Shown piece after piece: positions 1 to 64,000 of a stretch of DNA of 64,000 nucleotides. Every line of letters begins with the position of its first letter. The first letter of the stretch is position 1. Made by a program: the position numbers and the translations under genes. This DNA comes from Mucilaginibacter psychrotolerans (lineage in GTDB: Bacteria > Bacteroidota > Bacteroidia > Sphingobacteriales > Sphingobacteriaceae). The notes beneath the pieces were generated by a model. It did not search any database and was not told the DNA's origin. It was given only the letters and a program-made list of their open reading frames with translations. Location: the NCBI RefSeq assembly GCF_004519315.1, contig NZ_SOZE01000001.1:186001-250000 (forward strand), in the 5' to 3' direction.

Positions 1-1
1 C

Positions 2-646
2 GATCCTTGGGTTATTGCCGTTATCGTGGTGCTTATTTTGTTCATACCAGTGCTTAATATTTATTCGGCAAAAGATATGAGCAACGTGTTTTTGGCCTTC
101 TACTACAAACGAACCAATACCCAGGCCGGCAAGGAGGATAGCCCTATAAACGCCTGGACGTTCATCGGCTTGTTCCTGCTCTTTGGGTTTACTTTAGGTA
201 TATTTTTGTATTTACTTACCACAGGCTACTATAAAGTTTATTATCCTATAAGCGGTATCCAGTTATTCGGTGCCTTATCAGCAGTCATAATAAGCTTATT
301 CGCGGTAAAATTTCTGGTGTTGAAATTTCTGGGCTTTGTTTTCGATATCAATAAGGTGGTAAGTGAGTATATCAAAGCACTATCGTTAACGTATTTTAAT
401 ATCACGTTTGTGTTTTTGCCTGTGGCCTTGTGTTTTAGCCTAATTGCCGATAAGTTTTTCCCTTACCTGTTGGCCATTACACTATTATTAACCGTGATAA
501 TTTTTATATGGCAGTATCTGCGAAGCAGCGTGGGTATTATTTCAAATTTTCGATTTCATAAATTTTATTTATTTACGTATCTTTGTGCCCTCGAAATTTG
601 CCCGATTTTAATACTGGTAAAGGCACTTAATATAGGTTTCAAGTAG
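2..646 (+). CDS. DUF4271 membrane protein, 5' end outside window
   Basis: The frame is open from base 2, so the true start lies upstream of the window; the GTG at 26 is only an internal codon. The visible ~215 residues contain about six hydrophobic segments separated by short loops, and end shortly after a run of aromatic residues (KFYLFTYLCALEICPI). This fits the DUF4271 family, an uncharacterised Bacteroidota inner-membrane protein that is typically encoded next to uroporphyrinogen-III synthase, as it is here (21-base gap to hemD). The function is unknown. The family call rests on the membrane pattern and on synteny. Confidence 0.7.
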   Translation, partial: DPWVIAVIVVLILFIPVLNIYSAKDMSNVFLAFYYKRTNTQAGKEDSPINAWTFIGLFLLFGFTLGIFLYLLTTGYYKVYYPISGIQLFGALSAVIISLFAVKFLVLKFLGFVFDINKVVSEYIKALSLTYFNITFVFLPVALCFSLIADKFFPYLLAITLLLTVIIFIWQYLRSSVGIISNFRFHKFYLFTYLCALEICPILILVKALNIGFK

Positions 647-667
647 TTAGTTTTATAACGTATAGCA

Positions 668-1426
668 TTGGAAGACAGAAAGAAAAAGGTTAAGAGCATA
701 TTGGTTACGCTGCCAAAACCTGAAAATGATAAAAATCCGTACGCTGAACTGGCTAAAAAGCTGAATTTAAAGATCGACTTCCGGTCGTTTATTCATGTTG
801 AAGGCGTGCCAGCAAAAGATTTTCGTAAGGAGAAGATAAACCTGGCCGATTTTACTGCCGTTATCTTCACCAGCCGTAATTCTGCCGACCACTTTTTCCG
901 CATTTGCGAGGAAATGCGTTTCGAGGTGCCGGTAGAAATGAAATACTTTTGCCTTTCAGAAACCATTGCCCTTTACCTGCAAAAGTATATTCAATACCGT
1001 AAGCGCAAGATATTCTTTGGCAAGCAAACCGCTGCCGACCTGGCCGAGGTGCTTAAGAAACACTCGGGCGAGAAATTCCTTTACCCATGTTCAGATGTAG
1101 CCGCCGAAGAAACACAAAAGTTTTTGCTGGATAACGGCTATAACTTTACACCTGCGGTGCTGTTCCGTACCGTATGCAGCGATCTTAGCGATCTGGCCGA
1201 AGTGTTTTACGACGTGATAGCGTTCTTCAGCCCGTCGAGTATCCAGTCGCTTTATCAAAACTTCCCCGATTTTAAGCAAAACAACACCCGCATTGCCGCT
1301 TTTGGGGCAACTACCCACAAAGCGGTGCTGGCGGCAGGCTTAATACTTGATATCCCCGCGCCAACCCCGGCCGCCCCATCCATGACGATGGCTATAGAAC
1401 AGTATGTAAAACAAGTAAATAAATAA
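668..1426 (+). CDS. hemD: Uroporphyrinogen-III synthase
   Basis: The enzyme closes and inverts ring D of hydroxymethylbilane to give uroporphyrinogen III in cytoplasmic tetrapyrrole synthesis. The 252-residue product has the two-lobed HemD pattern: an N-terminal lobe with KSILVTLPKPE and FTAVIFTSRNSADHF (residues ~65-80), then a second lobe with FLYPCSDVAAEET and VIAFFSPSSIQSL (~190-205), and a C-terminal IAAFGATTHKAV motif. The start used is TTG at 668, because no ATG lies near the beginning of the conserved region. It probably forms a transcription unit with the DUF4271 gene just upstream. HemD is poorly conserved in sequence, but the spacing of motifs is convincing. Confidence 0.85.
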   Translation: MEDRKKKVKSILVTLPKPENDKNPYAELAKKLNLKIDFRSFIHVEGVPAKDFRKEKINLADFTAVIFTSRNSADHFFRICEEMRFEVPVEMKYFCLSETIALYLQKYIQYRKRKIFFGKQTAADLAEVLKKHSGEKFLYPCSDVAAEETQKFLLDNGYNFTPAVLFRTVCSDLSDLAEVFYDVIAFFSPSSIQSLYQNFPDFKQNNTRIAAFGATTHKAVLAAGLILDIPAPTPAAPSMTMAIEQYVKQVNK

Positions 1427-1684
1427 TTTTATTTAATCCATACACCCTTCGCAACAAAAATTGAACTACTGCGTATAACACCCTAATATTTATCAATTAA
1501 ATAGATGTTGCGGCTTGTTAATTCACGCGTAAATAATTAACTGATTTTTGCCGATTTGTAATTTTAAGCGGCCTTATCTTGGTTAATTAAAACATTTTTG
1601 CATTGTAATGAAGTATATTTAATATATTCGGAGGTGCGTTGCGATGCATTGAATTCATAGCAGGTAAACGATTTTTAATAAAAA

Positions 1685-3004
1685 ATGAAGCAATTATACT
1701 TTCTGATAGTAGTTTTAGCGGGTTCCGTTTTAGCAGGATGTAGTACCGGCGGTGCCGGCAATGGCGAGGTTGTTGGCGTACGCCAGCGCGCTTTCAGGGC
1801 AACAACGCCGCTGAATATGGTGTATATTAAAGGCGGTACTTTCCTTATGGGCCAAACAGATCAGGATGTTACCTTTTCGCAAACCTCACAAACCAAACAG
1901 GTTACCATTTCTCCGTTTTTTATGGACGAAACCGAGTTATCTAATACCAAATACAAGCAATTTGTGCTTTGGGTACGCGATTCTATAGCGATAACCAACT
2001 ATCTTAACGATCAAAAATATTATCTACAGCCTAAAAAGGGCATCGCTGCCGATCCAAACGGTAAAAAATACATTAACTGGGCCTATGTACGCAGTAATCC
2101 TATCTTTAGCAGGCGCGGAAAAAATGCATCCACCAATGCTCAGAAGCTGCAAGGTCTGTATTACCAGGGCGATGACCGCGTTTTCGATCGTAACGAGATC
2201 GATGTACGCTTGCTGAAATATAACTTCTCCATGGTAGTGCTTCGTGATGCTGCCAATTACAAAAACGACAAAACAAAAAAACGCTCGGATTTCATCCTTC
2301 GCGATACCGTACCAATTTATCCTGATACGCTGGTTTGGTTGAGCGATTTTTCTTACGCTGCCAACGAGCCGATGGTTGAGGGTTATTTTTCGCACCCGGC
2401 ATACCGTAACTACCCTGTAGTAGGTGTTAGCTGGCGCCAGGCAAGGGCCTTTACGGCATGGCGTACCCGCCTTAGCGAAGGTGCTAAGCACGCTCGTGGC
2501 GAGGATGCTAATCTACCATTTGAACTGCCTACAGATGGCGAATTTGAATACGCTGCCCGTGGCGGCAGGATAGGTACCGATTACCCTTGGGGCGGCCCTT
2601 ACATTAAAAACGCAAAAGGATGCCTAATGGCCAACTTTAAACCGGGCCGTGGTAACTATACCGACGACGGCGGTGCTTACACAGTAAACGTACGCTCGTA
2701 TTTCCCCAACGATTTCGGCTTATATAATATGGCAGGTAACGTAGCCGAGTGGACGATGTCGGCTTATGATGAATCTGCTACCACATTTGTACATGATCTT
2801 TCCCCTACGTTTAATTACGAAGCCAAACCAAACGATCCGGAAGTGTTGAAACGGAAGGTTGTACGCGGCGGTTCTTGGAAAGATATCGGTTACTTCCTAC
2901 AGAACTCCACCCGTACTTACGAATACCAGGATACTGCTAAATCTTACATCGGATTCCGTTGCGTGTCTCATTATTTGGGTCGCGATATCAGGGATAAGCG
3001 CTAA
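1685..3004 (+). CDS. gldK: Type IX secretion lipoprotein GldK
   Basis: The 439-residue protein starts with a signal peptide ending in a lipobox (VLAGC, Cys19), so it should be a lipoprotein of the outer-membrane periplasmic face. The rest is a formylglycine-generating-enzyme (SUMF1) fold: MVYIKGGTFLMG near residue 46, GVSWRQARAFTAWR, LPTDGEFEYAARGG, MAGNVAEW and VVRGGSW near the C-terminus. In GldK/PorK this fold is structural, not catalytic, and forms a periplasmic ring with GldN. The identity is fixed by the neighbours, as gldL, gldM and gldN follow on the same strand with gaps of 44, 41 and 10 bases. A 258-base spacer upstream should hold the operon promoter. Confidence 0.93.
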   Translation: MKQLYFLIVVLAGSVLAGCSTGGAGNGEVVGVRQRAFRATTPLNMVYIKGGTFLMGQTDQDVTFSQTSQTKQVTISPFFMDETELSNTKYKQFVLWVRDSIAITNYLNDQKYYLQPKKGIAADPNGKKYINWAYVRSNPIFSRRGKNASTNAQKLQGLYYQGDDRVFDRNEIDVRLLKYNFSMVVLRDAANYKNDKTKKRSDFILRDTVPIYPDTLVWLSDFSYAANEPMVEGYFSHPAYRNYPVVGVSWRQARAFTAWRTRLSEGAKHARGEDANLPFELPTDGEFEYAARGGRIGTDYPWGGPYIKNAKGCLMANFKPGRGNYTDDGGAYTVNVRSYFPNDFGLYNMAGNVAEWTMSAYDESATTFVHDLSPTFNYEAKPNDPEVLKRKVVRGGSWKDIGYFLQNSTRTYEYQDTAKSYIGFRCVSHYLGRDIRDKR

Positions 3005-3048
3005 TAAAAAACTATAAAAATCATTAAAATTTACTTTACTAAAAATTT

Positions 3049-3852
3049 ATGGCTGGGAAGAAAAAACCTTACGGAATAGGTAATATCGTGTCATGGGGAG
3101 CTACCGTGGTTATCATAGGTCTTTTGTTTAAGATACAGCACTGGAAATTCGCAACTGAATTCATTACTGTCGGTTTATCGGCAGAGGCTCTGCTTTTCTT
3201 TATGCTAGGTTTTCAACGCGAAGATAAAGATATCGATTGGGTACGCGTTTACCCCGAACTTGACGAAAATTTTTCCGGCGAGTTGCCGAAATCATCTGCA
3301 AAACCAGTTTTGGCAAACACTGGTTTTTCTAATACTGCTGCGTTGGATAAGATGATGACAGATGCCAAGATAGGCCCCGAGTTGATCAGCAGCCTGGGCG
3401 AAGGATTAAGAAATTTCGGAGATAAAGTACACGCTATATCCCGCGTAACCGATGCAGGCGAAGCTACAGTTGCTTTTACCAATAAAGTTAAAGCAGCAAC
3501 TGCCAGCTACGATAATTTAAGCATTGCTTTTGATAAAGCATCGGCCAACTTATCAGAGATGGCTGCATCCAACACGGATTCTAAATCGTACCATGATCAG
3601 GTGAATAAACTGGCAAAGAACCTTGCCGAACTTAATGGCGTTTATGAACTGGAATTGCAGGATTCCAGCGCGCATCTTAAAGCCATGAACAGCTTTTATA
3701 AGAACCTTTCTTCAACCATGAACAATTTCAACGAATCTTTAGACGATTCGCGTCAGTTTAAAGACGAGGTTGGGCGTTTGGCTAAGAACCTCGCATCGCT
3801 TAATTCTGTTTACGGCAACATGCTTAGCGCCATGAACCAGCCACGTGGTTAA
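3049..3852 (+). CDS. gldL: Type IX secretion motor protein GldL
   Basis: GldL is the inner-membrane stator-like part of the type IX motor and, with GldM, turns proton flow into mechanical work. The 267-residue protein has two N-terminal membrane helices (about residues 12-30 and 38-55) and a long cytoplasmic coiled-coil tail. Lys28 (GLLFKIQHW) and Glu46 (LSAEALLFF) sit where the charged membrane residues Lys27 and Glu49 of Flavobacterium johnsoniae GldL are found, so the proton path appears intact. The tail contains a roughly repeated segment (LAKNLAELNGVYE, then LAKNLASLNSVYG). It lies between gldK and gldM. Confidence 0.93.
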   Translation: MAGKKKPYGIGNIVSWGATVVIIGLLFKIQHWKFATEFITVGLSAEALLFFMLGFQREDKDIDWVRVYPELDENFSGELPKSSAKPVLANTGFSNTAALDKMMTDAKIGPELISSLGEGLRNFGDKVHAISRVTDAGEATVAFTNKVKAATASYDNLSIAFDKASANLSEMAASNTDSKSYHDQVNKLAKNLAELNGVYELELQDSSAHLKAMNSFYKNLSSTMNNFNESLDDSRQFKDEVGRLAKNLASLNSVYGNMLSAMNQPRG

Positions 3853-3893
3853 TCAATATTATTAATATTACCTAATAAGATACATAAAAGAGC

Positions 3894-5426
3894 ATGGCCG
3901 GAGGTAAAGAAACCCCAAGACAGCGAATGATAGGTATACTATACCTGGTGCTTTTAGGGCTAATTGCCTTAAACGTGCCGGATAGCTTGCTGGATGCATT
4001 CAAAAATATCACGAATAGTTTAAATACGTCTACCAAGAATGTAACCACAGGTATAGATAATACATACTCAGCGTTCGAGAAAACAAAGCTAAAAGAGCAA
4101 AAGGAAAGAGCGCAGCCTGTTTACGACAAAGCAAAAAAAGCTAGCAAGTTGGCTACCGATTTAACTGATTATATAGATGGGTTAACTGCACAACTGATAA
4201 AAGAAGGCGGCGGTATTAATCCCGAAATACAGGACGTTGATGGCAGAGACAATCTGGATATATCTCCGCGAGTAATGATTGCCAATGGCAACGCTGACAA
4301 ACTGCGTAACAGAATAGATGCTACCCGCAACCAATTACTAGCATTGCTTACAGATAAAGAACGTACAGGTGTTAATTTATCGCTTACAGCAGAAGATCCG
4401 CCAAAAGGAAGGGATGGCAAAAAAACATGGCAGCAAGCCTACTTTGGCGATGGTATACCATTAGGCGCTACATTGACTACCCTTGCAAAAATTAAGGCGG
4501 ATACTAAGAACGCAGAGAATGAGATTGTTAAAAAGATATTAGGTGAGGTAGATCAGGCCGTAGTTAATCTGGATAAATTTAGTGCTGTTGCTGTTGCACC
4601 ATCAAGCTATGTGATAGCAGGTCAGCCGTACACGGCGGAGGTTTTTTTAACAGCATCCGATTCTAAATCAACACCAACCATAACTGCAAACGGTTCTAAT
4701 CTGCAAGTATCTGATGGCCGGGGTAAATATTCGGTAAACACCGGTGCCGAAGGTGTTTTTACCTGGATTGGTCACGTAACAGTTAAACAGGCCGATGGCA
4801 CCACAAAAACATACGATACGCCAACACAAACTTACCAGGTAGCACGCCCATCGGCGGTGGTATCTCCTGATAAGATGAACGTGCTATACATTGGCGTGCC
4901 AAACCCAATTTCGGTTTCGGCTCCCGGTATCCCTAAAGAGAAATTGCATGTGAGTATCTCTAGTGGCAGCATTAGCGGAAGCGGTGGAAAGTACACCGCC
5001 ACAGTTAGCTCTGAAGGCGAAGCAACCGTTTCGGTTTCCGGCGAACTAGCACCCGGGAAAAGCCAGCTTTTAGGCTCAACTTTATTCCGTGTAAAACGTA
5101 TACCAGACCCAAAGCCGCAGTTTGCGGGCCGCAGCGGCGGAAGCACCGGCGCTGCTAACTTAAGATCACAGGATAGAGTATTTGCCAAACTGGAGAAATT
5201 CGAGTTCGATGCAAAATTTGAAGTAACCAGGTTTACGTTGATTATACTTAAACCGCGCCAGGATGTTGTTAGCTATACTTCAACAAGTGCGGAGTTGACA
5301 GCGCAGATGCGTACCGCAATGAATAGCGTAACACCGGGCACTACGGTAGTAATACAAAATATTTTGGCTGTTGGGCCAGACGGAACGCAACGCGGCCTGG
5401 ACGCAATAGTATTAACGGCTAATTAA
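3894..5426 (+). CDS. gldM: Type IX secretion motor protein GldM
   Basis: GldM spans the periplasm and links the GldL motor to the GldK-GldN ring. The 510-residue protein opens with the family's signature N-terminus (MAGGKETPRQRMIGILYLVLLG) followed by one membrane helix, an alpha-helical first domain (to about residue 220) and several beta-sandwich domains rich in Ser, Gly and Thr. The size matches the family. The ATG at 3894 lies 41 bases after gldL and precedes the conserved MAGGKE start. Confidence 0.95.
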   Translation: MAGGKETPRQRMIGILYLVLLGLIALNVPDSLLDAFKNITNSLNTSTKNVTTGIDNTYSAFEKTKLKEQKERAQPVYDKAKKASKLATDLTDYIDGLTAQLIKEGGGINPEIQDVDGRDNLDISPRVMIANGNADKLRNRIDATRNQLLALLTDKERTGVNLSLTAEDPPKGRDGKKTWQQAYFGDGIPLGATLTTLAKIKADTKNAENEIVKKILGEVDQAVVNLDKFSAVAVAPSSYVIAGQPYTAEVFLTASDSKSTPTITANGSNLQVSDGRGKYSVNTGAEGVFTWIGHVTVKQADGTTKTYDTPTQTYQVARPSAVVSPDKMNVLYIGVPNPISVSAPGIPKEKLHVSISSGSISGSGGKYTATVSSEGEATVSVSGELAPGKSQLLGSTLFRVKRIPDPKPQFAGRSGGSTGAANLRSQDRVFAKLEKFEFDAKFEVTRFTLIILKPRQDVVSYTSTSAELTAQMRTAMNSVTPGTTVVIQNILAVGPDGTQRGLDAIVLTAN

Positions 5427-5436
5427 GGATTAGAAG

Positions 5437-6462
5437 ATGAAAACAAGATTTTTAGTTATCGCGCTTTGCCTGCTTTGCAGCTTATCATTTGCGCAATCCA
5501 AAAAGAAACCCGCAGCTAAGAAAAAAGTGCAGGCCAAAACGACTAGTACAAAAAAGCCTGCCGCAGGCCGTAAACCAAATAATACGCTTACCGCAGGCGC
5601 GGGTGCCAATGGTGGTGCCGCGGCGCAACAACCATCTGTGCTGGATACCACCAGGAAAGTGACAGGCGGCCCGGTGAAGCCTTTTGACAGGCCGCTGGAT
5701 GGTTACTACAAAAAAACCAACATCCTGAGCGCAAAGGTTACCCCTTATGCCAACCTCCGCGAATCTGACGTGGCTTTTGCAAAACGTATTTGGCGTGAAA
5801 TTGATATGCGCGAGAAGATGAACCAATATCTCAATTCGCCAAAACAACGCCTTATTGATATCTTGCTGGCGGCTATAGATAATGGAGAGCTTACCGCATT
5901 TGACCCTACAGGTGGTACGGTAGAAGATCCTAACGGCGATGGCTTTTCTAAGCCCTTGACTGCGGTACAGGCACACGGCAAGCTTGCTTCGCCCACCGTA
6001 GTTGATATCATCGACCCAAAAACAGGCGACAAAACAGGCTCACATGAAGTTCCGGGCGAGTTTTTGGCTGATAGCCTGATCAAGTTCCGCATTAAGGAAG
6101 ATTGGGTGTTCGATAGGCAACGTTCTATTTTCGAGCCACGCATTATTGGCATAGCGCCATTGGTTAAATTAAAAGTTTCCGGAGTTGTCAACAACGAATA
6201 CCAACCCGCATTCTGGATATACTTCCCTGATGCCAGGCAGGTATTGGCCGTTAAAGAAGCCGTTAGCCGTAACAACGATGCTACAGGCTTAAGCTTCGAC
6301 GACGTATTTATGAAACGCTTGTTTACCAGTTACATCGTAAAACAATCTAACGACAAAGACGAGCGTATCCGCGATTATGCACAAGGAATAGATAAGCTGT
6401 ACGAATCTGAAAATATCAAAAAGAAATTGATGGATTGGGAACTTAACTTGTGGCAATATTAA
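5437..6462 (+). CDS. gldN: Type IX secretion ring protein GldN
   Basis: GldN/PorN is the periplasmic partner of the GldK lipoprotein ring. The 341-residue product has a cleavable signal peptide (VIALCLLCSLSFAQ), a low-complexity Lys/Ala/Pro linker to about residue 45, and the conserved GldN core: YANLRESDVAFAKRIWREIDMREKMN, then a C-terminal stretch with IGIAPLVKLKVSG and FWIYFPDARQVL. It starts 10 bases after gldM and ends 54 bases before a strong terminator, so it is the last gene of the gldKLMN operon. No porP/sprF gene is adjacent. Confidence 0.93.
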   Translation: MKTRFLVIALCLLCSLSFAQSKKKPAAKKKVQAKTTSTKKPAAGRKPNNTLTAGAGANGGAAAQQPSVLDTTRKVTGGPVKPFDRPLDGYYKKTNILSAKVTPYANLRESDVAFAKRIWREIDMREKMNQYLNSPKQRLIDILLAAIDNGELTAFDPTGGTVEDPNGDGFSKPLTAVQAHGKLASPTVVDIIDPKTGDKTGSHEVPGEFLADSLIKFRIKEDWVFDRQRSIFEPRIIGIAPLVKLKVSGVVNNEYQPAFWIYFPDARQVLAVKEAVSRNNDATGLSFDDVFMKRLFTSYIVKQSNDKDERIRDYAQGIDKLYESENIKKKLMDWELNLWQY

Positions 6463-6515
6463 TTTAGAGACTGGAGGTTGGTGATTAGAGATTAGTTGCC
6501 GATGTAAAATATATA

Positions 6516-6548
6516 AGCCCTTGCAAGCATTACTTGCAGGGGCTTTTT
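6516..6548 (+). terminator. Intrinsic terminator of the gldKLMN operon
   Basis: A 12-bp stem (AGCCCTTGCAAG / CTTGCAGGGGCT, one T-G wobble) with a CATTA loop is followed by a T run. It lies 54 bases after gldN and just ahead of the convergent DUF1275 gene. Confidence 0.9.
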
Positions 6549-6572
6549 CATTTGTCTCTGTAATTTTTGGCA

Positions 6573-7322
6573 CTATTCGTTTTGCCCGGTTTGCCTGTAG
6601 TGATTTTGCAACTGCCGGTAATAGCGGGCAACCTTTATCCTGAAAACATCATATACGAGCGTGAATAACAAAAGCGCGCAGGGGATAAAAAATGAATAGA
6701 ACCTGAAATAGCCAAAAAGGTACGCCCCGCCGAGTGCCCCGGTCATGAAAAAGAGGATAATAGCTACCCGTAACTTTATCCTGATTTTGATAACGGTTCT
6801 GTCTGTATCGCTTTTTTTCAGGATGGTCGCAAGGTCAATACCCAGATCGGTAAATGTGCCGGTAAGATGCGTAGTTCTTACAACAGAACCGGATACCATC
6901 GAAACAAGGGCATTTTGCAGGCCCATGGCAAATAATAAGCTTCCGGCGAAAAGCTCTTTCGCTATTAAGCTGCCATCGTAGCGGAAACCGCCGGTTGCAA
7001 CTACTGTTAAAATCAGGATTTCTATTAAAATAGGTATAACGTAAGAATACCGTTGATTACGGCCAACGCGCGAAACAATTACGCCGGTAATAAAAGCTCC
7101 TGCCAAAAATAAAAACATCCATAACGCCACAACGCGGGCGGTCTTCCAGTCGTGCAGCGCAATGCGCTCTGCAAACAACGCGGCGTGCCCGGTAACGTTT
7201 GTAGTTAATACACCGAAGGCTAAAAACCCTGCTGCGTTAACAAAGTCGGCCGTGATCCCTAAAAGGGAGGCTAGTTTGAAATTATGCGCATATGTGCGTT
7301 TGGTACCCAGGTGCCTTAACAT
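6573..7322 (-). CDS. YoaK/DUF1275 family membrane protein
   Basis: The 249-residue product has about six hydrophobic segments. It carries the DUF1275 pattern: an N-terminal segment with DFVNAAGFLAFGVLTTNVTGHAA, a middle AMGLQNALVSMVSGSVVRTTHLTGTFTDLG motif, and Arg/Lys-rich loops. The family is widespread in bacteria and its transport substrate or role is not established. It is encoded alone, convergent with gldN, and starts 20 bases downstream of the uvrC stop on the same strand, so the two may share a transcript. Confidence 0.85.
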   Translation of the reverse strand: MLRHLGTKRTYAHNFKLASLLGITADFVNAAGFLAFGVLTTNVTGHAALFAERIALHDWKTARVVALWMFLFLAGAFITGVIVSRVGRNQRYSYVIPILIEILILTVVATGGFRYDGSLIAKELFAGSLLFAMGLQNALVSMVSGSVVRTTHLTGTFTDLGIDLATILKKSDTDRTVIKIRIKLRVAIILFFMTGALGGAYLFGYFRFYSFFIPCALLLFTLVYDVFRIKVARYYRQLQNHYRQTGQNE

Positions 7323-7341
7323 AGTGTTAAGTTACGCAAAC

Positions 7342-9159
7342 TTAGGCACCAATATCACTCACAGCGGGATTAAAATATTGGGTAATAGCTTTCGCTTGCT
7401 TAAGGTTCACTACTTCCTGCAGGATTTCTTCGTTGGCTTCTCGTATCTTTTTTACAGATTTAAAGTATTTCAGAAGCTTTTCGGCGGTAGTTTTGCCTAT
7501 GCCCTCTATCAGTTCCAGTTCGGTGGCCAGGGTGCCCTTGTCGCGTTTTTTACGGTGGAAGGTTATACCGAAGCGGTGGGCCTCATCGCGCAGCTGCTGT
7601 ATTATTTTCAGCGTTTCCGAGCGTTTATCCAGGTACATAGGGTACTGGTCGCCAGGGTAAAAGAGTTCTTCGAGCCTTTTGGCAATGCCAATAACAGTAA
7701 CCTGCTTTTCTATCCCCAGCAACTTCAGGCTCTTCATGGCCGAAGATAGCTGGCCCTTGCCACCATCGATGATAATTAGCTGCGGTAGTTCGGTGCCTTC
7801 GTCAAGCAGGCGGCGGTAGCGCCGGTGTACAGCTTCTTCCATGGTAGCAAAATCATCCGGACCAACCACGGTTTTAACATTAAAGTGGCGGTAGTCTTTC
7901 TTAGATGGTTTACCATCTTTAAACACCACAATAGCCGATACCGGGTATTTGCCCTGGAAGTTGGAGTTATCAAAACATTCGATATGGCGGGGCTGCCGGT
8001 TCATGCGCAGTTCCTTCATCATAAGTTCCATCAACCGGTCTGTGCGCACATCAGGATTCAGCTTTTCGTACTGATCTATCTTCTCTTTCTTAAAGAACAT
8101 CACGTTCTTTTGCGATAGGTCCAGCAGTTTGCGTTTCTCGCCCAGCTTAGGTACGGTGAATTTAATTTTAGAGTCTTCCACGTCTATTTCAAATGGAACA
8201 ATAATCTCTTTCGAATCGCTTTCGTACCGGCTGCGAAACTCGGTAATGGCGATGGTGAGCAGTTCCTCGTCGGTTTCGTCCAGCCGTTTTTTTAGTTCGA
8301 TAGTTTGGGTTTGGGTGATGGTACCGTTCATCACCTTAAGGTAGTTTACAAAGGCGTATTTCTCCTCGGATGCAATGCTGAATACGTCCACATCCGTAAT
8401 AGAGGAGTTTACTACGGTAGACTTACTTTGGTAGTTCTCCAGTAATTCCGATTTGCGTTTAAGCCGGTGCGCGTGCTCAAAGTTCAGTTCGCTTACGGCT
8501 TTTTCCAGGTCGGCTTTTAAATTGCGCACTACGGTGCCTATTTTGCCGCTAAGGATATCTTTAATTTCGTTGATGCTGTTATCGTAATCCGCTTCAGATT
8601 GATAATCCTGGCAGGGGCCTTTGCAGTTGCCTAATTGGTATTCCAGGCAAACCTTAAATTTGCCCTTCTCAATGTTTTGGCGGGTAAGGTTAAGGCTACA
8701 GGTACGCAGGGGGTAAGTCTCCTTTATCAACCCCAGTATGGTGTGCATCATGCTCACCGAAGCGTAAGGGCCGAGGTATTTTGAGCCATCGCGTATGATA
8801 CGGCGTGTCCAGTAGATGCGGGGGTAATTCTCGTTCTTAATGATGATCCAGGGGTAGGTTTTATCATCCTTCAGCATTACATTGTAGCGCGGCTGATGTT
8901 TTTTGATCATGCTGTTCTCCAGCAGCCAGGCATCAACCTCGGTATCAACTATGGTAAAAGTTATTTTACGTATTTTGGATACCAGCACCCGCGTTTTGGC
9001 ATTTATCTGGGTGTCCTTATTAAAGTACGAACCTACACGATTGCGCAGGTCTTTAGCTTTGCCAATGTATATCAGCTCGTCCGCAACATCCCAGTACTGG
9101 TAAACCCCGGGTTTGTGCGGTATGTTTTTTAAAGCTTCGCGGTAATCGAATTTGTCCAT
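7342..9159 (-). CDS. uvrC: Excinuclease ABC subunit C
   Basis: UvrC makes both incisions around a DNA lesion in nucleotide excision repair. The 605-residue protein has the full domain order: an N-terminal GIY-YIG nuclease (GVYQYWDVADELIYIGKAKDLRNRV, residues ~18-42), a cysteine patch (CSLNLT, CLEYQLGNCKGPC), a UVR motif near residues 205-240, an RNase-H-like endonuclease (HIECFDNSNFQG, LIIIDGGKGQLSSA) and tandem helix-hairpin-helix motifs (LELIEGIGKTTAEKLLKYF). The length is normal. An inverted repeat fills the 83-base gap upstream. Confidence 0.97.
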   Translation of the reverse strand: MDKFDYREALKNIPHKPGVYQYWDVADELIYIGKAKDLRNRVGSYFNKDTQINAKTRVLVSKIRKITFTIVDTEVDAWLLENSMIKKHQPRYNVMLKDDKTYPWIIIKNENYPRIYWTRRIIRDGSKYLGPYASVSMMHTILGLIKETYPLRTCSLNLTRQNIEKGKFKVCLEYQLGNCKGPCQDYQSEADYDNSINEIKDILSGKIGTVVRNLKADLEKAVSELNFEHAHRLKRKSELLENYQSKSTVVNSSITDVDVFSIASEEKYAFVNYLKVMNGTITQTQTIELKKRLDETDEELLTIAITEFRSRYESDSKEIIVPFEIDVEDSKIKFTVPKLGEKRKLLDLSQKNVMFFKKEKIDQYEKLNPDVRTDRLMELMMKELRMNRQPRHIECFDNSNFQGKYPVSAIVVFKDGKPSKKDYRHFNVKTVVGPDDFATMEEAVHRRYRRLLDEGTELPQLIIIDGGKGQLSSAMKSLKLLGIEKQVTVIGIAKRLEELFYPGDQYPMYLDKRSETLKIIQQLRDEAHRFGITFHRKKRDKGTLATELELIEGIGKTTAEKLLKYFKSVKKIREANEEILQEVVNLKQAKAITQYFNPAVSDIGA

Positions 9160-9162
9160 GGC

Positions 9163-9242
9163 GCTCAGTTTGCAGTTTGCGGTGGGCAGTTTGCAGTTGC
9201 AAAACTGAATTTCCTGCTAACTGTAAACTGCCTACTGCAAAC
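9163..9242. repeat. Intergenic inverted repeat built from CAGTTTGC words
   Basis: The uvrC-PBP gap is almost entirely a degenerate word repeat. The left arm reads CAGTTTGCGGTGGGCAGTTT and the right arm is its approximate complement (AAACTGCCTACTGCAAACT), with AAACTGAATTTCCTGC between them. It could fold into a long hairpin. It resembles the other short-word repeats of this window in style but not in sequence. Confidence 0.75.
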
Positions 9243-11510
9243 TTAAAAATCTAACTTCTTATCTACCTCGTTGGTTCCTTTTTGCTGTTGGCTATAAGCA
9301 CCGCAATCTAAGGTGATGGCTGCGCCGGTTTTTGGCGGAACGAAATCTACATTGGTTTTTATGCCAAGTTTATTATTGGCGTAAACGCGTTTCATGTAGC
9401 CTGCAAATATAGGCAAAGCGGTGTTGGCACCTTCGCCCAGCCGTGTGCTGCGGAAGTGCACGTCGCGGTCTTCACAGCCTGTCCATACGCCGGTAACCAA
9501 CTGCGGCGTTATGCCAATGAACCAGCCGTCAGAATTATCGTTAGTGGTGCCGGTTTTGCCGCCTATAGGGTTCATCATATGATAATCTCTTCTTAAACGA
9601 TAGCCCGTGCCTTCCTGTATAACACCCTTAAGCATATAGGTCATTACATATGCAGTCTGTGGGTTTAAGGCCTGCACCACGCGCGGTGTATTGTTATAAA
9701 GTACGTTGCCGTTTTTATCTTCTATACGCAGCAAAAAGGTGGGCTCCGTCCAAACGCCCTCGTTGGCGAAGGCGCTGTAAGCTCCCGTCATATCAAAAAC
9801 CGATGCATCAAAGGTACCCAGGCATATAGAAGGATAGGGGGGCACATTGCTGGTTATGCCCATCTTTTTTATCAGATCAGCCACAGGCTGTGGCTTTACC
9901 TCGTTCATTACATAAGCTGTAACCCAGTTTTGCGACCGGGCCAATGCTGTGCGCAAAGTAATAACCCCCGGTACGGTTTCTGATGGCGAAGATCGCGGCG
10001 ACCAATCTGCACCGTAACCGGTTATGGTGATTGGCACGTTGTTTACCTGCATGCAAGGCGAAAAGCCGTTTTCTATAGCTACTGTGTAGGTAAATGGCTT
10101 AGCCGTTGATCCTACCTGCCGCGTGCCCATTTTTACCTGGTCGTATTTAAAGTGCTCGAAGTTGGTACCGCCTACCCATGCTTTGATGTAGCCTGTGGTA
10201 GGGTCCATACTCATCAAGGCGTTGCGCAGCATCATTTTGCAATAAACAATGGAGTCGATAGGTTTCATTAATGTATCGATATCGCCATGCCAGGTGAAGA
10301 TATTCATTTTGGCAGGTGTGTTGAAGTCTTCCCTTATCTCTTCATCTGTTTTATTTTGCTGCTTTAGGCTCAGGTATCGGTCAGACCGATGCATGCCTTT
10401 ATCTAGCAAACTCGCAAAAGTTGGGATCGCTTTATACTTGTTTATGCCTTTCCAGTGTGTGTTAAACTGGTTTTGCAGATTGCGCATATATTCCTGTTGC
10501 GCATCTTCGGCATATTGCTGCATGGTGGCATTGATGGTGGTGTATATCTTCAAACCGTCGCGGTCCAGGTCGTAAGGGGTAACGCCATCCGGTTTCAGGA
10601 TAGATTTCTCTACTAATATCTTCTGCACCTCTTTTTTCAATACGGCCCTGAAGTAGGTAGCCATACCCTCATTATGGTCGGTTATTTTAAAGGATAGGCC
10701 AAGTGGTTTACTCTTGAATTCTTCAGCCTGTCCCTGGCTCAGATAATTTTCTTCGTACATACGGCGCAGTACGAAATTGCGGCGTTTGAGCGCATTATCG
10801 GGGTGATTGATCGGGCTGTAAATGCCGGGACCGTTGATCATGCCCATCAACAGTGCAGCCTGATCTGGTGTAAGCTTATCTGGCGTGGTATTGAAATAGG
10901 TGCGCGATGCTGCGCTGATGCCATAAGTATTGTAAGCGCCAAAATCTACTGTATTCATGTACAGGGTGATGATTTCTTCCTTGGTGTAGTTGCGCTCGAG
11001 TTTTACGGCGGTTATCCATTCCTGCAGTTTTTGGATGATACGTTTAACCGGATTGTGCGAACGTTCTGAAAAAAGGTTGAGCGCTAATTGCTGCGTAATG
11101 GTACTGCCGCCCTGCTTTTTGCCGATGAGGTTATACAATATGATGCTGAACGTGCGTTTGAAGTCGATACCCGAATGCTCGTAAAAGCGGGCGTCTTCTG
11201 TAGCAACCAGGGCGTTGATAACGTTTGGCGATAACTGCTTATAGGTAACGCTGGTGCGGTTTTTTACATAATAGTTGCCTATTACCTGGCTATCTGAAGA
11301 AATTACCTGCGAAGCCTGATCGCTCTTGGGGTTCTCTAATTCGCGGAAAGACGGTAGCGGACCGAACACCTGGAACGCCACAAGCAATATCAGGATAACG
11401 AACATGGCGAAACAGCCGATAACAAAACGCCATATATACCAGTTGTAACGCTTTATATCCTGTGTGGTAAGCTTGTTTTTATTGTTGCGGTTATTGTTGG
11501 TGATAATCAT
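9243..11510 (-). CDS. Class A penicillin-binding protein (PBP1A type)
   Basis: This bifunctional enzyme polymerises glycan strands and cross-links peptidoglycan in the periplasm. The 755-residue protein has a cytoplasmic Asn-rich N-terminus, one membrane anchor (about residues 27-50), a GT51 transglycosylase domain (ATEDARFYEHSGIDFKRT with the catalytic Glu, and GGSTITQQLALNLF) and a transpeptidase domain with the three active-site motifs: STAKPFTY (SxxK), SQNW (SxN) and GGKTGTTNDNSDGWF (KTG). Its stop is followed by the uvrC-side repeat, and its start is 6 bases after the stop of the sprE-like gene, so the two are almost certainly co-transcribed. Confidence 0.95.
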   Translation of the reverse strand: MIITNNNRNNKNKLTTQDIKRYNWYIWRFVIGCFAMFVILILLVAFQVFGPLPSFRELENPKSDQASQVISSDSQVIGNYYVKNRTSVTYKQLSPNVINALVATEDARFYEHSGIDFKRTFSIILYNLIGKKQGGSTITQQLALNLFSERSHNPVKRIIQKLQEWITAVKLERNYTKEEIITLYMNTVDFGAYNTYGISAASRTYFNTTPDKLTPDQAALLMGMINGPGIYSPINHPDNALKRRNFVLRRMYEENYLSQGQAEEFKSKPLGLSFKITDHNEGMATYFRAVLKKEVQKILVEKSILKPDGVTPYDLDRDGLKIYTTINATMQQYAEDAQQEYMRNLQNQFNTHWKGINKYKAIPTFASLLDKGMHRSDRYLSLKQQNKTDEEIREDFNTPAKMNIFTWHGDIDTLMKPIDSIVYCKMMLRNALMSMDPTTGYIKAWVGGTNFEHFKYDQVKMGTRQVGSTAKPFTYTVAIENGFSPCMQVNNVPITITGYGADWSPRSSPSETVPGVITLRTALARSQNWVTAYVMNEVKPQPVADLIKKMGITSNVPPYPSICLGTFDASVFDMTGAYSAFANEGVWTEPTFLLRIEDKNGNVLYNNTPRVVQALNPQTAYVMTYMLKGVIQEGTGYRLRRDYHMMNPIGGKTGTTNDNSDGWFIGITPQLVTGVWTGCEDRDVHFRSTRLGEGANTALPIFAGYMKRVYANNKLGIKTNVDFVPPKTGAAITLDCGAYSQQQKGTNEVDKKLDF

Positions 11511-11516
11511 TTTACC

Positions 11517-14477
11517 TTAATAGTTTTGCTGATAGAATTCTATATAGCTATCCAATGTTTTTGAGTCGGCTAATTTATCCAGATTTTCTTCGGTAATAAT
11601 AAAAAAGCTGTATTTATCCTGCGGCACCTTCATAATATTGGGCAACAGTGGTACAATGCTGCGTGCATATTGCTTAACTTTTTCCAGGCTGGCAAAACCG
11701 CCAACATATATCAACTGGTTATCGTTGCCCACACTTTTTAACTTGTGGTTGATAGCTGGGCCCTGATACTGCACCCTATTGAATTGCCCAAAACCAAAAC
11801 GTGAGGAAGACAAGTTAGTTGTACCCGAAGCCACATTTACCGCGAAGAAGTAATGCGTACTATCGCGCAGGCTAAAAATTGATGGCTTTTTAACAACCGG
11901 TAGCGCAACCGGCGTTGTTGGCGGCTGTATGGGGGGAGCGGCTAAGGTAATTTCCGGCTGAGCCTTTACTGTATCGGCTTTTGGTTGCGCAGTTACCGGC
12001 TCTTTAACAGGTTGCTGCACAGCGATCTTTGCAAGGGTATCCGGTTTCTTAACCGTGGGCGGCAACGGCTTGGCGACTACCACCGGGGCCACAACCGGTT
12101 TTTTCTCGGGCTTGCGCACATCGGGCACTATAGTAATAGGGCCTCCTGTATAGGGCTTGCGGTAGGGGCTTTCCTGCTGATAAACAATAGGTATAGTAAA
12201 AAGCCCCTCGCTAATGTCTTTATCCGTTATCACGAAGGTGCGGGCAGCCAGTTCCGTTTGGTTGGCATCAGTGTAGGCCAGGTGCTGTTTTATCAGCGGC
12301 GTTATCAGTTGGTCGTCGGGGTATTTTGAAGCTATTTGCTGCAGTTCGGCCTTAAACGGGTCCAACTTTTCCTGATGGCCCGCAGCAAAGGCTCTTAAGT
12401 AAGCCAATTGCGATGCATACTTGTTATTAGGATAAGTTTTCAATAAACCATCGGTCGAGGTAATTACCTCAGCGTATTTTTTGGCGGCGTAAAGGTCGTA
12501 AACCTGGTTGTACAGCACGCCGAAGCCTGTATCGGCATCGTTAAGACGCTTGCCGTAATCAGGATCGAGGATGGTTTTGGCGAAAGCCGTTTCCGGGTAT
12601 TCCTTCAACACCAAGGCCTTGTACTTATCAGATAAGGCTACATTGCTTTCGCTGTACAAACGATACAGGTTATAATAGATGGCCGCCTTGCTATCATTAT
12701 TGGGGAAGAGCGCCAATATCGTTTCATAAGCTGCTGCGGCCTCCTTTTTATCATCCAGCACGTCGCGGTAAAAATTGGCTATAGCCAGGTAGGCATCATA
12801 CCGTTTGATGTTAGATTGCGCCAGTTGAAGCGGCGTTAATGGTAGATTTTGCAGCAGATCCTGCTTAAAATTATTTGCTTCCACCTCGGCGGGGCTGCGC
12901 TGCATAGAATCGGGCAGGGCGTTTACATCTACGTTTTTTGCGGTGTTGAGGGTATTGGTGGTAAGATCGCTGCCTTGGCGGTTGCTGCGCCGCCAATTAT
13001 CTTCCAGTTTACGGTTACCCCAAACGCGCTTGAAATCGCTGAAACCCTGGCTTACCGCATTGGTATTGTAAAAATAAAAGTTACCACCATTGGGTACGCT
13101 GGCCTGCGGCGAGGGCGTATCGGTAAAGGGATCGACAAGGGAATTGTTCGCGCCGTTATTTACCAAAGGGGCAGCAGCTGCTGTTTGTTTTTGTATGGCC
13201 TGGTGTTTAGCCATCTCGTCAATTCGTTTTATACGGTCGGGCTCGTCCAGGGCAGCCAGCATCTGCAGGGTATCCTCGCGGGCTATGGTTTTCAGGTTAT
13301 CTGTAAGCAGTTGCAGGTTATCTGCTTTTTTTTGTATGGTGATGTAACCCGGATAAGTCGGCGGCAGGGTAGCCAGGGTACTATCATAATAGGTTTTGGC
13401 CAAGGTGTAATCGGCTTCGTCTTTAAAGTAGATATCAGCCAGCCGCAGGTACGACAGGCCTTTTTGGTTTTGGTTGCGCTGACTGTAGCTGGTAGATTGT
13501 TTATAGCTTTTTATGGCTTCGTCTGTTTGGTGTTCGGCGTATTGCAGCTGGGCTATCTGGTAATAAATCTGGTCGGTAAAATCAGCGTTGTTTTGATTTT
13601 TCAGTAGCGAGCGCAGTCGGTCTAGTCGGCTTATCTTTACCCCATTGCGGTTGTCTTCGATGCGGATGCGGTTAAGATCGGCATTGAAGGCCATATCAAA
13701 GGTGACGTTGCTTTTGGCTACCCTGGCGTAGCTGGCGGCGGCATCGGCGGGTCTACCGTTCAGTTCCTGCAGCTGGCCCAATATGAAGGTCCAGCGCATG
13801 CGTTGCAGGTTGCCGTGGCTGTACTTGATGGCGTTTGTGGCAGCTTCTTCGGCGACGGGATATTCTTGTATAGCTATATTGTACTGTAACAGGGTAGCGT
13901 AAACATCTGCTGGTACGCTTTTCTTAGGATTGATGTTTTGGATAGCAGTATCAATGACCAGTTTCGCTTCGGCTATTTTATTAAGGTATAGCAGTGCGCG
14001 CGCTTTCCACATCAAAGCTTCCTGCTTTAGCTGGGTTTGTTTGGGCCGGGCGGTAAGTACAACGTAATTGAAATACTCCACCGCATCGAAATAGTTATTG
14101 TTGAGGTAATTGGCCTTACCCAGCACCAAATAGGCATCGGGTATGTAATGGCTTTGTTCTTTTATGCTGATAATGGCGTTGGCCTTTTGTTTGGCGGCAT
14201 CCAAATCCTTATCGGGTGCACCGCCGCCGGCAACGGTATCCTGGTAAACGGCCAGCAGTTCGGCGTAGTTATCTACAAAGGCAGTTGCGTAGCCTTCCTG
14301 TTTTTGCTGTAGTATCTGGCGTGCGTTGAACAGGATATTATAATGCGCGGTAAGGTTTTGCAGCGCACGGTTAACTGCACTCTTCTTTTCGAGCGAACAG
14401 CCCGCGATAATAAGTACAAGCGCAAATAAGGCAAGGATGCGTTGTTTTGATAAAATACAGGTAGATGTGCGCCTCAA
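11517..14477 (-). CDS. sprE: SprE/PorW-type TPR lipoprotein of type IX secretion
   Basis: This is a 986-residue lipoprotein (lipobox LIIAGC, Cys27) made of many tetratricopeptide-like helical repeats. An N-terminal motif, LTAHYNILFNARQIL, resembles the conserved start of SprE/PorW, a periplasmic lipoprotein needed for type IX secretion that contacts the outer-membrane translocon. A Pro/Lys/Val-rich linker (about residues 790-880) precedes a C-terminal domain (YFFAVNVASGTTNLSSSRF, IYVGGFASLEKVKQYA). The gene precedes the penicillin-binding protein gene by 6 bases. The general assignment is good; whether it is the functional SprE needs genetics or orthology. Confidence 0.78.
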   Translation of the reverse strand: MRRTSTCILSKQRILALFALVLIIAGCSLEKKSAVNRALQNLTAHYNILFNARQILQQKQEGYATAFVDNYAELLAVYQDTVAGGGAPDKDLDAAKQKANAIISIKEQSHYIPDAYLVLGKANYLNNNYFDAVEYFNYVVLTARPKQTQLKQEALMWKARALLYLNKIAEAKLVIDTAIQNINPKKSVPADVYATLLQYNIAIQEYPVAEEAATNAIKYSHGNLQRMRWTFILGQLQELNGRPADAAASYARVAKSNVTFDMAFNADLNRIRIEDNRNGVKISRLDRLRSLLKNQNNADFTDQIYYQIAQLQYAEHQTDEAIKSYKQSTSYSQRNQNQKGLSYLRLADIYFKDEADYTLAKTYYDSTLATLPPTYPGYITIQKKADNLQLLTDNLKTIAREDTLQMLAALDEPDRIKRIDEMAKHQAIQKQTAAAAPLVNNGANNSLVDPFTDTPSPQASVPNGGNFYFYNTNAVSQGFSDFKRVWGNRKLEDNWRRSNRQGSDLTTNTLNTAKNVDVNALPDSMQRSPAEVEANNFKQDLLQNLPLTPLQLAQSNIKRYDAYLAIANFYRDVLDDKKEAAAAYETILALFPNNDSKAAIYYNLYRLYSESNVALSDKYKALVLKEYPETAFAKTILDPDYGKRLNDADTGFGVLYNQVYDLYAAKKYAEVITSTDGLLKTYPNNKYASQLAYLRAFAAGHQEKLDPFKAELQQIASKYPDDQLITPLIKQHLAYTDANQTELAARTFVITDKDISEGLFTIPIVYQQESPYRKPYTGGPITIVPDVRKPEKKPVVAPVVVAKPLPPTVKKPDTLAKIAVQQPVKEPVTAQPKADTVKAQPEITLAAPPIQPPTTPVALPVVKKPSIFSLRDSTHYFFAVNVASGTTNLSSSRFGFGQFNRVQYQGPAINHKLKSVGNDNQLIYVGGFASLEKVKQYARSIVPLLPNIMKVPQDKYSFFIITEENLDKLADSKTLDSYIEFYQQNY

Positions 14478-14498
14478 GAGATGATGTTTATAGGTGGA

Positions 14499-14675
14499 TT
14501 ATAATTGTTTCAGCAAGGTATCCAGCGGTTTGCCATTGAGTTTACCGACTTTGAATAGGTTAACTTCCTTTACAGATTGCCTTAACTCTTTAAGGAACTT
14601 AACGTCGGTTTTTGTTAATGGTTTAGATTTCATTAAAGTATCAATATCCTCCCGGTTATAACGAATAAACCCCAT
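14499..14675 (-). CDS. Small hypothetical protein
   Basis: A 58-codon frame with an ATG start (an alternative GTG lies at 14705) encodes a charged, Lys-rich peptide: MGFIRYNREDIDTLM, then KPLTKTDVKFLKELRQSVKEVN and PLDTLLKQL. The helix pattern (LKELRQSVKEV) is regular and codon use looks coding-like. It lies 22 bases before the start of the sprE-like gene on the same strand. I do not recognise the family; an antitoxin or regulator fragment is possible. Confidence 0.4.
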   Translation of the reverse strand: MGFIRYNREDIDTLMKSKPLTKTDVKFLKELRQSVKEVNLFKVGKLNGKPLDTLLKQL

Positions 14676-14720
14676 AATAATGCAGTTAGAGTTTGATTTT
14701 CCCACAAAAACGCAACAGTT

Positions 14721-14760
14721 CCTTTTCTTCCTTTTGCGCCTTGGCGGCTTTGCGAGAAAT
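14721..14760. repeat. CGCAAAG/GCGCCAAGG-type intergenic repeat
   Basis: The plus strand reads CCTTTTGCGCCTTGGCGGCT then TTGCGAGAAAT, a chain of near-heptamers of the type (CTTTGCG)(CCTTGGCG). Comparable words are frequent in intergenic DNA of several bacterial phyla. It lies in the 187-base divergent gap between the small ORF and atpZ. Confidence 0.5.
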
Positions 14761-14850
14761 TATTTTCGCAGTCAATCTTTGTTATTTGCTCGCTAACCAA
14801 GTATTATAAAAAGCATCGCTAATATACTAAATAGTATGCAATAGGATTGA

Positions 14851-14858
14851 TAAATTTG
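14851..14858 (+). promoter_or_regulatory. -7 promoter box of the atp operon (TAAATTTG)
   Basis: This is a perfect match to the Bacteroidota -7 consensus TAnnTTTG. Only four bases separate it from the atpZ ATG at 14863, so transcription would begin at or beside the start codon. I see no clear -33 TTG at the usual distance. Confidence 0.65.
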
Positions 14859-14862
14859 CGAC

Positions 14863-15093
14863 ATGGCAAAAAATGAACCAGAAAGATTAGACAAACGTGC
14901 GAAAGAAGCCGGTTCGTATGCCAAATACATGGGCCTTGCTTTTCAAATGATTGCCATTATAGGTATATTTACTTTTGCAGGCTACAAAATTGACGAAAGT
15001 GCGGGGCATACTACTAAATGGGTAACCGCAGCGTTGTCTTTGGCCGGGGTTTTTGCTTCACTTTATTTAGTTATAAGGACGGTAGGGAAGTGA
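14863..15093 (+). CDS. atpZ: AtpZ-like ATP synthase accessory protein
   Basis: A 76-residue protein with a charged N-terminus (PERLDKRAKEAGSYAKYMGLAF) and two membrane helices matches the AtpZ/AtpI-type (DUF1469-like) accessory proteins that open many atp operons. These proteins are linked to c-ring assembly or Mg/Ca uptake for the F-type synthase. Its stop overlaps the start of the next gene (GTGA at 15090). It is the first gene of the operon. Confidence 0.85.
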   Translation: MAKNEPERLDKRAKEAGSYAKYMGLAFQMIAIIGIFTFAGYKIDESAGHTTKWVTAALSLAGVFASLYLVIRTVGK

Positions 15094-15470
15094 AGTTTTT
15101 AAAAACATTTTTACAGACAGGCATTTTTTTGGTGCTGCTGGCCTTATTGCCCGTTTGCCTGGTTTATAGCGGTTATGCACCACTGCTTATACCGCAGTTT
15201 TGGGTGCTGTTTGGCTTCTTTGGCGTACTTACCTTTATGTTACTCACGGGAATGCAAATAGTGCGGTTTTTAAAACCCGAAATGTATGCCCAGGCCTTCC
15301 TTATTGCTACCATTGTGAAGATGATGATGAGCATGGGGCTGGCACTCATCTTTGTGTTAAAACTACACATAGGGCACGGCGCATTTTTAGCTAACTTCTT
15401 TTATCTATATTTTCTAAATACCGGCTTTGAAGTTTATGTTTTGTTGCGTAACTTGCGCAACCAAAATTGA
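15090..15470 (+). CDS. ATP synthase-associated membrane protein (AtpI-like)
   Basis: The best start is GTG at 15090, which overlaps the atpZ stop by 4 bases and begins directly before the conserved region (KFLKTFLQTGIFLVLLALLP). The resulting 126-residue protein has four predicted membrane helices and ends in a polar ELRNLRNQN-like tail (VLLRNLRNQN). It takes the place of the small AtpI-like membrane subunit seen between atpZ and atpB in Bacteroidota. An upstream in-frame ATG at 15018 would put 24 extra residues inside the atpZ overlap and is less likely. Confidence 0.75.
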   Translation: MKFLKTFLQTGIFLVLLALLPVCLVYSGYAPLLIPQFWVLFGFFGVLTFMLLTGMQIVRFLKPEMYAQAFLIATIVKMMMSMGLALIFVLKLHIGHGAFLANFFYLYFLNTGFEVYVLLRNLRNQN

Positions 15471-15490
15471 AAGTAAAAAACACTCATTCA

Positions 15491-16857
<1,367 letters not shown>

Positions 16858-16878
16858 TATCTGCTCCCGGCAAAATCT

Positions 16879-16920
16879 TAACCGTAGGCTGTTGCGATTG
16901 GCCGCAGCTACGGTTATTTT
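16879..16920 (+). terminator. Intercistronic hairpin after atpE
   Basis: A 9-bp outer stem (TAACCGTAG / CTACGGTTA) with further pairing inside (CTG..CAG, GCG..CGC) is followed by TTTT. It sits between atpE and atpF. It may attenuate read-through or protect the upstream mRNA, which would fit the excess of subunit c over the other subunits. Its activity is untested. Confidence 0.6.
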
Positions 16921-16951
16921 AAAGAATTGACTTTTTAACTTTTATATAGAA

Positions 16952-17443
16952 ATGGAATTAGTTACCCCAGAGATCGGCTTAGTATTTTGGACCTCGGTAT
17001 CGTTTTTTATCCTGTTCATAATTCTTGCCAAATTTGCTTGGAAGCCTATTATGGGTGCCATAAGCGAGCGCGAGCGTTCAATTGAAGATGCATTGTTGAA
17101 AGCCGAAGCTGCTAAAGATGAAATGGCCCGTTTAACTAACGAGAACGATGCCCTTTTGAAACAAGCACGTGCCGAGCGCGACCTGATACTGAAAGAAGCT
17201 AAGGTATTGAAGGACCAGATTGTAGCGGACGCTAAAGACAATGCACAAAAAGAAGGTGCACGTATGATAGAACTTGCCCGCATAGAGATAAATAACCTTA
17301 AAGCTATTGCAATGGCCGATGTTAAAAATCAGGTTGCGAGCTTATCGCTCGAGATAGCCGAAAAGGTATTGCGCAAGCAGTTTGAAGATAGCAGCAAACA
17401 GGATGCATTAGTTGCCGATTTGCTTAAAGAAGTGAAATTGTAG
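16952..17443 (+). CDS. atpF: ATP synthase F0 subunit b
   Basis: The 163-residue subunit has one N-terminal membrane helix (IGLVFWTSVSFFILFIILAKF) followed by a long Ala/Glu/Lys-rich coiled coil that forms the peripheral stalk. The KPIMGAISERERSIEDAL motif after the helix is typical. It ends in a short spacer before atpH. Confidence 0.95.
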   Translation: MELVTPEIGLVFWTSVSFFILFIILAKFAWKPIMGAISERERSIEDALLKAEAAKDEMARLTNENDALLKQARAERDLILKEAKVLKDQIVADAKDNAQKEGARMIELARIEINNLKAIAMADVKNQVASLSLEIAEKVLRKQFEDSSKQDALVADLLKEVKL

Positions 17444-17518
17444 TAGAGAGTAGAGAATGGTAAATAGAGGGTGGCTTTTAAAACCACTCACCACTCACCA
17501 CCCACCATTAACTAAGAT
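17444..17518. repeat. Word-repeat spacer between atpF and atpH
   Basis: The left half carries GAGAGTAGAGAATGG and AGAGGGTGG words. The right half carries CCACTCACCACTCACC and CCACCATT, which are roughly complementary, with TTTTAAAA at the centre. The arrangement gives an imperfect hairpin inside an operon. Confidence 0.65.
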
Positions 17519-18067
17519 ATGTCAGAAATAACCGTAGCATTAAGATACGCAAAAGCATTGATTGACCTTGCCCAGGAGCAAAACGCGCTTGAGGAGGTAA
17601 AGAATGATATGATCCTTTTTTATAAAACTGTGAAAGGAAGCCCGGAGCTGAATTCTGTTTTGGCTAACCCTATCATTTCACATTCGAAAAAGGTAAGTAT
17701 CTTGGCAGAGATATTCGGCAAACGCATGAATAAAGTAAGCATTGCTTTGCTCAACATTATGGTGAATAAAGGTCGTGCTGCTGTGTTATATGGTACAGCT
17801 CAGGAATTTATTGGACTATATGATGTGAAAAATCACATTACTTATGCTAAAGTTGTTTCTGCAACGCCACTGTCTGAAGCTAACAAAACAGAATTGGCAA
17901 ACCAAATACAGACTGCGATTGGTGGTACTATTAAGTTACATACCGAGGTTGATAAAGCACTGATAGGCGGCTTTGTACTAACCATAGGCGACAGGCGTGT
18001 TGATACCAGCGTATTAAGCAGCTTAAAGAAATTGAAGAAAGAATTTGCACAGGTTGCAGTAAATTAG
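17519..18067 (+). CDS. atpH: ATP synthase F1 subunit delta
   Basis: The 182-residue protein links the b-stalk to the top of the alpha-beta hexamer. It has the N-terminal RYAKALIDLAQEQ motif, a six-helix N-terminal domain, and the C-terminal domain with TEVDKALIGGFVLTIGDRRVDTSV, a diagnostic delta-subunit signature. The gene starts after the repeat-rich spacer and is followed 32 bases later by atpA. Confidence 0.95.
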   Translation: MSEITVALRYAKALIDLAQEQNALEEVKNDMILFYKTVKGSPELNSVLANPIISHSKKVSILAEIFGKRMNKVSIALLNIMVNKGRAAVLYGTAQEFIGLYDVKNHITYAKVVSATPLSEANKTELANQIQTAIGGTIKLHTEVDKALIGGFVLTIGDRRVDTSVLSSLKKLKKEFAQVAVN

Positions 18068-18099
18068 AATAAATTAGAACTCTAAAATAAATTCAAAAA

Positions 18100-19674
18100 A
18101 TGGTAGAGGTAAGACCAGACGAAGTATCGGCCATATTGCGCCAGCAGTTAGCAGGCTTTAAGTCAGAATCTGAATTAGAAGAAGTGGGTACCGTACTCCA
18201 GGTGGGTGACGGTATTGCACGTGTTTACGGACTAACTAAAGTACAATCAGGTGAGCTGGTTGAATTTGATAACGGTTTGCAAGGTATCGTTTTGAACCTT
18301 GAAGAAGATAACGTGGGTGTGGTATTGCTGGGAAGGTCTGACGATATCAAAGAAGGCGACAACGTAAAACGTACCAATCGTATTGCATCTATCAACGTAG
18401 GTGAAGGTATGCTTGGCCGTGTTGTTGATACTTTAGGTAACCCTATTGATGGTAAAGGCCCTATCCTTGGCGAAACGTACGAAATGCCTTTAGAGCGTAA
18501 AGCTCCTGGTGTTATCTATCGCCAGCCGGTAACCGAGCCTCTACAAACAGGTATCAAAGCTATCGATGCAATGATCCCTATTGGCCGTGGCCAGCGTGAG
18601 TTGGTTATTGGTGACCGCCAAACAGGTAAAACTGCGGTTTGCATCGATACCATCATCAACCAAAAAGAATTTTACGAGGCCGGTAAGCCGGTAACTTGTA
18701 TATATGTAGCTTGCGGCCAAAAAGCCTCTACCGTTGCAAACATTGTACGCACGCTTGAAGAGAACGGTGCTATGCCTTACTCAATTGTTGTTGCTGCCAA
18801 TGCTTCTGACTCTGCTACCATGCAATTCTTTGCGCCTTTTGCAGGTGCTGCAATTGGCGAGTACTTCCGCGATACAGGTCGCCCTGCTTTGATCATCTAT
18901 GATGACCTTTCTAAGCAGGCTGTAGCTTACCGCGAAGTATCTTTATTGCTTCGTCGCCCACCGGGCCGTGAGGCTTATCCTGGTGACGTTTTTTACCTGC
19001 ACAGCCGTTTATTAGAGCGTGCCGCAAAGGTAAATGCTAACGATAACATCGCGCAGCAAATGAACGATTTGCCGGAGTCTATCAAACACATCGTAAAAGG
19101 TGGTGGTTCATTAACTGCATTGCCAATTATCGAAACACAGGCAGGCGACGTATCAGCATATATCCCAACCAACGTAATCTCGATTACCGATGGCCAGATA
19201 TTCCTGGAGTCGAACTTGTTCCTGGCAGGTATCCGTCCCGCAATTAACGTAGGTATTTCCGTATCTCGTGTGGGCGGTAACGCGCAGATCAAATCGATGA
19301 AGAAAGTTGCCGGTACGTTGAAACTTGACCAGGCACAATACCGCGAGTTAGAGGCTTTCTCTAAATTCGGTTCCGATCTGGATGCTTCTACCAAGAACGT
19401 AATTGACAAAGGTGCACGTAACGTAGAGATCTTAAAGCAGGCGCAGTACTCGCCGGTAACGGTTGAGAAACAGGTTGCTATTATCTACTTAGGTACTAAA
19501 AACCTGATGCGTAACGTACCGGTTAATAAAATCAAAGAATTCGAAAGCGAATACACCAGCCAGTTAGAGGCACGCCACCCGGAAGTGTTGGCCGCCCTTA
19601 AAGCAGGTAAATTCGACGACCAGTTGACCGGCGTACTGGAAACGGTAGCTAAAGAACTGGCAGGGAAATATTAA
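18100..19674 (+). CDS. atpA: ATP synthase F1 subunit alpha
   Basis: The 524-residue alpha subunit has the beta-barrel N-terminal domain, the P-loop GDRQTGKTA near residues 170-178, the [16 protein letters not shown] motif, the Arg-containing [16 protein letters not shown] segment and the helical C-terminal domain. It is a non-catalytic nucleotide-binding subunit of F1. The downstream gap before atpG holds a 186-base repeat. Confidence 0.98.
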
Positions 19675-19675
19675 T

Positions 19676-19860
19676 TTCAGATGTGCAGATTTCAGATGTG
19701 CAAATTATGTGCACATCTGAAATATACATCTGCATATTGATATACGTGTAGCATTGCAATCATTTGCACATCTGCATATCTGAAATTTGCACATTTAAAT
19801 AATCGTGTAATGCTGCATTCATCTGCACATCTGCACATCTAAAATTTGCACATCTTAAAA
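19676..19860. repeat. TGCAGATTTCAGATG word-repeat block between atpA and atpG
   Basis: The whole gap consists of degenerate copies of TTCAGATGTGCA and its complement TGCACATCTGAAAT, in both orientations, with a second internal duplication (GCATTGCAATCATTTGCACA versus GCTGCATTCATCTGCACA). The same words recur at 54251-54292, 34 kb away. Confidence 0.85.
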
Positions 19861-19862
19861 GA

Positions 19863-20759
19863 ATGGCTAATTTAAAAGAAGTAAGGAACAGGATATCATC
19901 AGTAAGCTCTACCCAGCAAATTACCAAAGCCATGAAAATGGTTTCGGCAGCAAAGCTGAAAAGAGCAACCAATGCTATCGTACAATTGCGCCCCTACGCT
20001 AATAAGTTGAAAGACTTGTTGGCAAATCTATCGGCTAGTTTAGAGGATGGCGCATCGCCATACCTGCAGGAACGTGAGCCGGTACGTGTATTGGTTGTGG
20101 TTGTATCATCAAACCGTGGTTTGGCTGGTGCGTTCAACACCAATGTGATCAAAACGGCCAATAACCTCATCGCAGAGAAATACAGCGAACAGCTTAAGGC
20201 GGGCAATGTATCTATCGTAGCCATCGGTAAAAAAAGCCAGGAATATTACCAGCGCCGTAAGTACAACGTTATTGGCAACAATAACGATCTGTACGTGGAT
20301 CTGAACTTTATCAATGCATCGAAGATCACCGAATCGATAATGCAGGGCTTTGTAAATGGCGACTACGACCGCGTAGAATTGGTGTACAATCACTTCCGTA
20401 ACGCAGCGGTACAATACCTGATTACTGAGCAATTGCTTCCTGTACCGAAATCTGAGGCTAAGCCAAAGGAACAGGTAAAAGGCAAGATTGAAGCACAAGT
20501 AGACTATATACTGGAACCTTCGCAGGAAGAGATAGTAGAGCAGTTGATACCAAAGAACATTAAAATACAGTTATACCGCGCAGTATTAGATTCAAATGCA
20601 TCTGAACACGGCGCACGTATGACCGCAATGGATAAGGCAACAGAAAACGCCGGCGATTTGTTGAAAGCTCTTAAACTTTCATACAACCAGGCCCGCCAGG
20701 CAGCCATCACCACTGAGCTTACCGAAATCGTAAGCGGTGCAGCTGCACTAGGTGGTTGA
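19863..20759 (+). CDS. atpG: ATP synthase F1 subunit gamma
   Basis: The 298-residue central-shaft subunit begins MANLKEVRNRISSVSSTQQITKAMKMVSAAKLKRA, the standard gamma N-terminal helix, and ends with the C-terminal helix (MTAMDKATENAGDLL, YNQARQAAITTELTEIVSGAAAL). It is the last gene of this operon. No atpD or atpC follows, so the beta and epsilon subunits must be encoded elsewhere, which is common in Bacteroidota. Confidence 0.97.
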   Translation: MANLKEVRNRISSVSSTQQITKAMKMVSAAKLKRATNAIVQLRPYANKLKDLLANLSASLEDGASPYLQEREPVRVLVVVVSSNRGLAGAFNTNVIKTANNLIAEKYSEQLKAGNVSIVAIGKKSQEYYQRRKYNVIGNNNDLYVDLNFINASKITESIMQGFVNGDYDRVELVYNHFRNAAVQYLITEQLLPVPKSEAKPKEQVKGKIEAQVDYILEPSQEEIVEQLIPKNIKIQLYRAVLDSNASEHGARMTAMDKATENAGDLLKALKLSYNQARQAAITTELTEIVSGAAALGG

Positions 20760-20786
20760 TAAGTTCGACAAGATCACCATGGCATA

Positions 20787-20824
20787 AACAAGAGAGGCTT
20801 TCCATTTGGAAAGCCTCTCTTGTT
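20787..20824 (+). terminator. Strong terminator of the atp operon
   Basis: A perfect 17-bp stem (AACAAGAGAGGCTTTCC and its complement) with an ATTT loop lies between atpG and the convergent toxin gene. The stem ends in A/T on both sides, so it may work in both directions. Confidence 0.9.
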
Positions 20825-20845
20825 AGGAGATTTGCCATCTTCATG

Positions 20846-21322
20846 CTATTCTCCCGCGTATCGTAAAATAGATTCAATTAGCGCTTTTGTGGTTCTGAAA
20901 TTTGTTTTTTCTACTTTTTCAAGTACAGGTTTCAGTACTGCTATCAATCCCGCTTGTTTAGCTTTTAACAAAATGCCTAAAGTTCCTATAATATTTAACC
21001 CAAGCTTTGCAGCCAATTTGCGCGCCTGCATATCATCGATTATCACATAGTCGTTTGTTATTTCTTGTGCGAGAGCTAGCGCGCTGGCTTCTCCGGCATC
21101 AACAATATCTGCAAATTGACTTTGCAGTTTTTTATTAAAAACAGTTATTACTAGCATCCAATGAGGTGCAGCGCTTCCGTACTCTGAAATTATTTCGGGT
21201 GTCGTAATTACTTTTGAAAATAATATGGGAAGTAAATCAAGATGACCAATCTTATCGAGTAGAATTAGACAACTGGCATCCGTAATAACTAAAGCAGCCC
21301 TAGCGGATACTATTGGCTTCAT
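20846..21322 (-). CDS. DUF3368 PIN-like toxin
   Basis: The 158-residue product matches the DUF3368 group of PIN-like nucleases, predicted RNase toxins. It has an acidic N-terminal motif (VITDASCLILLDKIG), EIISEYG, a central GEASALALAQE, and DDMQARKLAAKLGLNIIGTLGIL near the C-terminus, giving the spaced Asp/Glu residues of a PIN active site. The start overlaps the UPF0175 antitoxin gene by 23 bases, the usual arrangement of this toxin-antitoxin pair. Confidence 0.85.
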   Translation of the reverse strand: MKPIVSARAALVITDASCLILLDKIGHLDLLPILFSKVITTPEIISEYGSAAPHWMLVITVFNKKLQSQFADIVDAGEASALALAQEITNDYVIIDDMQARKLAAKLGLNIIGTLGILLKAKQAGLIAVLKPVLEKVEKTNFRTTKALIESILRYAGE

Positions 21323-21530
21323 TGATTACATCTTCAGCGGTGTACTGGAAGTATGGAACATCGAATTGAGCAAGCACCTCCGGAAAATCCCACTTTCTCA
21401 TACCGCACATTTCTGCTGCCTGGCCTAATGATAATTTACCAGCCTCATATAATTTTGCCGCCAAAAAACGGACGGTTTCGTCATGCTCTTTTTCGAGAAC
21501 ATCCGGAACCTGAAGTGTCATTGTGGTCAT
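21300..21530 (-). CDS. UPF0175 antitoxin
   Basis: The 76-residue protein (from the ATG at 21530, MTTMTLQVPDVLE) has the UPF0175 pattern: a short beta strand, then VRFLAAKLYEAGKLSLGQAAEMCGM, a helix-turn-helix-like segment, and a C-terminal YTAEDVINEANSI tail. UPF0175 proteins are the usual partners of DUF3368 toxins, whose gene overlaps this one. The sequence TTTTTG-TTT-ATG just upstream resembles the promoter-at-start pattern seen at other genes of this window. Confidence 0.85.
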   Translation of the reverse strand: MTTMTLQVPDVLEKEHDETVRFLAAKLYEAGKLSLGQAAEMCGMRKWDFPEVLAQFDVPYFQYTAEDVINEANSIR

Positions 21531-21596
21531 AAACAAAAATTAAGCATGATAAAGATACAAAATAATTTTTAGGGCAAGCTACACGGCTAATGAAAA

Positions 21597-21617
21597 GCTC
21601 CCCCTTTAGGGGGCTGG
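21597..21617 (-). repeat. CCTAAAGGGGGAGC repeat at the 3' end of a gene
   Basis: On the minus strand this 21-base unit contains CCCCCTAAAGGGGGAGC. It differs at one base from a copy inside recN (36419-36439). Here it supplies the last codons and the TAA stop of the secreted protein gene at 21606. Confidence 0.8.
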
Positions 21618-22277
21618 GGGGCTCGCCACTGCGTATTCCTTCCACAACTCATCAACACTTTTCCCGGTAACATCCTTCCAGGTATTATCATTATAAGTAT
21701 GCTTGCGCATAATGCCATCTAACTTTTTCACACTGCCTTTTTTAACATAGGTTTCTACCCAAAGCAAAAAGCGGGCAGTTACACGGTAGGCGTTATCATA
21801 GTTTTGTGTGGCTTTATAGGCAGGTAGGCGCCAGTTGGCCGCCTCGTTAGCTATGCCGTGCTCGTTGCGCACGTAGTCGGCAATGCCTTCGGTGAGCCAG
21901 CCTGGGCCGTTGCTATCGCCGTAATCTTGTACAATGTGCATCACCTCATGCGTAACTACATCAATGTCGCCGGGGTGGGCAGTCATGTAGGCCGAACTGA
22001 AAACGACCCGGCCGTTATCCGTAGCGGCCACGCCGTGGTAAGCGGTATCGATAAAAAATCGAACCTTCTTAAGACTTTTCTTGTTGTATTCTTTTACGAT
22101 ACCCGGATAAACGGTAAAGAAGGTGTTGATGAGTTTCTCTTTCAGGGCGTTATCGAAATGCGCGTCGTTACTTGATACGATGAGCGTATAACCGTTTTTT
22201 TTGATGATTTCATCGCCTGCAGCAAAGGCAGTTTGCCCAATAAGGCATATTAAAAAGATAAGGGCTATTTTTGTCAT
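21606..22277 (-). CDS. Secreted basic-secretory-protein-like metallopeptidase
   Basis: The 223-residue protein (ATG at 22277) has a signal peptide (KIALIFLICLIGQTAFA). It carries a zinc-peptidase HExxH motif (THEVMHIVQDYG), followed by GPGWLTEGIADYVRNEHG, as in the plant basic secretory protein family (BSP). The substrate is unknown; it should act in the periplasm or outside the cell. Its C-terminal residues (ASPPAP) and stop codon are provided by an intergenic repeat, so the natural end may have been altered. A near-consensus -7 box (TACTTTAG) ends four bases before the ATG. Confidence 0.8.
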   Translation of the reverse strand: MTKIALIFLICLIGQTAFAAGDEIIKKNGYTLIVSSNDAHFDNALKEKLINTFFTVYPGIVKEYNKKSLKKVRFFIDTAYHGVAATDNGRVVFSSAYMTAHPGDIDVVTHEVMHIVQDYGDSNGPGWLTEGIADYVRNEHGIANEAANWRLPAYKATQNYDNAYRVTARFLLWVETYVKKGSVKKLDGIMRKHTYNDNTWKDVTGKSVDELWKEYAVASPPAP

Positions 22278-22487
22278 GATGCTAAAGTACATATTTGCAG
22301 ATGACTAAAATTTGTTCAACATGAATTTTACAACACGGCTAATTTATCGCCCTTTAAGCGCTCTTTGAAGCACGTATATTCGCGATTAAATATCATATCG
22401 CTCATTTATAAAGGCGTTTTTGATGCGGTTGATTTGCTTAACAAATTTGCCGCTCAAACAAGCCGACACCAGTGAACTAGTGAACAA

Positions 22488-23552
22488 ATGAACAAACTAA
22501 TAGAATGCGTACCCAATTTTAGCGAAGGCGTTAACCTGGATATTATCAAACAAATTACGGACGAGATTATATCGGTCAATGGCGTTTTTTTATTGAATAT
22601 TGACCCGGGCAAAGCTGCCAACCGCACCGTAGTAACCTTTGTGGGTGAACCATCGGCGGTGATACAGGCCGCGTTTTTGGCGATAAAAAAAGCGGGCGAA
22701 CTAATTGACATGAGCAAGCAGAAAGGCGAGCACCCCAGGATGGGGGCCACTGATGTTTGTCCGCTGATACCAATCGCCAATATGACTATGGAAGAGACGA
22801 TGCTATACGCCCGGCAGCTGGCTATACGCGTAGGTGAGGAGTTGGGTATCCCCGTTTACTTGTACGAGCATTCGCAGGCGGATCGAAGCCGGAGTAACCT
22901 TTCGGTAATCCGCGCCGGGGAGTATGAGGGTTTTTTTACAAAGATGAAACAGCCTCAATGGAAGCCTGATTATGGCCCGGCAGAGAACGATGTAAAGCGT
23001 GGTGCCACCGTAATAGGTGCCCGCGATTTGTTGATAGCCTACAACGTAAACCTGGATACCGATAGCGTAAGTGTTGCCAATGCTATTGCTTTTGATGTGC
23101 GTGAGTCTGGCCGGGTAATGCGCAGTGGCGACCCGGTAGCTGGCAAGGTGATAACCGATGAAGATGGCAAGCCCAAGAGGCTGACAGGCACCCTAAAGAG
23201 TGTAAAAGCGATAGGCTGGTACATCAAGGAATATGGTATGGCACAGGTATCTATGAACCTTACCCAAATAGCGGTTGCGCCTATACACCTGGCTTTTATT
23301 GAAGTTTGCAGCAAAGCCGCTGCGTACGGTACACGTGTAACCGGCAGCGAGTTGATAGGGTTGATACCCCTAAAGGCGATGCTTGATGCCGGTAAGTATT
23401 TTGCAGAAGAGGAGGAGTTTGCGCAGGAGCCTGGCGAGCCGGAGCTGGTTGAACTAGCCATCAAAAAGATGGGGCTAGATCAACTTGCCCCTTTTAACCC
23501 CAGGGAACGAATTATCGAATACCTTTTGGAGGATGCAGGAGCAAGTGGTTAA
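22488..23552 (+). CDS. ftcD: Glutamate formimidoyltransferase
   Basis: The enzyme moves the formimino group of N-formimino-L-glutamate to tetrahydrofolate in histidine breakdown. The 354-residue protein begins with the family signature KLIECVPNFSEGVNLDII and contains GEHPRMGATDVCPLIPI, then PVYLYEHSQADRSRSNLSVIRAGEYEGF, and the C-terminal domain with GTRVTGSELIGLIP. It lacks the cyclodeaminase domain of the animal enzyme. No other hut gene is nearby. The start codon follows an ACTAGTGAACAAATGAAC word repeat. Confidence 0.95.
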   Translation: MNKLIECVPNFSEGVNLDIIKQITDEIISVNGVFLLNIDPGKAANRTVVTFVGEPSAVIQAAFLAIKKAGELIDMSKQKGEHPRMGATDVCPLIPIANMTMEETMLYARQLAIRVGEELGIPVYLYEHSQADRSRSNLSVIRAGEYEGFFTKMKQPQWKPDYGPAENDVKRGATVIGARDLLIAYNVNLDTDSVSVANAIAFDVRESGRVMRSGDPVAGKVITDEDGKPKRLTGTLKSVKAIGWYIKEYGMAQVSMNLTQIAVAPIHLAFIEVCSKAAAYGTRVTGSELIGLIPLKAMLDAGKYFAEEEEFAQEPGEPELVELAIKKMGLDQLAPFNPRERIIEYLLEDAGASG

Positions 23553-23644
23553 GGCGTTAGTAATCTGCACTTTAATACAGGTAATGGTTGAACTGTTGAT
23601 TTTTGTAAGAGGTATGTATTAGAAGAGAACAGCAAAATCTGGAG

Positions 23645-23685
23645 AAAAACACAAAAAGGCGCAAATCGCGCCTTTTTGTGTTTTT
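23645..23685 (+). terminator. Bidirectional terminator after ftcD
   Basis: An 18-bp perfect stem (AAAAACACAAAAAGGCGC and its complement) with an AAATC loop lies between the convergent ftcD and nagB-like genes. It has an A run on one side and a T run on the other, so it can serve both. Confidence 0.92.
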
Positions 23686-23699
23686 AAATTATACGCTGC

Positions 23700-25619
23700 T
23701 TAGTAATGATACCTCACAAAGGCCTCCATGGCCGCATATTCGGCCATGCCGAGTTTGTCGTAGTTTACGGCAGTCTCGCGGTTGCGGTCCTCGGCGCGCA
23801 CCCAAAACTCGCGGGCATCGTCGCCGGGGAACACGGGGCGGTCTTTTTGGCTTTGATGCTTGAAGATGGCATCGCGCTTGCGCAAAACCTCGGCAGGGGA
23901 AAGCGGCACCGCCATTTCTATTTCGTGGGTAGCGAACTCGTGCCATGCCCCGCGGTACAGCCACATCCAGCAATCTTGCACCCAATCCTCGGTTTCTTTT
24001 AAGCGTTGCAGGGCAGCCAGGATGACGTTGAAGCATACGATATGCGTACCATTCGGGTCTGCAAAGTCACCTGCCGCGAATACCTGGTGCGGCTTTACCT
24101 TGCGGAGAAGCTCCATAGTTAACAAAATATCCTCTTCGCCTACAGCGTTCTTCTTGGTTTTGCCTGTTTCGTAAAAAGGCAGGGCCTGGAAATGGATGTT
24201 GCTATCGGGCACGCCCGCGAACCTTGCGCCCGCTATGGCCTCCGTTTTACGGATGAAACCTTTTACGTTGCGTATTTCCTGGGTATCAATCTGGTTAGGC
24301 AATTTGTTCTCGATGAAGTGGCGCATCTCCCCATACAATTTCTTCAGTTCCGATGCATCCTCGCCCACGCTTTCTTTGAAGTCGATGGCGAACTCGACAT
24401 ACCTTAGCACATCATCATCCCAAACGGCGGTATTGCCCGATGTTTGGTAAGCTACATGCACATCATGCCCCTGGTCTACCAGGCGGATAAAAGTACCGCC
24501 CATGCTAATCACATCATCATCAGGGTGGGGGGAGAACACAATAGAGCGCTTGCGAGCCGGCTCGGCACGCTCAGGGCGCTGGCTATCGTCGGCACCCGGC
24601 TTACCGCCCGGCCAGCCGGTGATGGTATGTTGTATCTGGTTGAAGATATCGATATTGATGTCGTACACCGGCCCTTGCTCTACGGCTAATTGCGCCATGC
24701 CATGGTTGTTGTAATCTTCTTCGGTCAGTTTCAGTATCGGCTTGCCTACGGCACAGGATAACCAGATCACTGCTTTCTTCTTCAGGTTATTGTCCCAAAC
24801 ACAATCTTTTACCAGCCATGGGGTGTCGAAGCGGGTAAGACCCGATGCTGCGCCTTCGTCAAGCACGAACTCCACATGGTCGGACAACTGCAGGAAGGTA
24901 GCAGGCACGTCTCCTGATATCTCGCCCTCTACGGCTTTGCGTATGATGGATGCTTTCTTAGCGCTCCAGGCCATCAGGATGATCTCGCGGGCCTTGAAGA
25001 TGGTACCAACCCCCATAGTGATGGCTTTGGTGGGCACATTCTGCTTGCCACCGAAATCACGGGAAGCATCGCGGCGGGTCAAATCATCAAGCGTAACCAA
25101 ACGTGTACCCGAGTTAGGGGCGGAACCCGGCTCGTTGAAACCGATGTGGCCGGTACGGCCAATACCCAGTAATTGCAAATCCAAGCCGCCGAGTTCCGAC
25201 AGCTGGCGTTCGTAATCCAAACAGAAAGCAGCAACATCTTCCTGTTCCAGGGTACCATCGGGGATATGTACCAGGTTTTTGTCGATATCGATATGGTCGA
25301 AGAGGTTCTCGTTCATGAAAGTGACGTAGCTCTGGGCAGCATCAGGCTTCATGGGGTAGTACTCATCCAGGTTGAAGGTGATGACATCCTTGAAAGATAG
25401 CCCTTCTTCCTTGTGCAGGCGGATAAGCTCGGCATAAACGCCAATAGGCGTAACGCCGGTGGCTAAACCTAAAACGGTTTGCTGGCCCAAAGCCTGTTTG
25501 CCGCGAATCAAAGCCGCTATGCGTGCCGCTACCGCCAGCGATGCCGCTTTCTGGTCGGCGTAAACGCTAACCGGCAGCTTCTCATAACGTGTCTCTTCCA
25601 GTAAATTTAATCTTGCCAT
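23700..25619 (-). CDS. nagB: NagB-like deaminase fused to PIG-L-type deacetylase
   Basis: The 639-residue protein joins two enzymes. Residues ~20-270 are a glucosamine-6-phosphate deaminase (LGLATGVTPIGVYAEL, the catalytic FNLDEYYPM, and GIGRTGHIGFNEPGS). Residues ~375-620 are a PIG-L/LmbE-type zinc deacetylase (IVFSPHPDDDVISMGG and GDFADPNGTHIVCF). Such fusions are known in Bacteroidota. The combination suggests removal of an N-acyl group from an amino sugar and its deamination to fructose-6-phosphate. The substrate of the second domain is inferred only. A terminator-capped small ORF lies upstream. Confidence 0.93.
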   Translation of the reverse strand: MARLNLLEETRYEKLPVSVYADQKAASLAVAARIAALIRGKQALGQQTVLGLATGVTPIGVYAELIRLHKEEGLSFKDVITFNLDEYYPMKPDAAQSYVTFMNENLFDHIDIDKNLVHIPDGTLEQEDVAAFCLDYERQLSELGGLDLQLLGIGRTGHIGFNEPGSAPNSGTRLVTLDDLTRRDASRDFGGKQNVPTKAITMGVGTIFKAREIILMAWSAKKASIIRKAVEGEISGDVPATFLQLSDHVEFVLDEGAASGLTRFDTPWLVKDCVWDNNLKKKAVIWLSCAVGKPILKLTEEDYNNHGMAQLAVEQGPVYDINIDIFNQIQHTITGWPGGKPGADDSQRPERAEPARKRSIVFSPHPDDDVISMGGTFIRLVDQGHDVHVAYQTSGNTAVWDDDVLRYVEFAIDFKESVGEDASELKKLYGEMRHFIENKLPNQIDTQEIRNVKGFIRKTEAIAGARFAGVPDSNIHFQALPFYETGKTKKNAVGEEDILLTMELLRKVKPHQVFAAGDFADPNGTHIVCFNVILAALQRLKETEDWVQDCWMWLYRGAWHEFATHEIEMAVPLSPAEVLRKRDAIFKHQSQKDRPVFPGDDAREFWVRAEDRNRETAVNYDKLGMAEYAAMEAFVRYHY

Positions 25620-25666
25620 AAAAATTCAGATATATTTTGCTTGTGTTTAACATTCAAAAAATTGGC

Positions 25667-25696
25667 AAAAAAAAATCCCCACCGAAGCGGGGATTT
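25667..25696 (-). terminator. UUCG-tetraloop terminator of a tiny ORF
   Basis: On the minus strand AAATCCCCGC-TTCG-GTGGGGATTT forms a 10-bp stem with a UUCG tetraloop and is followed by about nine T. It lies 11 bases after the stop of the 24-codon ORF at 25707 and some 48 bases before the nagB-like start. Confidence 0.92.
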
Positions 25697-25706
25697 ACCA
25701 ACCAAT

Positions 25707-25781
25707 TTAACTATAAAATTTAATTCCCTTAACGAGGAAAAGAAGTACGCGATATTTAATGATATCAAATTCATCATCCAT
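25707..25781 (-). CDS. Putative 24-residue small protein
   Basis: An ATG-started frame of 24 codons encodes an acidic head (MDDEFDIIKYRV) and a hydrophobic, basic tail (LLFLVKGIKFYS). It is the only plausible coding content upstream of an isolated strong terminator, which implies a short independent transcript or an attenuator in front of the nagB-like gene. It is too short for family recognition. It could be a small membrane-associated peptide, a leader peptide, or chance within a small RNA. Confidence 0.5.
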   Translation of the reverse strand: MDDEFDIIKYRVLLFLVKGIKFYS

Positions 25782-25910
25782 GCAAACTTACTAAAGTTGA
25801 TCTGAAAAAACAAAATACTTCTTAAAATAATTTAAGAAGATTTAATTTTTACTTTGCCATCAATTCAAACCATTTTTTAATTACTTATCTTCATAATTTA
25901 TATTATAGCG

Positions 25911-26141
25911 ATGGTTAAAACGAGCATCACCCCACAGCAAACAGATATCAGTATATCTGTGCCTGAAAAGTATGTTGGCAAAAAGTTAGAAGTGCTGGTA
26001 TACGCCGTTGATGAGTTGATTGATGAAGAGCCAAAGAAACGCGGAATGGCGGATTTTTGGGGAATCATTAGCGATGAAACAGCTAACGAGTTACATAAGC
26101 AAGTAGAAAAATGCCGTAACGAATGGGACAGAGATATTTAA
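25911..26141 (+). CDS. VapB-like antitoxin of a broken pair
   Basis: The 76-residue product has an N-terminal strand region (MVKTSITPQQTDISISVPEKYVGKKLEVLVY) and an acidic or helical C-terminus with RGMADFWGIISDETANELHKQVEKCRNEW, the layout of small Bacteroidota antitoxins paired with PIN-domain toxins. The toxin gene overlaps its 3' end by 19 bases but is truncated and frameshifted, so this antitoxin is orphaned. Confidence 0.7.
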   Translation: MVKTSITPQQTDISISVPEKYVGKKLEVLVYAVDELIDEEPKKRGMADFWGIISDETANELHKQVEKCRNEWDRDI

Positions 26142-26229
26142 TTGATACGAATGTATTGATTGATTTTTTAATGGACGGTTGCCGGAAGATGTTTAAAGTC
26201 TATTGTTTTCTATTGAACCTGTCATTTCG
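26123..26229 (+). pseudogene. VapC-type PIN toxin remnant
   Basis: The ATG at 26123 starts MGQRYLIDTNVLIDFL, the classic PIN-domain N-terminus with its first catalytic Asp. The frame then shifts at a T run (GATTTTTTAATGG; one more T restores DFFNGRLPEDV). A stop interrupts that restored frame, after which SLLFSIEPVIS can still be read, and homology ends. Only about 35 of the ~130 residues survive, so the toxin cannot be functional. Confidence 0.85.
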
Positions 26230-26258
26230 GGCTTAGCGATAGCAAACCCTTATGCACT

Positions 26259-27590
26259 TTAAGCCGCTTCCCGCTTGTTCCTAACGCTCAAATAGTAAAT
26301 CCCAAATCCCAGCGCATAAGCCGCCAGGCAAAACAGCGCGGCGTAAGGGCTCTCTTTAAAGGAGATGAAGATGTTAAGGATAACAAAGCAGTAAGATATA
26401 ATAAAAACGACCGGCACCAGTGGAAACCATTTAATGGTATAAATGCCGGTGATATCCAGGTCGCGGGTTTTCTTTCGCAGGATAAAAATGGATAGCGCTG
26501 CCGCTGTTACGCCAATGATCTCGAAGAACATTACATAGTTCAGCATCTCGCTAAATGAGCTCACAAAAAATAGGATCACCAAAATGGCCGCAACAAAAAA
26601 GCTCATGCCAAATTCCTGTACCTGTGTTTTGGGGTTGATTTTTTTAAATATTGCCGGTAAAATGCCGTCTTCGGCCATGGCATAATAAACACGGGGGCTG
26701 GAGAGTATATTTACGTTTACATAAGCCACTACTGATACGAAAGTAAGTATTGAGGTTACCTTAGCACCAGTAGCACCAAAAATAACGGACGACATGGCCG
26801 CAGCCAGCGTGTGGGTATGCTGTAAACCGCCTAACCCTAGTACCGAAAAATATGCATAGTTGATAGCTAGGTATAAAGCAATAACGATACCTATCCCGAT
26901 GAAAATAGCCCGGGGGATGTTCTTTTTTGCGTTGATGATATCGCCACCAAAATTAATGGTTTGCGCATAGCCCGTATAGGTAAAGAATACAGGAACGAGG
27001 CTGAGTCCGAATGCGGTGATCAAGCTACCTTGATGAGGAGTTGCTACCCATTCTGAAGGAATATAATCGTGCCGGAATATGGCGGTACACAGCAGCAAAA
27101 TCATCCCAACCTTAAAAATAGCAAGTACGTTTTGCGCACGGGCACTCATTTTAATCCCCAAAAAGTTGATGACATATAACAGCAGCACCATGGCAATAGT
27201 GGTAATTTTTGTGCCGGTGCTGTTTTGCAGGCTTTGTGGCAATAACAAGGGGCTGATGTATTCTGAACCCAATAGTGCCACCGCCGCAACGGATGCCGCG
27301 TTGCTGATAACCAGCACCCAGTTGATCATGAAAGCGAATGCGGGATGATAACAATATGAAAAAACTTTATAAAATCCACCTGTGGTGGGGTAGCGGGCAC
27401 CAATTTCGGCAAAGGTAAGGGCGCCGCAAAGGGTAACCAGGCCGCCAAAAATCCAGGCGGCAAAAAAGACTGGGGTATTGCCCGCTCTTGTCGCCACATC
27501 GCTGGGCGTGCCGAAAATACCCATGCCTATTACCAGGCTTATCACAATCATGGTGAGATCGAAACGGCTCAATTTGGGCTTTATGCTCAT
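26259..27590 (-). CDS. APC-family amino acid permease
   Basis: The 443-residue protein has about twelve membrane helices and the APC signature at its start (RFDLTMIVISLVIGMGIFGTPSDVA), GALTFAEIGARYPTTGG in helix 3 and FTYTGYAQTINFGGD later. It should import an amino acid or exchange related substrates across the inner membrane; the substrate cannot be read from sequence. It is a single gene, convergent with the VapC remnant. Confidence 0.9.
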   Translation of the reverse strand: MSIKPKLSRFDLTMIVISLVIGMGIFGTPSDVATRAGNTPVFFAAWIFGGLVTLCGALTFAEIGARYPTTGGFYKVFSYCYHPAFAFMINWVLVISNAASVAAVALLGSEYISPLLLPQSLQNSTGTKITTIAMVLLLYVINFLGIKMSARAQNVLAIFKVGMILLLCTAIFRHDYIPSEWVATPHQGSLITAFGLSLVPVFFTYTGYAQTINFGGDIINAKKNIPRAIFIGIGIVIALYLAINYAYFSVLGLGGLQHTHTLAAAMSSVIFGATGAKVTSILTFVSVVAYVNVNILSSPRVYYAMAEDGILPAIFKKINPKTQVQEFGMSFFVAAILVILFFVSSFSEMLNYVMFFEIIGVTAAALSIFILRKKTRDLDITGIYTIKWFPLVPVVFIISYCFVILNIFISFKESPYAALFCLAAYALGFGIYYLSVRNKREAA

Positions 27591-27702
27591 TTAGCTAATC
27601 GTTTATTTTTTAAATTTATATTATAGGTAAATTGTAAATACTGCTTAAATTCGATTAAATTCGTTTGTTGATTTTTAGTGTTACCTGCTTGATTAAACTA
27701 TT

Positions 27703-28371
27703 TTGAGGCAAATTAAACAAATATTGCTTACCGGCATCTTGTTGTTTTGCGTTGCGCCCGCAATTGCACAGGGTAAAAAGCACCTAATAGGCAAGAAAAA
27801 AACTGCTGTTGCCCAAAAGCTGGAATACGATAGCCCGCAATTAAAGAATTTTAAGGAGATAGCCAGGCGCGCCAACGCTGTGTTCACCTTCCCGAAGGGC
27901 TTCAGGGAGATACCCGCACCCGATGATGAAGATTTCTCCTACGATTATGCCATGGAATTGCCCGGCAAGGAGTTCGAGATATGGTTCCGGGTAAAATCGC
28001 AAAAAGAAAACTATGCATCCTATCTGCGCAATATAGGCAGCAAAGAAAGCGGGCAAGACAACCCCGATTCCTTATACCAGGGCATGGGCACTGCAGAGGC
28101 CATGGGCTTTACCGGCGATAAAAGCGGTTACTTTCAGCGAAGCATCCCGCCCTCGTATTTAGCACGCTATCACGCGGATGCCGGCCGCAGCTACCTGCTC
28201 AACCTGCAGAATATGGCCGTTACCAAACATTATAAGTACGGTTTGCTTATTACCCTGCAGAAGGCCCATACAGGCACCATTATAGCCGTTTGTTTTACCA
28301 ATGATAAAGGCCCGGAGTTTTTCAAGAACATCGATAGGGCCAGCAACTGCATCAAGTTCAACCTCAAGTAG
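27703..28371 (+). CDS. Secreted hypothetical protein
   Basis: The 222-residue protein starts at TTG 27703 with a clear signal peptide (QILLTGILLFCVAPAIAQG). The mature part begins with Lys-rich residues and has a globular pattern: VFTFPKGFREIPAPDDEDFSYDYAMELPGKEFEIWF, then GMGTAEAMGFTGDKSGYFQRSIPP and a Cys near the end (RASNCIKFNLK). I do not recognise a named family; it looks like a periplasmic protein of the kind common in Sphingobacteriaceae. Confidence 0.75.
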   Translation: MRQIKQILLTGILLFCVAPAIAQGKKHLIGKKKTAVAQKLEYDSPQLKNFKEIARRANAVFTFPKGFREIPAPDDEDFSYDYAMELPGKEFEIWFRVKSQKENYASYLRNIGSKESGQDNPDSLYQGMGTAEAMGFTGDKSGYFQRSIPPSYLARYHADAGRSYLLNLQNMAVTKHYKYGLLITLQKAHTGTIIAVCFTNDKGPEFFKNIDRASNCIKFNLK

Positions 28372-28703
28372 GGGAGAGGAATTACAGCAGGCTTTAGTGT
28401 TTGAAACATGCCGCAAACGTCCGCGACGCGAGTTGATGCACCTGACTGCCGACAGGCAGGCCCGGTCTTTGCTCCGCTCGACCATCCTCCCTGCTCCGCA
28501 AAGATGGTAGCTTCAATATTTTTTTCTTTACCCTCTTTAACGGAGTTAGAGAGGGTTGAATAGCGAAGCGCATTCGGGCTGAGTCAATCTGCGAGCGATA
28601 GTAATACGAATGTTGATAAGTTAGCGCATTTTCATACGGATTTAAATGCGGGACGTTTATTTTTGCAATCGGTGCTGCTACGCGCCGGTTTTTAAGGAGA
28701 TTT
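28372..28703. other. 332-base gap before parE with hairpins, no gene seen
   Basis: The gap contains a short palindrome (CTGCCGACAGGCAG), a hairpin made of ACCCTCTTTAAC / GTTAGAGAGGGT and GC-rich stretches that look like repeat debris. It ends in TTTTTAAGGAGATTT just before the parE ATG, with a TATTTTG box (one base short of the -7 consensus) at 28659. Confidence 0.5.
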
Positions 28704-30596
28704 ATGGCAGAGAGTAATTATAATGACGACAGTATCCGGTCGCTCGACTGGAAAGAACATATACGCTTACGCCCCGGTATGTACATCGGTAAGCTGGGCG
28801 ACGGCTCGGCGTACGACGATGGCGTGTACGTATTGCTGAAAGAAATCGTAGATAACTCGATAGATGAGTTCGTGATGGGCTCGGGCAGAACCATCGAGAT
28901 AAACATGGGCGAGCATAAGGTCTCCGTGCGCGATTTTGGTCGTGGTATCCCCCTGGGCAAGGTTATCGATTGCGTATCCAAGATAAACACCGGCGGTAAG
29001 TACGATAGCAAAGCCTTCCAAAAATCGGTAGGCTTGAACGGCGTAGGTACCAAAGCCGTTAACGCGCTTTCTAACTTCTTTACCGTACAAAGCTACCGAG
29101 ATGGGCGCACCAAGATTGCCGAGTTTGAGAAAGGCGAGCTTACGCGCGACGAACCTGAAAAAGAGACATCGCAGCGCAACGGCACGGCCATCAACTTCAT
29201 ACCCGATGATACCATCTTCCGCCACTATCGCTTCATCCCAGAATTCGTGGAGAATATGATATGGAATTATGTGTTCCTGAACTCGGGGCTTACCATCAAT
29301 TTCAACGGTAAAAAATACCTTTCGGAGCGCGGCTTGTACGATTTGCTGGTGCGCAACGCTGATGCCGAGAACCTGCGTTACCCCATCATTCACCTGAAGG
29401 GGCACGACATTGAAATAGCCATGACGCACGGCCAATCTTATGGCGAAGAATACTACTCTTTCGTAAACGGGCAGAACACCACGCAGGGCGGTACCCACCA
29501 GGCTGCCTTCCGCGAGGCGGTGGTAAAAACCGTTCGTGAACATTACGATAAGGACTACGATGCCGCAGATATACGCGCATCCATTGTTGCCGCCATTGCC
29601 ATCAAAGTGCAGGAGCCGGTTTTCGAATCGCAAACCAAAACCAAGCTTGGCTCGCAGAATGTGGGGCCGGATGGGCCATCGGTACGTACGTTTATTGGCG
29701 ATTTTGTAAAACGCGAACTGGACAACTACCTGCACAAGAACCAGGCTACTGCCGATGCTTTGAAGGCAAGGATACTGCAATCTGAACGTGAGCGCAAGGA
29801 CATAGCCGGTATCAAGAAACTGGCTAACGACCGCGCCAAGAAAGCATCATTGCACAACCGTAAGCTGCGCGATTGCAAACTGCACTTCGACGATAACCAC
29901 GAGCGGAAGCAGGATACCACCTTGTTCATCACGGAGGGCGATTCGGCCAGCGGGAGTATCACCAAATCGCGCGATGTGCAAACCCAGGCGGTGTTCAGCT
30001 TAAAGGGTAAGCCGTTGAACTGTTTCGGCTTGACAAAAAAGGTGGTTTACGAGAACGAGGAATTTAACCTGCTGCAGCACGCGCTGAATATTGAGGACGG
30101 CATAGATAACTTGCGCTACAACAATATCGTGATCGCAACCGATGCCGATGTGGACGGGATGCACATCCGCCTGCTGCTGATGACTTTCTTTTTGCAGTTC
30201 TTCCCCGATTTGGTGAAGGCAGGCCACGTATCTATCCTGCAAACGCCGCTGTTCCGCGTGCGCAATAAAAAGGAGACTATCTACTGCTACAGCGATGAAG
30301 AACGCCGCAACGCCATAGCCAAACTGGGCAATAAGCCCGAGATAACCCGATTCAAAGGTTTGGGTGAGATATCGCCCGATGAGTTCGGCTTGTTCATCGG
30401 CAAAGATATCCGGTTGGATCCGGTGTTCCTGAAGGATGCCAACATCAAGGCCCTGCTGGAATACTTTATGGGCAAGAACACCCCGGCCCGGCAAATGCAC
30501 ATCGTAAACAACCTGCGGGTAGAAAAAGACGACGAAAGCGTAAATCCACTGATAGCCGAGCATCTGGATAGCAGCGAATTACCGGTAGCGAGTTAG
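28704..30596 (+). CDS. parE: DNA topoisomerase IV subunit B
   Basis: This type IIA topoisomerase ATPase subunit helps to decatenate daughter chromosomes. The 630-residue protein has the GHKL ATPase motifs ([35 protein letters not shown]), the transducer domain, and the TOPRIM metal sites ([12 protein letters not shown] and [18 protein letters not shown]), with [10 protein letters not shown] between them. The length and [22 protein letters not shown] favour ParE over GyrB. The parC gene, often next in Bacteroidota, is not downstream here; a SMI1-like gene follows 10 bases later. Confidence 0.9.
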
Positions 30597-30606
30597 AAAG
30601 TTTGAT

Positions 30607-31026
30607 ATGACGGAACTGAATGCCCTTTTTGCCAGGTATAATTTTGAAAAAAGGATTACGCCTGCTGAAAATATTCAGTTAATACAAAGGGAAATTGGAT
30701 TTCCACTGCCTGCGGACTACCTGTATTATGTTTTGAATTATAAAAGGTTTGAGGGTTTTATCGGATTAGAATATGTAGTTCTTTGGGATGTTGCCGAGTT
30801 GCTGCAACTAAACAAAGATTATGAAATTTTATCCTCGTTCTCCGAAACGATAGCCATTGGTAGCAACGGCAGTGGAGAATTTATTGGCATTGAATTCAAT
30901 AATCAGCAGTACAGAATCGTTATTTCCCCATTTATCGGTTTAGATAGTGCGGACCATATTCATATTGGTGATTCCTTTTCGGATACGCTTTGCCGATTAG
31001 AAAAGGGTAAGGCGTGGTTTGAATAA
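30607..31026 (+). CDS. SMI1/KNR4 family protein
   Basis: The 139-residue cytoplasmic protein has the SMI1/KNR4 core: ENIQLIQREIGFPLPADYLYYVLNYKRFEGFIG at residues 22-54 and IAIGSNGSGEFIGIEF in the middle. In bacteria this superfamily is frequent among immunity proteins of polymorphic toxins. No toxin gene is adjacent, and its position directly after parE is unusual, so it looks like an insertion between parE and whatever followed it. Confidence 0.8.
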   Translation: MTELNALFARYNFEKRITPAENIQLIQREIGFPLPADYLYYVLNYKRFEGFIGLEYVVLWDVAELLQLNKDYEILSSFSETIAIGSNGSGEFIGIEFNNQQYRIVISPFIGLDSADHIHIGDSFSDTLCRLEKGKAWFE

Positions 31027-31088
31027 TATATTTTTCTTCCTTTAGATTCGCAGGTGAAGCCTGGCAATGGCAGGTGCCTCGTTTTTTT

Positions 31089-31535
31089 TTATTTAAAGAA
31101 GCCTTCTGAATTAATATTAAAAGCAATAATTTTTATTTTGCCGTCGGCTTCTCGGGTTAGGCTTAGCGTTTCCTTGGCGTCGTATTTTTCATATTTATTC
31201 AGGTAATACAAAATATATTCCGCCGAAGGGTTCGTGCCTTCTACTCTCCTCGTTTCCCAATGGTCTAATTTAATATCTACCAATGCACCAAGTTTATTAT
31301 TGGTTGCTGTGAATATTTCTTTGGCTTTTTCTTTCGAGGTAACCGTCCAAAACTTGTCGCTGAACAATGGGAACGATTCATCGTATTTTTTTGCTTTAAG
31401 CAGCTCGAAATATTGCTTGGTTATTTTTTCTGCAGCGGTTTTGTCTTCTTCCCGGTTTACATAGGTGCCATTAAACTGGCAGGAAAATAGCAACAGTGCG
31501 ATAGCGGCAATTGCGAATGGTTTGAGGTTTTTCAT
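31089..31535 (-). CDS. Small lipoprotein, NTF2/DUF4019-like
   Basis: The 148-residue protein has a lipoprotein signal (AAIALLLFSCQFNG, Cys19). A helix-rich start (KTAAEKITKQYFELLKAKKYDESFPLFSDKFW) and beta strands follow (DIKLDHWETRRV, YILYYLNKYEKYDAKETLSLTREADGKIKI), the pattern of small NTF2-like/DUF4019-type envelope proteins. The ligand is unknown. A terminator-like hairpin with eight T on the plus strand lies just past its stop and belongs to the upstream SMI1 gene. Confidence 0.65.
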   Translation of the reverse strand: MKNLKPFAIAAIALLLFSCQFNGTYVNREEDKTAAEKITKQYFELLKAKKYDESFPLFSDKFWTVTSKEKAKEIFTATNNKLGALVDIKLDHWETRRVEGTNPSAEYILYYLNKYEKYDAKETLSLTREADGKIKIIAFNINSEGFFK

Positions 31536-31630
31536 ATCAGATTTAAATATATTACTATTTCGGACAATAATTTGAACCTTAGTTTTTTTTCTTATCTTGT
31601 ATCCCCCTCTTTTTCAGATGGGCTACCAAG

Positions 31631-32125
31631 ATGACAAAACACGAAATAAAAATCTCATTTAAAGAATACGATACGGTTGAGGAGTTGAACGCCGAAGACC
31701 ATAACCTGTGCCAGGAGGCTGTAAAAGCGCTGGCCTCTTCACATTCGCCTTATTCCAAATTCAGGGTAGGCGCGGCGCTGCTGTTAAAAAGCGGAAAGGT
31801 GATCCATGCCAGCAATCAGGAGAACGTGGCCTATCCAAGCGGCCTGTGCGCCGAGCGTGTGGCCCTGTTCCATTGGGGTACCAGCCACGCTGATGACCCC
31901 ATTGTTGCTATGGCCGTAACCGCTAAAACCGACGATTTCGAACTTTTAAAACCTGTAACCTCCTGTGGGGCCTGCCTGCAGGTAATGGCCGAATGCGAAA
32001 AACGGCAAAACAGCCCTTTTAAAATGTTGTTGTATTGCATAGGCGGCCCGGTTTGGGCCATAGATGGCGTACATAGCCTGATGCCCTTCATGTTTTTCGA
32101 GGATAGATTATCGCAAGCAGTATGA
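31631..32125 (+). CDS. cdd: Cytidine deaminase
   Basis: The enzyme deaminates cytidine and deoxycytidine in pyrimidine salvage. The 164-residue protein has the zinc-site motifs of the small tetrameric form: YPSGLCAERVALF (Cys ligand and catalytic Glu) and TSCGACLQVMAEC (two Cys ligands). The usual Pro of PCGAC is Ser here. SPYSKFRVGAALLLKSG is the conserved N-terminal motif. Its stop overlaps the next gene's start (ATGA), so the two are translationally coupled. Confidence 0.93.
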   Translation: MTKHEIKISFKEYDTVEELNAEDHNLCQEAVKALASSHSPYSKFRVGAALLLKSGKVIHASNQENVAYPSGLCAERVALFHWGTSHADDPIVAMAVTAKTDDFELLKPVTSCGACLQVMAECEKRQNSPFKMLLYCIGGPVWAIDGVHSLMPFMFFEDRLSQAV

Positions 32126-32778
32126 AAATCAAGATCATAATACTTTTTATTTTAGCCGCTACCGGCATTGCCCGGGCGCAAACAGGTTTCCCTTTCGATA
32201 ACGAGATACGAGAATTCAGGCATCAGGACAGCCTCAAGTTCCCGCCGAAGGGGGGCATCCTGTTCATCGGCAGTTCGTCTATCCGTAAATGGACCGATCT
32301 GGAGCAGCGCTTTAGCGATAAACCCATCATCCGGCGCGGGGTGGGCGGGTGCACGTTGGAGCAGCTGGTGGCTTATTATACGCCTTATATATTGCTTCCT
32401 TATCAGCCAAAGAAGATTTTCGTGTATGCTGGAGAGAATGATATTGCGGCAGGCAAATCGGGTGCTTTCGTGGCGGATGAGTTTACCAAACTTTGGGCCA
32501 TCATCAGCAGTAAACTGCCCAAGGCCGAGGTTTATTTTATGGCTATTAAACCCAGCCCAAGTCGCGCCAAATATCTAAACGAGGTAAATATTGCCAACGC
32601 ACAGATAAAGACGTTTTTGGCCGGTAAAAGGAAAGGTCATTATATCGACGTGGCATCGGTAGTATTGAAGCCCGCCACCATGCAGCCCGATTCGAGCCTG
32701 TTTGAGAGCGACTTGCTGCACCTCAACAAAACCGGTTACGATAAATGGCAGGCTGTTTTGCAACCTTTTGTAAAATAA
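32122..32778 (+). CDS. Secreted SGNH/GDSL hydrolase
   Basis: The 218-residue protein has a signal peptide (IIILFILAATGIARAQ) and all four SGNH blocks: FIGSSSIRKW (catalytic Ser), RRGVGGCTL (Gly), YAGENDIA (Asn) and the C-terminal DLLHLN (Asp and His). It is an exported esterase of the GDSL superfamily, perhaps acting on acetylated polysaccharide; the substrate is not readable. It overlaps cdd by 4 bases and is followed by a terminator. Confidence 0.9.
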   Translation: MKIKIIILFILAATGIARAQTGFPFDNEIREFRHQDSLKFPPKGGILFIGSSSIRKWTDLEQRFSDKPIIRRGVGGCTLEQLVAYYTPYILLPYQPKKIFVYAGENDIAAGKSGAFVADEFTKLWAIISSKLPKAEVYFMAIKPSPSRAKYLNEVNIANAQIKTFLAGKRKGHYIDVASVVLKPATMQPDSSLFESDLLHLNKTGYDKWQAVLQPFVK

Positions 32779-32782
32779 GAAA

Positions 32783-32806
32783 GCCTCTCCGAATCTTCGG
32801 GGAGGC
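32783..32806 (-). terminator. Terminator between convergent genes
   Basis: GCCTCTCCGAA pairs with TTCGGGGAGGC (one wobble). The T-rich side (TTTCTT) is on the minus strand, so it mainly serves the NTF2-like gene at 32839, though it also sits just after the SGNH hydrolase. Confidence 0.75.
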
Positions 32807-32838
32807 CTCACACTTAAACACTAAACTAAACTAATAAA

Positions 32839-33276
32839 TTATTTAAAAACGCTGTACACGTTGGTAATCTTCCAGCCATCGCCGGTGTTTGCCACGGTTA
32901 CATAATTGCTGCGGGTAAAGCCGTCGAATTTCATATCTACCTTTACCAATTTCACATCGGCATTGCTTTCCACAATTTCGGTGCTGGTGGTGCAGGCCTG
33001 CTCTACGTTTTTATCGCCTTTGAAAAATTCCATCATTTGCTTTTTATCAAAGCTTAATACTTTTTTGCCGCGCAGCATGCTAAACTTTACCGACTGATCC
33101 AACACGTCGTTCAGCCCATTTAGTTTGCCGCGGGTAATGGCGTCAACATAGGTATTTATGGCGTGGTTTGCGGTAAGGCTTTCGTTGTCGTTGGTTGGTT
33201 TTGCGTTAACGGCTCCGCATATCAATAAAAGGGCTAAGCCGAGTACGATTGATTTTAAGTTTTTCATGATTTTCAA
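32839..33276 (-). CDS. Secreted NTF2-like (SnoaL-type) protein
   Basis: The 145-residue protein has a signal peptide (SIVLGLALLLICGAVNA) and a compact NTF2-like fold: HAINTYVDAITRGKLNGLNDVLDQSVKFSMLRGKKVLSFDKKQMMEFF, then a strand-rich C-terminus ending in GDGWKITNVYSVFK. This secreted type is common in Bacteroidota, usually with no known ligand. It forms a single-gene unit. Confidence 0.78.
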   Translation of the reverse strand: MKIMKNLKSIVLGLALLLICGAVNAKPTNDNESLTANHAINTYVDAITRGKLNGLNDVLDQSVKFSMLRGKKVLSFDKKQMMEFFKGDKNVEQACTTSTEIVESNADVKLVKVDMKFDGFTRSNYVTVANTGDGWKITNVYSVFK

Positions 33277-33389
33277 TTTATGTGGTTGATTTTATACTCA
33301 TAAGATGCTATCGGCAATCGAAGTGTTACACCCATAAGTGTTAAATTATTTGATTTAACAAACATTTAACAATTGCCGACGGCATGCCC

Positions 33390-33397
33390 TATATTTG
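33390..33397 (+). promoter_or_regulatory. -7 box TATATTTG beside the YdeI-family start
   Basis: A perfect TAnnTTTG lies three bases before the ATG at 33401. It supports that start and predicts a leaderless or nearly leaderless mRNA. Confidence 0.55.
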
Positions 33398-33400
33398 GCT

Positions 33401-33916
33401 ATGGTTGATTTTGATACGCTCATCCTGCAGTTTGGTGAATACGGTGATAAAACCGGTTGGACCTATATTGTCATCCCTGCCGACAGTGCCTTGCTATTAA
33501 AACCTAATGATAAACGCTCGTTTAGGGTACGCGGATTCTTGGATGAATTGGCCATTGCAGGCAAATCATTATTGCCGCATGGCGATGGTACTTTTATATT
33601 GCCGCTTAACGAGGGAATGCGTAAGGGCATCCGCAAAAGCAAGGGTGCAATGCTGCGCGTGCGCCTGGAATTTGACGCTGATTTTAAGCGGGAAGTTCCC
33701 GAGGATTTGCAGGAATGTTTCGACTTTGAGCCGGAGGCTGCGGACTATTTCAACAGCATCACCAAATCGCACCAGGGGTATTTTATTAAATGGATAAACG
33801 ATGCCAAAACGGAGGAAACACGTGCCAACAGGATAGCCAGCACCGTTAATGCCGCCTTGCGGAGGATGGATTATGGGATGATGTTACGGGAGAAGAAGAA
33901 GTTGAGAGAGGGGTAA
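33401..33916 (+). CDS. YdeI/OmpD-associated family protein with DUF1905
   Basis: The 171-residue protein starts at ATG 33401 (MVDFDTLILQFGEYGDKTGWTYIVIP). Residues 1-90 are the DUF1905 beta domain (SFRVRGFLDELAIAGKSLLPHGDGTFILPLNEGMRKGI). The C-terminal part is the OmdA/YdeI helix (YFNSITKSHQGYFIKWINDAKTEETRANRIASTV). The cellular role is unknown. A perfect TATATTTG box ends three bases before the ATG. Confidence 0.85.
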   Translation: MVDFDTLILQFGEYGDKTGWTYIVIPADSALLLKPNDKRSFRVRGFLDELAIAGKSLLPHGDGTFILPLNEGMRKGIRKSKGAMLRVRLEFDADFKREVPEDLQECFDFEPEAADYFNSITKSHQGYFIKWINDAKTEETRANRIASTVNAALRRMDYGMMLREKKKLREG

Positions 33917-33920
33917 ATCG

Positions 33921-34340
33921 CTAAAGGCTTCTATTAATAAATTCTTGCGGCGTGTAAACCTGCAACGTAGGGATGCCATCTTTTTTTAATTGCTTATCCC
34001 TGGAAATAAAGTAATCTAATTTGTGATGTATAGCGGTGTAATATTGTAGTGCATCTTCAATATCATCTATTTTAGAGTGTACCGCAATCAAAGCAACCTC
34101 ATGTGTTATATCAATAACCTTTACATTCGTTAATAGATTTAACAACAACGTTTTGGTTTTTTCTATTCCGTAGGCTTTTGCTATCCAGTACCCGATAATG
34201 TGTAGTACCGACGAAGTTATAAACCCTTCAACATAGCCATCCTGAACCATTTCTATAATTGCCTTTGCATCTTCCTGATGCTCTCGTTTCAAGATATAAT
34301 CAAGCAAAACATTCGCATCTAAAAAAATTTTATAAGCCAT
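33921..34340 (-). CDS. PIN-domain toxin (VapC-like)
   Basis: The 139-residue protein carries the PIN nuclease pattern: KIFLDANVLLDYILKREHQ with the first Asp, a Glu/Asp-rich middle (HSKIDDIEDALQYYTAIHHKLDYFISRDKQL) with the conserved DAxxY and DxxxSRD acidic residues, and a short C-terminus. It should be a ribonuclease toxin. It is intact, unlike the VapC remnant at 26123. Its start overlaps the DUF6364 antitoxin gene by 11 bases. Confidence 0.88.
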   Translation of the reverse strand: MAYKIFLDANVLLDYILKREHQEDAKAIIEMVQDGYVEGFITSSVLHIIGYWIAKAYGIEKTKTLLLNLLTNVKVIDITHEVALIAVHSKIDDIEDALQYYTAIHHKLDYFISRDKQLKKDGIPTLQVYTPQEFINRSL

Positions 34341-34566
34341 GTTTTTTGTCTTGATAATAAAGTTCCTTTAAATCAGCTTTTGGGTCGATGTTGTGTGGCC
34401 CAAGCTCTTCAACCAGGTCCATAAAGGTTACCTGTTTTGCAGGTTTGGTGATGATTTTAAAGTAAGTTTCTACCAAATCAGAAACGCTCGTTTGCTGTTT
34501 ACGGGCATATTGCTTGATGTTTTGCAACAAGCTTTCTTCGATAGTAAGATTTAATCTGCTTTTCAT
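34330..34566 (-). CDS. DUF6364 family antitoxin
   Basis: From the ATG at 34566 the 78-residue product starts MKSRLNLTIEESLLQNIKQYARKQQTSVSDLVETYF, a ribbon-helix-helix DNA-binding domain typical of DUF6364 antitoxins. A C-terminal toxin-binding tail (FMDLVEELGPHNIDPKADLKELYYQDK) follows. It pairs with the PIN toxin downstream. The start is supported by a perfect -7 box five bases upstream. Confidence 0.85.
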   Translation of the reverse strand: MKSRLNLTIEESLLQNIKQYARKQQTSVSDLVETYFKIITKPAKQVTFMDLVEELGPHNIDPKADLKELYYQDKKHGL

Positions 34567-34571
34567 AAAAG

Positions 34572-34579
34572 CAAATATA
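34572..34579 (-). promoter_or_regulatory. -7 box TATATTTG of the DUF6364/PIN pair
   Basis: On the minus strand TATATTTG is followed by CTTTT and then the ATG at 34566. The antitoxin mRNA would be leaderless or nearly so. Confidence 0.6.
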
Positions 34580-34726
34580 CGCATAATTTTAAATCATGCG
34601 CGCTCGGGAAAATCGCAAAAAAGGAAACTTTGTATAGTTTGCAAATTTTACTGAAAATAAGCTTCAATTTCCGAAATTTATCGCCACCGAATTAACGTAA
34701 ACTTGAATTAAGCCCTTCAAAACAAC

Positions 34727-35104
34727 ATGAAAATCTTCAACTTGGTATTCGTTTTTATATTCATCGTTTTTGCAGCCCTGCAGTATAACGACCCCGACCC
34801 TTACATCTGGGCGCCTATTTACCTGTACAGTGCCGCCATTTGCTACCTGGCATCGCAAAAGAAATTCTACCCTAAGGCGTATCTGGCCGGTTTGATTGTG
34901 TACGGAGCTTATGCAGCGTACTTGTTTTTTGATAAAACCGGCGTTATTGATTGGGTTACCGAGCATAACCACGAAAGCATGGTGCAAACCATGAAAGCCG
35001 AAAAACCATGGATAGAAGAAAGTCGTGAGTTCTTCGGCCTGGTGATTTTGATTGTGGTAATAGGCTTTAACTGGGCGTATATGAAACGGCTGGCAAAGAA
35101 ATAA
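34727..35104 (+). CDS. TMEM220-family membrane protein
   Basis: The 125-residue protein has four hydrophobic segments and the family signature ALQYNDPDPYIWAPIYLYSAA right after helix 1. The second half contains a polar EHNHESMVQTMKAEKPWIEESREFFGL loop before the last helix. Bacterial members are small integral membrane proteins with unknown function. It is a single gene with no operon partner. Confidence 0.85.
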   Translation: MKIFNLVFVFIFIVFAALQYNDPDPYIWAPIYLYSAAICYLASQKKFYPKAYLAGLIVYGAYAAYLFFDKTGVIDWVTEHNHESMVQTMKAEKPWIEESREFFGLVILIVVIGFNWAYMKRLAKK

Positions 35105-35219
35105 GTATTAGGCTGGTAAAAATCTGACCATATTGCTATTTTTTTTAGTAATTTTCATGTAAGCATGCCTAGCTAAGTATCTTTTCGTAATTTAGTGCGT
35201 CCAAAAAAAGGTATTTTTT

Positions 35220-36923
35220 ATGCTTCAAAAGCTAACCATACAAAACTACGCGCTGATTGATAACCTCGAGATTAAGTTCGATAAGGGCCTCAATATCCTT
35301 ACGGGCGAAACCGGGGCGGGTAAATCCATTATCCTGGGTGCCTTGTCGCTTTTACTGGGGCAACGTGCCGAGAGTCGTTATTTTTTTAACCAGCAAAAAA
35401 AATGTGTGATAGAAGGTTCGTTTAAAATAACGGGCTTCCACCTCAACTCCTTTTTTGAAGATAACGACCTCGACCATGAGGACGATACCGTTTTGCGCCG
35501 CGAGATATCGAGTGATGGCAAATCGCGGGCATTCATCAACGATACACCGGTTAACCTTACCTTGCTGAAGCAATTCGGCGAAAAGCTCATCGATATCCAT
35601 TCGCAACATGCCACGCAGGAGATAAACGACCCTGATTTTCAGTTGCTGGTGGTTGATGGCGTGGCCGGCCACCACGAGTTGCTGGCCGCTTACCAAACCA
35701 AATACAAAGCCTACCGCAAATCACTCTCGGCCCTGCAGCAACTGATAGAGCAAAGCGATAAAGCCAAAGCCGACCTGGATTATTACCAGTTCCAGTTTGA
35801 TGAGCTGGAAAAAGCAGGCATAGCTGCCGATGAACAGGAGGGCCTGGAGAAAGAACTTTACGCGCTTAACAACGCCGAGGAAATAAAACGCAACCTGCTG
35901 GGCGCACACTACCTCATGCACGAGGGCGAAACCTCGGCGATTATCCAACTGCGCGAAGCCGGGCAGCAATTGTCTATCGTTGAAAAATACGATAACGAGG
36001 TGGAAGAACTGCACCAGCGGCTGAATAGCACGCTGATAGAATTGAAGGATATAGCCGCCGAGATAGAAATTATTGAGCAGCGCACCATCACCAATGATGC
36101 CCGTGCCGAAGAAGTAAACACCCGCCTCAGTTTGCTATACAACCTGCAGAAAAAGCATCGCGTTAATAGCAACGAGGAATTACTCGCTATTCAGGCAGAC
36201 CTGTCAGAAAAAATTGCGCAGGCTGTTTTTGGCGACGAGGCCATAGATAAGCTGCAAAAGCAAATAGCTTCGGCACAAAAAGAACTGGAAAAGCTGGCTG
36301 CCCAACTATCAGTCAACCGCAAAAAGGCCATCCCGGTTATCATCCAAAAGGTGCTGGCCAACCTTACCGAAATGGGTATGAACAATTCTGTATTGGAAAT
36401 TGAGCAGGGGCAGGCCGCCCAGCCTCCTAAAGGGGGAGCAGGTGGAGTAGTGCTTGGGCCTAATGGTATCGACGTTATCCGCTTCCTGTTTTCGGCGAAC
36501 AAGGGCCATGCTTTGGCGGATATGAGCAAGGTGGCTTCGGGCGGCGAGTTAAGCAGGTTGATGCTCAGCATCAAATCGATCATTGCAGAATATACCGCAT
36601 TGCCTACCATCATATTCGATGAGATTGATACCGGGGTAAGCGGCGAAGTGGCCAATAAAGTAGGGCAGGTAATGGAGCGCCTGGCGCAAAATCTGCAGGT
36701 AATTACCATAACCCACTTGCCGCAAATAGCAGGCAAAGGCAAAAGCCATTACTTTGTTTATAAAGACGATACAGACGTAGCTACCAAAACCCGCATCAAA
36801 AAACTAAGCGACGACGAGCGTGTGCTGGAGATTGCCAAAATGCTCAGCGGCGATAGGCCTGGTGAGAGCGCATTGCAGAATGCAAGGGAACTTTTAGGGG
36901 TGAAAATCGGGCTGTTTGGGTAG
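35220..36923 (+). CDS. recN: DNA repair ATPase RecN
   Basis: RecN is an SMC-like protein that acts in double-strand-break repair. The 567-residue product has MLQKLTIQNYALIDNLEIKFDKGLNILTGETGAGKSI (Walker A), a long coiled coil, the ABC signature ASGGELSRLMLSIK, Walker B TIIFDEIDTGVSG and the HLPQIAGKGKSHY motif. Around residues 400-412 there is an extra AAQPPKGGAGGVV segment encoded by an intergenic-type repeat, in a region that is a beta strand or loop near the second ATPase half. The frame is intact. Confidence 0.97.
   Translation: MLQKLTIQNYALIDNLEIKFDKGLNILTGETGAGKSIILGALSLLLGQRAESRYFFNQQKKCVIEGSFKITGFHLNSFFEDNDLDHEDDTVLRREISSDGKSRAFINDTPVNLTLLKQFGEKLIDIHSQHATQEINDPDFQLLVVDGVAGHHELLAAYQTKYKAYRKSLSALQQLIEQSDKAKADLDYYQFQFDELEKAGIAADEQEGLEKELYALNNAEEIKRNLLGAHYLMHEGETSAIIQLREAGQQLSIVEKYDNEVEELHQRLNSTLIELKDIAAEIEIIEQRTITNDARAEEVNTRLSLLYNLQKKHRVNSNEELLAIQADLSEKIAQAVFGDEAIDKLQKQIASAQKELEKLAAQLSVNRKKAIPVIIQKVLANLTEMGMNNSVLEIEQGQAAQPPKGGAGGVVLGPNGIDVIRFLFSANKGHALADMSKVASGGELSRLMLSIKSIIAEYTALPTIIFDEIDTGVSGEVANKVGQVMERLAQNLQVITITHLPQIAGKGKSHYFVYKDDTDVATKTRIKKLSDDERVLEIAKMLSGDRPGESALQNARELLGVKIGLFG
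36419..36439 (+). repeat. CCTAAAGGGGGAGC repeat inside recN
   Basis: This 21-base unit matches the copy at 21597-21617 at 20 of 21 positions. It is read in frame to give QPPKGGA and sits between two conserved RecN segments. Confidence 0.85.
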
Positions 36924-37062
36924 GGGTTTCTTTTTTTTGAACCTTGATTCAATGATTTTAGGAATCCCTGATTTTTGAGGAGGATAAGAATCAAGAAATC
37001 TTTTAATCCTATAAATCAGGGTTCAGACAATCAACGGAATCACTTAATCAATAAAATCAACG

Positions 37063-37170
37063 GTTCAGAACTGCGATGGGGATAGCAGCGGATACCGGCC
37101 TGTGGATAAGGCCTGTGCAGTATGAGCGGATAGCCCGGGCCGAAGGCATCGCAATTGTCATTTTCTGAAC
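37063..37170. repeat. Nested palindromic element with GCGATG/CATCGC arms
   Basis: The outer arms are GTTCAGAA (37063-37070) and TTCTGAAC (37163-37170). The inner arms are GCGATG (37073-37078) and CATCGC (37147-37152). Inside are two near-direct copies of GCGGATA, in AGCAGCGGATACC and ATGAGCGGATAGC, and a GGCCTGTGGATAAGGCC palindrome. It looks like a compact structured intergenic repeat of the type common in Bacteroidota genomes. Confidence 0.7.
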
Positions 37171-37233
37171 TCGAATTTCAAGGAATTAAAACAATTTTTC
37201 AGAATATTAAAACAACGTTCGATAGAGACGGTT

Positions 37234-37289
37234 CCTTCCAACCTTCCAACCTTCCAACCTTCCAACCTTCCAACCTTCCAACCTTCCAG
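37234..37289. repeat. Seven-unit CCTTCCAA tandem array
   Basis: Seven perfect consecutive eight-base units are present, the last ending in G instead of A. Related CTTTCTAACC/GGTTGGAA words occur as a degenerate block at 52640-52900. Confidence 0.95.
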
Positions 37290-37337
37290 CTTTTTTAACC
37301 TCTCCAACTTCTAATAACCTTTTCCAACAAAAAAACA

Positions 37338-37345
37338 TAACTTTG
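37338..37345 (+). promoter_or_regulatory. -7 box TAACTTTG of fabI
   Basis: A perfect TAnnTTTG lies 24 bases before the fabI ATG, which allows a 5' leader of roughly 15-20 bases. It also argues against the in-frame TTG inside this box being the start. Confidence 0.7.
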
Positions 37346-37369
37346 CCACATTATAAAAACCAACGAACA

Positions 37370-38182
37370 ATGGCTTACAATTTATTAAAAGGTAAAAAGG
37401 GGATTATTTTTGGTGCGCTTAACGAGCAGTCGATAGCCTGGAAAGTGGCTCAGCGCTGCGTGGCCGAAGGTGCCGAAATAGTTTTAACCAACTCGCCGCT
37501 GGCACTGCGCATGGGCGAACTGAATAAACTTGCAGAGGAATGTAATGCCCCTGTTATACCTGCTGATGTTACCAGCAACGAAGATGTTACCAACCTGATT
37601 ACCAAAAGTATGGAGCATTTTGGCGGCGGTGTTGATTTTATACTGCACTCGATTGGCATGAGCGTAAACGTGCGCAAGAACATTCACTATACCGAAAACA
37701 ACTACGAATTTACCCACAAGGGTTTTGATATATCGGCACTTAGCTTTCACCGGGTAATGCAGATAGCTATGAAGCTTGATGCTGTTAACGAGTGGGGTTC
37801 TATATTGGCCTTAACATATATAGCGGCGCAGCGCGTATTCCCTGATTATAACGACATGGCCGATAACAAGGCTTACCTGGAAAGCATTGCCCGCAATTTT
37901 GGCTACCAGTATGGTGTAAAAAAACACGTACGTGTGAATACCATTTCGCAGTCGCCAACCCGCACTACAGCCGGTAACGGTGTTAAAGGTTTTGATGGCT
38001 TCGTAAACTACGCTGAAAAGATGAGTCCGCTGGGCAATGCCGATGCTGACCAATGCGCAGATTACGTAGTAACCCTGTTTAGCGACCTTACCCGTATGGT
38101 TACTATGCAGAACCTGTTCCACGATGGTGGTTTCTCTTTCACCGGCGTAACACAGTCTGTGATAGAGCAGATGGAGAAATAA
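37370..38182 (+). CDS. fabI: Enoyl-ACP reductase (NADH)
   Basis: FabI performs the last step of each fatty acid elongation cycle. The 270-residue protein from ATG 37370 starts MAYNLLKGKKGIIFGALNEQSIAWKVAQ, the modified Rossmann motif of FabI. It has DFILHSIGMS, and a C-terminal VRVNTISQSPTRTTAGNG. The active-site Tyr/Lys pair is expected in LALTYIAAQRVFPDYNDMADNKAYLES; the exact Tyr-x6-Lys spacing can be seen (Y..MADNK). It is a single-gene unit. Confidence 0.95.
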   Translation: MAYNLLKGKKGIIFGALNEQSIAWKVAQRCVAEGAEIVLTNSPLALRMGELNKLAEECNAPVIPADVTSNEDVTNLITKSMEHFGGGVDFILHSIGMSVNVRKNIHYTENNYEFTHKGFDISALSFHRVMQIAMKLDAVNEWGSILALTYIAAQRVFPDYNDMADNKAYLESIARNFGYQYGVKKHVRVNTISQSPTRTTAGNGVKGFDGFVNYAEKMSPLGNADADQCADYVVTLFSDLTRMVTMQNLFHDGGFSFTGVTQSVIEQMEK

Positions 38183-38186
38183 GCCC

Positions 38187-38275
38187 CACCCAAACCCTCC
38201 CTGAAAGGGAGGGCTTAAAGAATAAGCGGCTTTTAAAAGTCTCCCCTACCGGGGGAGATTAGAGGGGGCTGGCTC
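38187..38275. repeat. Composite CCTCCCTGAAAGGGAGG / CTCCCCTACCGGGGGAG repeat
   Basis: Two hairpin-forming units lie back to back after fabI: CCCTCCCTGAAAGGGAGGGC and, 30 bases on, CTCCCCTACCGGGGGAG followed by TTAGAGGGGGCTGG. Read on the minus strand, the second unit starts CCAGCCCCCTCTAA, resembling the units at 21597 and in recN. Confidence 0.75.
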
Positions 38276-38277
38276 AC

Positions 38278-38305
38278 AAAAAAGGCACCCAATCGGTGCC
38301 TTTTT
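38278..38305 (+). terminator. Terminator after fabI
   Basis: AAAAAAGGCACC pairs with GGTGCCTTTTT around a CAATC loop. It lies between the convergent fabI and lipoprotein genes and follows the composite repeat. Confidence 0.9.
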
Positions 38306-38366
38306 CATTTTGAAAATTATTGAACGTATATATAGAAGCCTCCATAGCTAGGAGGCTGGTGGAGCC

Positions 38367-38768
38367 TCATGGGTTCGAATCAACCAATACGATTTTTACG
38401 TTGCCACTGCCGGGATTTGGAGTGGTTAGGTTGCCGCTATAAGCCTGGGCGTAAATGGTAAGCAAACCGCGCTCGTGGATGTAGCTATAACTTACGCCAT
38501 TGAATACCTCGGGTATCTGCTCATAAACACCATTGGTGAACGATAGGTAAACCAGTACGCCGGCATTATCGTTGGCGTAACTGTCAAGTTCGGGTACGCT
38601 GATAGATTGTTTCCAGGTTTTGCCGTTATCGAGGGTTATCCAGTTATTGGTGCTTACGCTTGTTTGGATGGTTAGGTTGTTGTTTGGTGCAACAACGGTT
38701 TCTTTTTGGCAGGATGATGCCGTCAATACAACGATTGCCAGGCATACGATAGATAGAATTCGTTTCAT
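38367..38768 (-). CDS. Small lipoprotein of unknown function
   Basis: The 133-residue protein has a lipoprotein signal (IVCLAIVVLTASSCQKE, Cys20). The mature part is a short beta-rich domain: WKQSISVPELDSYANDNAGVLVYLSF, VSYSYIHERGLLTIYAQAYSG and a final VKIVLVDSN. It resembles small beta-sandwich surface lipoproteins of Sphingobacteriaceae. No named domain is recognised. Confidence 0.7.
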   Translation of the reverse strand: MKRILSIVCLAIVVLTASSCQKETVVAPNNNLTIQTSVSTNNWITLDNGKTWKQSISVPELDSYANDNAGVLVYLSFTNGVYEQIPEVFNGVSYSYIHERGLLTIYAQAYSGNLTTPNPGSGNVKIVLVDSNP

Positions 38769-38837
38769 ATATTATTGTGGTGTTTATATCAGTAGGAATA
38801 TTTTTAGGGCCGAAGGTTTAACAGGGGTTGTATTTAT

Positions 38838-38845
38838 TATATTTG
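38838..38845 (+). promoter_or_regulatory. -7 box TATATTTG of the esterase gene
   Basis: A perfect TAnnTTTG lies 15 bases before the ATG at 38861 and supports that start over the upstream in-frame codon at 38828. Confidence 0.65.
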
Positions 38846-38860
38846 GTAAAACCTCCCATC

Positions 38861-40564
38861 ATGAAAAAGCTGCTTTATTTGTTAATTTTCTTCGCCGTTT
38901 CAGCCCATGCCCAAACCTTCAGGGTTACTATAGATCCTTCTTTGAAAGAGGCGGTGCTTGATGGTCGTTTGTTGTTGCTGCTATCTAACAATAACAATGC
39001 CGAGCCCCGTTTCCAGGTAGCCGATAACGCGCAAACCCAGCAGGTTTTTGGTGTAGATGTGGAGAATTGGCAGCCGGGCACCAGCCAACTGGTAGATGTA
39101 CAGGCCTTTGGCTACCCGGTAGAGCGTTTAAAAAATATGCCCGCCGGCGATTATTATGTACAGGTATTGCTGCACAAATACGAAACCTTTCACCTTAAAA
39201 CAGGCCAAACGGTAAAGCTGCCGATGGATAGGGGCGAGGGCCAGCACTGGAATATTGCGCCCGGCAACATTTATTCGCAGCCGGTAAAGTTCCATATCAA
39301 CCCGATGGCTAATCATGAAATTGCGCTCACTATCGATAAGATCATCCCGCCCATTGCGCAACCCGCCGATACCAAATACATCAAACACATCCGCATACAA
39401 AGCAAGCTGCTTACGGAATTTTGGGGTAGGCCGATGTACATCGGTGCCAATATTTTACTGCCTGGTGGTTTCGACGAGCACCCGAAGGTGAAATACCCGC
39501 TGGCTATTTTCCACGGGCATTTTCCGGCCGATTTCGAGGGTTTCCGAACCGAGGTGCCAGATGCTAACCTAAAGCCCGATACTTCCGCCCGTTTCCATAT
39601 CACCGGCTATAACCGTATAGAGCAGCAGGAGGCCTACGATTTTTACAGGCAGTGGACGGGCGCTAAGTTTCCGCGGGTACTGGCGGTAGAGATACAGCAC
39701 GCCAATCCATACTACGACGATTCGTACGCCGTAAACTCGGCAAATCTGGGCCCTTATGGCGATGCGATAACCTATGAATTGATACCCGAGATAGAGAAAC
39801 GTTTCAGAGGTATTGGCAAGGGCTGGGCCAGGTTTGTTTACGGCGGCTCTACAGGCGGTTGGGAAGCGCTGGCCGTGCAGGTTCTTTACCCGGATGAATA
39901 CAACGGCAGCTACGCAGCCTGCCCCGACCCGGTGGACTTTCACCATTACACCACCATGAACATCTACGAGGATAAGAATGCGTATTTCCCCACCAGCGAT
40001 TTTAAGAAAACGCCGCGCCCCGGCATGCGCGATTATTTGGGGCACGTATCTGCTACGCTGCAGGAGATAAACCAGCGCGAACTTGCCCTGGGTACCCGTA
40101 GCCGCAGCGGCGACCAGTTCGACATTTGGGAAGCTGTGTTCTCGCCCATGGATAAGGATGGTTACCCCAAACGCATCTACGATAAGTACACCGGCACAAT
40201 AGATACCACGGTAGCGGCTTACTGGCGGGAGAATTTCGACCTTACCCACATCATCAAGCGCGACTGGCCCAAAATAGGCAACAAGCTAAAAGGGAAGATA
40301 CAAATCTACGTAGGCGATATGGATAGTTATTACCTCAACAACGCTGTTTACACCGCTGAAGACATGCTGAAGAAGCTAAGCAACCCCGATTGTGGCTGCC
40401 AGGTAGATTACGGCGACCGCGCCGAACACTGCTGGAACGGCGACCATACCCAACCTAATTATATCAGCCGCCTGCGCTATCATCAAATGTTTATCAAAAA
40501 ATGGGTAAGCGAAATTGCCACGCGCGCACCCAAAGGCGCAGATTTGAAGAGCTGGCGGTATTGA
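38861..40564 (+). CDS. Secreted putative esterase (alpha/beta hydrolase)
   Basis: The 567-residue protein has a signal peptide (LLYLLIFFAVSAHAQ), a ~190-residue N-terminal domain rich in beta strands, and an esterase-D-like alpha/beta hydrolase domain. The latter has YPLAIFHGHFP, the nucleophile elbow VYGGSTGGWEAL (Ser) and a C-terminal AEHCWNGDH with a candidate catalytic His. GDMDSYYLNN could hold the acid. It probably cleaves esters outside the cytoplasm; the substrate is unknown. The start is chosen at 38861, directly before the signal peptide. Confidence 0.85.
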   Translation: MKKLLYLLIFFAVSAHAQTFRVTIDPSLKEAVLDGRLLLLLSNNNNAEPRFQVADNAQTQQVFGVDVENWQPGTSQLVDVQAFGYPVERLKNMPAGDYYVQVLLHKYETFHLKTGQTVKLPMDRGEGQHWNIAPGNIYSQPVKFHINPMANHEIALTIDKIIPPIAQPADTKYIKHIRIQSKLLTEFWGRPMYIGANILLPGGFDEHPKVKYPLAIFHGHFPADFEGFRTEVPDANLKPDTSARFHITGYNRIEQQEAYDFYRQWTGAKFPRVLAVEIQHANPYYDDSYAVNSANLGPYGDAITYELIPEIEKRFRGIGKGWARFVYGGSTGGWEALAVQVLYPDEYNGSYAACPDPVDFHHYTTMNIYEDKNAYFPTSDFKKTPRPGMRDYLGHVSATLQEINQRELALGTRSRSGDQFDIWEAVFSPMDKDGYPKRIYDKYTGTIDTTVAAYWRENFDLTHIIKRDWPKIGNKLKGKIQIYVGDMDSYYLNNAVYTAEDMLKKLSNPDCGCQVDYGDRAEHCWNGDHTQPNYISRLRYHQMFIKKWVSEIATRAPKGADLKSWRY

Positions 40565-40638
40565 TTTGTATGATGATGAGCCGCTGGTGGATAAGAAAAA
40601 ACATGTTAGATAATTAGACTGAAAACACCTAAAAATGC

Positions 40639-41208
40639 ATGATTCATCTTTTACGGCAACATATACAAAACCGGCTCGGCGATGATGTTGAGGGCCTGGA
40701 TAAGGTACTGGCTACTTTTGAAGAGCGCCACTTTAAGCGCGGCGAACTGGTTTTGAAGCAAGGAGATTGCTGCACCTATGTGTATTACATCGCCACCGGC
40801 TGCTTGCAGGTTTTTATTTATGATGCTGATATCAACGAAAACACGCGGGACATCGTTACCGAAGATAATTGGTGTGCCGACCTCACCAGCTTTGGCAGCG
40901 GCCAGCCTTCTGCCGAGAACATCAAAGCGGTTGAACCTTGTGTGCTTTTAGCCGTAAGTCGCCCCAATTTTCAGCAGTTGATGCAAACCGTGCCGCAGTT
41001 TGATAAAGTGTACAGGCAAATACTCGAGGCCTCTTATGCCAATTCTGTTTACCGCATCAATACCTTCGTATCGCTTTCGGCGCTTGATAGGATCAAGTGG
41101 CTGATGGATTACCGCCCTAAACTAATGAGCCGCCTTTCAAACAAACTCATCGCATCTTACCTGGGTATTTCTCAGGAAACCTTTAGCCGCCTTAAAGCAA
41201 AAATTTAA
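40639..41208 (+). CDS. Crp/Fnr-family transcriptional regulator
   Basis: The 189-residue protein has a cyclic-nucleotide-binding-like jelly roll (HFKRGELVLKQGDCCTYVYYIATGCLQVFI, residues ~33-62) and a C-terminal helix-turn-helix (LIASYLGISQETFSRLKAKI) that ends right after the recognition helix, as is typical for short Bacteroidota members. The residues that bind cAMP in Crp are not conserved. It is followed by a YCII gene and a DoxX-like gene, likely targets or operon partners. Confidence 0.88.
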   Translation: MIHLLRQHIQNRLGDDVEGLDKVLATFEERHFKRGELVLKQGDCCTYVYYIATGCLQVFIYDADINENTRDIVTEDNWCADLTSFGSGQPSAENIKAVEPCVLLAVSRPNFQQLMQTVPQFDKVYRQILEASYANSVYRINTFVSLSALDRIKWLMDYRPKLMSRLSNKLIASYLGISQETFSRLKAKI

Positions 41209-41287
41209 AAACGTTGACTTTTGTCAACGCCCTTTGCGCATTGCTTTGATGAATTTTAGGGTGTTAAAAAAACTAAAATTGATCATC

Positions 41288-41641
41288 ATGAAAGAGTATC
41301 TTTTATTATTCAGGAACAGTGCGGGCGACGAGGGTTACCTGACCACCACGGAGGACATGGCCGCCGATATGCCGCTATGGCAAGCATGGATAGGCGGCAT
41401 TGCCATGCAGGGCAAGCTCATTTCTACAGCACCGGTAGAATTTGCAGGGAATTTGGTGTTCAGGTATGGTGCGGAGAACGCAGCGCATAAAGAGGCAGAT
41501 AATGTAATGGTTAGCGGTTACCTTATTTGCAAGGCCGAAGGCCTTGAGGAAGTGCAGGAATGGAGCAAAACCTGCCCCATACTAAAATACCCTAACAGCA
41601 GCGTAGAAATCAGGCCATTGGTTCCATTCCCCATAAATTAA
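41288..41641 (+). CDS. YCII-related protein
   Basis: The 117-residue protein from ATG 41288 (MKEYLLLFRNSAGDEGYL) belongs to the YCII superfamily, small alpha-beta barrels with a His/Asp pair. Visible features are MPLWQAWIGGIAMQGKLIS, MVSGYLICKAEGLEEVQEWSKTCPIL and a C-terminal VEIRPLVP. The upstream in-frame start at 41234 would add 18 residues with no family match. It lies 8 bases before the next gene. Confidence 0.85.
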   Translation: MKEYLLLFRNSAGDEGYLTTTEDMAADMPLWQAWIGGIAMQGKLISTAPVEFAGNLVFRYGAENAAHKEADNVMVSGYLICKAEGLEEVQEWSKTCPILKYPNSSVEIRPLVPFPIN

Positions 41642-41649
41642 GAAGAACC

Positions 41650-42021
41650 ATGACAGACCAACTTACAAAAATAGGGACATGGCTTTTCCCGCTATCTTTC
41701 CTGCTATACGTGGAGCTTCATTTTGGTAATGCAGACATGGGCGCAGCTTTTGTGCCGGCCTGGATACCTTTCCCGTTATTTTGGGATTATTTTACGGGGG
41801 TATGCATACTTGCATTTATTATTAGCTGCCTTATTGGCAAGTATGATAAGCTGGCCACATTATTAATGGCGCTTTACGTTTTCCTGATGATATTTTTGGT
41901 GCACATCCCCCGTGCTGCCGATAAGAATGATATGCTGAATATCTTCCGGAACATAATGATCGTAGGTGCGCTGCTGGTGTATGCCCGCTTTGCCGCTAAA
42001 GACAAACGGATAGTAAATTGA
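41650..42021 (+). CDS. DoxX-like small membrane protein
   Basis: The 123-residue protein has four membrane segments (LFPLSFLLYVELHFG, WDYFTGVCILAFIISCLIG, LLMALYVFLMIFLVHIPR, IFRNIMIVGALLVYARF), the DoxX-like arrangement. The FTGVCILAFI and IFLVHIPR parts are typical. The function is unclear, perhaps redox or membrane stress. It is the last gene of the Crp-YCII-DoxX unit and is followed by a strong terminator. Confidence 0.78.
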   Translation: MTDQLTKIGTWLFPLSFLLYVELHFGNADMGAAFVPAWIPFPLFWDYFTGVCILAFIISCLIGKYDKLATLLMALYVFLMIFLVHIPRAADKNDMLNIFRNIMIVGALLVYARFAAKDKRIVN

Positions 42022-42048
42022 TGCTGCCGGGTAGTGCTTATCTTTCGG

Positions 42049-42081
42049 CAAAAGGCCGGGCGGAATGCGCCCGGCCTTTTG
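42049..42081. terminator. Bidirectional terminator between convergent operons
   Basis: A perfect 14-bp stem (CAAAAGGCCGGGCG and its complement) with a GAATG loop ends both the DoxX-like gene (plus) and the small membrane ORF at 42095 (minus). Confidence 0.92.
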
Positions 42082-42094
42082 CTTAGCATTGCCA

Positions 42095-42244
42095 TCAATG
42101 TTTTTGCGGTGCAGATGCAGGTTTGCTAAGGGCCAGGTTAACAGCTACAAATATTATGGAGGCGAACAATATGAAAGGCAATACTACGTCGAGGCGATTA
42201 TCCATCCCCCATAATAAACCGGTGTTGAAAATAAAGCCAGCCAT
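42095..42244 (-). CDS. 49-residue membrane protein, end of the sigma-factor operon
   Basis: An ATG-started 49-codon frame encodes MAGFIFNTGLLWGMDNRLD, one hydrophobic helix (VVLPFILFASIIFVAVNLAL) and a short basic tail (SKPASAPQKH). The frame is open back to the upstream stop at 42308, so translation may start earlier (for example at a TTG). Its stop sits 14 bases before the terminator, which supports expression. I do not recognise the family. Confidence 0.6.
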   Translation of the reverse strand: MAGFIFNTGLLWGMDNRLDVVLPFILFASIIFVAVNLALSKPASAPQKH

Positions 42245-42307
42245 AATACCTGTTTGCAACTTGAGTTTAGGGGGTAATTTTTTCTTTATTGGATTGCAGC
42301 GTGTAAC

Positions 42308-42919
42308 TCAGGCAGCATCAGCAGAAAGGCTTGCTATATTTTCGTCGAGTTGTGTAATAACCTTTCCAAACGTCTTTTTAAACATCCATTTGCCGGCGAG
42401 GTAGCCAAGCGGCGTTAGCACGATAATACAGGCTATTAATGCCCAGGCGGCTATTGGTTTGCTCATAAAAGCCGCTACATCTTTACCCGAGCCCAGTACA
42501 CCACCCCATAAATACCCGCCCGCCGCGCTAAAAGGATAAATAAATACCGACACCCGCATTTGTATCCGCATCCACAAGTTGAGCGCGTCCCGGTTGCGTT
42601 TTAGCTCGTCCAGTAAATTAGTGGCCGATACCTGGTCGTCAGCCGAGCGGTAAAGTTGCCAGGCTGTTGCCAGTGCCCACAATGTAAATAGCAGTGTGAT
42701 ACCTATTAAAACACGGATTTGCCAAAAATTAAAAAAGTAAATAATTATAACATAGAATGCAATGCAACACGCTACCCCAACCATGTTTTTTACCAGTAGC
42801 TTCTTCATCTTTTTTAAAGGATTGCTTTGATTAGCTGGTTTTAGCTGCGCAATGCTTTGCATATCCGGCAAGCTGCTTGTTTCGGCCATATGCCCTTTCC
42901 ACACCTGTTCTATATCCAT
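42308..42919 (-). CDS. Membrane protein of the sigma-factor operon
   Basis: The 203-residue protein has an N-terminal soluble segment (MDIEQVWKGHMAE, about 38 residues) followed by two close membrane helices (LVKNMVGVACCIAFYVIIIYFF, IRVLIGITLLFTLWALATAWQLY), then a second helix pair (residues ~130-175) and a polar C-terminus. It starts 3 bases after the ECF sigma gene, in the place an anti-sigma factor would hold. No zinc-binding anti-sigma motif is seen. Confidence 0.7.
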   Translation of the reverse strand: MDIEQVWKGHMAETSSLPDMQSIAQLKPANQSNPLKKMKKLLVKNMVGVACCIAFYVIIIYFFNFWQIRVLIGITLLFTLWALATAWQLYRSADDQVSATNLLDELKRNRDALNLWMRIQMRVSVFIYPFSAAGGYLWGGVLGSGKDVAAFMSKPIAAWALIACIIVLTPLGYLAGKWMFKKTFGKVITQLDENIASLSADAA

Positions 42920-42922
42920 GAC

Positions 42923-43402
42923 TTATTCTTTTCTTAAAATAGTTTGTAATTGGTTTTTTACCCGGTGCAGTTTTACGCCTATATAATTTGCGTTGATGCC
43001 CAGCACTTCGGCAATTTCGGGGTTGCCGTAGCCCTCCAGGTGCATGGTTATTACTACGCGGTCCACCTCTGCCAGCCGCCTTATGGCGGCGTAAAGCCGT
43101 TGTACATCTTCCTTTTGCTCGCTTTGTGGCAATACCGGGATAATGAAATCTTCCATGCAATCAGAATAGCTGATGGCGTTTGCCTTACGGTTGGCCGTAA
43201 ATATGGTATTGATGGCTACCTGGTACAGCCAGGTGCTAAACTTTGCCTCCTTGCGGAACCTACCGAGCCCTTTCCAGGCGTTTAGCAAAATTTCCTGGTA
43301 TAAATCGTTACGGTCGCTTAAAGAATAGGCATACAGGCCTATCAATTTCAAGATGAGCCCGTGGCATAGCTTTACCTGCGTTAGAAACTCTTGCTCGCCC
43401 AA
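42923..43402 (-). CDS. ECF-type RNA polymerase sigma factor
   Basis: The 159-residue protein has sigma region 2 (YAYSLSDRNDLYQEILLNAWKGLGRFRKEAKFSTWLYQVAINT) and region 4 (LAEVDRVVITMHLEGYGNPEIAEVLGINANYIGVKLHRVKNQL). The start is a TTG at 43402 directly after the stop of the preceding gene. It should direct core polymerase to a small regulon; the downstream membrane gene is a candidate anti-sigma factor. Confidence 0.92.
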   Translation of the reverse strand: MGEQEFLTQVKLCHGLILKLIGLYAYSLSDRNDLYQEILLNAWKGLGRFRKEAKFSTWLYQVAINTIFTANRKANAISYSDCMEDFIIPVLPQSEQKEDVQRLYAAIRRLAEVDRVVITMHLEGYGNPEIAEVLGINANYIGVKLHRVKNQLQTILRKE

Positions 43403-43672
43403 TTAAAATTTGGATATTAAAAGGTAAATCATCGCCGCAAATAAAATGGCGAGGTGTACTATGAGCCAGCTCCGTTGCCATAGCGGGCGTTTTGCCCAGG
43501 TAACCCGGTAGTCGAAAGGATCAGCCACCAGGCTTATCCCCAGCATACAGAAACCATTTTGCCAGTCCTTCAAAATCAAGAAAACAATTGCGGCAAACAG
43601 TAGGCCTGCATACGCTAAGCGGTTAATTTTTACCGATCGTAATTGGGCTGATTGGGTTAATATAGTCTTCAT
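43403..43672 (-). CDS. Small membrane protein ahead of the ECF sigma gene
   Basis: The 89-residue product has two or three hydrophobic segments (LAYAGLLFAAIVFLILKDW, WLIVHLAILFAAMIYLLI) and a loop with DPFDYRVTWAKRPLWQ. It is the first gene of the minus-strand cluster, and its stop directly abuts the sigma-factor start. The family is not named, but genes of this kind often accompany ECF factors in Sphingobacteriaceae. Confidence 0.65.
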   Translation of the reverse strand: MKTILTQSAQLRSVKINRLAYAGLLFAAIVFLILKDWQNGFCMLGISLVADPFDYRVTWAKRPLWQRSWLIVHLAILFAAMIYLLISKF

Positions 43673-43869
43673 ATCATTGTTTTCACAATAAGTATCAGTA
43701 AGGAGCGGAATATTACAAAGAGGGTAAAATATCTTGAAATTATTGTCACTAAAACTTTGTGTTGCGCGTCAGGCAATCCGGGCACAGTTTATAACGCTTT
43801 ATCCGTTCATTTGCAAGTGTTTGCTTATTTGCCGACCTTTCTGTTTTATTTATAACCACTTTCAATAGT

Positions 43870-44157
43870 ATGAAAGACACCAAGATCCAAACCCTGCATC
43901 CCGATGCTGATAAAATCAACAAGCTTATTTCACTGGAGAAATATGAAGTGATCAGGTCGGCTATTTTGGATATCCTACAAAAAGGCCCCTTAAGCCATAC
44001 CGATCTGATGGAAGCGATTCACCAGCATATACACGGCCATTTTTCGGGAAATGCGCAATGGTACGGCGAAACCGTAAAACTCGATCTGGAAGCCCGGAAC
44101 GTGATACAACGAAGCAAAGCCAAACCACCCTTGTATAGTTTGGTTTCGATAGGATGA
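43870..44157 (+). CDS. DUF6958 family protein
   Basis: The 95-residue protein has an N-terminal LHPDADKINKLISLEKYEVIRSAILDIL helix pair and a C-terminal FSGNAQWYGETVKLDLEARNVIQR segment. This matches small DUF6958-type proteins with a likely winged-helix fold. It precedes an AraC regulator gene by 89 bases and may be a separate unit. The function is unknown. Confidence 0.75.
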   Translation: MKDTKIQTLHPDADKINKLISLEKYEVIRSAILDILQKGPLSHTDLMEAIHQHIHGHFSGNAQWYGETVKLDLEARNVIQRSKAKPPLYSLVSIG

Positions 44158-44246
44158 TGCGGGATAGAAGAAGATAAAAATGAAAGTCCCCTGATATATC
44201 TGGAGTTCACCAACGCTTTTATAGATTTTGTGCCTAACTTTAGTAT

Positions 44247-45062
44247 ATGAATCTGGCACCGGTTTTTTTTGCTCCTCATCCGGCATTGAGCGGTTACATC
44301 AGCCATATGATGGTTGTTGAGGCAAGGTTTGATCACGCCTCGCTCCAATTCAGCCCTTTTCCACCTGCCCCGCAACATACCATCAATTTTTATCCAAGGG
44401 ATGCCGTTACTGCGCATATCAATAATGATATTCAAAAGCTCCCGGCAAGTGTCATTATCGGTCCGCAAGTTAGTAGGGTTAACATTGCTATGGGTGCACA
44501 CCACGTTATTGTTTCGGTAGCATTTATGCCGGGCGGTATGCATAGGCTGTTAAAAATGCCCATGCACGAGTTGTATGATGAGCCCTTTGATGCCACCCTG
44601 CTATTGGGGTACGAAATGGCCGAAGTGAATGAACAACTGCAAGCGGCCCAGACAGCAATTGAAATGAAAAACGTGGTTGAACGTTACATGATGAAGAAAC
44701 TTAAGCATTCGAATTTGCTGCCTTGGGAGTGCGCAATGAAGGCTCAATTGCAAGGCCATATAACCATAGAAAATTCAGCTTCATTAGCGTGCCTCAGTTT
44801 GAGGCAATACGAACGACGCACCAAAGAGATCATGGGCTATTCACCAAAGATTTTTTCGAGACTGGTACGGTTTTCTAAAGCTTATCGGTTAAAAGAAAGC
44901 CGGCCAAGCTTAAGCTGGACCCATATAGCCTATACTTGTGGTTATTACGATCAGATGCACCTGATCAAAGACTTCAAAGAATTTGCAGGCGTATTACCCG
45001 GTACGCTTGCCAAACAAATCAACAAAGCGCCTGCACTTTTACAGGAACACATGCGGATATAA
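44247..45062 (+). CDS. AraC-family transcriptional regulator
   Basis: The 271-residue protein has an N-terminal sensor domain of the DUF6597-like type (HPALSGYISHMMVVEAR, HTINFYPRD, VSVAFMPGGMHRLLKMPMHELYDEPFD) and a C-terminal AraC helix-turn-helix (SLRQYERRTKEIMGYSPKIFSRLVRFSKAY, then WTHIAYTCGYYDQMHLIKDFKEFAG). It lies 66 bases upstream of a secreted NTF2-like gene that it may control. A near-consensus -7 box (TAACTTTA) ends four bases before its ATG. Confidence 0.9.
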   Translation: MNLAPVFFAPHPALSGYISHMMVVEARFDHASLQFSPFPPAPQHTINFYPRDAVTAHINNDIQKLPASVIIGPQVSRVNIAMGAHHVIVSVAFMPGGMHRLLKMPMHELYDEPFDATLLLGYEMAEVNEQLQAAQTAIEMKNVVERYMMKKLKHSNLLPWECAMKAQLQGHITIENSASLACLSLRQYERRTKEIMGYSPKIFSRLVRFSKAYRLKESRPSLSWTHIAYTCGYYDQMHLIKDFKEFAGVLPGTLAKQINKAPALLQEHMRI

Positions 45063-45128
45063 GATGTCGTTTTTTTACTATTTGCAACGGTGGTGATGGC
45101 CTAGTTTTACCAAAAAAAACTTATCATC

Positions 45129-45629
45129 ATGAAACGCACAATGGTACTATTCGGAATTATTTTATCTGGCTTAACTGCGCAGGCACAAACAAAAAATGCT
45201 GATGTTAAAGCAATTGAAAAAAAGGTTGATGCCTTGGTTAACAGCTGGAACAAGCACGACCATAGCGATATGCAGACCTTTTGCACTGCCGACTGCAGCT
45301 GGGTGAATATTGTAGGTATGTGGTGGAAGAACCTGAAAGAGGTTGAATACGCGATACAGTTTTATCATACCAATATATTTAAGCATACCACCATGACCAA
45401 CAAAGGCGTGTTTGTACGTATCATTAACCCCACAACGGCATTGGTGCACTTAAAAAGTTATGTAAGCGAATTTACCACGCCCGATGGGCATAAAATGCCT
45501 GGCAGAGATAATATTGCCTTGCTTGTGTATGTAAAACAGAATGGTAAATGGCTGATGACCGCCGGAGAAAACGTGGTTATTGACCCGGAAGCACAAAAGA
45601 ATGACCCTATTTTACACATGAACAAATAA
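45129..45629 (+). CDS. Secreted SgcJ/EcaC-type NTF2-like protein
   Basis: The 166-residue protein has a signal peptide (VLFGIILSGLTAQAQ) and the SgcJ/EcaC NTF2-like pattern: IEKKVDALVNSWNKHDHSDMQTFCTADCSWVNIVGMWWKN, then VHLKSYVSEFTTPDGHKMPGRDNIALLVYVKQNGKWLMTAGENVVI. It is likely a ligand-binding or detoxifying protein of the periplasm; the catalytic role is unproven. A terminator follows. Confidence 0.82.
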   Translation: MKRTMVLFGIILSGLTAQAQTKNADVKAIEKKVDALVNSWNKHDHSDMQTFCTADCSWVNIVGMWWKNLKEVEYAIQFYHTNIFKHTTMTNKGVFVRIINPTTALVHLKSYVSEFTTPDGHKMPGRDNIALLVYVKQNGKWLMTAGENVVIDPEAQKNDPILHMNK

Positions 45630-45682
45630 AAGGGCTGCCAGACGCACATAACGAAATTAATTAAAAAAATTCGCCCTGAAAT

Positions 45683-45716
45683 AGAAAACCCACTTGTTTT
45701 TACACGTGGGTTTTCT
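45683..45716 (+). terminator. Terminator after the SgcJ/EcaC-like gene
   Basis: AGAAAACCCAC pairs with GTGGGTTTTCT around a 12-base T-rich loop. Confidence 0.85.
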
Positions 45717-45814
45717 GCAGTAAAATATCTGTATTACAGTGCTTTTGAGGTGTATGCTTCTCTGCTGTTTTTAATGTTCTTTAGCCTTAGGTTTTTGTGA
45801 TCCCTGGGAGCGCC

Positions 45815-46705
45815 TTAGTAATCGAATGCGGTTTTATGCTTTTCAATAAAATCAGCTAGTCCTGTCGGCTGTTTTCCGGTGATTACCGGGAAATTATCAA
45901 ACGTATCATCTGCACCCGGGATTGTTCCTGCCGCATAGCGTTTCCAATGCTCATATACACAGCCCATATAAGCCATTTCTGCACCGGCATTGATCATGTT
46001 TTGTAAGAATACTTCCGGAGCAAGCGGCTCATACCGAAACGGCTTACCCACAATAGTCGTCATCATCGCCGCTATCTCATCGAACGTTGCGGCATCGTAC
46101 CCCAGTCTGTAGGTTTGCCCTGCATGAATTTCGGGATGTGCTAATGATACAGCGGCCACCTGTGCCACGTCTTCCACATCAACCCAACTCAAACGGGCGC
46201 CTTCCACATAGGCATGAACTATCCCATTTTCAATGGCTTTCTTGCCACCGTAGCTTAACATGTTTTGCATAAATGTCTCCGGGCGCAAATGGGTATAAGA
46301 AAAACCGCACCATTCTATATATCGTTCAATCAGCTGATGCCAGGCCCAATGCGCAACGGTGGTATCATCCCGGCCACATGCGCCTAAATGAACCACGTGC
46401 CCAACGCCTGCTTTCTTAGCATTATCTAACAGCGCTTTACTTTGCCTTAGCATGTCAACGGTGTAGCCCGTAACTATCAGTACGCGATCAATACCTTGTA
46501 ATGCCGGTAAATGCGTGCTTTCATCATCAAAATCAAGTATTACGGTTGCTATTCCTTTTGCTGTAAAAGGAGCGGCTTTTTCGGGGGAGCGTACGGCGGC
46601 GATAATTGCTATGTCTTTATTATCAAGCAGAAAATCAATCGTTTTACTGCCTACCTGGCCGGTTGCCCCGGTGATGAGGATTCTTGGAACTTTGGAATTT
46701 GACAT
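45815..46705 (-). CDS. NmrA-like NAD(P)-binding protein
   Basis: The 296-residue protein from the ATG at 46705 starts MSNSKVPRILITGATGQVGSKTIDFLL, the glycine-rich dinucleotide motif of the NmrA/HSCARG group of atypical short-chain dehydrogenases. LSWVDVEDVAQVAAVSLAHP and GQTYRLGYDAATFDEIAAMM are family features. Members can act as redox sensors or quinone reductases. A Crp/Fnr gene lies just upstream on the same strand. The perfect TAATTTTG box three bases before the ATG supports this start. Confidence 0.88.
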   Translation of the reverse strand: MSNSKVPRILITGATGQVGSKTIDFLLDNKDIAIIAAVRSPEKAAPFTAKGIATVILDFDDESTHLPALQGIDRVLIVTGYTVDMLRQSKALLDNAKKAGVGHVVHLGACGRDDTTVAHWAWHQLIERYIEWCGFSYTHLRPETFMQNMLSYGGKKAIENGIVHAYVEGARLSWVDVEDVAQVAAVSLAHPEIHAGQTYRLGYDAATFDEIAAMMTTIVGKPFRYEPLAPEVFLQNMINAGAEMAYMGCVYEHWKRYAAGTIPGADDTFDNFPVITGKQPTGLADFIEKHKTAFDY

Positions 46706-46708
46706 GCG

Positions 46709-46716
46709 CAAAATTA
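46709..46716 (-). promoter_or_regulatory. -7 box TAATTTTG beside the NmrA-like start
   Basis: On the minus strand TAATTTTG is followed by GCG's complement CGC and then the ATG at 46705, leaving three bases between box and start codon. Confidence 0.6.
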
Positions 46717-46781
46717 CCTCTTGGCAAATTAGCGGCAGTTGACCTAAATCAGAAAACACACTTGATCCAGATCAAGTGACA

Positions 46782-47363
46782 TTATTTGCGGAGGGCAATG
46801 TTTTTCTTGATCCTGCTTAAAGTTTCAGGAGCAAGCCCGAGATACGAGGCAATCAGATTTTGCGGCACCCGTTGAACCAGTGTGGGGTTGCTTTCAACCA
46901 GGTTAGTGTATTTTTCTTCGGCGGTGTGCGTTATGGAACTAATAAGCCTGCGCTCTTTTGTAATTAAACTGTTTTGAAAAAGAATGCGAAAGTACCTATC
47001 CATTTTCGGAACTATCAGCGTCATTTTTTCAAAACCCTCCATCGTTATCATTAAAAGCTCGGTATCTTCTATCGCATCAATATTGATAACCGCCTTTTCA
47101 CCGGTAAAAAAACTGTACATATCTGAGGTCCACCAGCCTTCCCAGGCAAACATATTCATATGCTCAATGCCTTTGTCATCTACATTATATGACCGCAACA
47201 GGCCTTTTTCCACAAAGCATAAATATTTACACACGTCGCCAGCCTGGAGCAGGTATTGCCTTTTTCGTAGTTTTTTAACAATGAAAAATGATTTGATGAT
47301 ATCTTGTTCTTCGTGGGAGAGTGAAACCTTTTTTAAAAGATGTAAAAACAGAATTTCGAACAT
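46782..47363 (-). CDS. Crp/Fnr-family transcriptional regulator
   Basis: The 193-residue protein (ATG 47363, MFEILFLHLLKKVSLSHEEQ) has the jelly-roll sensor (KRQYLLQAGDVCKYLCFVEKGLLRSYN), a FAWEGWWTSDMYSF loop typical of one Bacteroidota subgroup, and a C-terminal helix-turn-helix (PQNLIASYLGLAPETLSRIKKNIA). It is encoded 76 bases upstream of the NmrA-like reductase and probably regulates it. An in-frame upstream start at 47408 is possible but less family-like. Confidence 0.87.
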   Translation of the reverse strand: MFEILFLHLLKKVSLSHEEQDIIKSFFIVKKLRKRQYLLQAGDVCKYLCFVEKGLLRSYNVDDKGIEHMNMFAWEGWWTSDMYSFFTGEKAVINIDAIEDTELLMITMEGFEKMTLIVPKMDRYFRILFQNSLITKERRLISSITHTAEEKYTNLVESNPTLVQRVPQNLIASYLGLAPETLSRIKKNIALRK

Positions 47364-47708
47364 GTCCAATGTTATTGGGATTAGCAGCCTTATGGCGTAG
47401 CTATTCAAATATAGCCTTTATTGCTTAACAGAAGGATTGAATGTTTTTATAAAGATTCACGCAAGCCTTATCATTGTATCACAACAAGGCGGGTAATTAG
47501 TCCCTAAAAATAAAAGCGGATTTGGGAATTATTTCGCAGCTTCTTGTTATTTACACGATTACAGCAAAGTGTGAGTTTTGGTTTTCGTGATGGCGGTGCT
47601 ATAACTCCCAAATTACCCTCAGTCAGTGTTTTCCAGGAGGGTCGGGATTAATAATGAATAGGTTCAAACTAATCTTTTATATATTTATGCTATCTTATCA
47701 TTTATTAT
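47364..47708. other. Gap at the left edge of the AT-rich region
   Basis: About 345 bases with no recognisable gene, repeat or terminator. It separates the Crp/Fnr gene from the AT-rich block and is the likely left boundary region. Confidence 0.5.
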
Positions 47709-48263
47709 ATGACTTTCAAACTTGGCGATTTTTTCCCAAAAAAAACAGTAGATGAACCATTTCTAGGGCTGAACGATCCTCGTTGGGAGGAGCTTGAGGG
47801 TGGTTACAGAGGAGTTTGCTATGATGCTTCAAAAGCATTAAAAAGATTGGAGGCGGCATGCAATGTTTATCAAACTCAAGAAATATACCTAGAGTTGTGG
47901 GTTGAACTTCATCATCAGGGAGATGTTGGAATTGCCTCGTACTATGCTGTTCCACATATGGTTCGGATAGCAAAAGAGAATGGAATAATAGATTGGAACG
48001 TGTTAGGCCTGGTGTCGTTAATCGAAATACAACGCCATAAGGATAATCCAACCATACCCAAGGCCCTTTACACTACCTATCAAAATACTTTGAGTGAATT
48101 ATCGGGCATTGCTGCAAGCATTTTATCAGAAAATTGGGATCTAAGTACGGCTTCAGCAGCGCTTACTGCTATCGCAATTGCCAAAGGCCACATCAAACTG
48201 GGAAATGCTATTCAGAACCTTGATAGCGAGGACCAAATCGACGAGTTTTTAGATCAATATTGA
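47709..48263 (+). CDS. Hypothetical helical protein, immunity-like
   Basis: The 184-residue soluble protein is mainly helical: DASKALKRLEAACNVYQTQEIYLELWVELHHQGDVGIASYYAVPHMVRIAKENG, then LSTASAALTAIAIAKGHIKLGNAI and an acidic C-terminus. The HEAT-like helix pairs and short acidic character resemble orphan immunity proteins of polymorphic toxins, but no family is recognised. Base use is more AT-rich than in the flanking 40 kb. Confidence 0.65.
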   Translation: MTFKLGDFFPKKTVDEPFLGLNDPRWEELEGGYRGVCYDASKALKRLEAACNVYQTQEIYLELWVELHHQGDVGIASYYAVPHMVRIAKENGIIDWNVLGLVSLIEIQRHKDNPTIPKALYTTYQNTLSELSGIAASILSENWDLSTASAALTAIAIAKGHIKLGNAIQNLDSEDQIDEFLDQY

Positions 48264-48429
48264 AATAGGAACGCACTGGCTAAAGCCTTAGCAAAAGGGA
48301 TATTCTTAAATGTTCGCAAATCGAAAGAAAATGGGGCGTTTTATCAACGCCGGAAATTTATCTTGTAGTCAATTGTCGATTATAATTCGAAGGGTATATT
48401 AGCTTCTCGAAACCTTATAAAATTGCAGT

Positions 48430-49116
48430 ATGACCTGTCTGAGAATTTCCATCGTAGTTTTAGTAGTTTGCCTATTGGGCTGTAAAGAAAACAGCAAACC
48501 GAAAGCAACTGAAAAGCAAGCAAAAGCGATCTTGAAAGTTAGTGCACCCGCAACGGCTGATACCACAAAGGATAAACAAGAGATTCAAAAACTCATGCGT
48601 AATCTGCTTGTATGGGCGGAGGAAGGAAAAAAAGTCCCTGATTTACTTCCATTTGTGATAAATCCACGGGATAGTACGGTTACAGGCTTTGACTTGGGTA
48701 AATTAAAAGGAGTTGATGACAGTTTAAGAATAACCGGCTTTTTCTCGAAGGAATTTATCGACAACTACAACCAAATTATTCAAGTGCTTGATGGGAAGAT
48801 GAGAGATAAGGAGATTGCACCTTTCTCAACAGGAGAAATACCTCCATTTGCTTTTGATAGTGATGTTGACCCATGGTGCGATTGCCAGGATGTGCCATAT
48901 GACGGCGCCAATGCGTTTAGCGTAGCGGCTAATTTAGTAGAGGTGCATATAGTTAATTTAAACAAGGAAAGCGGAAGAATGTACTGGACGTGGGGTAGCC
49001 TACCTAAAGACGTATCACCCGATTGGAGAACCGTCACCTATAAATTCAGCGTGAAAAAGGAAGGTGGTAAATGGAAGATATCTTATTTACAGGGCTTTGA
49101 TATCAAAAAAGCTTGA
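48430..49116 (+). CDS. Hypothetical lipoprotein
   Basis: The 228-residue protein has a lipobox (VCLLGCKEN, Cys18). The mature part begins with a Lys/Thr/Ala-rich linker, then KQEIQKLMRNLLVWAEEGKKVPDLLPF, a Trp-Cys-Asp-Cys motif (DPWCDCQDVPYDGANAF) and a final beta region with VKKEGGKWKISYLQGF. The layout recalls DUF3828-like secreted proteins, but this is not certain. It is one of three unrelated single genes in the AT-rich block. Confidence 0.65.
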   Translation: MTCLRISIVVLVVCLLGCKENSKPKATEKQAKAILKVSAPATADTTKDKQEIQKLMRNLLVWAEEGKKVPDLLPFVINPRDSTVTGFDLGKLKGVDDSLRITGFFSKEFIDNYNQIIQVLDGKMRDKEIAPFSTGEIPPFAFDSDVDPWCDCQDVPYDGANAFSVAANLVEVHIVNLNKESGRMYWTWGSLPKDVSPDWRTVTYKFSVKKEGGKWKISYLQGFDIKKA

Positions 49117-49215
49117 TAAATACTGAAGGTTGCACTGGACGAATATGTCTGTAATTCGTAAAGTAATTGGTTTAATCTATTAATCAAATAGCAACTAAAG
49201 CGATATATTTAAACC

Positions 49216-49884
49216 ATGGATTGGCGATATAATACGATTTGGTTTGAACAGTTAGCAGCTGGTAATTACCTTAATCAGGACTTAAAGGAAAAGCCTAAAA
49301 TAGATGAAAGCTTTACAAGGGTTGAATATGCCATTCTTTGGTATTTAAGGCACAAGGAAAGTGCATTTGACAACCTGCCCGGGTCTGATAAGCTATCTTA
49401 TCTGGAACTCAATTCGGCAAATCTAAAAGACCTTCAAGGTGTTGGCAAGTTTGTAAATCTAAAAAGACTTGAACTGCGTCATTGTTTGAAGCTTGAAACC
49501 GATTTGGGATTATCGGAATTGAGTGCGAGCCTTCAATACCTTTATATTGGTCAGTCTAAAAAGTTCACCTTTACCGATGAATTATTATGTTTAAAAGGGT
49601 TAAGGGTTCTTTGCTTAAACGCCTGCGGACCAATAGAAAATCTGTCATTCTTAAAACACTTCCCTAATTTGATCGATTTTAGGTTTGTTGATACAAATAT
49701 TCTCGACGGTGATTTGACGCCGTTAATTGAGCACCCGACTATAAGATCTGTCGGCTTCTTAAACAAACGGCATTATAATTTAAAAGACGATAAAGTCGAC
49801 AAGGAATTAGCTGCAAAAGGTGATAATAGTTATCGTCATTTTGCATATAAAGAGCAATATTCTACATCAAGATATGATTATTGA
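49216..49884 (+). CDS. Leucine-rich-repeat-like protein
   Basis: The 222-residue cytoplasmic protein (no signal peptide) carries irregular leucine-rich repeats between residues ~58 and 160: KLSYLELNSANLKDLQGVGKFVNLKRLELRHCL, LQYLYIG, LKGLRVLCLNACGPIENLSFLKHFPNLIDFRF. Such short orphan LRR proteins occur among immunity proteins. It ends 25 bases before a terminator that resembles that of tRNA-Phe. Confidence 0.75.
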   Translation: MDWRYNTIWFEQLAAGNYLNQDLKEKPKIDESFTRVEYAILWYLRHKESAFDNLPGSDKLSYLELNSANLKDLQGVGKFVNLKRLELRHCLKLETDLGLSELSASLQYLYIGQSKKFTFTDELLCLKGLRVLCLNACGPIENLSFLKHFPNLIDFRFVDTNILDGDLTPLIEHPTIRSVGFLNKRHYNLKDDKVDKELAAKGDNSYRHFAYKEQYSTSRYDY

Positions 49885-49908
49885 TGCGCATGGCATGCAA
49901 ACACTTAG

Positions 49909-49963
49909 CCCCCAACAAAAACGCCTCTCAGATTTCTCTAAGGGGCGTTTGGTTTTTGTGGTG
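49909..49963. terminator. Terminator copy similar to the tRNA-Phe terminator
   Basis: CCCAACAAAAA, then AACGCCTCTCAGA / TCTAAGGGGCGTT (imperfect stem) and GGTTTTTGTGGT. About 50 bases align with the sequence at 52444-52497, including the CCCAACAAAA lead and the TTTTTGTGGT tail that touches the tRNA. It lies between the convergent LRR gene and the restriction endonuclease gene. Confidence 0.75.
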
Positions 49964-50016
49964 GCTTTACAAATTTCATAATTTTTACAACCTAAAATAG
50001 TGATTGATGCGATTTA

Positions 50017-50940
50017 TCAATTGTCATTATTTCCCTCTGAAATGCCTGTGTCTAATGGGATTTCACCTAACTTAATAAGGCCAGCCAAGTCTACTGCTCT
50101 AACCAATGATTTTTTAATTTGTGCGAAAAATGCTTCTTTTAAAGGTGCATCCTTATACATTATTGCATGTTGTAAACTCGAATGGCTTGTACCTTCTACC
50201 GTTACCAATGTAGGCTTGTATTTGCCTGAATGGTTCGGGTCAATTTCCAACCGATAAGTCATGAAAATTATATTTATTTGAGGGTTGTTTTTAACATCGG
50301 TTGAACGCATAAAATCCGCACGGGATGTAATGTATTTATACACCTGATCCGGAATTACAGCAACGATCTTAGATTTCCAATGGTGGTGAAAATAGCCTTT
50401 CCTTATGAGTTGTGTAACATAGCGTTTGTAAACGTTATCCCAATTTAAACCAAATGTAGGACTTCTATCTAAATCCTTACCCTCGCGCAAAGCTTGATAA
50501 GCTTTGAATACAGAACCAGTGATATCTATAGCCTGCAATTCAACTGACAGAAAATTCCCCACTTCACCGTCATCTTGAACGTCAGCAATTACAAAGTCTA
50601 CATTACCAAAATCAGCCATTTTAACTTCAGGCGCAAATCTTGCATTTTTGGGTTTTTCGCCAGGCCAACAATGATCTATTACGTCAGTCAGAAAATCAAC
50701 GGCATAGAAACGCTTTGGACATACGAAAATCAAGTCCTGCTTTGGGTCTGCGTTCCCATCGCCTTTGCGCCATATACTACAAACCGGATAAGGTTCGTTA
50801 GGTAAGTTAGTGCTTCGCTTTGTGCAACGGGATTTAATAAAAGGACACTCGAAATTATTCGAAGATGGGTCAATCCCTTTGTACGCCTTTTCACCGAGTA
50901 ATTCCCCTATAATTAGCTCAGGGTTAAAATGCAATGGCAT
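50017..50940 (-). CDS. NotI-like type II restriction endonuclease
   Basis: The 307-residue protein has an N-terminal metal-site-like cysteine set (FECPFIKSRCTKRS, then YPVCSIW), as in the iron-binding domain of NotI. A nuclease core follows, in which DFVIADVQDD and FLSVELQAID give the Asp and Glu-x-Gln of a variant PD-(D/E)xK site. The gene overlaps the 3' end of the methyltransferase gene by 17 bases, which fixes its role as the endonuclease partner. NotI itself cuts GCGGCCGC; specificity here is unproven. Confidence 0.85.
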   Translation of the reverse strand: MPLHFNPELIIGELLGEKAYKGIDPSSNNFECPFIKSRCTKRSTNLPNEPYPVCSIWRKGDGNADPKQDLIFVCPKRFYAVDFLTDVIDHCWPGEKPKNARFAPEVKMADFGNVDFVIADVQDDGEVGNFLSVELQAIDITGSVFKAYQALREGKDLDRSPTFGLNWDNVYKRYVTQLIRKGYFHHHWKSKIVAVIPDQVYKYITSRADFMRSTDVKNNPQINIIFMTYRLEIDPNHSGKYKPTLVTVEGTSHSSLQHAIMYKDAPLKEAFFAQIKKSLVRAVDLAGLIKLGEIPLDTGISEGNNDN

Positions 50941-52108
50941 AATCCTTATTAAGCGGTAGTTTAGTTTGTGTTAATTGAGATATAGGTCTTTTAGTTAACG
51001 ACTTCTCTGCTAAAAGAATACTCTCTGCAATTTTCTTTGCCAAAAGTGGAGGTACTGCATTTCCAACCTGCACGTATTGCTCAGTACGACTACCTTTGAA
51101 ATCAAAAAAATCGGGGAATGACTGCAATCGAGCGGCCTCACGCACGGTGAATGATCTATTTTGTTCCGGGTGTATATAAGCGCCCCAATGAACATCGCAT
51201 TTGGTTAAAACGGTGCAAGACAAATCGGTTTTTTTAGGTCGTCCATAACGCTTGGTATGATCGCTACGTTTCGCTTTTTTCATTCCTTCGGGGAGCAAAT
51301 GTATGGGAATGTCACGCCATGATCCGCCCGGCGGAATATGCTTCATTCTCTCCTCGTTAACTAAAGATAGTTTAGATGCGGAGTGATTATAAAGCTGATA
51401 ACTAGCTTCTCTCAATTGTGCCTGATAGCTATTCTTCGGAGAGGTAGCATAATGTAAAGTGACATTCTTGTCTCCGTTTTCAAGTTTCGGAAGATCAGAA
51501 ATAGCGTCCCAAACGGTAACAAAAGGTTGAAGGCCTGCACCATGCGTAGGCTTTGGAAATAATATAGGAGCGTCTGTACGTGTCGCGATGAAAACAATTC
51601 TGCGCCGTTCTTGCGGCACGCCATACTCTTCTGCTCGAAGTACTTTCTTTTCTACCTTATAGCCAAGGTTTTCTACACCTTCTGTTAATTCCTTTACTAT
51701 GCTACCTCCGGCAATAGATGTAATTCCAGTTACGTTTTCTATTACAAGCCAACGTGGCTTAATACCTTCCACAATCCTTAAGTATTCGCGAAACAGACCA
51801 GATCGTGGATCTTCCAATCCTCGTTGATGATTGTTTATTGAATAGCCTTGACAGGGCGGTCCACCTACAATGATATCAATTTCACCATGCTTAACTTTTG
51901 CCGCGTTCAATAAATCTTGTGGGGAAACATTTTGTATCGGGCCGCCAATAAATGTCGCTTCCGGATGGGTCGCCGAAAAAGTTTCTCCTGCACGGTCGTC
52001 ATAGTCTTGACCGACTAAAACTTTAAAACCAGCTTGTCTAAAACCTTCTGAAAGCCCGCCCGCTCCGCAAAAAAGATCTATAACTGTCAGAGATTGCGTT
52101 GATTTCAT
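50924..52108 (-). CDS. C5-cytosine DNA methyltransferase of the restriction pair
   Basis: The 394-residue protein has the ordered C5-methyltransferase motifs: I (VIDLFCGAGGLSEGF), IV with the catalytic Cys (VGGPPCQGYS), VI (LVIENVTGI), VIII (QERRRIVFIAT), a target-recognition region (~220-310), IX (REAARLQSFPDFF) and X (VQVGNAVPPLL). It protects host DNA from the downstream endonuclease. The methyltransferase gene comes first, so methylation can precede cutting after transfer. AT-rich codon use suggests recent acquisition. Confidence 0.95.
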   Translation of the reverse strand: MKSTQSLTVIDLFCGAGGLSEGFRQAGFKVLVGQDYDDRAGETFSATHPEATFIGGPIQNVSPQDLLNAAKVKHGEIDIIVGGPPCQGYSINNHQRGLEDPRSGLFREYLRIVEGIKPRWLVIENVTGITSIAGGSIVKELTEGVENLGYKVEKKVLRAEEYGVPQERRRIVFIATRTDAPILFPKPTHGAGLQPFVTVWDAISDLPKLENGDKNVTLHYATSPKNSYQAQLREASYQLYNHSASKLSLVNEERMKHIPPGGSWRDIPIHLLPEGMKKAKRSDHTKRYGRPKKTDLSCTVLTKCDVHWGAYIHPEQNRSFTVREAARLQSFPDFFDFKGSRTEQYVQVGNAVPPLLAKKIAESILLAEKSLTKRPISQLTQTKLPLNKDYAIAF

Positions 52109-52440
52109 ATTTTATCTGTAATTTTCTATTGAGAAGTATTTCTAATTTTCAATATCGATCAAAAATAACTTTTACCGGGACTGCTCTAAAGTAACAAATT
52201 TCCTTGTTTTCTTTGATTAAATCGTAATCCGTCCATTGTGCTATTTGCAGCAAGAGCAAAAAATCAAAGGATTATATTTTTTCCTTGGGCCCTTTTAAGT
52301 GTGTCAATACTGCGCCTGCAAGATAATGAAGTTTTTAATATATTGCTAATATTATTAGTAAAAATACGTGGGTATAAAGTAAATTAAAATGATAGGTTAA
52401 GTATTTCAACAACGTCTGCATTCTATTTTGAACAAAATAA
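52109..52440. other. AT-rich spacer between the methyltransferase and tRNA-Phe
   Basis: About 330 bases with no gene seen. The promoter of the methyltransferase should lie at its left end. Its composition matches the restriction genes, not the tRNA side, so it probably belongs to the acquired segment. Confidence 0.5.
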
Positions 52441-52450
52441 TTGCCCCAAC

Positions 52451-52490
52451 AAAAAAGCCTCTTAGAGCAATCTAAGAGGCTTTTCGATTT
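52451..52490 (-). terminator. Terminator of tRNA-Phe
   Basis: AAAAGCCTCTTAGA pairs with TCTAAGAGGCTTTT around GCAA. On the minus strand it follows the tRNA by a few bases and ends in a T run. Confidence 0.9.
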
Positions 52491-52493
52491 TTG

Positions 52494-52566
52494 TGGTATC
52501 AGCTGGGATCGAACCAGCGACACAAGGATTTTCAGTCCTTTGCTCTACCGACTGAGCTATGATACC
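52494..52566 (-). tRNA. tRNA-Phe (anticodon GAA)
   Basis: On the minus strand the 73-base gene begins GGTATCATAGCTCAG and ends CAGCTGATACCA, giving a perfect 7-bp acceptor stem (GGTATCA/TGATACC). The anticodon arm reads AAGGA-CTGAAAA-TCCTT with GAA in the loop, and the T arm has GGTTCGATCC. CCA is not encoded. Confidence 0.97.
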
Positions 52567-52582
52567 GTTCTTTTCGGGAATG

Positions 52583-52590
52583 CAAATGTA
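52583..52590 (-). promoter_or_regulatory. -7 box TACATTTG of tRNA-Phe
   Basis: A perfect TAnnTTTG lies 16 bases upstream of the mature tRNA 5' end on the minus strand. The same octamer is used by the rpsF operon. Confidence 0.7.
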
Positions 52591-52639
52591 GCGTTTTTTT
52601 TATTCCTGTAAAGTTTTTTTTCAAATTTATTGGGGAGAG

Positions 52640-52900
52640 GGTTAGAAAGTTGGAAAGTTGGAAGGTTGAAAAGTTGGTTTTCAGGGAATTAAAGGCGGTT
52701 GTTTTTTTTATTTTTTTTTGGATTCGTCAAAATTGGAAACGTCTAACGACTTGTTTGACTTCTGAAACGCTTTTCAACCTTTCTAACCTTTTCGCAACAT
52801 CTACAACCTTTTTAACTTTTTCTAACCTTTCTAACGCTTTTAACCTTTTCTAACCCTCTAACTTTTTTTAACATTGCAACATTACAACCTTTCAACATTT
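52640..52900. repeat. Degenerate GTTGGAAA / CTTTCTAACC word-repeat block
   Basis: The left part has GTTGGAAAGTTGGAAGG. The right part has many CTTTTCAACC, CTTTCTAACC and CTTTTTAAC words of the complementary type. It fills most of the 388-base gap between tRNA-Phe and the Fe-S gene, with no other gene seen. The words are related to the CCTTCCAA array at 37234. Confidence 0.8.
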
Positions 52901-52954
52901 ATCACAAACATTAAAACTAATTTATACTTTAGCCTTTAATACTATGCATGCATA

Positions 52955-54250
52955 ATGATTGGACAAGTAATTTTCATCATCATACTACTGGCAGCCGCTT
53001 ACTTGTTTGGTAAAAACGTAGCCAAAGTACGGCGCAATATTTTGTTGGGTAAAGATACCGACAGGAGCGATAACCCTGCCGCCCGCTGGCGCGTCATGGC
53101 CAAAGTAGCCCTCGGCCAAACCAAAATGGTTAAGCGACCCACGGCTGCGGTGATGCACTTCTTCATTTACGTGGGTTTTGTGATCATTAACCTGGAGGTG
53201 CTGGAGATTGTGATCGACGGTATCTTCGGTGCGCACCGGGTATTCGCTAAGCTGCTGGGCGGCTTATACGGGCTGCTCATCGGCAGTTTCGAGGTGCTGG
53301 CTTTGCTGGTGCTGGTAGCTTGCGTGGTGTTTCTGGCGAGGCGCCATCTCATCAGATTAAAGCGCTTTAGCGGCACAGAGATGACGGCTTGGCCAAAATC
53401 TGATGCCAACTACATCCTCATTACCGAAATCCTCCTGATGACGGCCTTCCTCACCATGAACGCGGCCGATTATAAACTACAGGCTTTACACATTGGCCAT
53501 TACGTTACCGCAGGCAATTTCCCGGTGAGCGGCCTTATAGCGCCATTACTGCCAGCGGGCGCAGCGGCACTCGAATTTATTGAACGCAGTTGCTGGTGGT
53601 TCCATATCGTGGGCATCTTGGCCTTCCTGAATTATTTGCCCTATTCCAAGCATTTCCACATCCTGTTGGCTTTTCCTAATGTTTATTATTCAAACCTGAA
53701 CAAGAAAGGCGAGTTTACCAATATGGCATCGGTCACCAACGAGGTGAAGGCCATGCTCGATCCATCCTTCGTGCCCGAAGCCACTGAGGTGAGCCGTTTC
53801 GGTGTGAAAGATGTTACCGACCTCACGTGGAAAAACCTGATGGAGGCCTACACCTGTACCGAATGCGGCAGGTGCACATCGGTTTGCCCGGCAAATATCA
53901 CCGGCAAGCTGCTATCGCCCCGCAAAATTATGATGGATACCCGCGACAGGCTAACCGAAGTGGGCAACAATATAGATAAGCATGGCAAGGATTATACTGA
54001 CGAGAAAACCCTGCTGGATGATTATATCAGCCGAGAGGAGTTATGGGCCTGTACAAGCTGCAATGCCTGCGTAGAGGCCTGCCCGGTAAATATTAATCCG
54101 CTGGAGATTATTACAGAGATGCGCCGCTACGTGGTGATGGAAGAATCGCAGGCACCGGCAAGCCTCAATAATATGTTCGGCAATATGGAAAATAACGGTG
54201 CCCCCTGGAAATACAGCCAGGCCGACAGGTTTAATTGGGTTGAAAAATGA
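52955..54250 (+). CDS. Membrane-anchored 4Fe-4S electron-transfer protein
   Basis: The 431-residue protein has about five membrane helices in residues 1-245, then a soluble domain with two CxxCxxCxxxCP clusters (CTECGRCTSVCP and CTSCNACVEACP), each binding a 4Fe-4S centre. It resembles the fused membrane plus ferredoxin parts of heterodisulfide-reductase-like/GlpC-type oxidoreductases. Together with the CCG-domain protein at 54774 it should pass electrons to the quinone pool; the donor is unknown. A DUF2750 gene lies between the two. Confidence 0.9.
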   Translation: MIGQVIFIIILLAAAYLFGKNVAKVRRNILLGKDTDRSDNPAARWRVMAKVALGQTKMVKRPTAAVMHFFIYVGFVIINLEVLEIVIDGIFGAHRVFAKLLGGLYGLLIGSFEVLALLVLVACVVFLARRHLIRLKRFSGTEMTAWPKSDANYILITEILLMTAFLTMNAADYKLQALHIGHYVTAGNFPVSGLIAPLLPAGAAALEFIERSCWWFHIVGILAFLNYLPYSKHFHILLAFPNVYYSNLNKKGEFTNMASVTNEVKAMLDPSFVPEATEVSRFGVKDVTDLTWKNLMEAYTCTECGRCTSVCPANITGKLLSPRKIMMDTRDRLTEVGNNIDKHGKDYTDEKTLLDDYISREELWACTSCNACVEACPVNINPLEIITEMRRYVVMEESQAPASLNNMFGNMENNGAPWKYSQADRFNWVEK

Positions 54251-54292
54251 TGTGCAGATGTGCAGATTTCAGATGTGCAAATGAGAAAATGA
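54251..54292. repeat. TGCAGATGTGCAGATTTCAG word repeat
   Basis: Words GATGTGCAGATGTGCAGATT and TCAGATGTGCAAATGAG follow the Fe-S gene directly. They belong to the same family as the block between atpA and atpG. Confidence 0.8.
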
Positions 54293-54307
54293 TATAGAAA
54301 TTTTAAA

Positions 54308-54736
54308 ATGGAAAAAGGTTACGAATTGTTTATTGGGAAAGTAGCGGCCTCTAAATTAGTATGGGGCTTAAAGGATAAAAAAGGCTGGGCAAATTCCTCT
54401 TCGGCAGAGGATGAAGACGTGGATGTGATTCCGTTTTGGTCGGAGCGGGCGTACGCCAAGGCCAGCGCGCGCGATGATTGGAAGGATTATACGCCTACGG
54501 AAATTCCGCTGGCTTTTTTCCTGGAGGAGTGGTGCGTGGGTATGGCAGAGAACGAAACGCTAATAGGCACCAATTGGGATCCCAGGATGATAGGGCAGGA
54601 GGCCCAGGCGCTGCAGGTCGCGCTGGATATCCTCAACCAGTTGAACGTCATCAATTCGGCCATAAAGTTTAACAGCTACGCCAGCATCAACGAGTTTATT
54701 GCCGATATACGCGAAGAAGAAGAGCCCAACATTTAG
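54308..54736 (+). CDS. DUF2750 family protein
   Basis: The 142-residue protein carries the DUF2750 pattern: LVWGLKDKKGWANSSS, VIPFWSERAYAKASARDDWKDYTPTEIPLAFFLEEWCVGM, GTNWDPRMIGQEAQAL. A C-terminal helical extension (residues ~105-142) ends in an acidic tail. The function is unknown. It is inserted between the two Fe-S genes, which are usually neighbours, and could be co-transcribed with them. Confidence 0.82.
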   Translation: MEKGYELFIGKVAASKLVWGLKDKKGWANSSSAEDEDVDVIPFWSERAYAKASARDDWKDYTPTEIPLAFFLEEWCVGMAENETLIGTNWDPRMIGQEAQALQVALDILNQLNVINSAIKFNSYASINEFIADIREEEEPNI

Positions 54737-54773
54737 CTTTATCGGTTTGCAGTAGGCCGTTTTAAAACAGAAG

Positions 54774-55607
54774 ATGGAAGAAATCCTAAATAAATCCAAA
54801 ATCGGGAACCCGAAATCCGAAATCCTCGTGGTTCCTACTATGGCCCAGATGGTTGCCGAAGGCAAAACGCCCGAGATACTTTTTTGGGTAGGCTGCGCAG
54901 GCAGTTTCGACGAGCGGGCGCAGAAAATAACCCGCGATATTTGCAAGATACTGCAGCATACAGGCATCAGTTACGCCGTATTGGGTACCGAAGAAAGCTG
55001 CACCGGCGACCCCGCAAAACGCGCAGGCAACGAGTTCCTGTTCCAGATGCAGGCCATGACCAATATTGAGTTATTGAACGCCTACGAGGTAAAAAAGATA
55101 GTAACCGGCTGCCCGCATTGCTTCAACACTATTGCCAACGAATACCCTGGTTTGGGTGGTAAATACGAAGTGATACACCATACCCAACTGATACAGGGCC
55201 TTATTGACGAAGGCAAGCTAAAAGCCGAAGGCGGCGAAAGCTTCAAGGGCCGCCGCATTACCTTCCACGATCCTTGTTACCTGGGCCGCGGCAATGGCGT
55301 TTACGAAGCTCCCCGCGCAGCTTTAGAGATACTGGATGCCGAACTGGTAGAAATGAAACGCTGCAAAAGCAATGGCCTTTGCTGCGGCGCGGGCGGTGCC
55401 CAAATGTTTAAAGAACCCGAAAAAGGCAATAAAGATATCAACGACGAGCGTATGCTTGATGTACTGGAGGCCAAAGCCGATGTCATCGCTTCCGGCTGCC
55501 CCTTCTGCATGACGATGCTGAGCGATGGCGTAAAGCACATGGATAAAGAGCAGGAAATAAAAGTACTAGATATTGCCGAGATCACCGTGCGGGCGAACGG
55601 GTTGTAG
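54774..55607 (+). CDS. CCG-domain Fe-S oxidoreductase subunit
   Basis: The 277-residue soluble protein has two cysteine-rich CCG domains, as in heterodisulfide reductase subunit B: SCTGDPAKRAGNE with GCPHCFNTIANEYP, and DPCYLGRGNGVYEAPR with SNGLCCGAGGAQMF and GCPFCMTMLSDG. The family core begins around VPTMAQMVAEGKTPEILFWVGC. The first 18 or so residues (KSKIGNPKSEIL) are encoded by a GAAATCCGAAATCC-type repeat, so the native start may have been rebuilt by repeat insertion. It works with the 52955 product. Confidence 0.9.
   Translation: MEEILNKSKIGNPKSEILVVPTMAQMVAEGKTPEILFWVGCAGSFDERAQKITRDICKILQHTGISYAVLGTEESCTGDPAKRAGNEFLFQMQAMTNIELLNAYEVKKIVTGCPHCFNTIANEYPGLGGKYEVIHHTQLIQGLIDEGKLKAEGGESFKGRRITFHDPCYLGRGNGVYEAPRAALEILDAELVEMKRCKSNGLCCGAGGAQMFKEPEKGNKDINDERMLDVLEAKADVIASGCPFCMTMLSDGVKHMDKEQEIKVLDIAEITVRANGL
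54791..54826. repeat. AAATCCGAAATCC word repeat in the N-terminal coding region
   Basis: AAATCCAAAATCGGGAACCC followed by GAAATCCGAAATCC is translated as KSKIGNPKSEIL. The same words (ATTTCGGATTTCG, AGTCCGAAATT) form the intergenic repeat at 59808-59985. Confidence 0.7.
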
Positions 55608-55631
55608 GGGATACCTCTAAAAATTAACCCC

Positions 55632-55834
55632 AATGTCATTTCGATAGAGCATGGGTGGGGCATTGCGCTGAGGTGCGAAAGAGAAAACTTATACGGTTTG
55701 CTATGACCGCCTTGAATGAATGACATCCATTACAGCTCTGCATACCGGATTTGCTCAATTGCCGGCTGCGCGTATAAGTTTTCTCCTCACGCCCTTTCAC
55801 GGCCCCACGCTTCAGTTCGTCGAAATGACATGGG
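55632..55834. repeat. 201-bp nested palindrome, copy A
   Basis: Outer arms: ATGTCATTTCGAT at the left end and TCGAAATGACAT at the right. Inner arms: GAGAAAACTTATACG (55681-55695) and CGTATAAGTTTTCTC (55771-55785), perfectly complementary. It is equal in length to copy B and in the same orientation. It begins about 25 bases after the Fe-S gene stop. Confidence 0.93.
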
Positions 55835-55864
55835 GTTTTATTTATCGATTTTGTATATTCACCT

Positions 55865-56168
55865 CATGTGGAACCATAATTACTACATGTACATCACAAC
55901 CAATCCCGGTAAAACCACGTTATACGTTGGGATGACGAACGATGTAGGTATCCGTGCTTTCCAACATAAAGAAAACCGTGGCACGAACAACTCCTTCGCC
56001 GGCAAATACTATTGCTACTGCCTGGTTTATTATGAGCATTTCACGCATGTCGAACAGGCCATCGCCAGGGAAAAAGAAGTTAAGAAATGGCGGAGGGAAA
56101 AGAAGTTAGCCCTGATAGAATCCATAAACCCTGAGTGGAGGTTTTTGAATGATGAGGTTGGCGGGTAG
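55865..56168 (+). CDS. Small GIY-YIG nuclease flanked by repeats
   Basis: The 100-residue protein (ATG 55865, MWNHNYYMYITTNPG) has the GIY-YIG fold motifs: YYMYITTNPGKTTLYVGMTND (the GIY and YIG equivalents), VGIRAFQHKENRG with the Arg/His region, YYEHFTHVEQAIAREKEVKKWRREKK with the metal-binding Glu, and IESINPEW at the end. It matches the stand-alone UPF0213-like nucleases that are frequent in Bacteroidota. It sits exactly between two 201-bp palindromic repeats, and the frame is open back into copy A (to 55716). Confidence 0.9.
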
Positions 56169-56198
56169 GCAGTTCTTCCTACAACCAACCCAACCACC

Positions 56199-56401
56199 CA
56201 TGTCATTTCGATAGAGCAGGGGTGGGGTGAGTGCGAGAATGCGCGAAAGAGAAAACTTATACGGCGTGCTATGACTGCCCTATATGAACGACATCGATTA
56301 CCACAATGCATATTCGATGTGCTCAGTCGTCGGCTGCGCGTATAAGTTTTCTCTTCGCCCCACCGCTTTTTCCTCCCCACTGCTCATCGAAATGACATGG
56401 T
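56199..56401. repeat. 201-bp nested palindrome, copy B
   Basis: Outer arms CCATGTCATTTCGAT and ATCGAAATGACATGG are perfect 15-base inverted repeats, continued by GAGCA-type pairing. Inner arms are GAGAAAACTTATACG (56249-56263) and CGTATAAGTTTTCTC (56339-56353). A third level near the centre pairs ACATCGA with TCGATGT and GACTG with CAGTC. It differs from copy A mainly in the centre. Confidence 0.95.
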
Positions 56402-56412
56402 GGTGAGGATGG

Positions 56413-56880
56413 TCACATCCCCTTCTTCTTCAAAAACGTAAAGGCTTCCTTCAAACTATCCAGCCTGGCAGGGCTTAGTTTAACCACCGGGATTTTGAGC
56501 GATGTAGCCACCGAATCTAAATCGCCGTTAGGGTCGTCAAAGGTTTGGATGATGATATCATCGGTAAGGGTGCGCACCTGCAAGGTATCAGCTAAAGTAT
56601 CAGCTGTAGTGCGCTGGTAATTCATCGCCCTGATGCGCTTGATATTGAAGGAATAATACGCCTGATTGCCCTGTTGATAAGTTTTGCGGATGCGGATAAA
56701 ATGGTCGGTAGTGAGGGCTATTTCCCAATGGGCTATGTTCGGCTCGCCGGATGGGTCGTACGCTTCCGTAAGCACCCTGTTGCCCCAGCTTACCCATGCC
56801 TGCTCATCCATAAAGCCCGCAAAGCCGTATAGGAGGGGTATGATCAGCAATGCTATAGCAATAAAGGATGCTTTTTTCAT
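56413..56880 (-). CDS. Membrane-anchored hypothetical protein
   Basis: The 155-residue protein from the ATG at 56880 has one N-terminal hydrophobic segment (ASFIAIALLIIPLLYGFAGFM), which could be a signal or an anchor, and a soluble remainder with HWEIALTTDHFIRIRKTYQQGNQAYYSFNIKRI and a Lys-rich end (LKEAFTFLKKKGM). No family is recognised. Its stop lies 12 bases beyond palindrome copy B. Confidence 0.65.
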   Translation of the reverse strand: MKKASFIAIALLIIPLLYGFAGFMDEQAWVSWGNRVLTEAYDPSGEPNIAHWEIALTTDHFIRIRKTYQQGNQAYYSFNIKRIRAMNYQRTTADTLADTLQVRTLTDDIIIQTFDDPNGDLDSVATSLKIPVVKLSPARLDSLKEAFTFLKKKGM

Positions 56881-56939
56881 CTTTGGTAGAAGTGATCTTA
56901 GCATGACAACAAACAATACACCCAAGTAAATAAATTGAA

Positions 56940-56947
56940 TAAATTTG
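56940..56947 (+). promoter_or_regulatory. -7 box TAAATTTG beside the 56952 start
   Basis: A perfect TAnnTTTG is followed by CTTT and then ATG, four bases apart. Confidence 0.6.
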
Positions 56948-56951
56948 CTTT

Positions 56952-57437
56952 ATGGAATTTTCTTCACATTCTCGGGTTTGGGTGTACCAGTCCGACCGTA
57001 AATTAACCGATGCCGAAACCCTGCAAATACAGGTGCTACTGGATAATTTCACCACCGGCTGGGCGGCACACAACAACCAATTGAAAGCCAAAGCCGAAAT
57101 CAAGTACAATCGCTTCCTGATTTTGTTTGTTGATGAAAGCCAGGCCGGCGCAAGCGGCTGCTCGATAGATAAATCGGTAAACTTTATGAAACAGCTGGAG
57201 CAGCAGTTCGGCATCAACCTCTTCGATAGGTTTAACCTTGCTTACCGCAGTGGCGAAGAAATATTATCTGTACCCCGCAATCAGTTTGAAGAACTGCTGA
57301 AGCAGGGAAAAATCACTTCAGATACCATCGTTTTCAACAACCTGGCCCAAACCCTCGCCGATTTGCAAACCAAATGGGAAGTGCCCTTTAAAGACAGCTG
57401 GCACAAGCAGCTGTTTGGCGATTTGGTGGTGGCGTAA
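56952..57437 (+). CDS. Conserved Bacteroidota protein of unknown function
   Basis: The 161-residue protein starts MEFSSHSRVWVYQSDRKLTDAETLQIQVLLDNFTTGWAAHNNQLKAKAEI and contains FLILFVDESQAGASGCSIDKSVNFMKQLEQQFGINLFDR. This conserved Bacteroidota family is often labelled ABC transporter ATPase, but there is no Walker A or B motif, so that name is not supported. The role is unknown. It lies 18 bases before an antitoxin gene. Confidence 0.78.
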   Translation: MEFSSHSRVWVYQSDRKLTDAETLQIQVLLDNFTTGWAAHNNQLKAKAEIKYNRFLILFVDESQAGASGCSIDKSVNFMKQLEQQFGINLFDRFNLAYRSGEEILSVPRNQFEELLKQGKITSDTIVFNNLAQTLADLQTKWEVPFKDSWHKQLFGDLVVA

Positions 57438-57444
57438 TATTTAT

Positions 57445-57452
57445 TAAATTTG
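57445..57452 (+). promoter_or_regulatory. -7 box TAAATTTG beside the antitoxin start
   Basis: A perfect TAnnTTTG, then TTT and the ATG at 57456, a three-base gap. The TTG inside the box is in frame but is better read as part of the promoter. Confidence 0.6.
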
Positions 57453-57455
57453 TTT

Positions 57456-57647
57456 ATGACAACTTTTACAGTACAAATTAAAGATAGCGATACCGAACTG
57501 TTTTTGGGTATGCTGAAAAAGTTCAAAGCCAAAGTGATTAAGGAGCCAGAAGTAAGTCCCCTTACGCTGGAAATAGCAACGGCTTTAAGAGAACTTAAAG
57601 AGATGGAATTAGGTAATATGGAACCTTTATCTCTAAAAGATATATAG
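57456..57647 (+). CDS. Antitoxin of a decayed RelE-type pair
   Basis: The 63-residue protein (MTTFTVQIKDSDTELFLGMLKKFKAKVIKEPEVSPLTLEIATALRELKEMELGNMEPLSLKDI) shows a strand-helix N-terminus and an acidic C-terminal tail, as in small RelB-like antitoxins of Bacteroidota. Its partner, directly downstream and overlapping the last base, is broken by three lesions, so it is an orphan. Confidence 0.75.
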   Translation: MTTFTVQIKDSDTELFLGMLKKFKAKVIKEPEVSPLTLEIATALRELKEMELGNMEPLSLKDI

Positions 57648-57986
57648 TAGCTAATATTATTGTCTATTCGAGGGTGTTTATTAATGCGGCAAAAAATCTC
57701 AAGAAACGCCACGTCTCATTTGTCTCTGATTTGGAAGAATTGGAGCAACGTCTTTTAGAAAACCCGAGACAAGGGGGCGGATTTAGGCGGCGGCCTTTAT
57801 AAAGTAAGATTAGCAATCAAAAGTAAAGGAAAAGGTAAAAGTGGTGGATATAGGGTAATTACCTACTTAGTATCGCAAGTTGATTCCAATACAAAAATCA
57901 ATATGGTTACACTTTACGATAAATAAGATGAGGGTAGTATAGACAAAAAGTATCTTATTGATTTGATAAAGGAATTGTACAAATAA
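57647..57986 (+). pseudogene. RelE/ParE-type toxin, three lesions
   Basis: Translation gives VANIIVYSRVFINAAKNLKKRHVSFVSDLEELEQRLLENP, a RelE-like N-terminus that begins with GTA where a GTG or ATG start is expected. One extra G in the GGGGG run at 57771 breaks the frame; removing it restores ADLGGGLYKVRLAIKSKGKGKSGGYRV. Later LYDK is followed by TAA where a Ser codon would continue DEGSIDKKYLIDLIKELYK. A sequencing error could explain the frameshift but not all three changes. Confidence 0.88.
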
Positions 57987-58000
57987 CTGATAATTACAAT

Positions 58001-58150
58001 TTACGTAACTATTGTCCTGTCATAATTTATTCCTTCCTGTTCCGCGATATTAAATGAGCCCACCACCAGGTGCTTGATGCCATCACCATCATTGGTGGCT
58101 AGCACGCGGAAACTTGGTTTAAAACACGCTATTGTCTTATAAATAATTTG
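58001..58150 (-). pseudogene. C-terminal gene remnant on the minus strand
   Basis: A coding-like frame without a start codon reads KTIACFKPSFRVLATNDGDG then IKHLVVGSFNIAEQEGINYD and ends in RTIVT-stop. The hydrophobic and polar pattern and Gly-rich turn look like the end of a real enzyme, but the family is not recognised. It lies in a 220-base gap otherwise without genes. Confidence 0.35.
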
Positions 58151-58158
58151 CGGGCGAT

Positions 58159-58166
58159 TTATCTTT
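58159..58166 (+). promoter_or_regulatory. -7 box TATCTTTG of the DUF1801 gene
   Basis: A perfect TAnnTTTG lies 40 bases before the ATG at 58207, giving a conventional 5' leader, unlike the start-adjacent boxes elsewhere. Confidence 0.6.
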
Positions 58167-58206
58167 GACCACCTTTTTATACATTTACTTCTATCAACCT
58201 TAAATC

Positions 58207-58830
58207 ATGGAAAAATATGATAGCCGCGTAGATGCCTACATCGAGAAATCGGCAGATTTTGCAAAACCCATTTTAAAACACCTGCGCGAACTGGTGCACC
58301 GTGCCTCGCCCGAGATTACCGAAACCATGAAATGGAGCGCTCCTTTTTTTGAATATAACGGGGTGCTTTGTTTTATGATGGCTTTTAAGCAGCATGCCGG
58401 CTTTGGTTTCTGGAAAGCCGACCAACTGCCCGACCCGCACCAGATACTTCATACCGAAGGTGGTGAAGCAGCCGGCAACATAGGCAAGTTATTTACCGTA
58501 GCTGATATACCCGAGGACGATATTCTGATTTGGTACATCCGCCAGGCTATAGCGCAAAAGGGCACGTTAAAGGCAGCCAAACCTGCAGCGGTAAAAAAGG
58601 TTGCCGCCAAACCCGCAGCCGTAGCGATGGATACCCCAGCCTACCTTGCCGAACTGCTCGACCAAACCCCTGCAGCCAAAGAACACTTCGAAAAATTCAG
58701 TCCGTCGCAAAAGAAGGAATACATCAGTTGGTTTGAAGATGCCAAGAGCGACGCCACCCGCGGGAAGCGTTTAATGGAAGGGCTGGAATGGATAAGCGAG
58801 GGCAAGACGAGGCACTGGAAATATAAGTAG
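58207..58830 (+). CDS. DUF1801 protein with YdeI/OmdA C-terminus
   Basis: The 207-residue protein joins a DUF1801 domain (YIEKSADFAKPILKHLRELVHRASPEITETMKWSAPFFEYNGVLCFMMAFKQHAGFGFW, residues ~11-69), an Ala/Lys/Pro linker (~120-140) and a YdeI/OmdA tail (HFEKFSPSQKKEYISWFEDAKSDATRGKRL). It is related in its C-terminal part to the protein at 33401. The biological role is unknown, though members are linked to stress or metal responses. Confidence 0.88.
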   Translation: MEKYDSRVDAYIEKSADFAKPILKHLRELVHRASPEITETMKWSAPFFEYNGVLCFMMAFKQHAGFGFWKADQLPDPHQILHTEGGEAAGNIGKLFTVADIPEDDILIWYIRQAIAQKGTLKAAKPAAVKKVAAKPAAVAMDTPAYLAELLDQTPAAKEHFEKFSPSQKKEYISWFEDAKSDATRGKRLMEGLEWISEGKTRHWKYK

Positions 58831-58877
58831 CAAAATGCTGTCACCACAACTGTTAGGGAAATTGATATAGATGCTAA

Positions 58878-59000
58878 AATTGGAGCGGAAAGATACGCTT
58901 AGGCCCCGATGTTTTACTGGCATTAATACCTGACATTGATGAGCTACGAAAAGCCAAGACAGGTTCTGATTTCTTTAAGATTTTTGAAGAAAAACACTGA
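58878..59000 (+). pseudogene. Short gene remnant after the DUF1801 gene
   Basis: A 40-codon frame without a start codon encodes GPDVLLALIPDIDELRKAKT then GSDFFKIFEEKH-stop, a typical soluble C-terminus. The preceding frame is broken by stops. It is likely the tail of a lost gene; the family is not recognised. Confidence 0.35.
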
Positions 59001-59031
59001 TTTTTCTCCGGTAATTTTGTGTAATGCCGTC

Positions 59032-59790
59032 TTAAAACTCCAGCGGCCCAAGCCTGCGCATGTTTTGCCTGATGAGGTATTGCCGGTGCTTTAAATATGT
59101 AGTGGGATCAGTTGCCGACCATCTGAGCGGGCTCGGGAATATCACCGCTATGGCCGCTGCCTCGCGTGCGTTGAGTTTCGCTGCCGGTTTATGAAAGTAT
59201 GCCTGCGCGGCTGCTTCAATACCGTAGATACCGTCGCCCATCTCTATTACGTTTAAATACACCTCCATGATCCGCTTCTTGCTCCAGAATGCCTCTATCA
59301 GCACCGTGAACCATGCCTCCAGGCCCTTGCGTACGAACGAGCGCCCTGGGTACAGGAAAACGTTCTTAGCGGTTTGCTGGGTAATGGTGCTGCCGCCGAT
59401 AAGCTTTTTACTTTTGGCGTTTTTCTGGATAGCCTTTTGTATGGCGTTAAAATCGAAGCCGTGATTTTCTAAGAAAGTCTGGTCCTCGGCGGCAACGGCA
59501 GCGCGCTTCATTGGGTCGGCAATGTCTTCAAAATCAACCCATTGTTTGTCTACTTTCCAATCTTTGCCGGCGGCTTTCTGTTCAAAACCGCGTTGTACCA
59601 TTAGCCAGGTAAACGGCGGGTTTACAAAACGGAAAAGGATAACACCGAATAAGCTTAGACCTACAAATGCTATAAATAAAAGTTTTACGATGCGGAACGC
59701 CAACCGGCCAAACCCACCCCAACGTGTTTGCGGTTTGCGGAATGTAGATTTAGAAGGTTTGCTTTTTGCAGAGCGGGTATTAGGGGCCAT
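59032..59790 (-). CDS. mtgA: Monofunctional peptidoglycan glycosyltransferase
   Basis: MtgA polymerises lipid II into glycan strands without cross-linking. The 252-residue protein has a basic N-terminus, one membrane helix (IVKLLFIAFVGLSLFGVILF) and a GT51 domain with AAEDQTFLENHGFDFNAI (catalytic Glu), GGSTITQQTAKNVFLYPGRS, EAFWSKKRIMEVYLNVIEMGDGIYG and a C-terminal RWSATDPT. It complements the GT51 domain of the class A protein at 9243. Confidence 0.95.
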   Translation of the reverse strand: MAPNTRSAKSKPSKSTFRKPQTRWGGFGRLAFRIVKLLFIAFVGLSLFGVILFRFVNPPFTWLMVQRGFEQKAAGKDWKVDKQWVDFEDIADPMKRAAVAAEDQTFLENHGFDFNAIQKAIQKNAKSKKLIGGSTITQQTAKNVFLYPGRSFVRKGLEAWFTVLIEAFWSKKRIMEVYLNVIEMGDGIYGIEAAAQAYFHKPAAKLNAREAAAIAVIFPSPLRWSATDPTTYLKHRQYLIRQNMRRLGPLEF

Positions 59791-59797
59791 TATGATG

Positions 59798-59805
59798 CAA
59801 AGCTA
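59798..59805 (-). promoter_or_regulatory. -7 box TAGCTTTG beside the mtgA start
   Basis: On the minus strand TAGCTTTG is followed by CATCATA and then ATG, a seven-base gap. Confidence 0.6.
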
Positions 59806-59807
59806 TG

Positions 59808-59985
59808 AAAATTTCGGATTTCGTGATTTCGATTTCGGAATTTTACTATTTGACGATTCGGGAACGTGCCATTCGAAATGCTAAACGCTATAAAACAGAA
59901 AAGGTGTTTTGCCTAAGCAAAACACCTTTTTTTTAAATTCTAAACGCTAATTCCGAAATCGAAATTTAGAAGTCCGAAATTAAAA
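59808..59985. repeat. ATTTCGGAATT inverted-repeat block around a terminator
   Basis: ATTTCGATTTCGGAATT (59825-59841) and its exact complement (59949-59965) flank the rplI terminator. CTAAACGCTA occurs as a direct repeat at 59881-59890 and 59940-59949, just inside. Shorter AGTCCGAAATT and ATTTCGGATTTCG words fill the rest. Confidence 0.85.
59899..59934. terminator. Terminator of the rpsF-rpsR-rplI operon
   Basis: AAAAGGTGTTTTGC pairs perfectly with GCAAAACACCTTTT around CTAA. It lies 52 bases after rplI (minus strand) and upstream of mtgA. Confidence 0.9.
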
Positions 59986-60429
59986 TTACTCAGCTACTAC
60001 TTCGAAAGGTACCTGAACTTTTACTTCTTTATGCAGGTTTACGTTAGCTACGTACTCGCCAATGAATTTTGGCTCCTGATCGAAAGTAATACGGCGACGA
60101 TCAACTTCGAAACCTTCTTTCTTCAAGGCATCAGCTACCTGTATGGTATTGATAGCACCGAAGATTTTGCCGGTTTCGCCAGCTTTTGCACCAATGGTAA
60201 GCTTAATGCCTTCCAGGCGTGCAGCGATAGCGTCAGCGTCTTTGCGTATTTTCTCTTGTTTGAATTGAGCCTGTTTCAGGTTCTCTGCCAATACTTTACG
60301 TGCAGATTCTGTGGCTAATATGGCATAACCCTTAGGGATAAGGAAATTACGGCCATAACCTGGTTTAACGTTTACTACATCGTCTTTATCGCCCAGGTTT
60401 TTAACGTCTTGTTTTAAAATAACTTCCAT
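59986..60429 (-). CDS. rplI: 50S ribosomal protein L9
   Basis: The 147-residue protein begins MEVILKQDVKNLGDKDDVVNVKPGYGRNFLIPKGYA, the L9 N-terminal domain that binds 23S rRNA. It continues with the long connecting helix and the C-terminal domain (FEVDRRRITFDQEPKFIGEYVANVNLHKEV). It is the third gene of the rpsF-rpsR-rplI operon. Confidence 0.98.
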   Translation of the reverse strand: MEVILKQDVKNLGDKDDVVNVKPGYGRNFLIPKGYAILATESARKVLAENLKQAQFKQEKIRKDADAIAARLEGIKLTIGAKAGETGKIFGAINTIQVADALKKEGFEVDRRRITFDQEPKFIGEYVANVNLHKEVKVQVPFEVVAE

Positions 60430-60445
60430 TTTGTAAACCTCCCGA

Positions 60446-60709
60446 TTATTTTAATGAGTCTGTAACGTAAGGTAATAAACCAATGTGGCGTGCACGTTTA
60501 ACGGCTTGGGCCACTTTACGCTGAAATTTCAACGAAGTACCGGTTAAGCGGCGTGGTAATACTTTACCCTGATCGTTAATGAATTTCAATAAAAAGTTAG
60601 CGTCTTTGTAATCGATATACTTGATGCCGTTCTTTTTAAAACGGCAGTATTTCTTACGGTTATCCTCCACCTTTGGAGCGGTAACGTATTTAATTTGGTC
60701 GTTTGCCAT
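60446..60709 (-). CDS. rpsR: 30S ribosomal protein S18
   Basis: The 87-residue S18 has [61 protein letters not shown], the family core that binds 16S rRNA with S6. The Cys in the N-terminal segment is the only one present. Its ATG overlaps the rpsF stop (TAATG), which couples translation of the two partners. No ssb gene lies between rpsF and rpsR, as is usual in Bacteroidota. Confidence 0.98.
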
Positions 60710-61074
60710 TATTTGCTTTCCTCCACTTTAGCTACGGGCTTTTTGTTGAATGCGCCGCTGCGTTTTTTCTCGTTGTATGCTACTGCATGTTTATCCAGAG
60801 CAATGGTAAGGAAGCGCAAAACACGCTCATCGCGCCTTAATTCAACTTCCACTTTGTTAATTACTTCACCGGGAGCCTTGAATTCAGTTAAGTGATAGTA
60901 CCCTGTAGTCTTCTTTTGAATAGGGTACGCAAGTTTCTTCAAACCCCAATTATCCTCCTGGACAATTTCGGCTCCGTTGTCAGTTAAAACTTTGCTGTAT
61001 TTGGCAATAGCCTCAGCAGCTGTTTCTGTAGACAACAACGGGGTTAGAACGATCACGATTTCGTACTGTTGCAT
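60709..61074 (-). CDS. rpsF: 30S ribosomal protein S6
   Basis: From the ATG at 61074 the 121-residue S6 begins [30 protein letters not shown] and contains [29 protein letters not shown], then [26 protein letters not shown] and a basic tail. It forms a complex with S18 in the platform of the small subunit. The start is placed at the conserved MQQYE. Confidence 0.97.
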
Positions 61075-61119
61075 TGTTATACTTTGATTTTTAATTAAAT
61101 ACCCGCTATTACGGGGCTG

Positions 61120-61150
61120 CAAATGTAGTGAGAATAATATCGTAATGCAA
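61120..61150 (-). promoter_or_regulatory. Promoter of the rpsF operon (TTG and TACATTTG)
   Basis: On the minus strand TTG (61148-61150) and TACATTTG (61120-61127) are about 20 bases apart, a good Bacteroidota -33/-7 pair. The leader then contains CCCCG-TAATA-GCGGG, a short hairpin that could be part of an S6:S18-binding leader, not proven. Confidence 0.75.
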
Positions 61151-61221
61151 GTTATATCTTAAGGTAATTTTGATGATTATTGGCCTTCCTTTCAATACGT
61201 TCCGTGTTTGCGCGGATATTA

Positions 61222-61271
61222 ACAGGAGGTAAAGGTTATGAACATTACAGGAGGTAAAGGTTATGAACATT
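61222..61271 (+). repeat. Two 25-bp tandem copies with Shine-Dalgarno and ATG
   Basis: The unit starts ACAGGAGGTAAAGGTTATG and ends AACATT; the two copies are perfect and adjacent. Each has GGAGGT eight bases before an ATG, which is rare in Bacteroidota. The first ATG (61238) opens a 12-codon frame MNITGGKGYEHL; the second (61263) is in frame with the acidic protein downstream. Confidence 0.9.
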
Positions 61272-61346
61272 TGTGAACGCTTTATTACACGCCCTCAAAA
61301 AACTAATAGCCTGTTTAAGCGTATCTATGTTATAAATAATTTCATT

Positions 61347-61595
61347 ATGGAATTTTCTGAAAGCAGATACCAACACACAGGCACATTGGGGTTTATGTAT
61401 GACAGGCTTTTTTTGCAAGGCCCGATAGAAGAAGATGACGAAGTTTTAGAGGGCGACTGGTACGATGAAGAGGACGAAGACTTTGACGACCAGGTAGAAG
61501 ACCGGGACGAAATGCACCAAATACGCGTTGGCGATGATGTGCGCGAACCCGACCCGGAAGATGATGACCATTTGCCGGACGACGATTTGCAATAG
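61347..61595 (+). CDS. Small very acidic protein
   Basis: From the ATG at 61347 the 82-residue product starts MEFSESRYQHTGTLGFMYDRLFLQGPIEEDDEVLEG and then consists largely of Asp and Glu (residues ~40-82, ending PDDDLQ). The acidic tail could mimic nucleic acid or bind a basic partner; no function is known. An in-frame alternative start at 61263, preceded by an excellent Shine-Dalgarno, would add 28 residues (MNICERFITRPQKTNSLFKR...). Confidence 0.72.
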   Translation: MEFSESRYQHTGTLGFMYDRLFLQGPIEEDDEVLEGDWYDEEDEDFDDQVEDRDEMHQIRVGDDVREPDPEDDDHLPDDDLQ

Positions 61596-61611
61596 ATTTT
61601 TTTGGCTTGAT

Positions 61612-62748
61612 TTATCTAAACCCGCTAAACATGTTGTGGAACATTCCTTCCATCATGCTTTGCTGCACAATATCTTTTATCATGCTCACCTGATCTTTAA
61701 ACCATCCTTTGGGGCGTTTTTTCGACCCCGCCAAATCTGCCTGCATGGCTGCAATTTGTTTTTCCAGAGCCTTACGTCTTGCGGCGTATTTCTGTGGACT
61801 GAATTTGCCGTTTTTGTCAATAAAGTCTGCAATGATAGCTTCGCTGGAAAAATGTATTTCGCCTATAGCGTTCGTTAGTTCACGGAGTTGTTTTTGCAGT
61901 AACTTATTGTACCTTTTTAGCATGTCGTCGGCATTTGCTTCGGCTCCTATTTCGTTGTCTTCCATGTAAGTGATATGGAGTTTTAATAAGCCAAAAAAAT
62001 CGTTTTCCTGGTAGGCTTTGGTTACCAGTTTAATAATCTCGTTTTTTTCGTCCCTTATGTCGGCGTTTATTTCTAGATCCGGATGGAACTTTTTGACTAG
62101 CCCCATGTATATCTTGCGGGCATCTTTTGCAAGTTGTGCGGTTTCATCCGTTTTTTTGGCACTACCCGCTTTCTGTTTTTTCTGCGTGCTGTGTTCTTCT
62201 TCGGCATCTGAAAAATCGCGCTGACGGTTGTTTAAGCTTTCGAAAATTTGATCGCGGTATTGTTCGAAATAGGCTGTTTGTCCTTTTTCTAATATTTCCT
62301 TTGGATCCACCTCAAAGCCAAGTATCTCGCTTAACGAGTTAGCCATCGCTATAACGTCTTCGTCTTCAGCTACATCGTCTATAGAAACGTTCGCGTATTT
62401 TTCATATAGTTTCGACAACAGGGTGTCCTCGTGGCCAAAAATATCAAGCAATTCTTCCAATTCATCGGCCATGTAAGGTTCAATCCATTCGCGGTTAATC
62501 TTGCCTATGCCAATTTCCAAGGCAAGCTCGTCCAGTCGTATAATGTAATCTCGCTTAAGTAAGTGGCTCTGTTTTATTAGCGGTGAAAGTTCGGTATTCA
62601 CTTTGCTGAAGGCCTTGTGCAAAGCTTCTTCTAAATTTATTTTGAATTGCTTTTGCCGCTCAATATCGGCCAGAAGTTTTTCGTATTTTATGTAAGTTTT
62701 AGACCGCTTGGTACTGGTTTGGGTTTTGGGAGCGACAACAGGTTTCAT
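61612..62748 (-). CDS. J-domain-like protein
   Basis: The 378-residue protein is largely helical and charged. An HPD motif in a J-domain-like context is seen (KDARKIYMGLVKKFHPDLEINADIRDEKNEIIKLVTKAYQENDFFGLLKLH, about residues 208-258), so it may stimulate a DnaK-type chaperone. The N-terminal half (IKYEKLLADIERQKQFKINLEEALHKAF) is coiled-coil-like, and the C-terminus is basic and ends MMEGMFHNMFSGFR. No zinc-finger or Gly/Phe region of DnaJ is present. Confidence 0.8.
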   Translation of the reverse strand: MKPVVAPKTQTSTKRSKTYIKYEKLLADIERQKQFKINLEEALHKAFSKVNTELSPLIKQSHLLKRDYIIRLDELALEIGIGKINREWIEPYMADELEELLDIFGHEDTLLSKLYEKYANVSIDDVAEDEDVIAMANSLSEILGFEVDPKEILEKGQTAYFEQYRDQIFESLNNRQRDFSDAEEEHSTQKKQKAGSAKKTDETAQLAKDARKIYMGLVKKFHPDLEINADIRDEKNEIIKLVTKAYQENDFFGLLKLHITYMEDNEIGAEANADDMLKRYNKLLQKQLRELTNAIGEIHFSSEAIIADFIDKNGKFSPQKYAARRKALEKQIAAMQADLAGSKKRPKGWFKDQVSMIKDIVQQSMMEGMFHNMFSGFR

Positions 62749-62773
62749 TAAAATAGGAGGATGGTGTTTATGA

Positions 62774-62781
62774 CAAAAGTA
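62774..62781 (-). promoter_or_regulatory. -7 box TACTTTTG of the J-domain-like gene
   Basis: A perfect TAnnTTTG lies 25 bases before the ATG at 62748 on the minus strand. Confidence 0.6.
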
Positions 62782-62852
62782 ACGTTGTTTTAATATACTT
62801 ATAGATAAGAATTTGCTTCGAATTATTTAGTGTTATCAGTCAGTGGTTTAAA

Positions 62853-63433
62853 TTAAACTTCGGCAAAAACCTCATCAAGCGTTAAAACAAAACCCGGCAA
62901 TATCGGCGTTGTTATCTCATCGCCTATTGTGAGTAGTCTTGATGCCTGATATTTACCGTCGACAAGGCTATATTTCAGAAATGTTTTTTCTTCTGGATGG
63001 ATAATCCAATATTCAGATACCCCGCTTCTTCATACACTTCATATTTATTTTGGAGTTCTTTTTTGTTATTGCCCGGGGATAGTATCTCAACCATAATATC
63101 CGGGGCACCCAAGCATCCGCGGATATCTATTTTCGCAGGGTCGCAAACCACGCAAACATCGGGCTGAACCACGGTGGTAATATCCTTATTATCTGAAAAG
63201 CGTTTCTTCAATCGAACGTCAAAAGGTGCTGAAAAAACTTTGCACGGTTTGCCTTTTAAGTGATTGTATAAGGAATTAAATACCGCACCAAAAATAATTT
63301 GATGTACAGAACCTGGCGCAGGGCTCATTTTAAATATTTTACCCTTAATCAGTTCCAATCGCTCATCAAACGTCCACTTAAGGTAGTCGGCGTAGGTATA
63401 AGTTTTGTTGATATCTAAATCGGATAGCTGCAT
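62853..63433 (-). pseudogene. Uma2-family (DUF820) nuclease, frameshifted
   Basis: The frame from ATG 63433 (MQLSDLDINKTYTYADYLKW) shows the Uma2 pattern: ERLELIKGKIFKMSPAPGSVHQ, then QPDVCVVCDPAKID and APDIMVEILSPGNNKKELQNKYEVYEEAG. At the GGGG run (63020-63023) one G appears to be missing; adding it restores VSEYWIIHPEEKTFLKYSL and the normal C-terminus to a TAA at 62853. As written, the protein ends early at 62975 in a nonsense tail. It could be a sequencing error, a phase-variable site or early decay. Confidence 0.85.
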
Positions 63434-63552
63434 CTCGTTGGCAAATGTTATTTTCAAAGATAAGCGTTTGAAAACAAATACTCCACCGGCCGCACCTGTA
63501 GAAAGTGAATTTCTCTGTTTTTTAATGCCCAATTCTTGCTACCTTTATACCT

Positions 63553-64000
63553 GTGGATAATTTTATTGTTTCGGCACGCAAATACCGCCCGGCTACGTTT
63601 GAAACGGTTGTTGGTCAGCAACATATAACCAATACACTCAAAAACGCCATCAAGAATAATCAGCTGGCGCAGGCATTTTTGTTCTGTGGGCCAAGGGGTG
63701 TGGGCAAAACTACCTGTGCGCGTATCCTGGCCAAAACCATCAACTGCACCAACCTGCAGCCCAATGGCGAGGCCTGCGGTACCTGCGATAGCTGCCGGGC
63801 TTTTACCAACGGTAACTCCTTTAACGTTCATGAACTGGATGCCGCATCAAACAACTCGGTTGATGATATCCGCAGTTTGATAGAGCAGGTGCGTATACCG
63901 CCCCAAGCTGCCAGGTATAAGGTATATATTATAGATGAGGTGCACATGCTTTCGCAGGCTGCGTTCAACGCTTTCCTGAAAACGCTGGAAGAACCACCTA
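63553..64000 (+). CDS. dnaX: DNA polymerase III subunit gamma/tau, 3' end outside window
   Basis: From GTG 63553 the product starts MDNFIVSARKYRPATFETVVGQQHITNTL, and has the Walker A GPRGVGKTT, the zinc-binding Cys set (CTNLQPNGEACGTCDSC) and the Walker B DEVHMLSQAAFNAFLKTLEEPP, where the window ends after about 149 codons. It is the clamp-loader ATPase of the replicative polymerase. A near-consensus -7 box (TACCTTTA) lies six bases before the GTG. Confidence 0.96.
   Translation, partial: MDNFIVSARKYRPATFETVVGQQHITNTLKNAIKNNQLAQAFLFCGPRGVGKTTCARILAKTINCTNLQPNGEACGTCDSCRAFTNGNSFNVHELDAASNNSVDDIRSLIEQVRIPPQAARYKVYIIDEVHMLSQAAFNAFLKTLEEPP

Follow-up and report, generated by a model that had tools for sequence, protein, structure and literature searches.

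What does a small GIY-YIG gene do between two long palindromes? The question arises in a 64,000-nt stretch of Mucilaginibacter psychrotolerans contig NZ_SOZE01000001.1 (hereafter the window, to which all coordinates refer), where the gene (55866–56168, + strand, ATG to TAG, 100 codons, PF01541) is located between palindrome A (55633–55831) and palindrome B (56200–56398). The original prediction, that two palindromes in the same orientation flank a 100-aa GIY-YIG gene and little else, was confirmed in the sequence, and no gene other than the GIY-YIG gene lies between them. The repeats had also been described as exactly equal in length, at 201 bp. Both in fact measure 199 bp from ATGTCAT to ATGACAT, the larger figure counting one extra base per end, and their equal length is partly a coincidence, since the indels compensate one another in the best gapped alignment (158 of 206 columns identical, about 77%).

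Both palindromes are REP dimers, palindrome A with the ends TGTC.../...GACA. The two share outer arms (ATGTCATTTCGA / TCGAAATGACAT) and inner arms (GAGAAAACTTATACG / CGTATAAGTTTTCTC) around a variable centre. The outer arms of palindrome B (56198–56212 and 56386–56400) match at 15 of 15 positions, as had been claimed. The inner arms, predicted to be perfect over 15 bases, are so in palindrome A (55681–55695, inverted match to 55771–55785) and longer in palindrome B, where the perfect inverted match covers 17 bp (56247–56263 and 56339–56355). The expectation that a single strand can fold was borne out by both copies: as single DNA strands, palindrome A reached -40.6 kcal/mol (z -5.2) and palindrome B -51.2 kcal/mol (z -8.6), and for neither was any of 200 dinucleotide shuffles as low.

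The TGTC tags start at 55634 in palindrome A and at 56201 in palindrome B. In the left REP of palindrome A the tag (55634–55637, + strand) is followed by the stem ATTTC (55638–55642), whose partner GAAAA (55683–55687) carries one mismatch, at the first pair; a solo copy in the same genome (L001) has GAAAT at this position. The partner arm in the window palindrome runs on into CTT rather than a CCA tail, and the loop is long and weakly paired. Additionally, the 13-mer CATTTCGATAGAG occurs five times genome-wide, compared with zero for a reversed-pattern control; three of the copies lie outside the window, on contigs C19 and C37, neither of which is among the GIY-YIG profile matches listed.

The window protein scores 42.1 bits against the Pfam GIY-YIG profile PF01541 (cut-off 22.6), its sole Pfam match. 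Residues Y9, Y20, G22, R30, E69, and N88 are invariant across 31 aligned homologues, among which we take Y9, Y20, R30, and E69 to be the likely catalytic Tyr, Tyr, Arg, and Glu of the superfamily. By profile and conserved residues, the protein is thus a member of the GIY-YIG superfamily and a putative nuclease. Pfam detects no added DNA-binding domain in it, and it consists of a bare domain of about 100 aa. No NCBIfam family scored above cut-off for the 11 homologues scanned, L012 included, two of which gave weak sub-cut-off matches to TIGR01453. The closest solved chains by sequence are the UPF0213 proteins 1zg2 (E 4.5e-10) and 1ywl (1.8e-6), while the nearest protein relatives among the best 80 of 520 loci are from Mucilaginibacter. 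A role in anti-phage defence was considered and dropped, PADLOC giving no match for three proteins. The reading frame is open upstream to an ATG at 55716, inside palindrome A, which would give a protein of 150 aa; palindrome A could thus supply an N-terminal extension (55716–56168, + strand).

The locus is bordered on the left by a gene for 277 aa (54774–55607, + strand) that is conserved in relatives, and on the right by a gene for 170 aa (56413–56925, - strand) without a Pfam family; these two genes served as borders in the site comparison described below. Elsewhere in the window (50017–52108, - strand) lies a type II restriction-modification pair, in which a 307-aa protein adjoins a 394-aa C-5 cytosine methylase and matches the family of the NotI endonuclease at 33.3 bits (cut-off 22).

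The pairing of gene and palindrome extends well beyond this locus. The first sample comprised the best 80 of 520 confirmed GIY-YIG loci on named contigs. When the 300-bp flanks of each gene were matched to each other (score at least 30), matching flanks were found at 71 of the 77 scored loci, three of the 80 being unscorable, and at 37 of 444 control ORFs, namely other ORFs of at least 80 aa from the same loci (45 of 547 with near neighbours counted). We also applied a strict hairpin finder, which looks within 400 bp for the tag [TC][GC]TC, a stem that is 5 bp or longer and begins with A-T or A-C, a loop of up to about 45, and a C after the stem. Inspection by eye showed that REPs with a different first base escape it, and the rates it gives are accordingly low estimates. 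Strict tagged hairpins were present on both sides at 41 of these best 80 loci versus 6 of 322 control ORFs, and on at least one side at 57 of 80 versus 40 of 322. Where hairpins were found in this sample, their median distance from the gene was 53 bp upstream and 21 bp downstream. At 29 of 39 loci with hairpins on both sides, the nearest ones share one orientation with respect to the gene (16 heads out and 13 heads in). A heads-out gene is enclosed by one inverted pair; a heads-in gene, such as the window's, stands between two dimers.

Next, strong and diverged homologues were compared. In genomes of the window's family, the strict finder detected hairpins on both sides of 12 of 21 strong homologues (L014–L034) and on at least one side of 17, whereas diverged GIY-YIG genes from such genomes had none (0/8 on both sides, 0/8 on any side). 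The best matches of the phylum sample gave 12 of 28 and 18 of 28, respectively. Two further sets, 40 strong homologues from the phylum and 40 diverged genes from 38 genomes of the window's family, were hand-picked by score with the flanks unseen; they are unmatched by genome, and the within-family comparison of 21 with 8 genes is the better matched one. In the strong set, strict hairpins occurred on both sides at 27/40 and on at least one side at 31/40, and the flank score was reached at 35/40; the corresponding figures in the diverged set were 0/40, 0/40, and 4/40. With a relaxed tag (any base before), the counts were 32/40 on both sides and 36/40 on any side for the strong genes, versus 0/40 and 5/40 for the diverged ones. 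Strict hairpins were missing from one or both sides at 13 of the 40 strong loci. Inspection by eye of ten strong loci with weak or absent strict hits revealed several GTC-tagged or degenerate hairpins and a few loci with little, and in some flanking hairpins the first tag base falls outside the [TC]GTC/CCTC set. Homologues consistently lacking the repeats were not seen among the strong ones, while the diverged, apparently vertical homologues do lack them (0/40). The pairing of this GIY-YIG subfamily with GTC-tagged hairpins is thus well supported. The link first drawn by analogy with REP/RAYT systems reaches far past the window locus, whereas a role of the protein in mobilising, cutting, or maintaining the palindromes is one that we infer.

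The window's own genome shows the same arrangement repeatedly. It contains nine GIY-YIG profile matches, seven of which were found with a single protein query, and six of these seven genes sit, by eye, between dispersed palindromes; five of the six pass the strict finder, the window's own falling one base pair short. The stems differ among them, with ATTGC at three genes, ATTCC (with ATATC) at one, ATCCT/ATGCT at one, and an ATTTC type at the window's gene. One of the six palindrome-flanked genes (on C38) carries an internal stop. The seventh gene, L012, is 31% identical and has no flanking palindromes. In other genomes, several GIY-YIG genes are clustered on one contig (G046:C29:73659-74984, G228:C31:267282-274106, and G241:C86:45033-46137), with four genes in 1.4 kb in the G046 cluster; local amplification is possible in these cases.

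Stem type was then set against protein lineage. The tree of 117 proteins over 96 columns is weakly resolved, and 95 loci on it carry a stem label occurring at least three times, that of the window locus (ATTTC) being assigned by hand. The other 22 rows, outside the label test, comprise 14 with rare stems and 8 unflanked homologues, the latter being the only loci without a found hairpin kept in the tree. The labels require 37 changes, compared with a shuffled mean of 63.9 (0 of 200 shuffles as low), while a perfect fit of the nine labels would take 8. The ten ATTGC loci, from the window's genome and others, need one change, with support 83; four of the nine labels (ATCCT, ATCTC, ATGCT, and ATGTC) show no clustering on the protein tree, and near-copies contribute to label clustering by descent. 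We read this pattern as matched enzyme-REP lineages with frequent switching, without a strict code.

The search was also extended to other phyla. A Chryseobacterium homologue used as tblastn query against a plasmid collection, several records of which are chromosome-sized, matched 32 records, mostly from Rhizobium, Sphingobium, Sinorhizobium, and Shinella, with further matches in Neisseria, Azospirillum, Novosphingobium, Aeromonas, Photobacterium, Planktothrix, and Spirosoma. Among the 12 relatives fetched (Proteobacteria, Cyanobacteria, and Bacteroidota), strict hairpins were found on at least one side in 11 and on both sides in 7, and palindromes were visible by eye on both sides in 10. The tag of the proteobacterial relatives is CGTC or CCTC. 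As to their locations, a GIY-YIG unit with REP dimers lies between sufB and sufC on Azospirillum lipoferum plasmid AZO_p3 (L163), and on Planktothrix agardhii plasmid p1 (L153) a GIY-YIG gene with TGTC REPs lies between an MmeI-type restriction enzyme and the DISARM helicase gene drmA, hence inside a defence region.

At the level of whole genomes, REPs were counted in 198 Bacteroidota genomes at least 90% complete, using a generic REP pattern net of a reversed control. With the line between strong and weak GIY-YIG matches at E 1e-15, a value chosen by hand, the median number of REPs was 19 in genomes with a strong match (n=92), 3 in those with weak matches only (n=33), and 2 in those with none (n=73). 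At least 10 REPs were present in 59 of the 92 genomes with a strong GIY-YIG gene versus 14 of the 106 without (odds ratio 11.7, p=8e-14), and across 39 family codes REP counts and GIY-YIG genes were correlated (Spearman 0.66, p 5e-6). Eleven of the 92 had two REPs or fewer by the pattern used. Palindrome-rich genomes without a GIY-YIG gene, named at the outset as a case against the association, do exist, as a minority: the 14 of 106 above. Ten of these 14 were rechecked with PF01541, whereby G192 was found to have a 100-aa GIY-YIG missed by the profile and G368 to have a short sub-cut-off match. The extreme is G016 (3.9 Mb on one contig), in which about 549 near-uniform REPs were counted, many of them GTCATTGCGAGGAACGAAGCAATCT (loci L207–L236 on C1); neither a standalone GIY-YIG (PF01541 matched only frames of 609 and 460 aa) nor a Y1 transposase was found in it. 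One REP copy of this genome (L217) lies apparently within a coding frame. RAYT was considered as the REP partner and rejected: none of the nine Y1_Tnp genes of two genomes (G000 and G013, one of them the window's) has such hairpins within 500 bp, and G016 is without Y1_Tnp.

We further looked for presence, absence, and movement at individual sites. In 29 loci of the genus, the 1 kb next to the left gene of the window site showed no GIY-YIG gene (one locus covered for 352 bp). The spacer between the border genes measures 0 to 238 bp in the five relatives whose alignments span both spacer edges (G102, G036, G080, G084, and G176), versus about 800 bp here; in others the border genes are farther apart or have other sequence between them, the distance reaching about 3 kb (G124 and G132). 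Against 120 genomes of the genus the flanking genes align, and base-exact ends were not found, the spacers being too diverged. At a site on Sphingobium plasmids, between fnrL and a response regulator gene, REP-gene-REP' is found in four records (one frameshifted), its terminal repeats being near-perfect and about 30 bp long; two further records have just one REP hairpin there, and in one both gene and REP are absent. Presence and absence are clear here, and spacer divergence blurs the exact ends. At another site, two strains carry a REP dimer that a third lacks. Three 50-kb stretches of S. meliloti pSymB yielded one full REP copy, probably common to many strains, and no clean empty site was found in the genus of G201. 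A base-exact insertion was thus not found by any of four routes (window site, pSymB, Sphingobium, and the genus of G201), and in the Rhizobium pair L158/L173 the REP dimer differs by a replacement of unlike sequence, without a clean insertion. Target duplications, which the original prediction proposed to seek by comparing empty and filled sites, showed no excess: direct repeats of 1 to 4 bases flank 13.7, 5.2, 0.5, and 0.5% of 212 dimers, versus 19.4, 4.8, 1.7, and 0.5% after shuffling. Identical 9-mers stand on each side of two of the 212 (L022 and L153), but both belong to tandem arrays, with the next unit directly adjoining.

Comparison with known systems places these hairpins close to a described group of repeats. 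According to Di Nocera et al. 2013 (PMC3733652), most REPs fall into the GTAG and CGTC superfamilies, the latter with a tag varying to TGTC or CCTC, A-T first stem pairs, a stem of 8–9 bp, a loop of 4–5 bases, tails that are mostly CCA, and head-to-head dimers; it includes Rickettsia RPE-4/RPE-6 and Neisseria dRS3. The hairpins studied here share the tag (TGTC, CGTC, or CCTC), the A-T first pairs, and the head-to-head dimers (212 found); on stem and tail the strict finder was laxer than this definition, accepting stems from 5 bp upwards that begin A-C as well as A-T and asking for no more than a C behind them. Moreover, S. meliloti, A. lipoferum, and Neisseria, which appear in that survey (PMC3733652), recur among the GIY-YIG relatives. 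The window REPs differ from the superfamily in their long, weakly paired loop, their one stem mismatch, and their other tail. The company also differs: the 2013 survey, which defined these widespread bacterial repeats, describes them as apparently without a dedicated transposase (PMC3733652), whereas in the present loci a GIY-YIG gene usually lies next to them.

The likeness to the REPtron (RAYT/TnpA-REP), a system also described in the 2018 HUH enzyme survey (PMC6006769), is one of organisation. In both, with the RAYT side taken from the two surveys (PMC3733652, PMC6006769), a small gene is flanked by its own dispersed tagged palindromes, which also form dimers, REP families and lineages of the enzyme tend to correspond, the spread is patchy, and REP-rich genomes without the gene occur. 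The protein fold, however, is GIY-YIG here and HUH/Y1 (PF01797) in RAYT, the tag is GTC (CGTC, TGTC, or CCTC) rather than GTAG, and in many cases a lone inverted pair encloses the gene. A RAYT system proper was rejected on fold, PF01541 being the only match, and on the tag, which is not GTAG.

Among GIY-YIG proteins, the bare single-domain form resembles the UPF0213 or 'non-Eukaryota Slx1' cluster, the Slx1-like cluster in which the 2006 survey places standalone prokaryotic proteins (PMC1564403). The diverged homologues in genomes of the window's family, about one per genome, are REP-flanked in 0/40 cases, while the subfamily studied here can be multicopy and is usually flanked. With GIY-YIG homing endonucleases the window's subfamily shares the GIY-YIG core, a patchy distribution, and a site-linked gene; it differs in having no extra DNA-binding domain and in being tied to a multicopy palindrome, not to one target. 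The 2006 survey also describes an HsdR gene that recently received an inserted GIY-YIG domain (PMC1564403), which fits mobility. The string 'palindrom' does not occur in that survey (PMC1564403), nor 'GIY' in the main text of the 2018 HUH survey (PMC6006769), nor any word beginning 'nuclease' or 'transposase' in a 2025 REP survey (PMC12306157). A link between GIY-YIG and REPs was not found among the matches listed in the open-licence PMC literature.

On these grounds we lean towards regarding the small GIY-YIG protein as the cognate nuclease of the surrounding GTC-tagged REPs, which would make it, by analogy, a GIY-YIG counterpart of the RAYT/REP system; the subfamily and its hairpins likely work like a REP-enzyme pair. 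During replication or repair, the enzyme would recognise its own REP when folded into a GTC-footed hairpin, and would nick it. Host replication or repair may then copy the REP, the REP dimer (MITE- or REPIN-like), or the whole REP-gene-REP to a new place, leaving no target duplication, so that solo dimers would represent the non-autonomous form and REP-gene-REP the autonomous form. The enzyme may thereby spread REPs instead of homing into them, as a candidate mobiliser. A rather unlikely alternative is homing: the gene would be a minimal parasite, resembling a homing endonuclease, that cuts its cognate REP in order to land there, and would only follow REPs that spread otherwise. Homing also yields flanking on both sides and stem specificity, and some insertion sequences likewise land in REPs, which are known IS targets (PMC1525189). 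At the Sphingobium site occupied by REP-gene-REP' in four records, two that lack the gene show one REP hairpin, and REP-rich genomes without the gene exist; the single-REP state and G016 fit homing at least as well. Landing in one REP should, however, split it, whereas complete hairpins stand on both sides in 27/40 strong homologues. Homing is also set against the abundance of REPs in genomes with the gene (at least 10 in 59/92, versus 14/106 without a strong match) and against the bare domain of about 100 aa. A gene-REP correlation is equally expected under homing and does not by itself discriminate between the two; the intact hairpins together with the genome-level correlation moderately favour a mobiliser.

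Branched or damaged DNA is the substrate of GIY-YIG enzymes such as Slx1 and UvrC, and this activity, along with the invariance of the likely catalytic residues, would suit a domesticated, structure-specific resolvase for trimming or resolving REP cruciforms, retained beside the REPs because genomes rich in them need it. Such host upkeep is improbable, as it leaves unexplained the position between REPs, the several diverged copies per genome with differing stems, the internal-stop copy on C38, the patchy presence, and the presence/absence at one site. It is very improbable, too, that the association is indirect, with small mobile genes gathering in REP-rich spacers and REP families shared by descent without any function. 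Control ORFs from the first sample do have a hairpin on at least one side in 40/322 cases and stem labels cluster partly by descent, but this account is already strained by the both-side counts (41/80 versus 6/322), by the lack of hairpins at diverged genes of the same domain (0/40) and at Y1 transposase genes (0/9), and by the ten ATTGC loci, which need a single change despite other-stem paralogues in the window's genome. The terminal inverted repeats and MITE-like solo copies that are present would fit a DDE-type transposon or MITE family carrying the GIY-YIG gene as cargo between palindromes that serve as its terminal inverted repeats, and identical 9-mers do flank L022 and L153, though the next tandem unit follows there. 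Yet the 212 dimers show no excess of short direct flank repeats, and between the window's palindromes there is no second gene, which makes this reading highly improbable.

Taken as the cognate nuclease of its REPs, the protein may define a new class of mobile element, a prospect to which we give somewhat less than even chances: a GIY-YIG nuclease of about 100 residues would be the only enzyme of a REP-gene-REP unit that spreads by way of folded GTC-tagged hairpins and makes no target duplications. It would also be the driving enzyme that the CGTC REP superfamily has long lacked, in Bacteroidota, Proteobacteria, and Cyanobacteria at least, and would account for the Neisseria repeats and, if extended, those of Rickettsia. 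With a specific small candidate and a matched hairpin substrate, the question of the CGTC REP enzyme becomes directly testable, and the matching of stems and proteins would offer natural nuclease-hairpin pairs for studying recognition. If the proposal is true, many proteins annotated as 'GIY-YIG nuclease family protein' would gain a likely role, and two unrelated nuclease folds, HUH and GIY-YIG, would have converged on tagged-hairpin REP systems.
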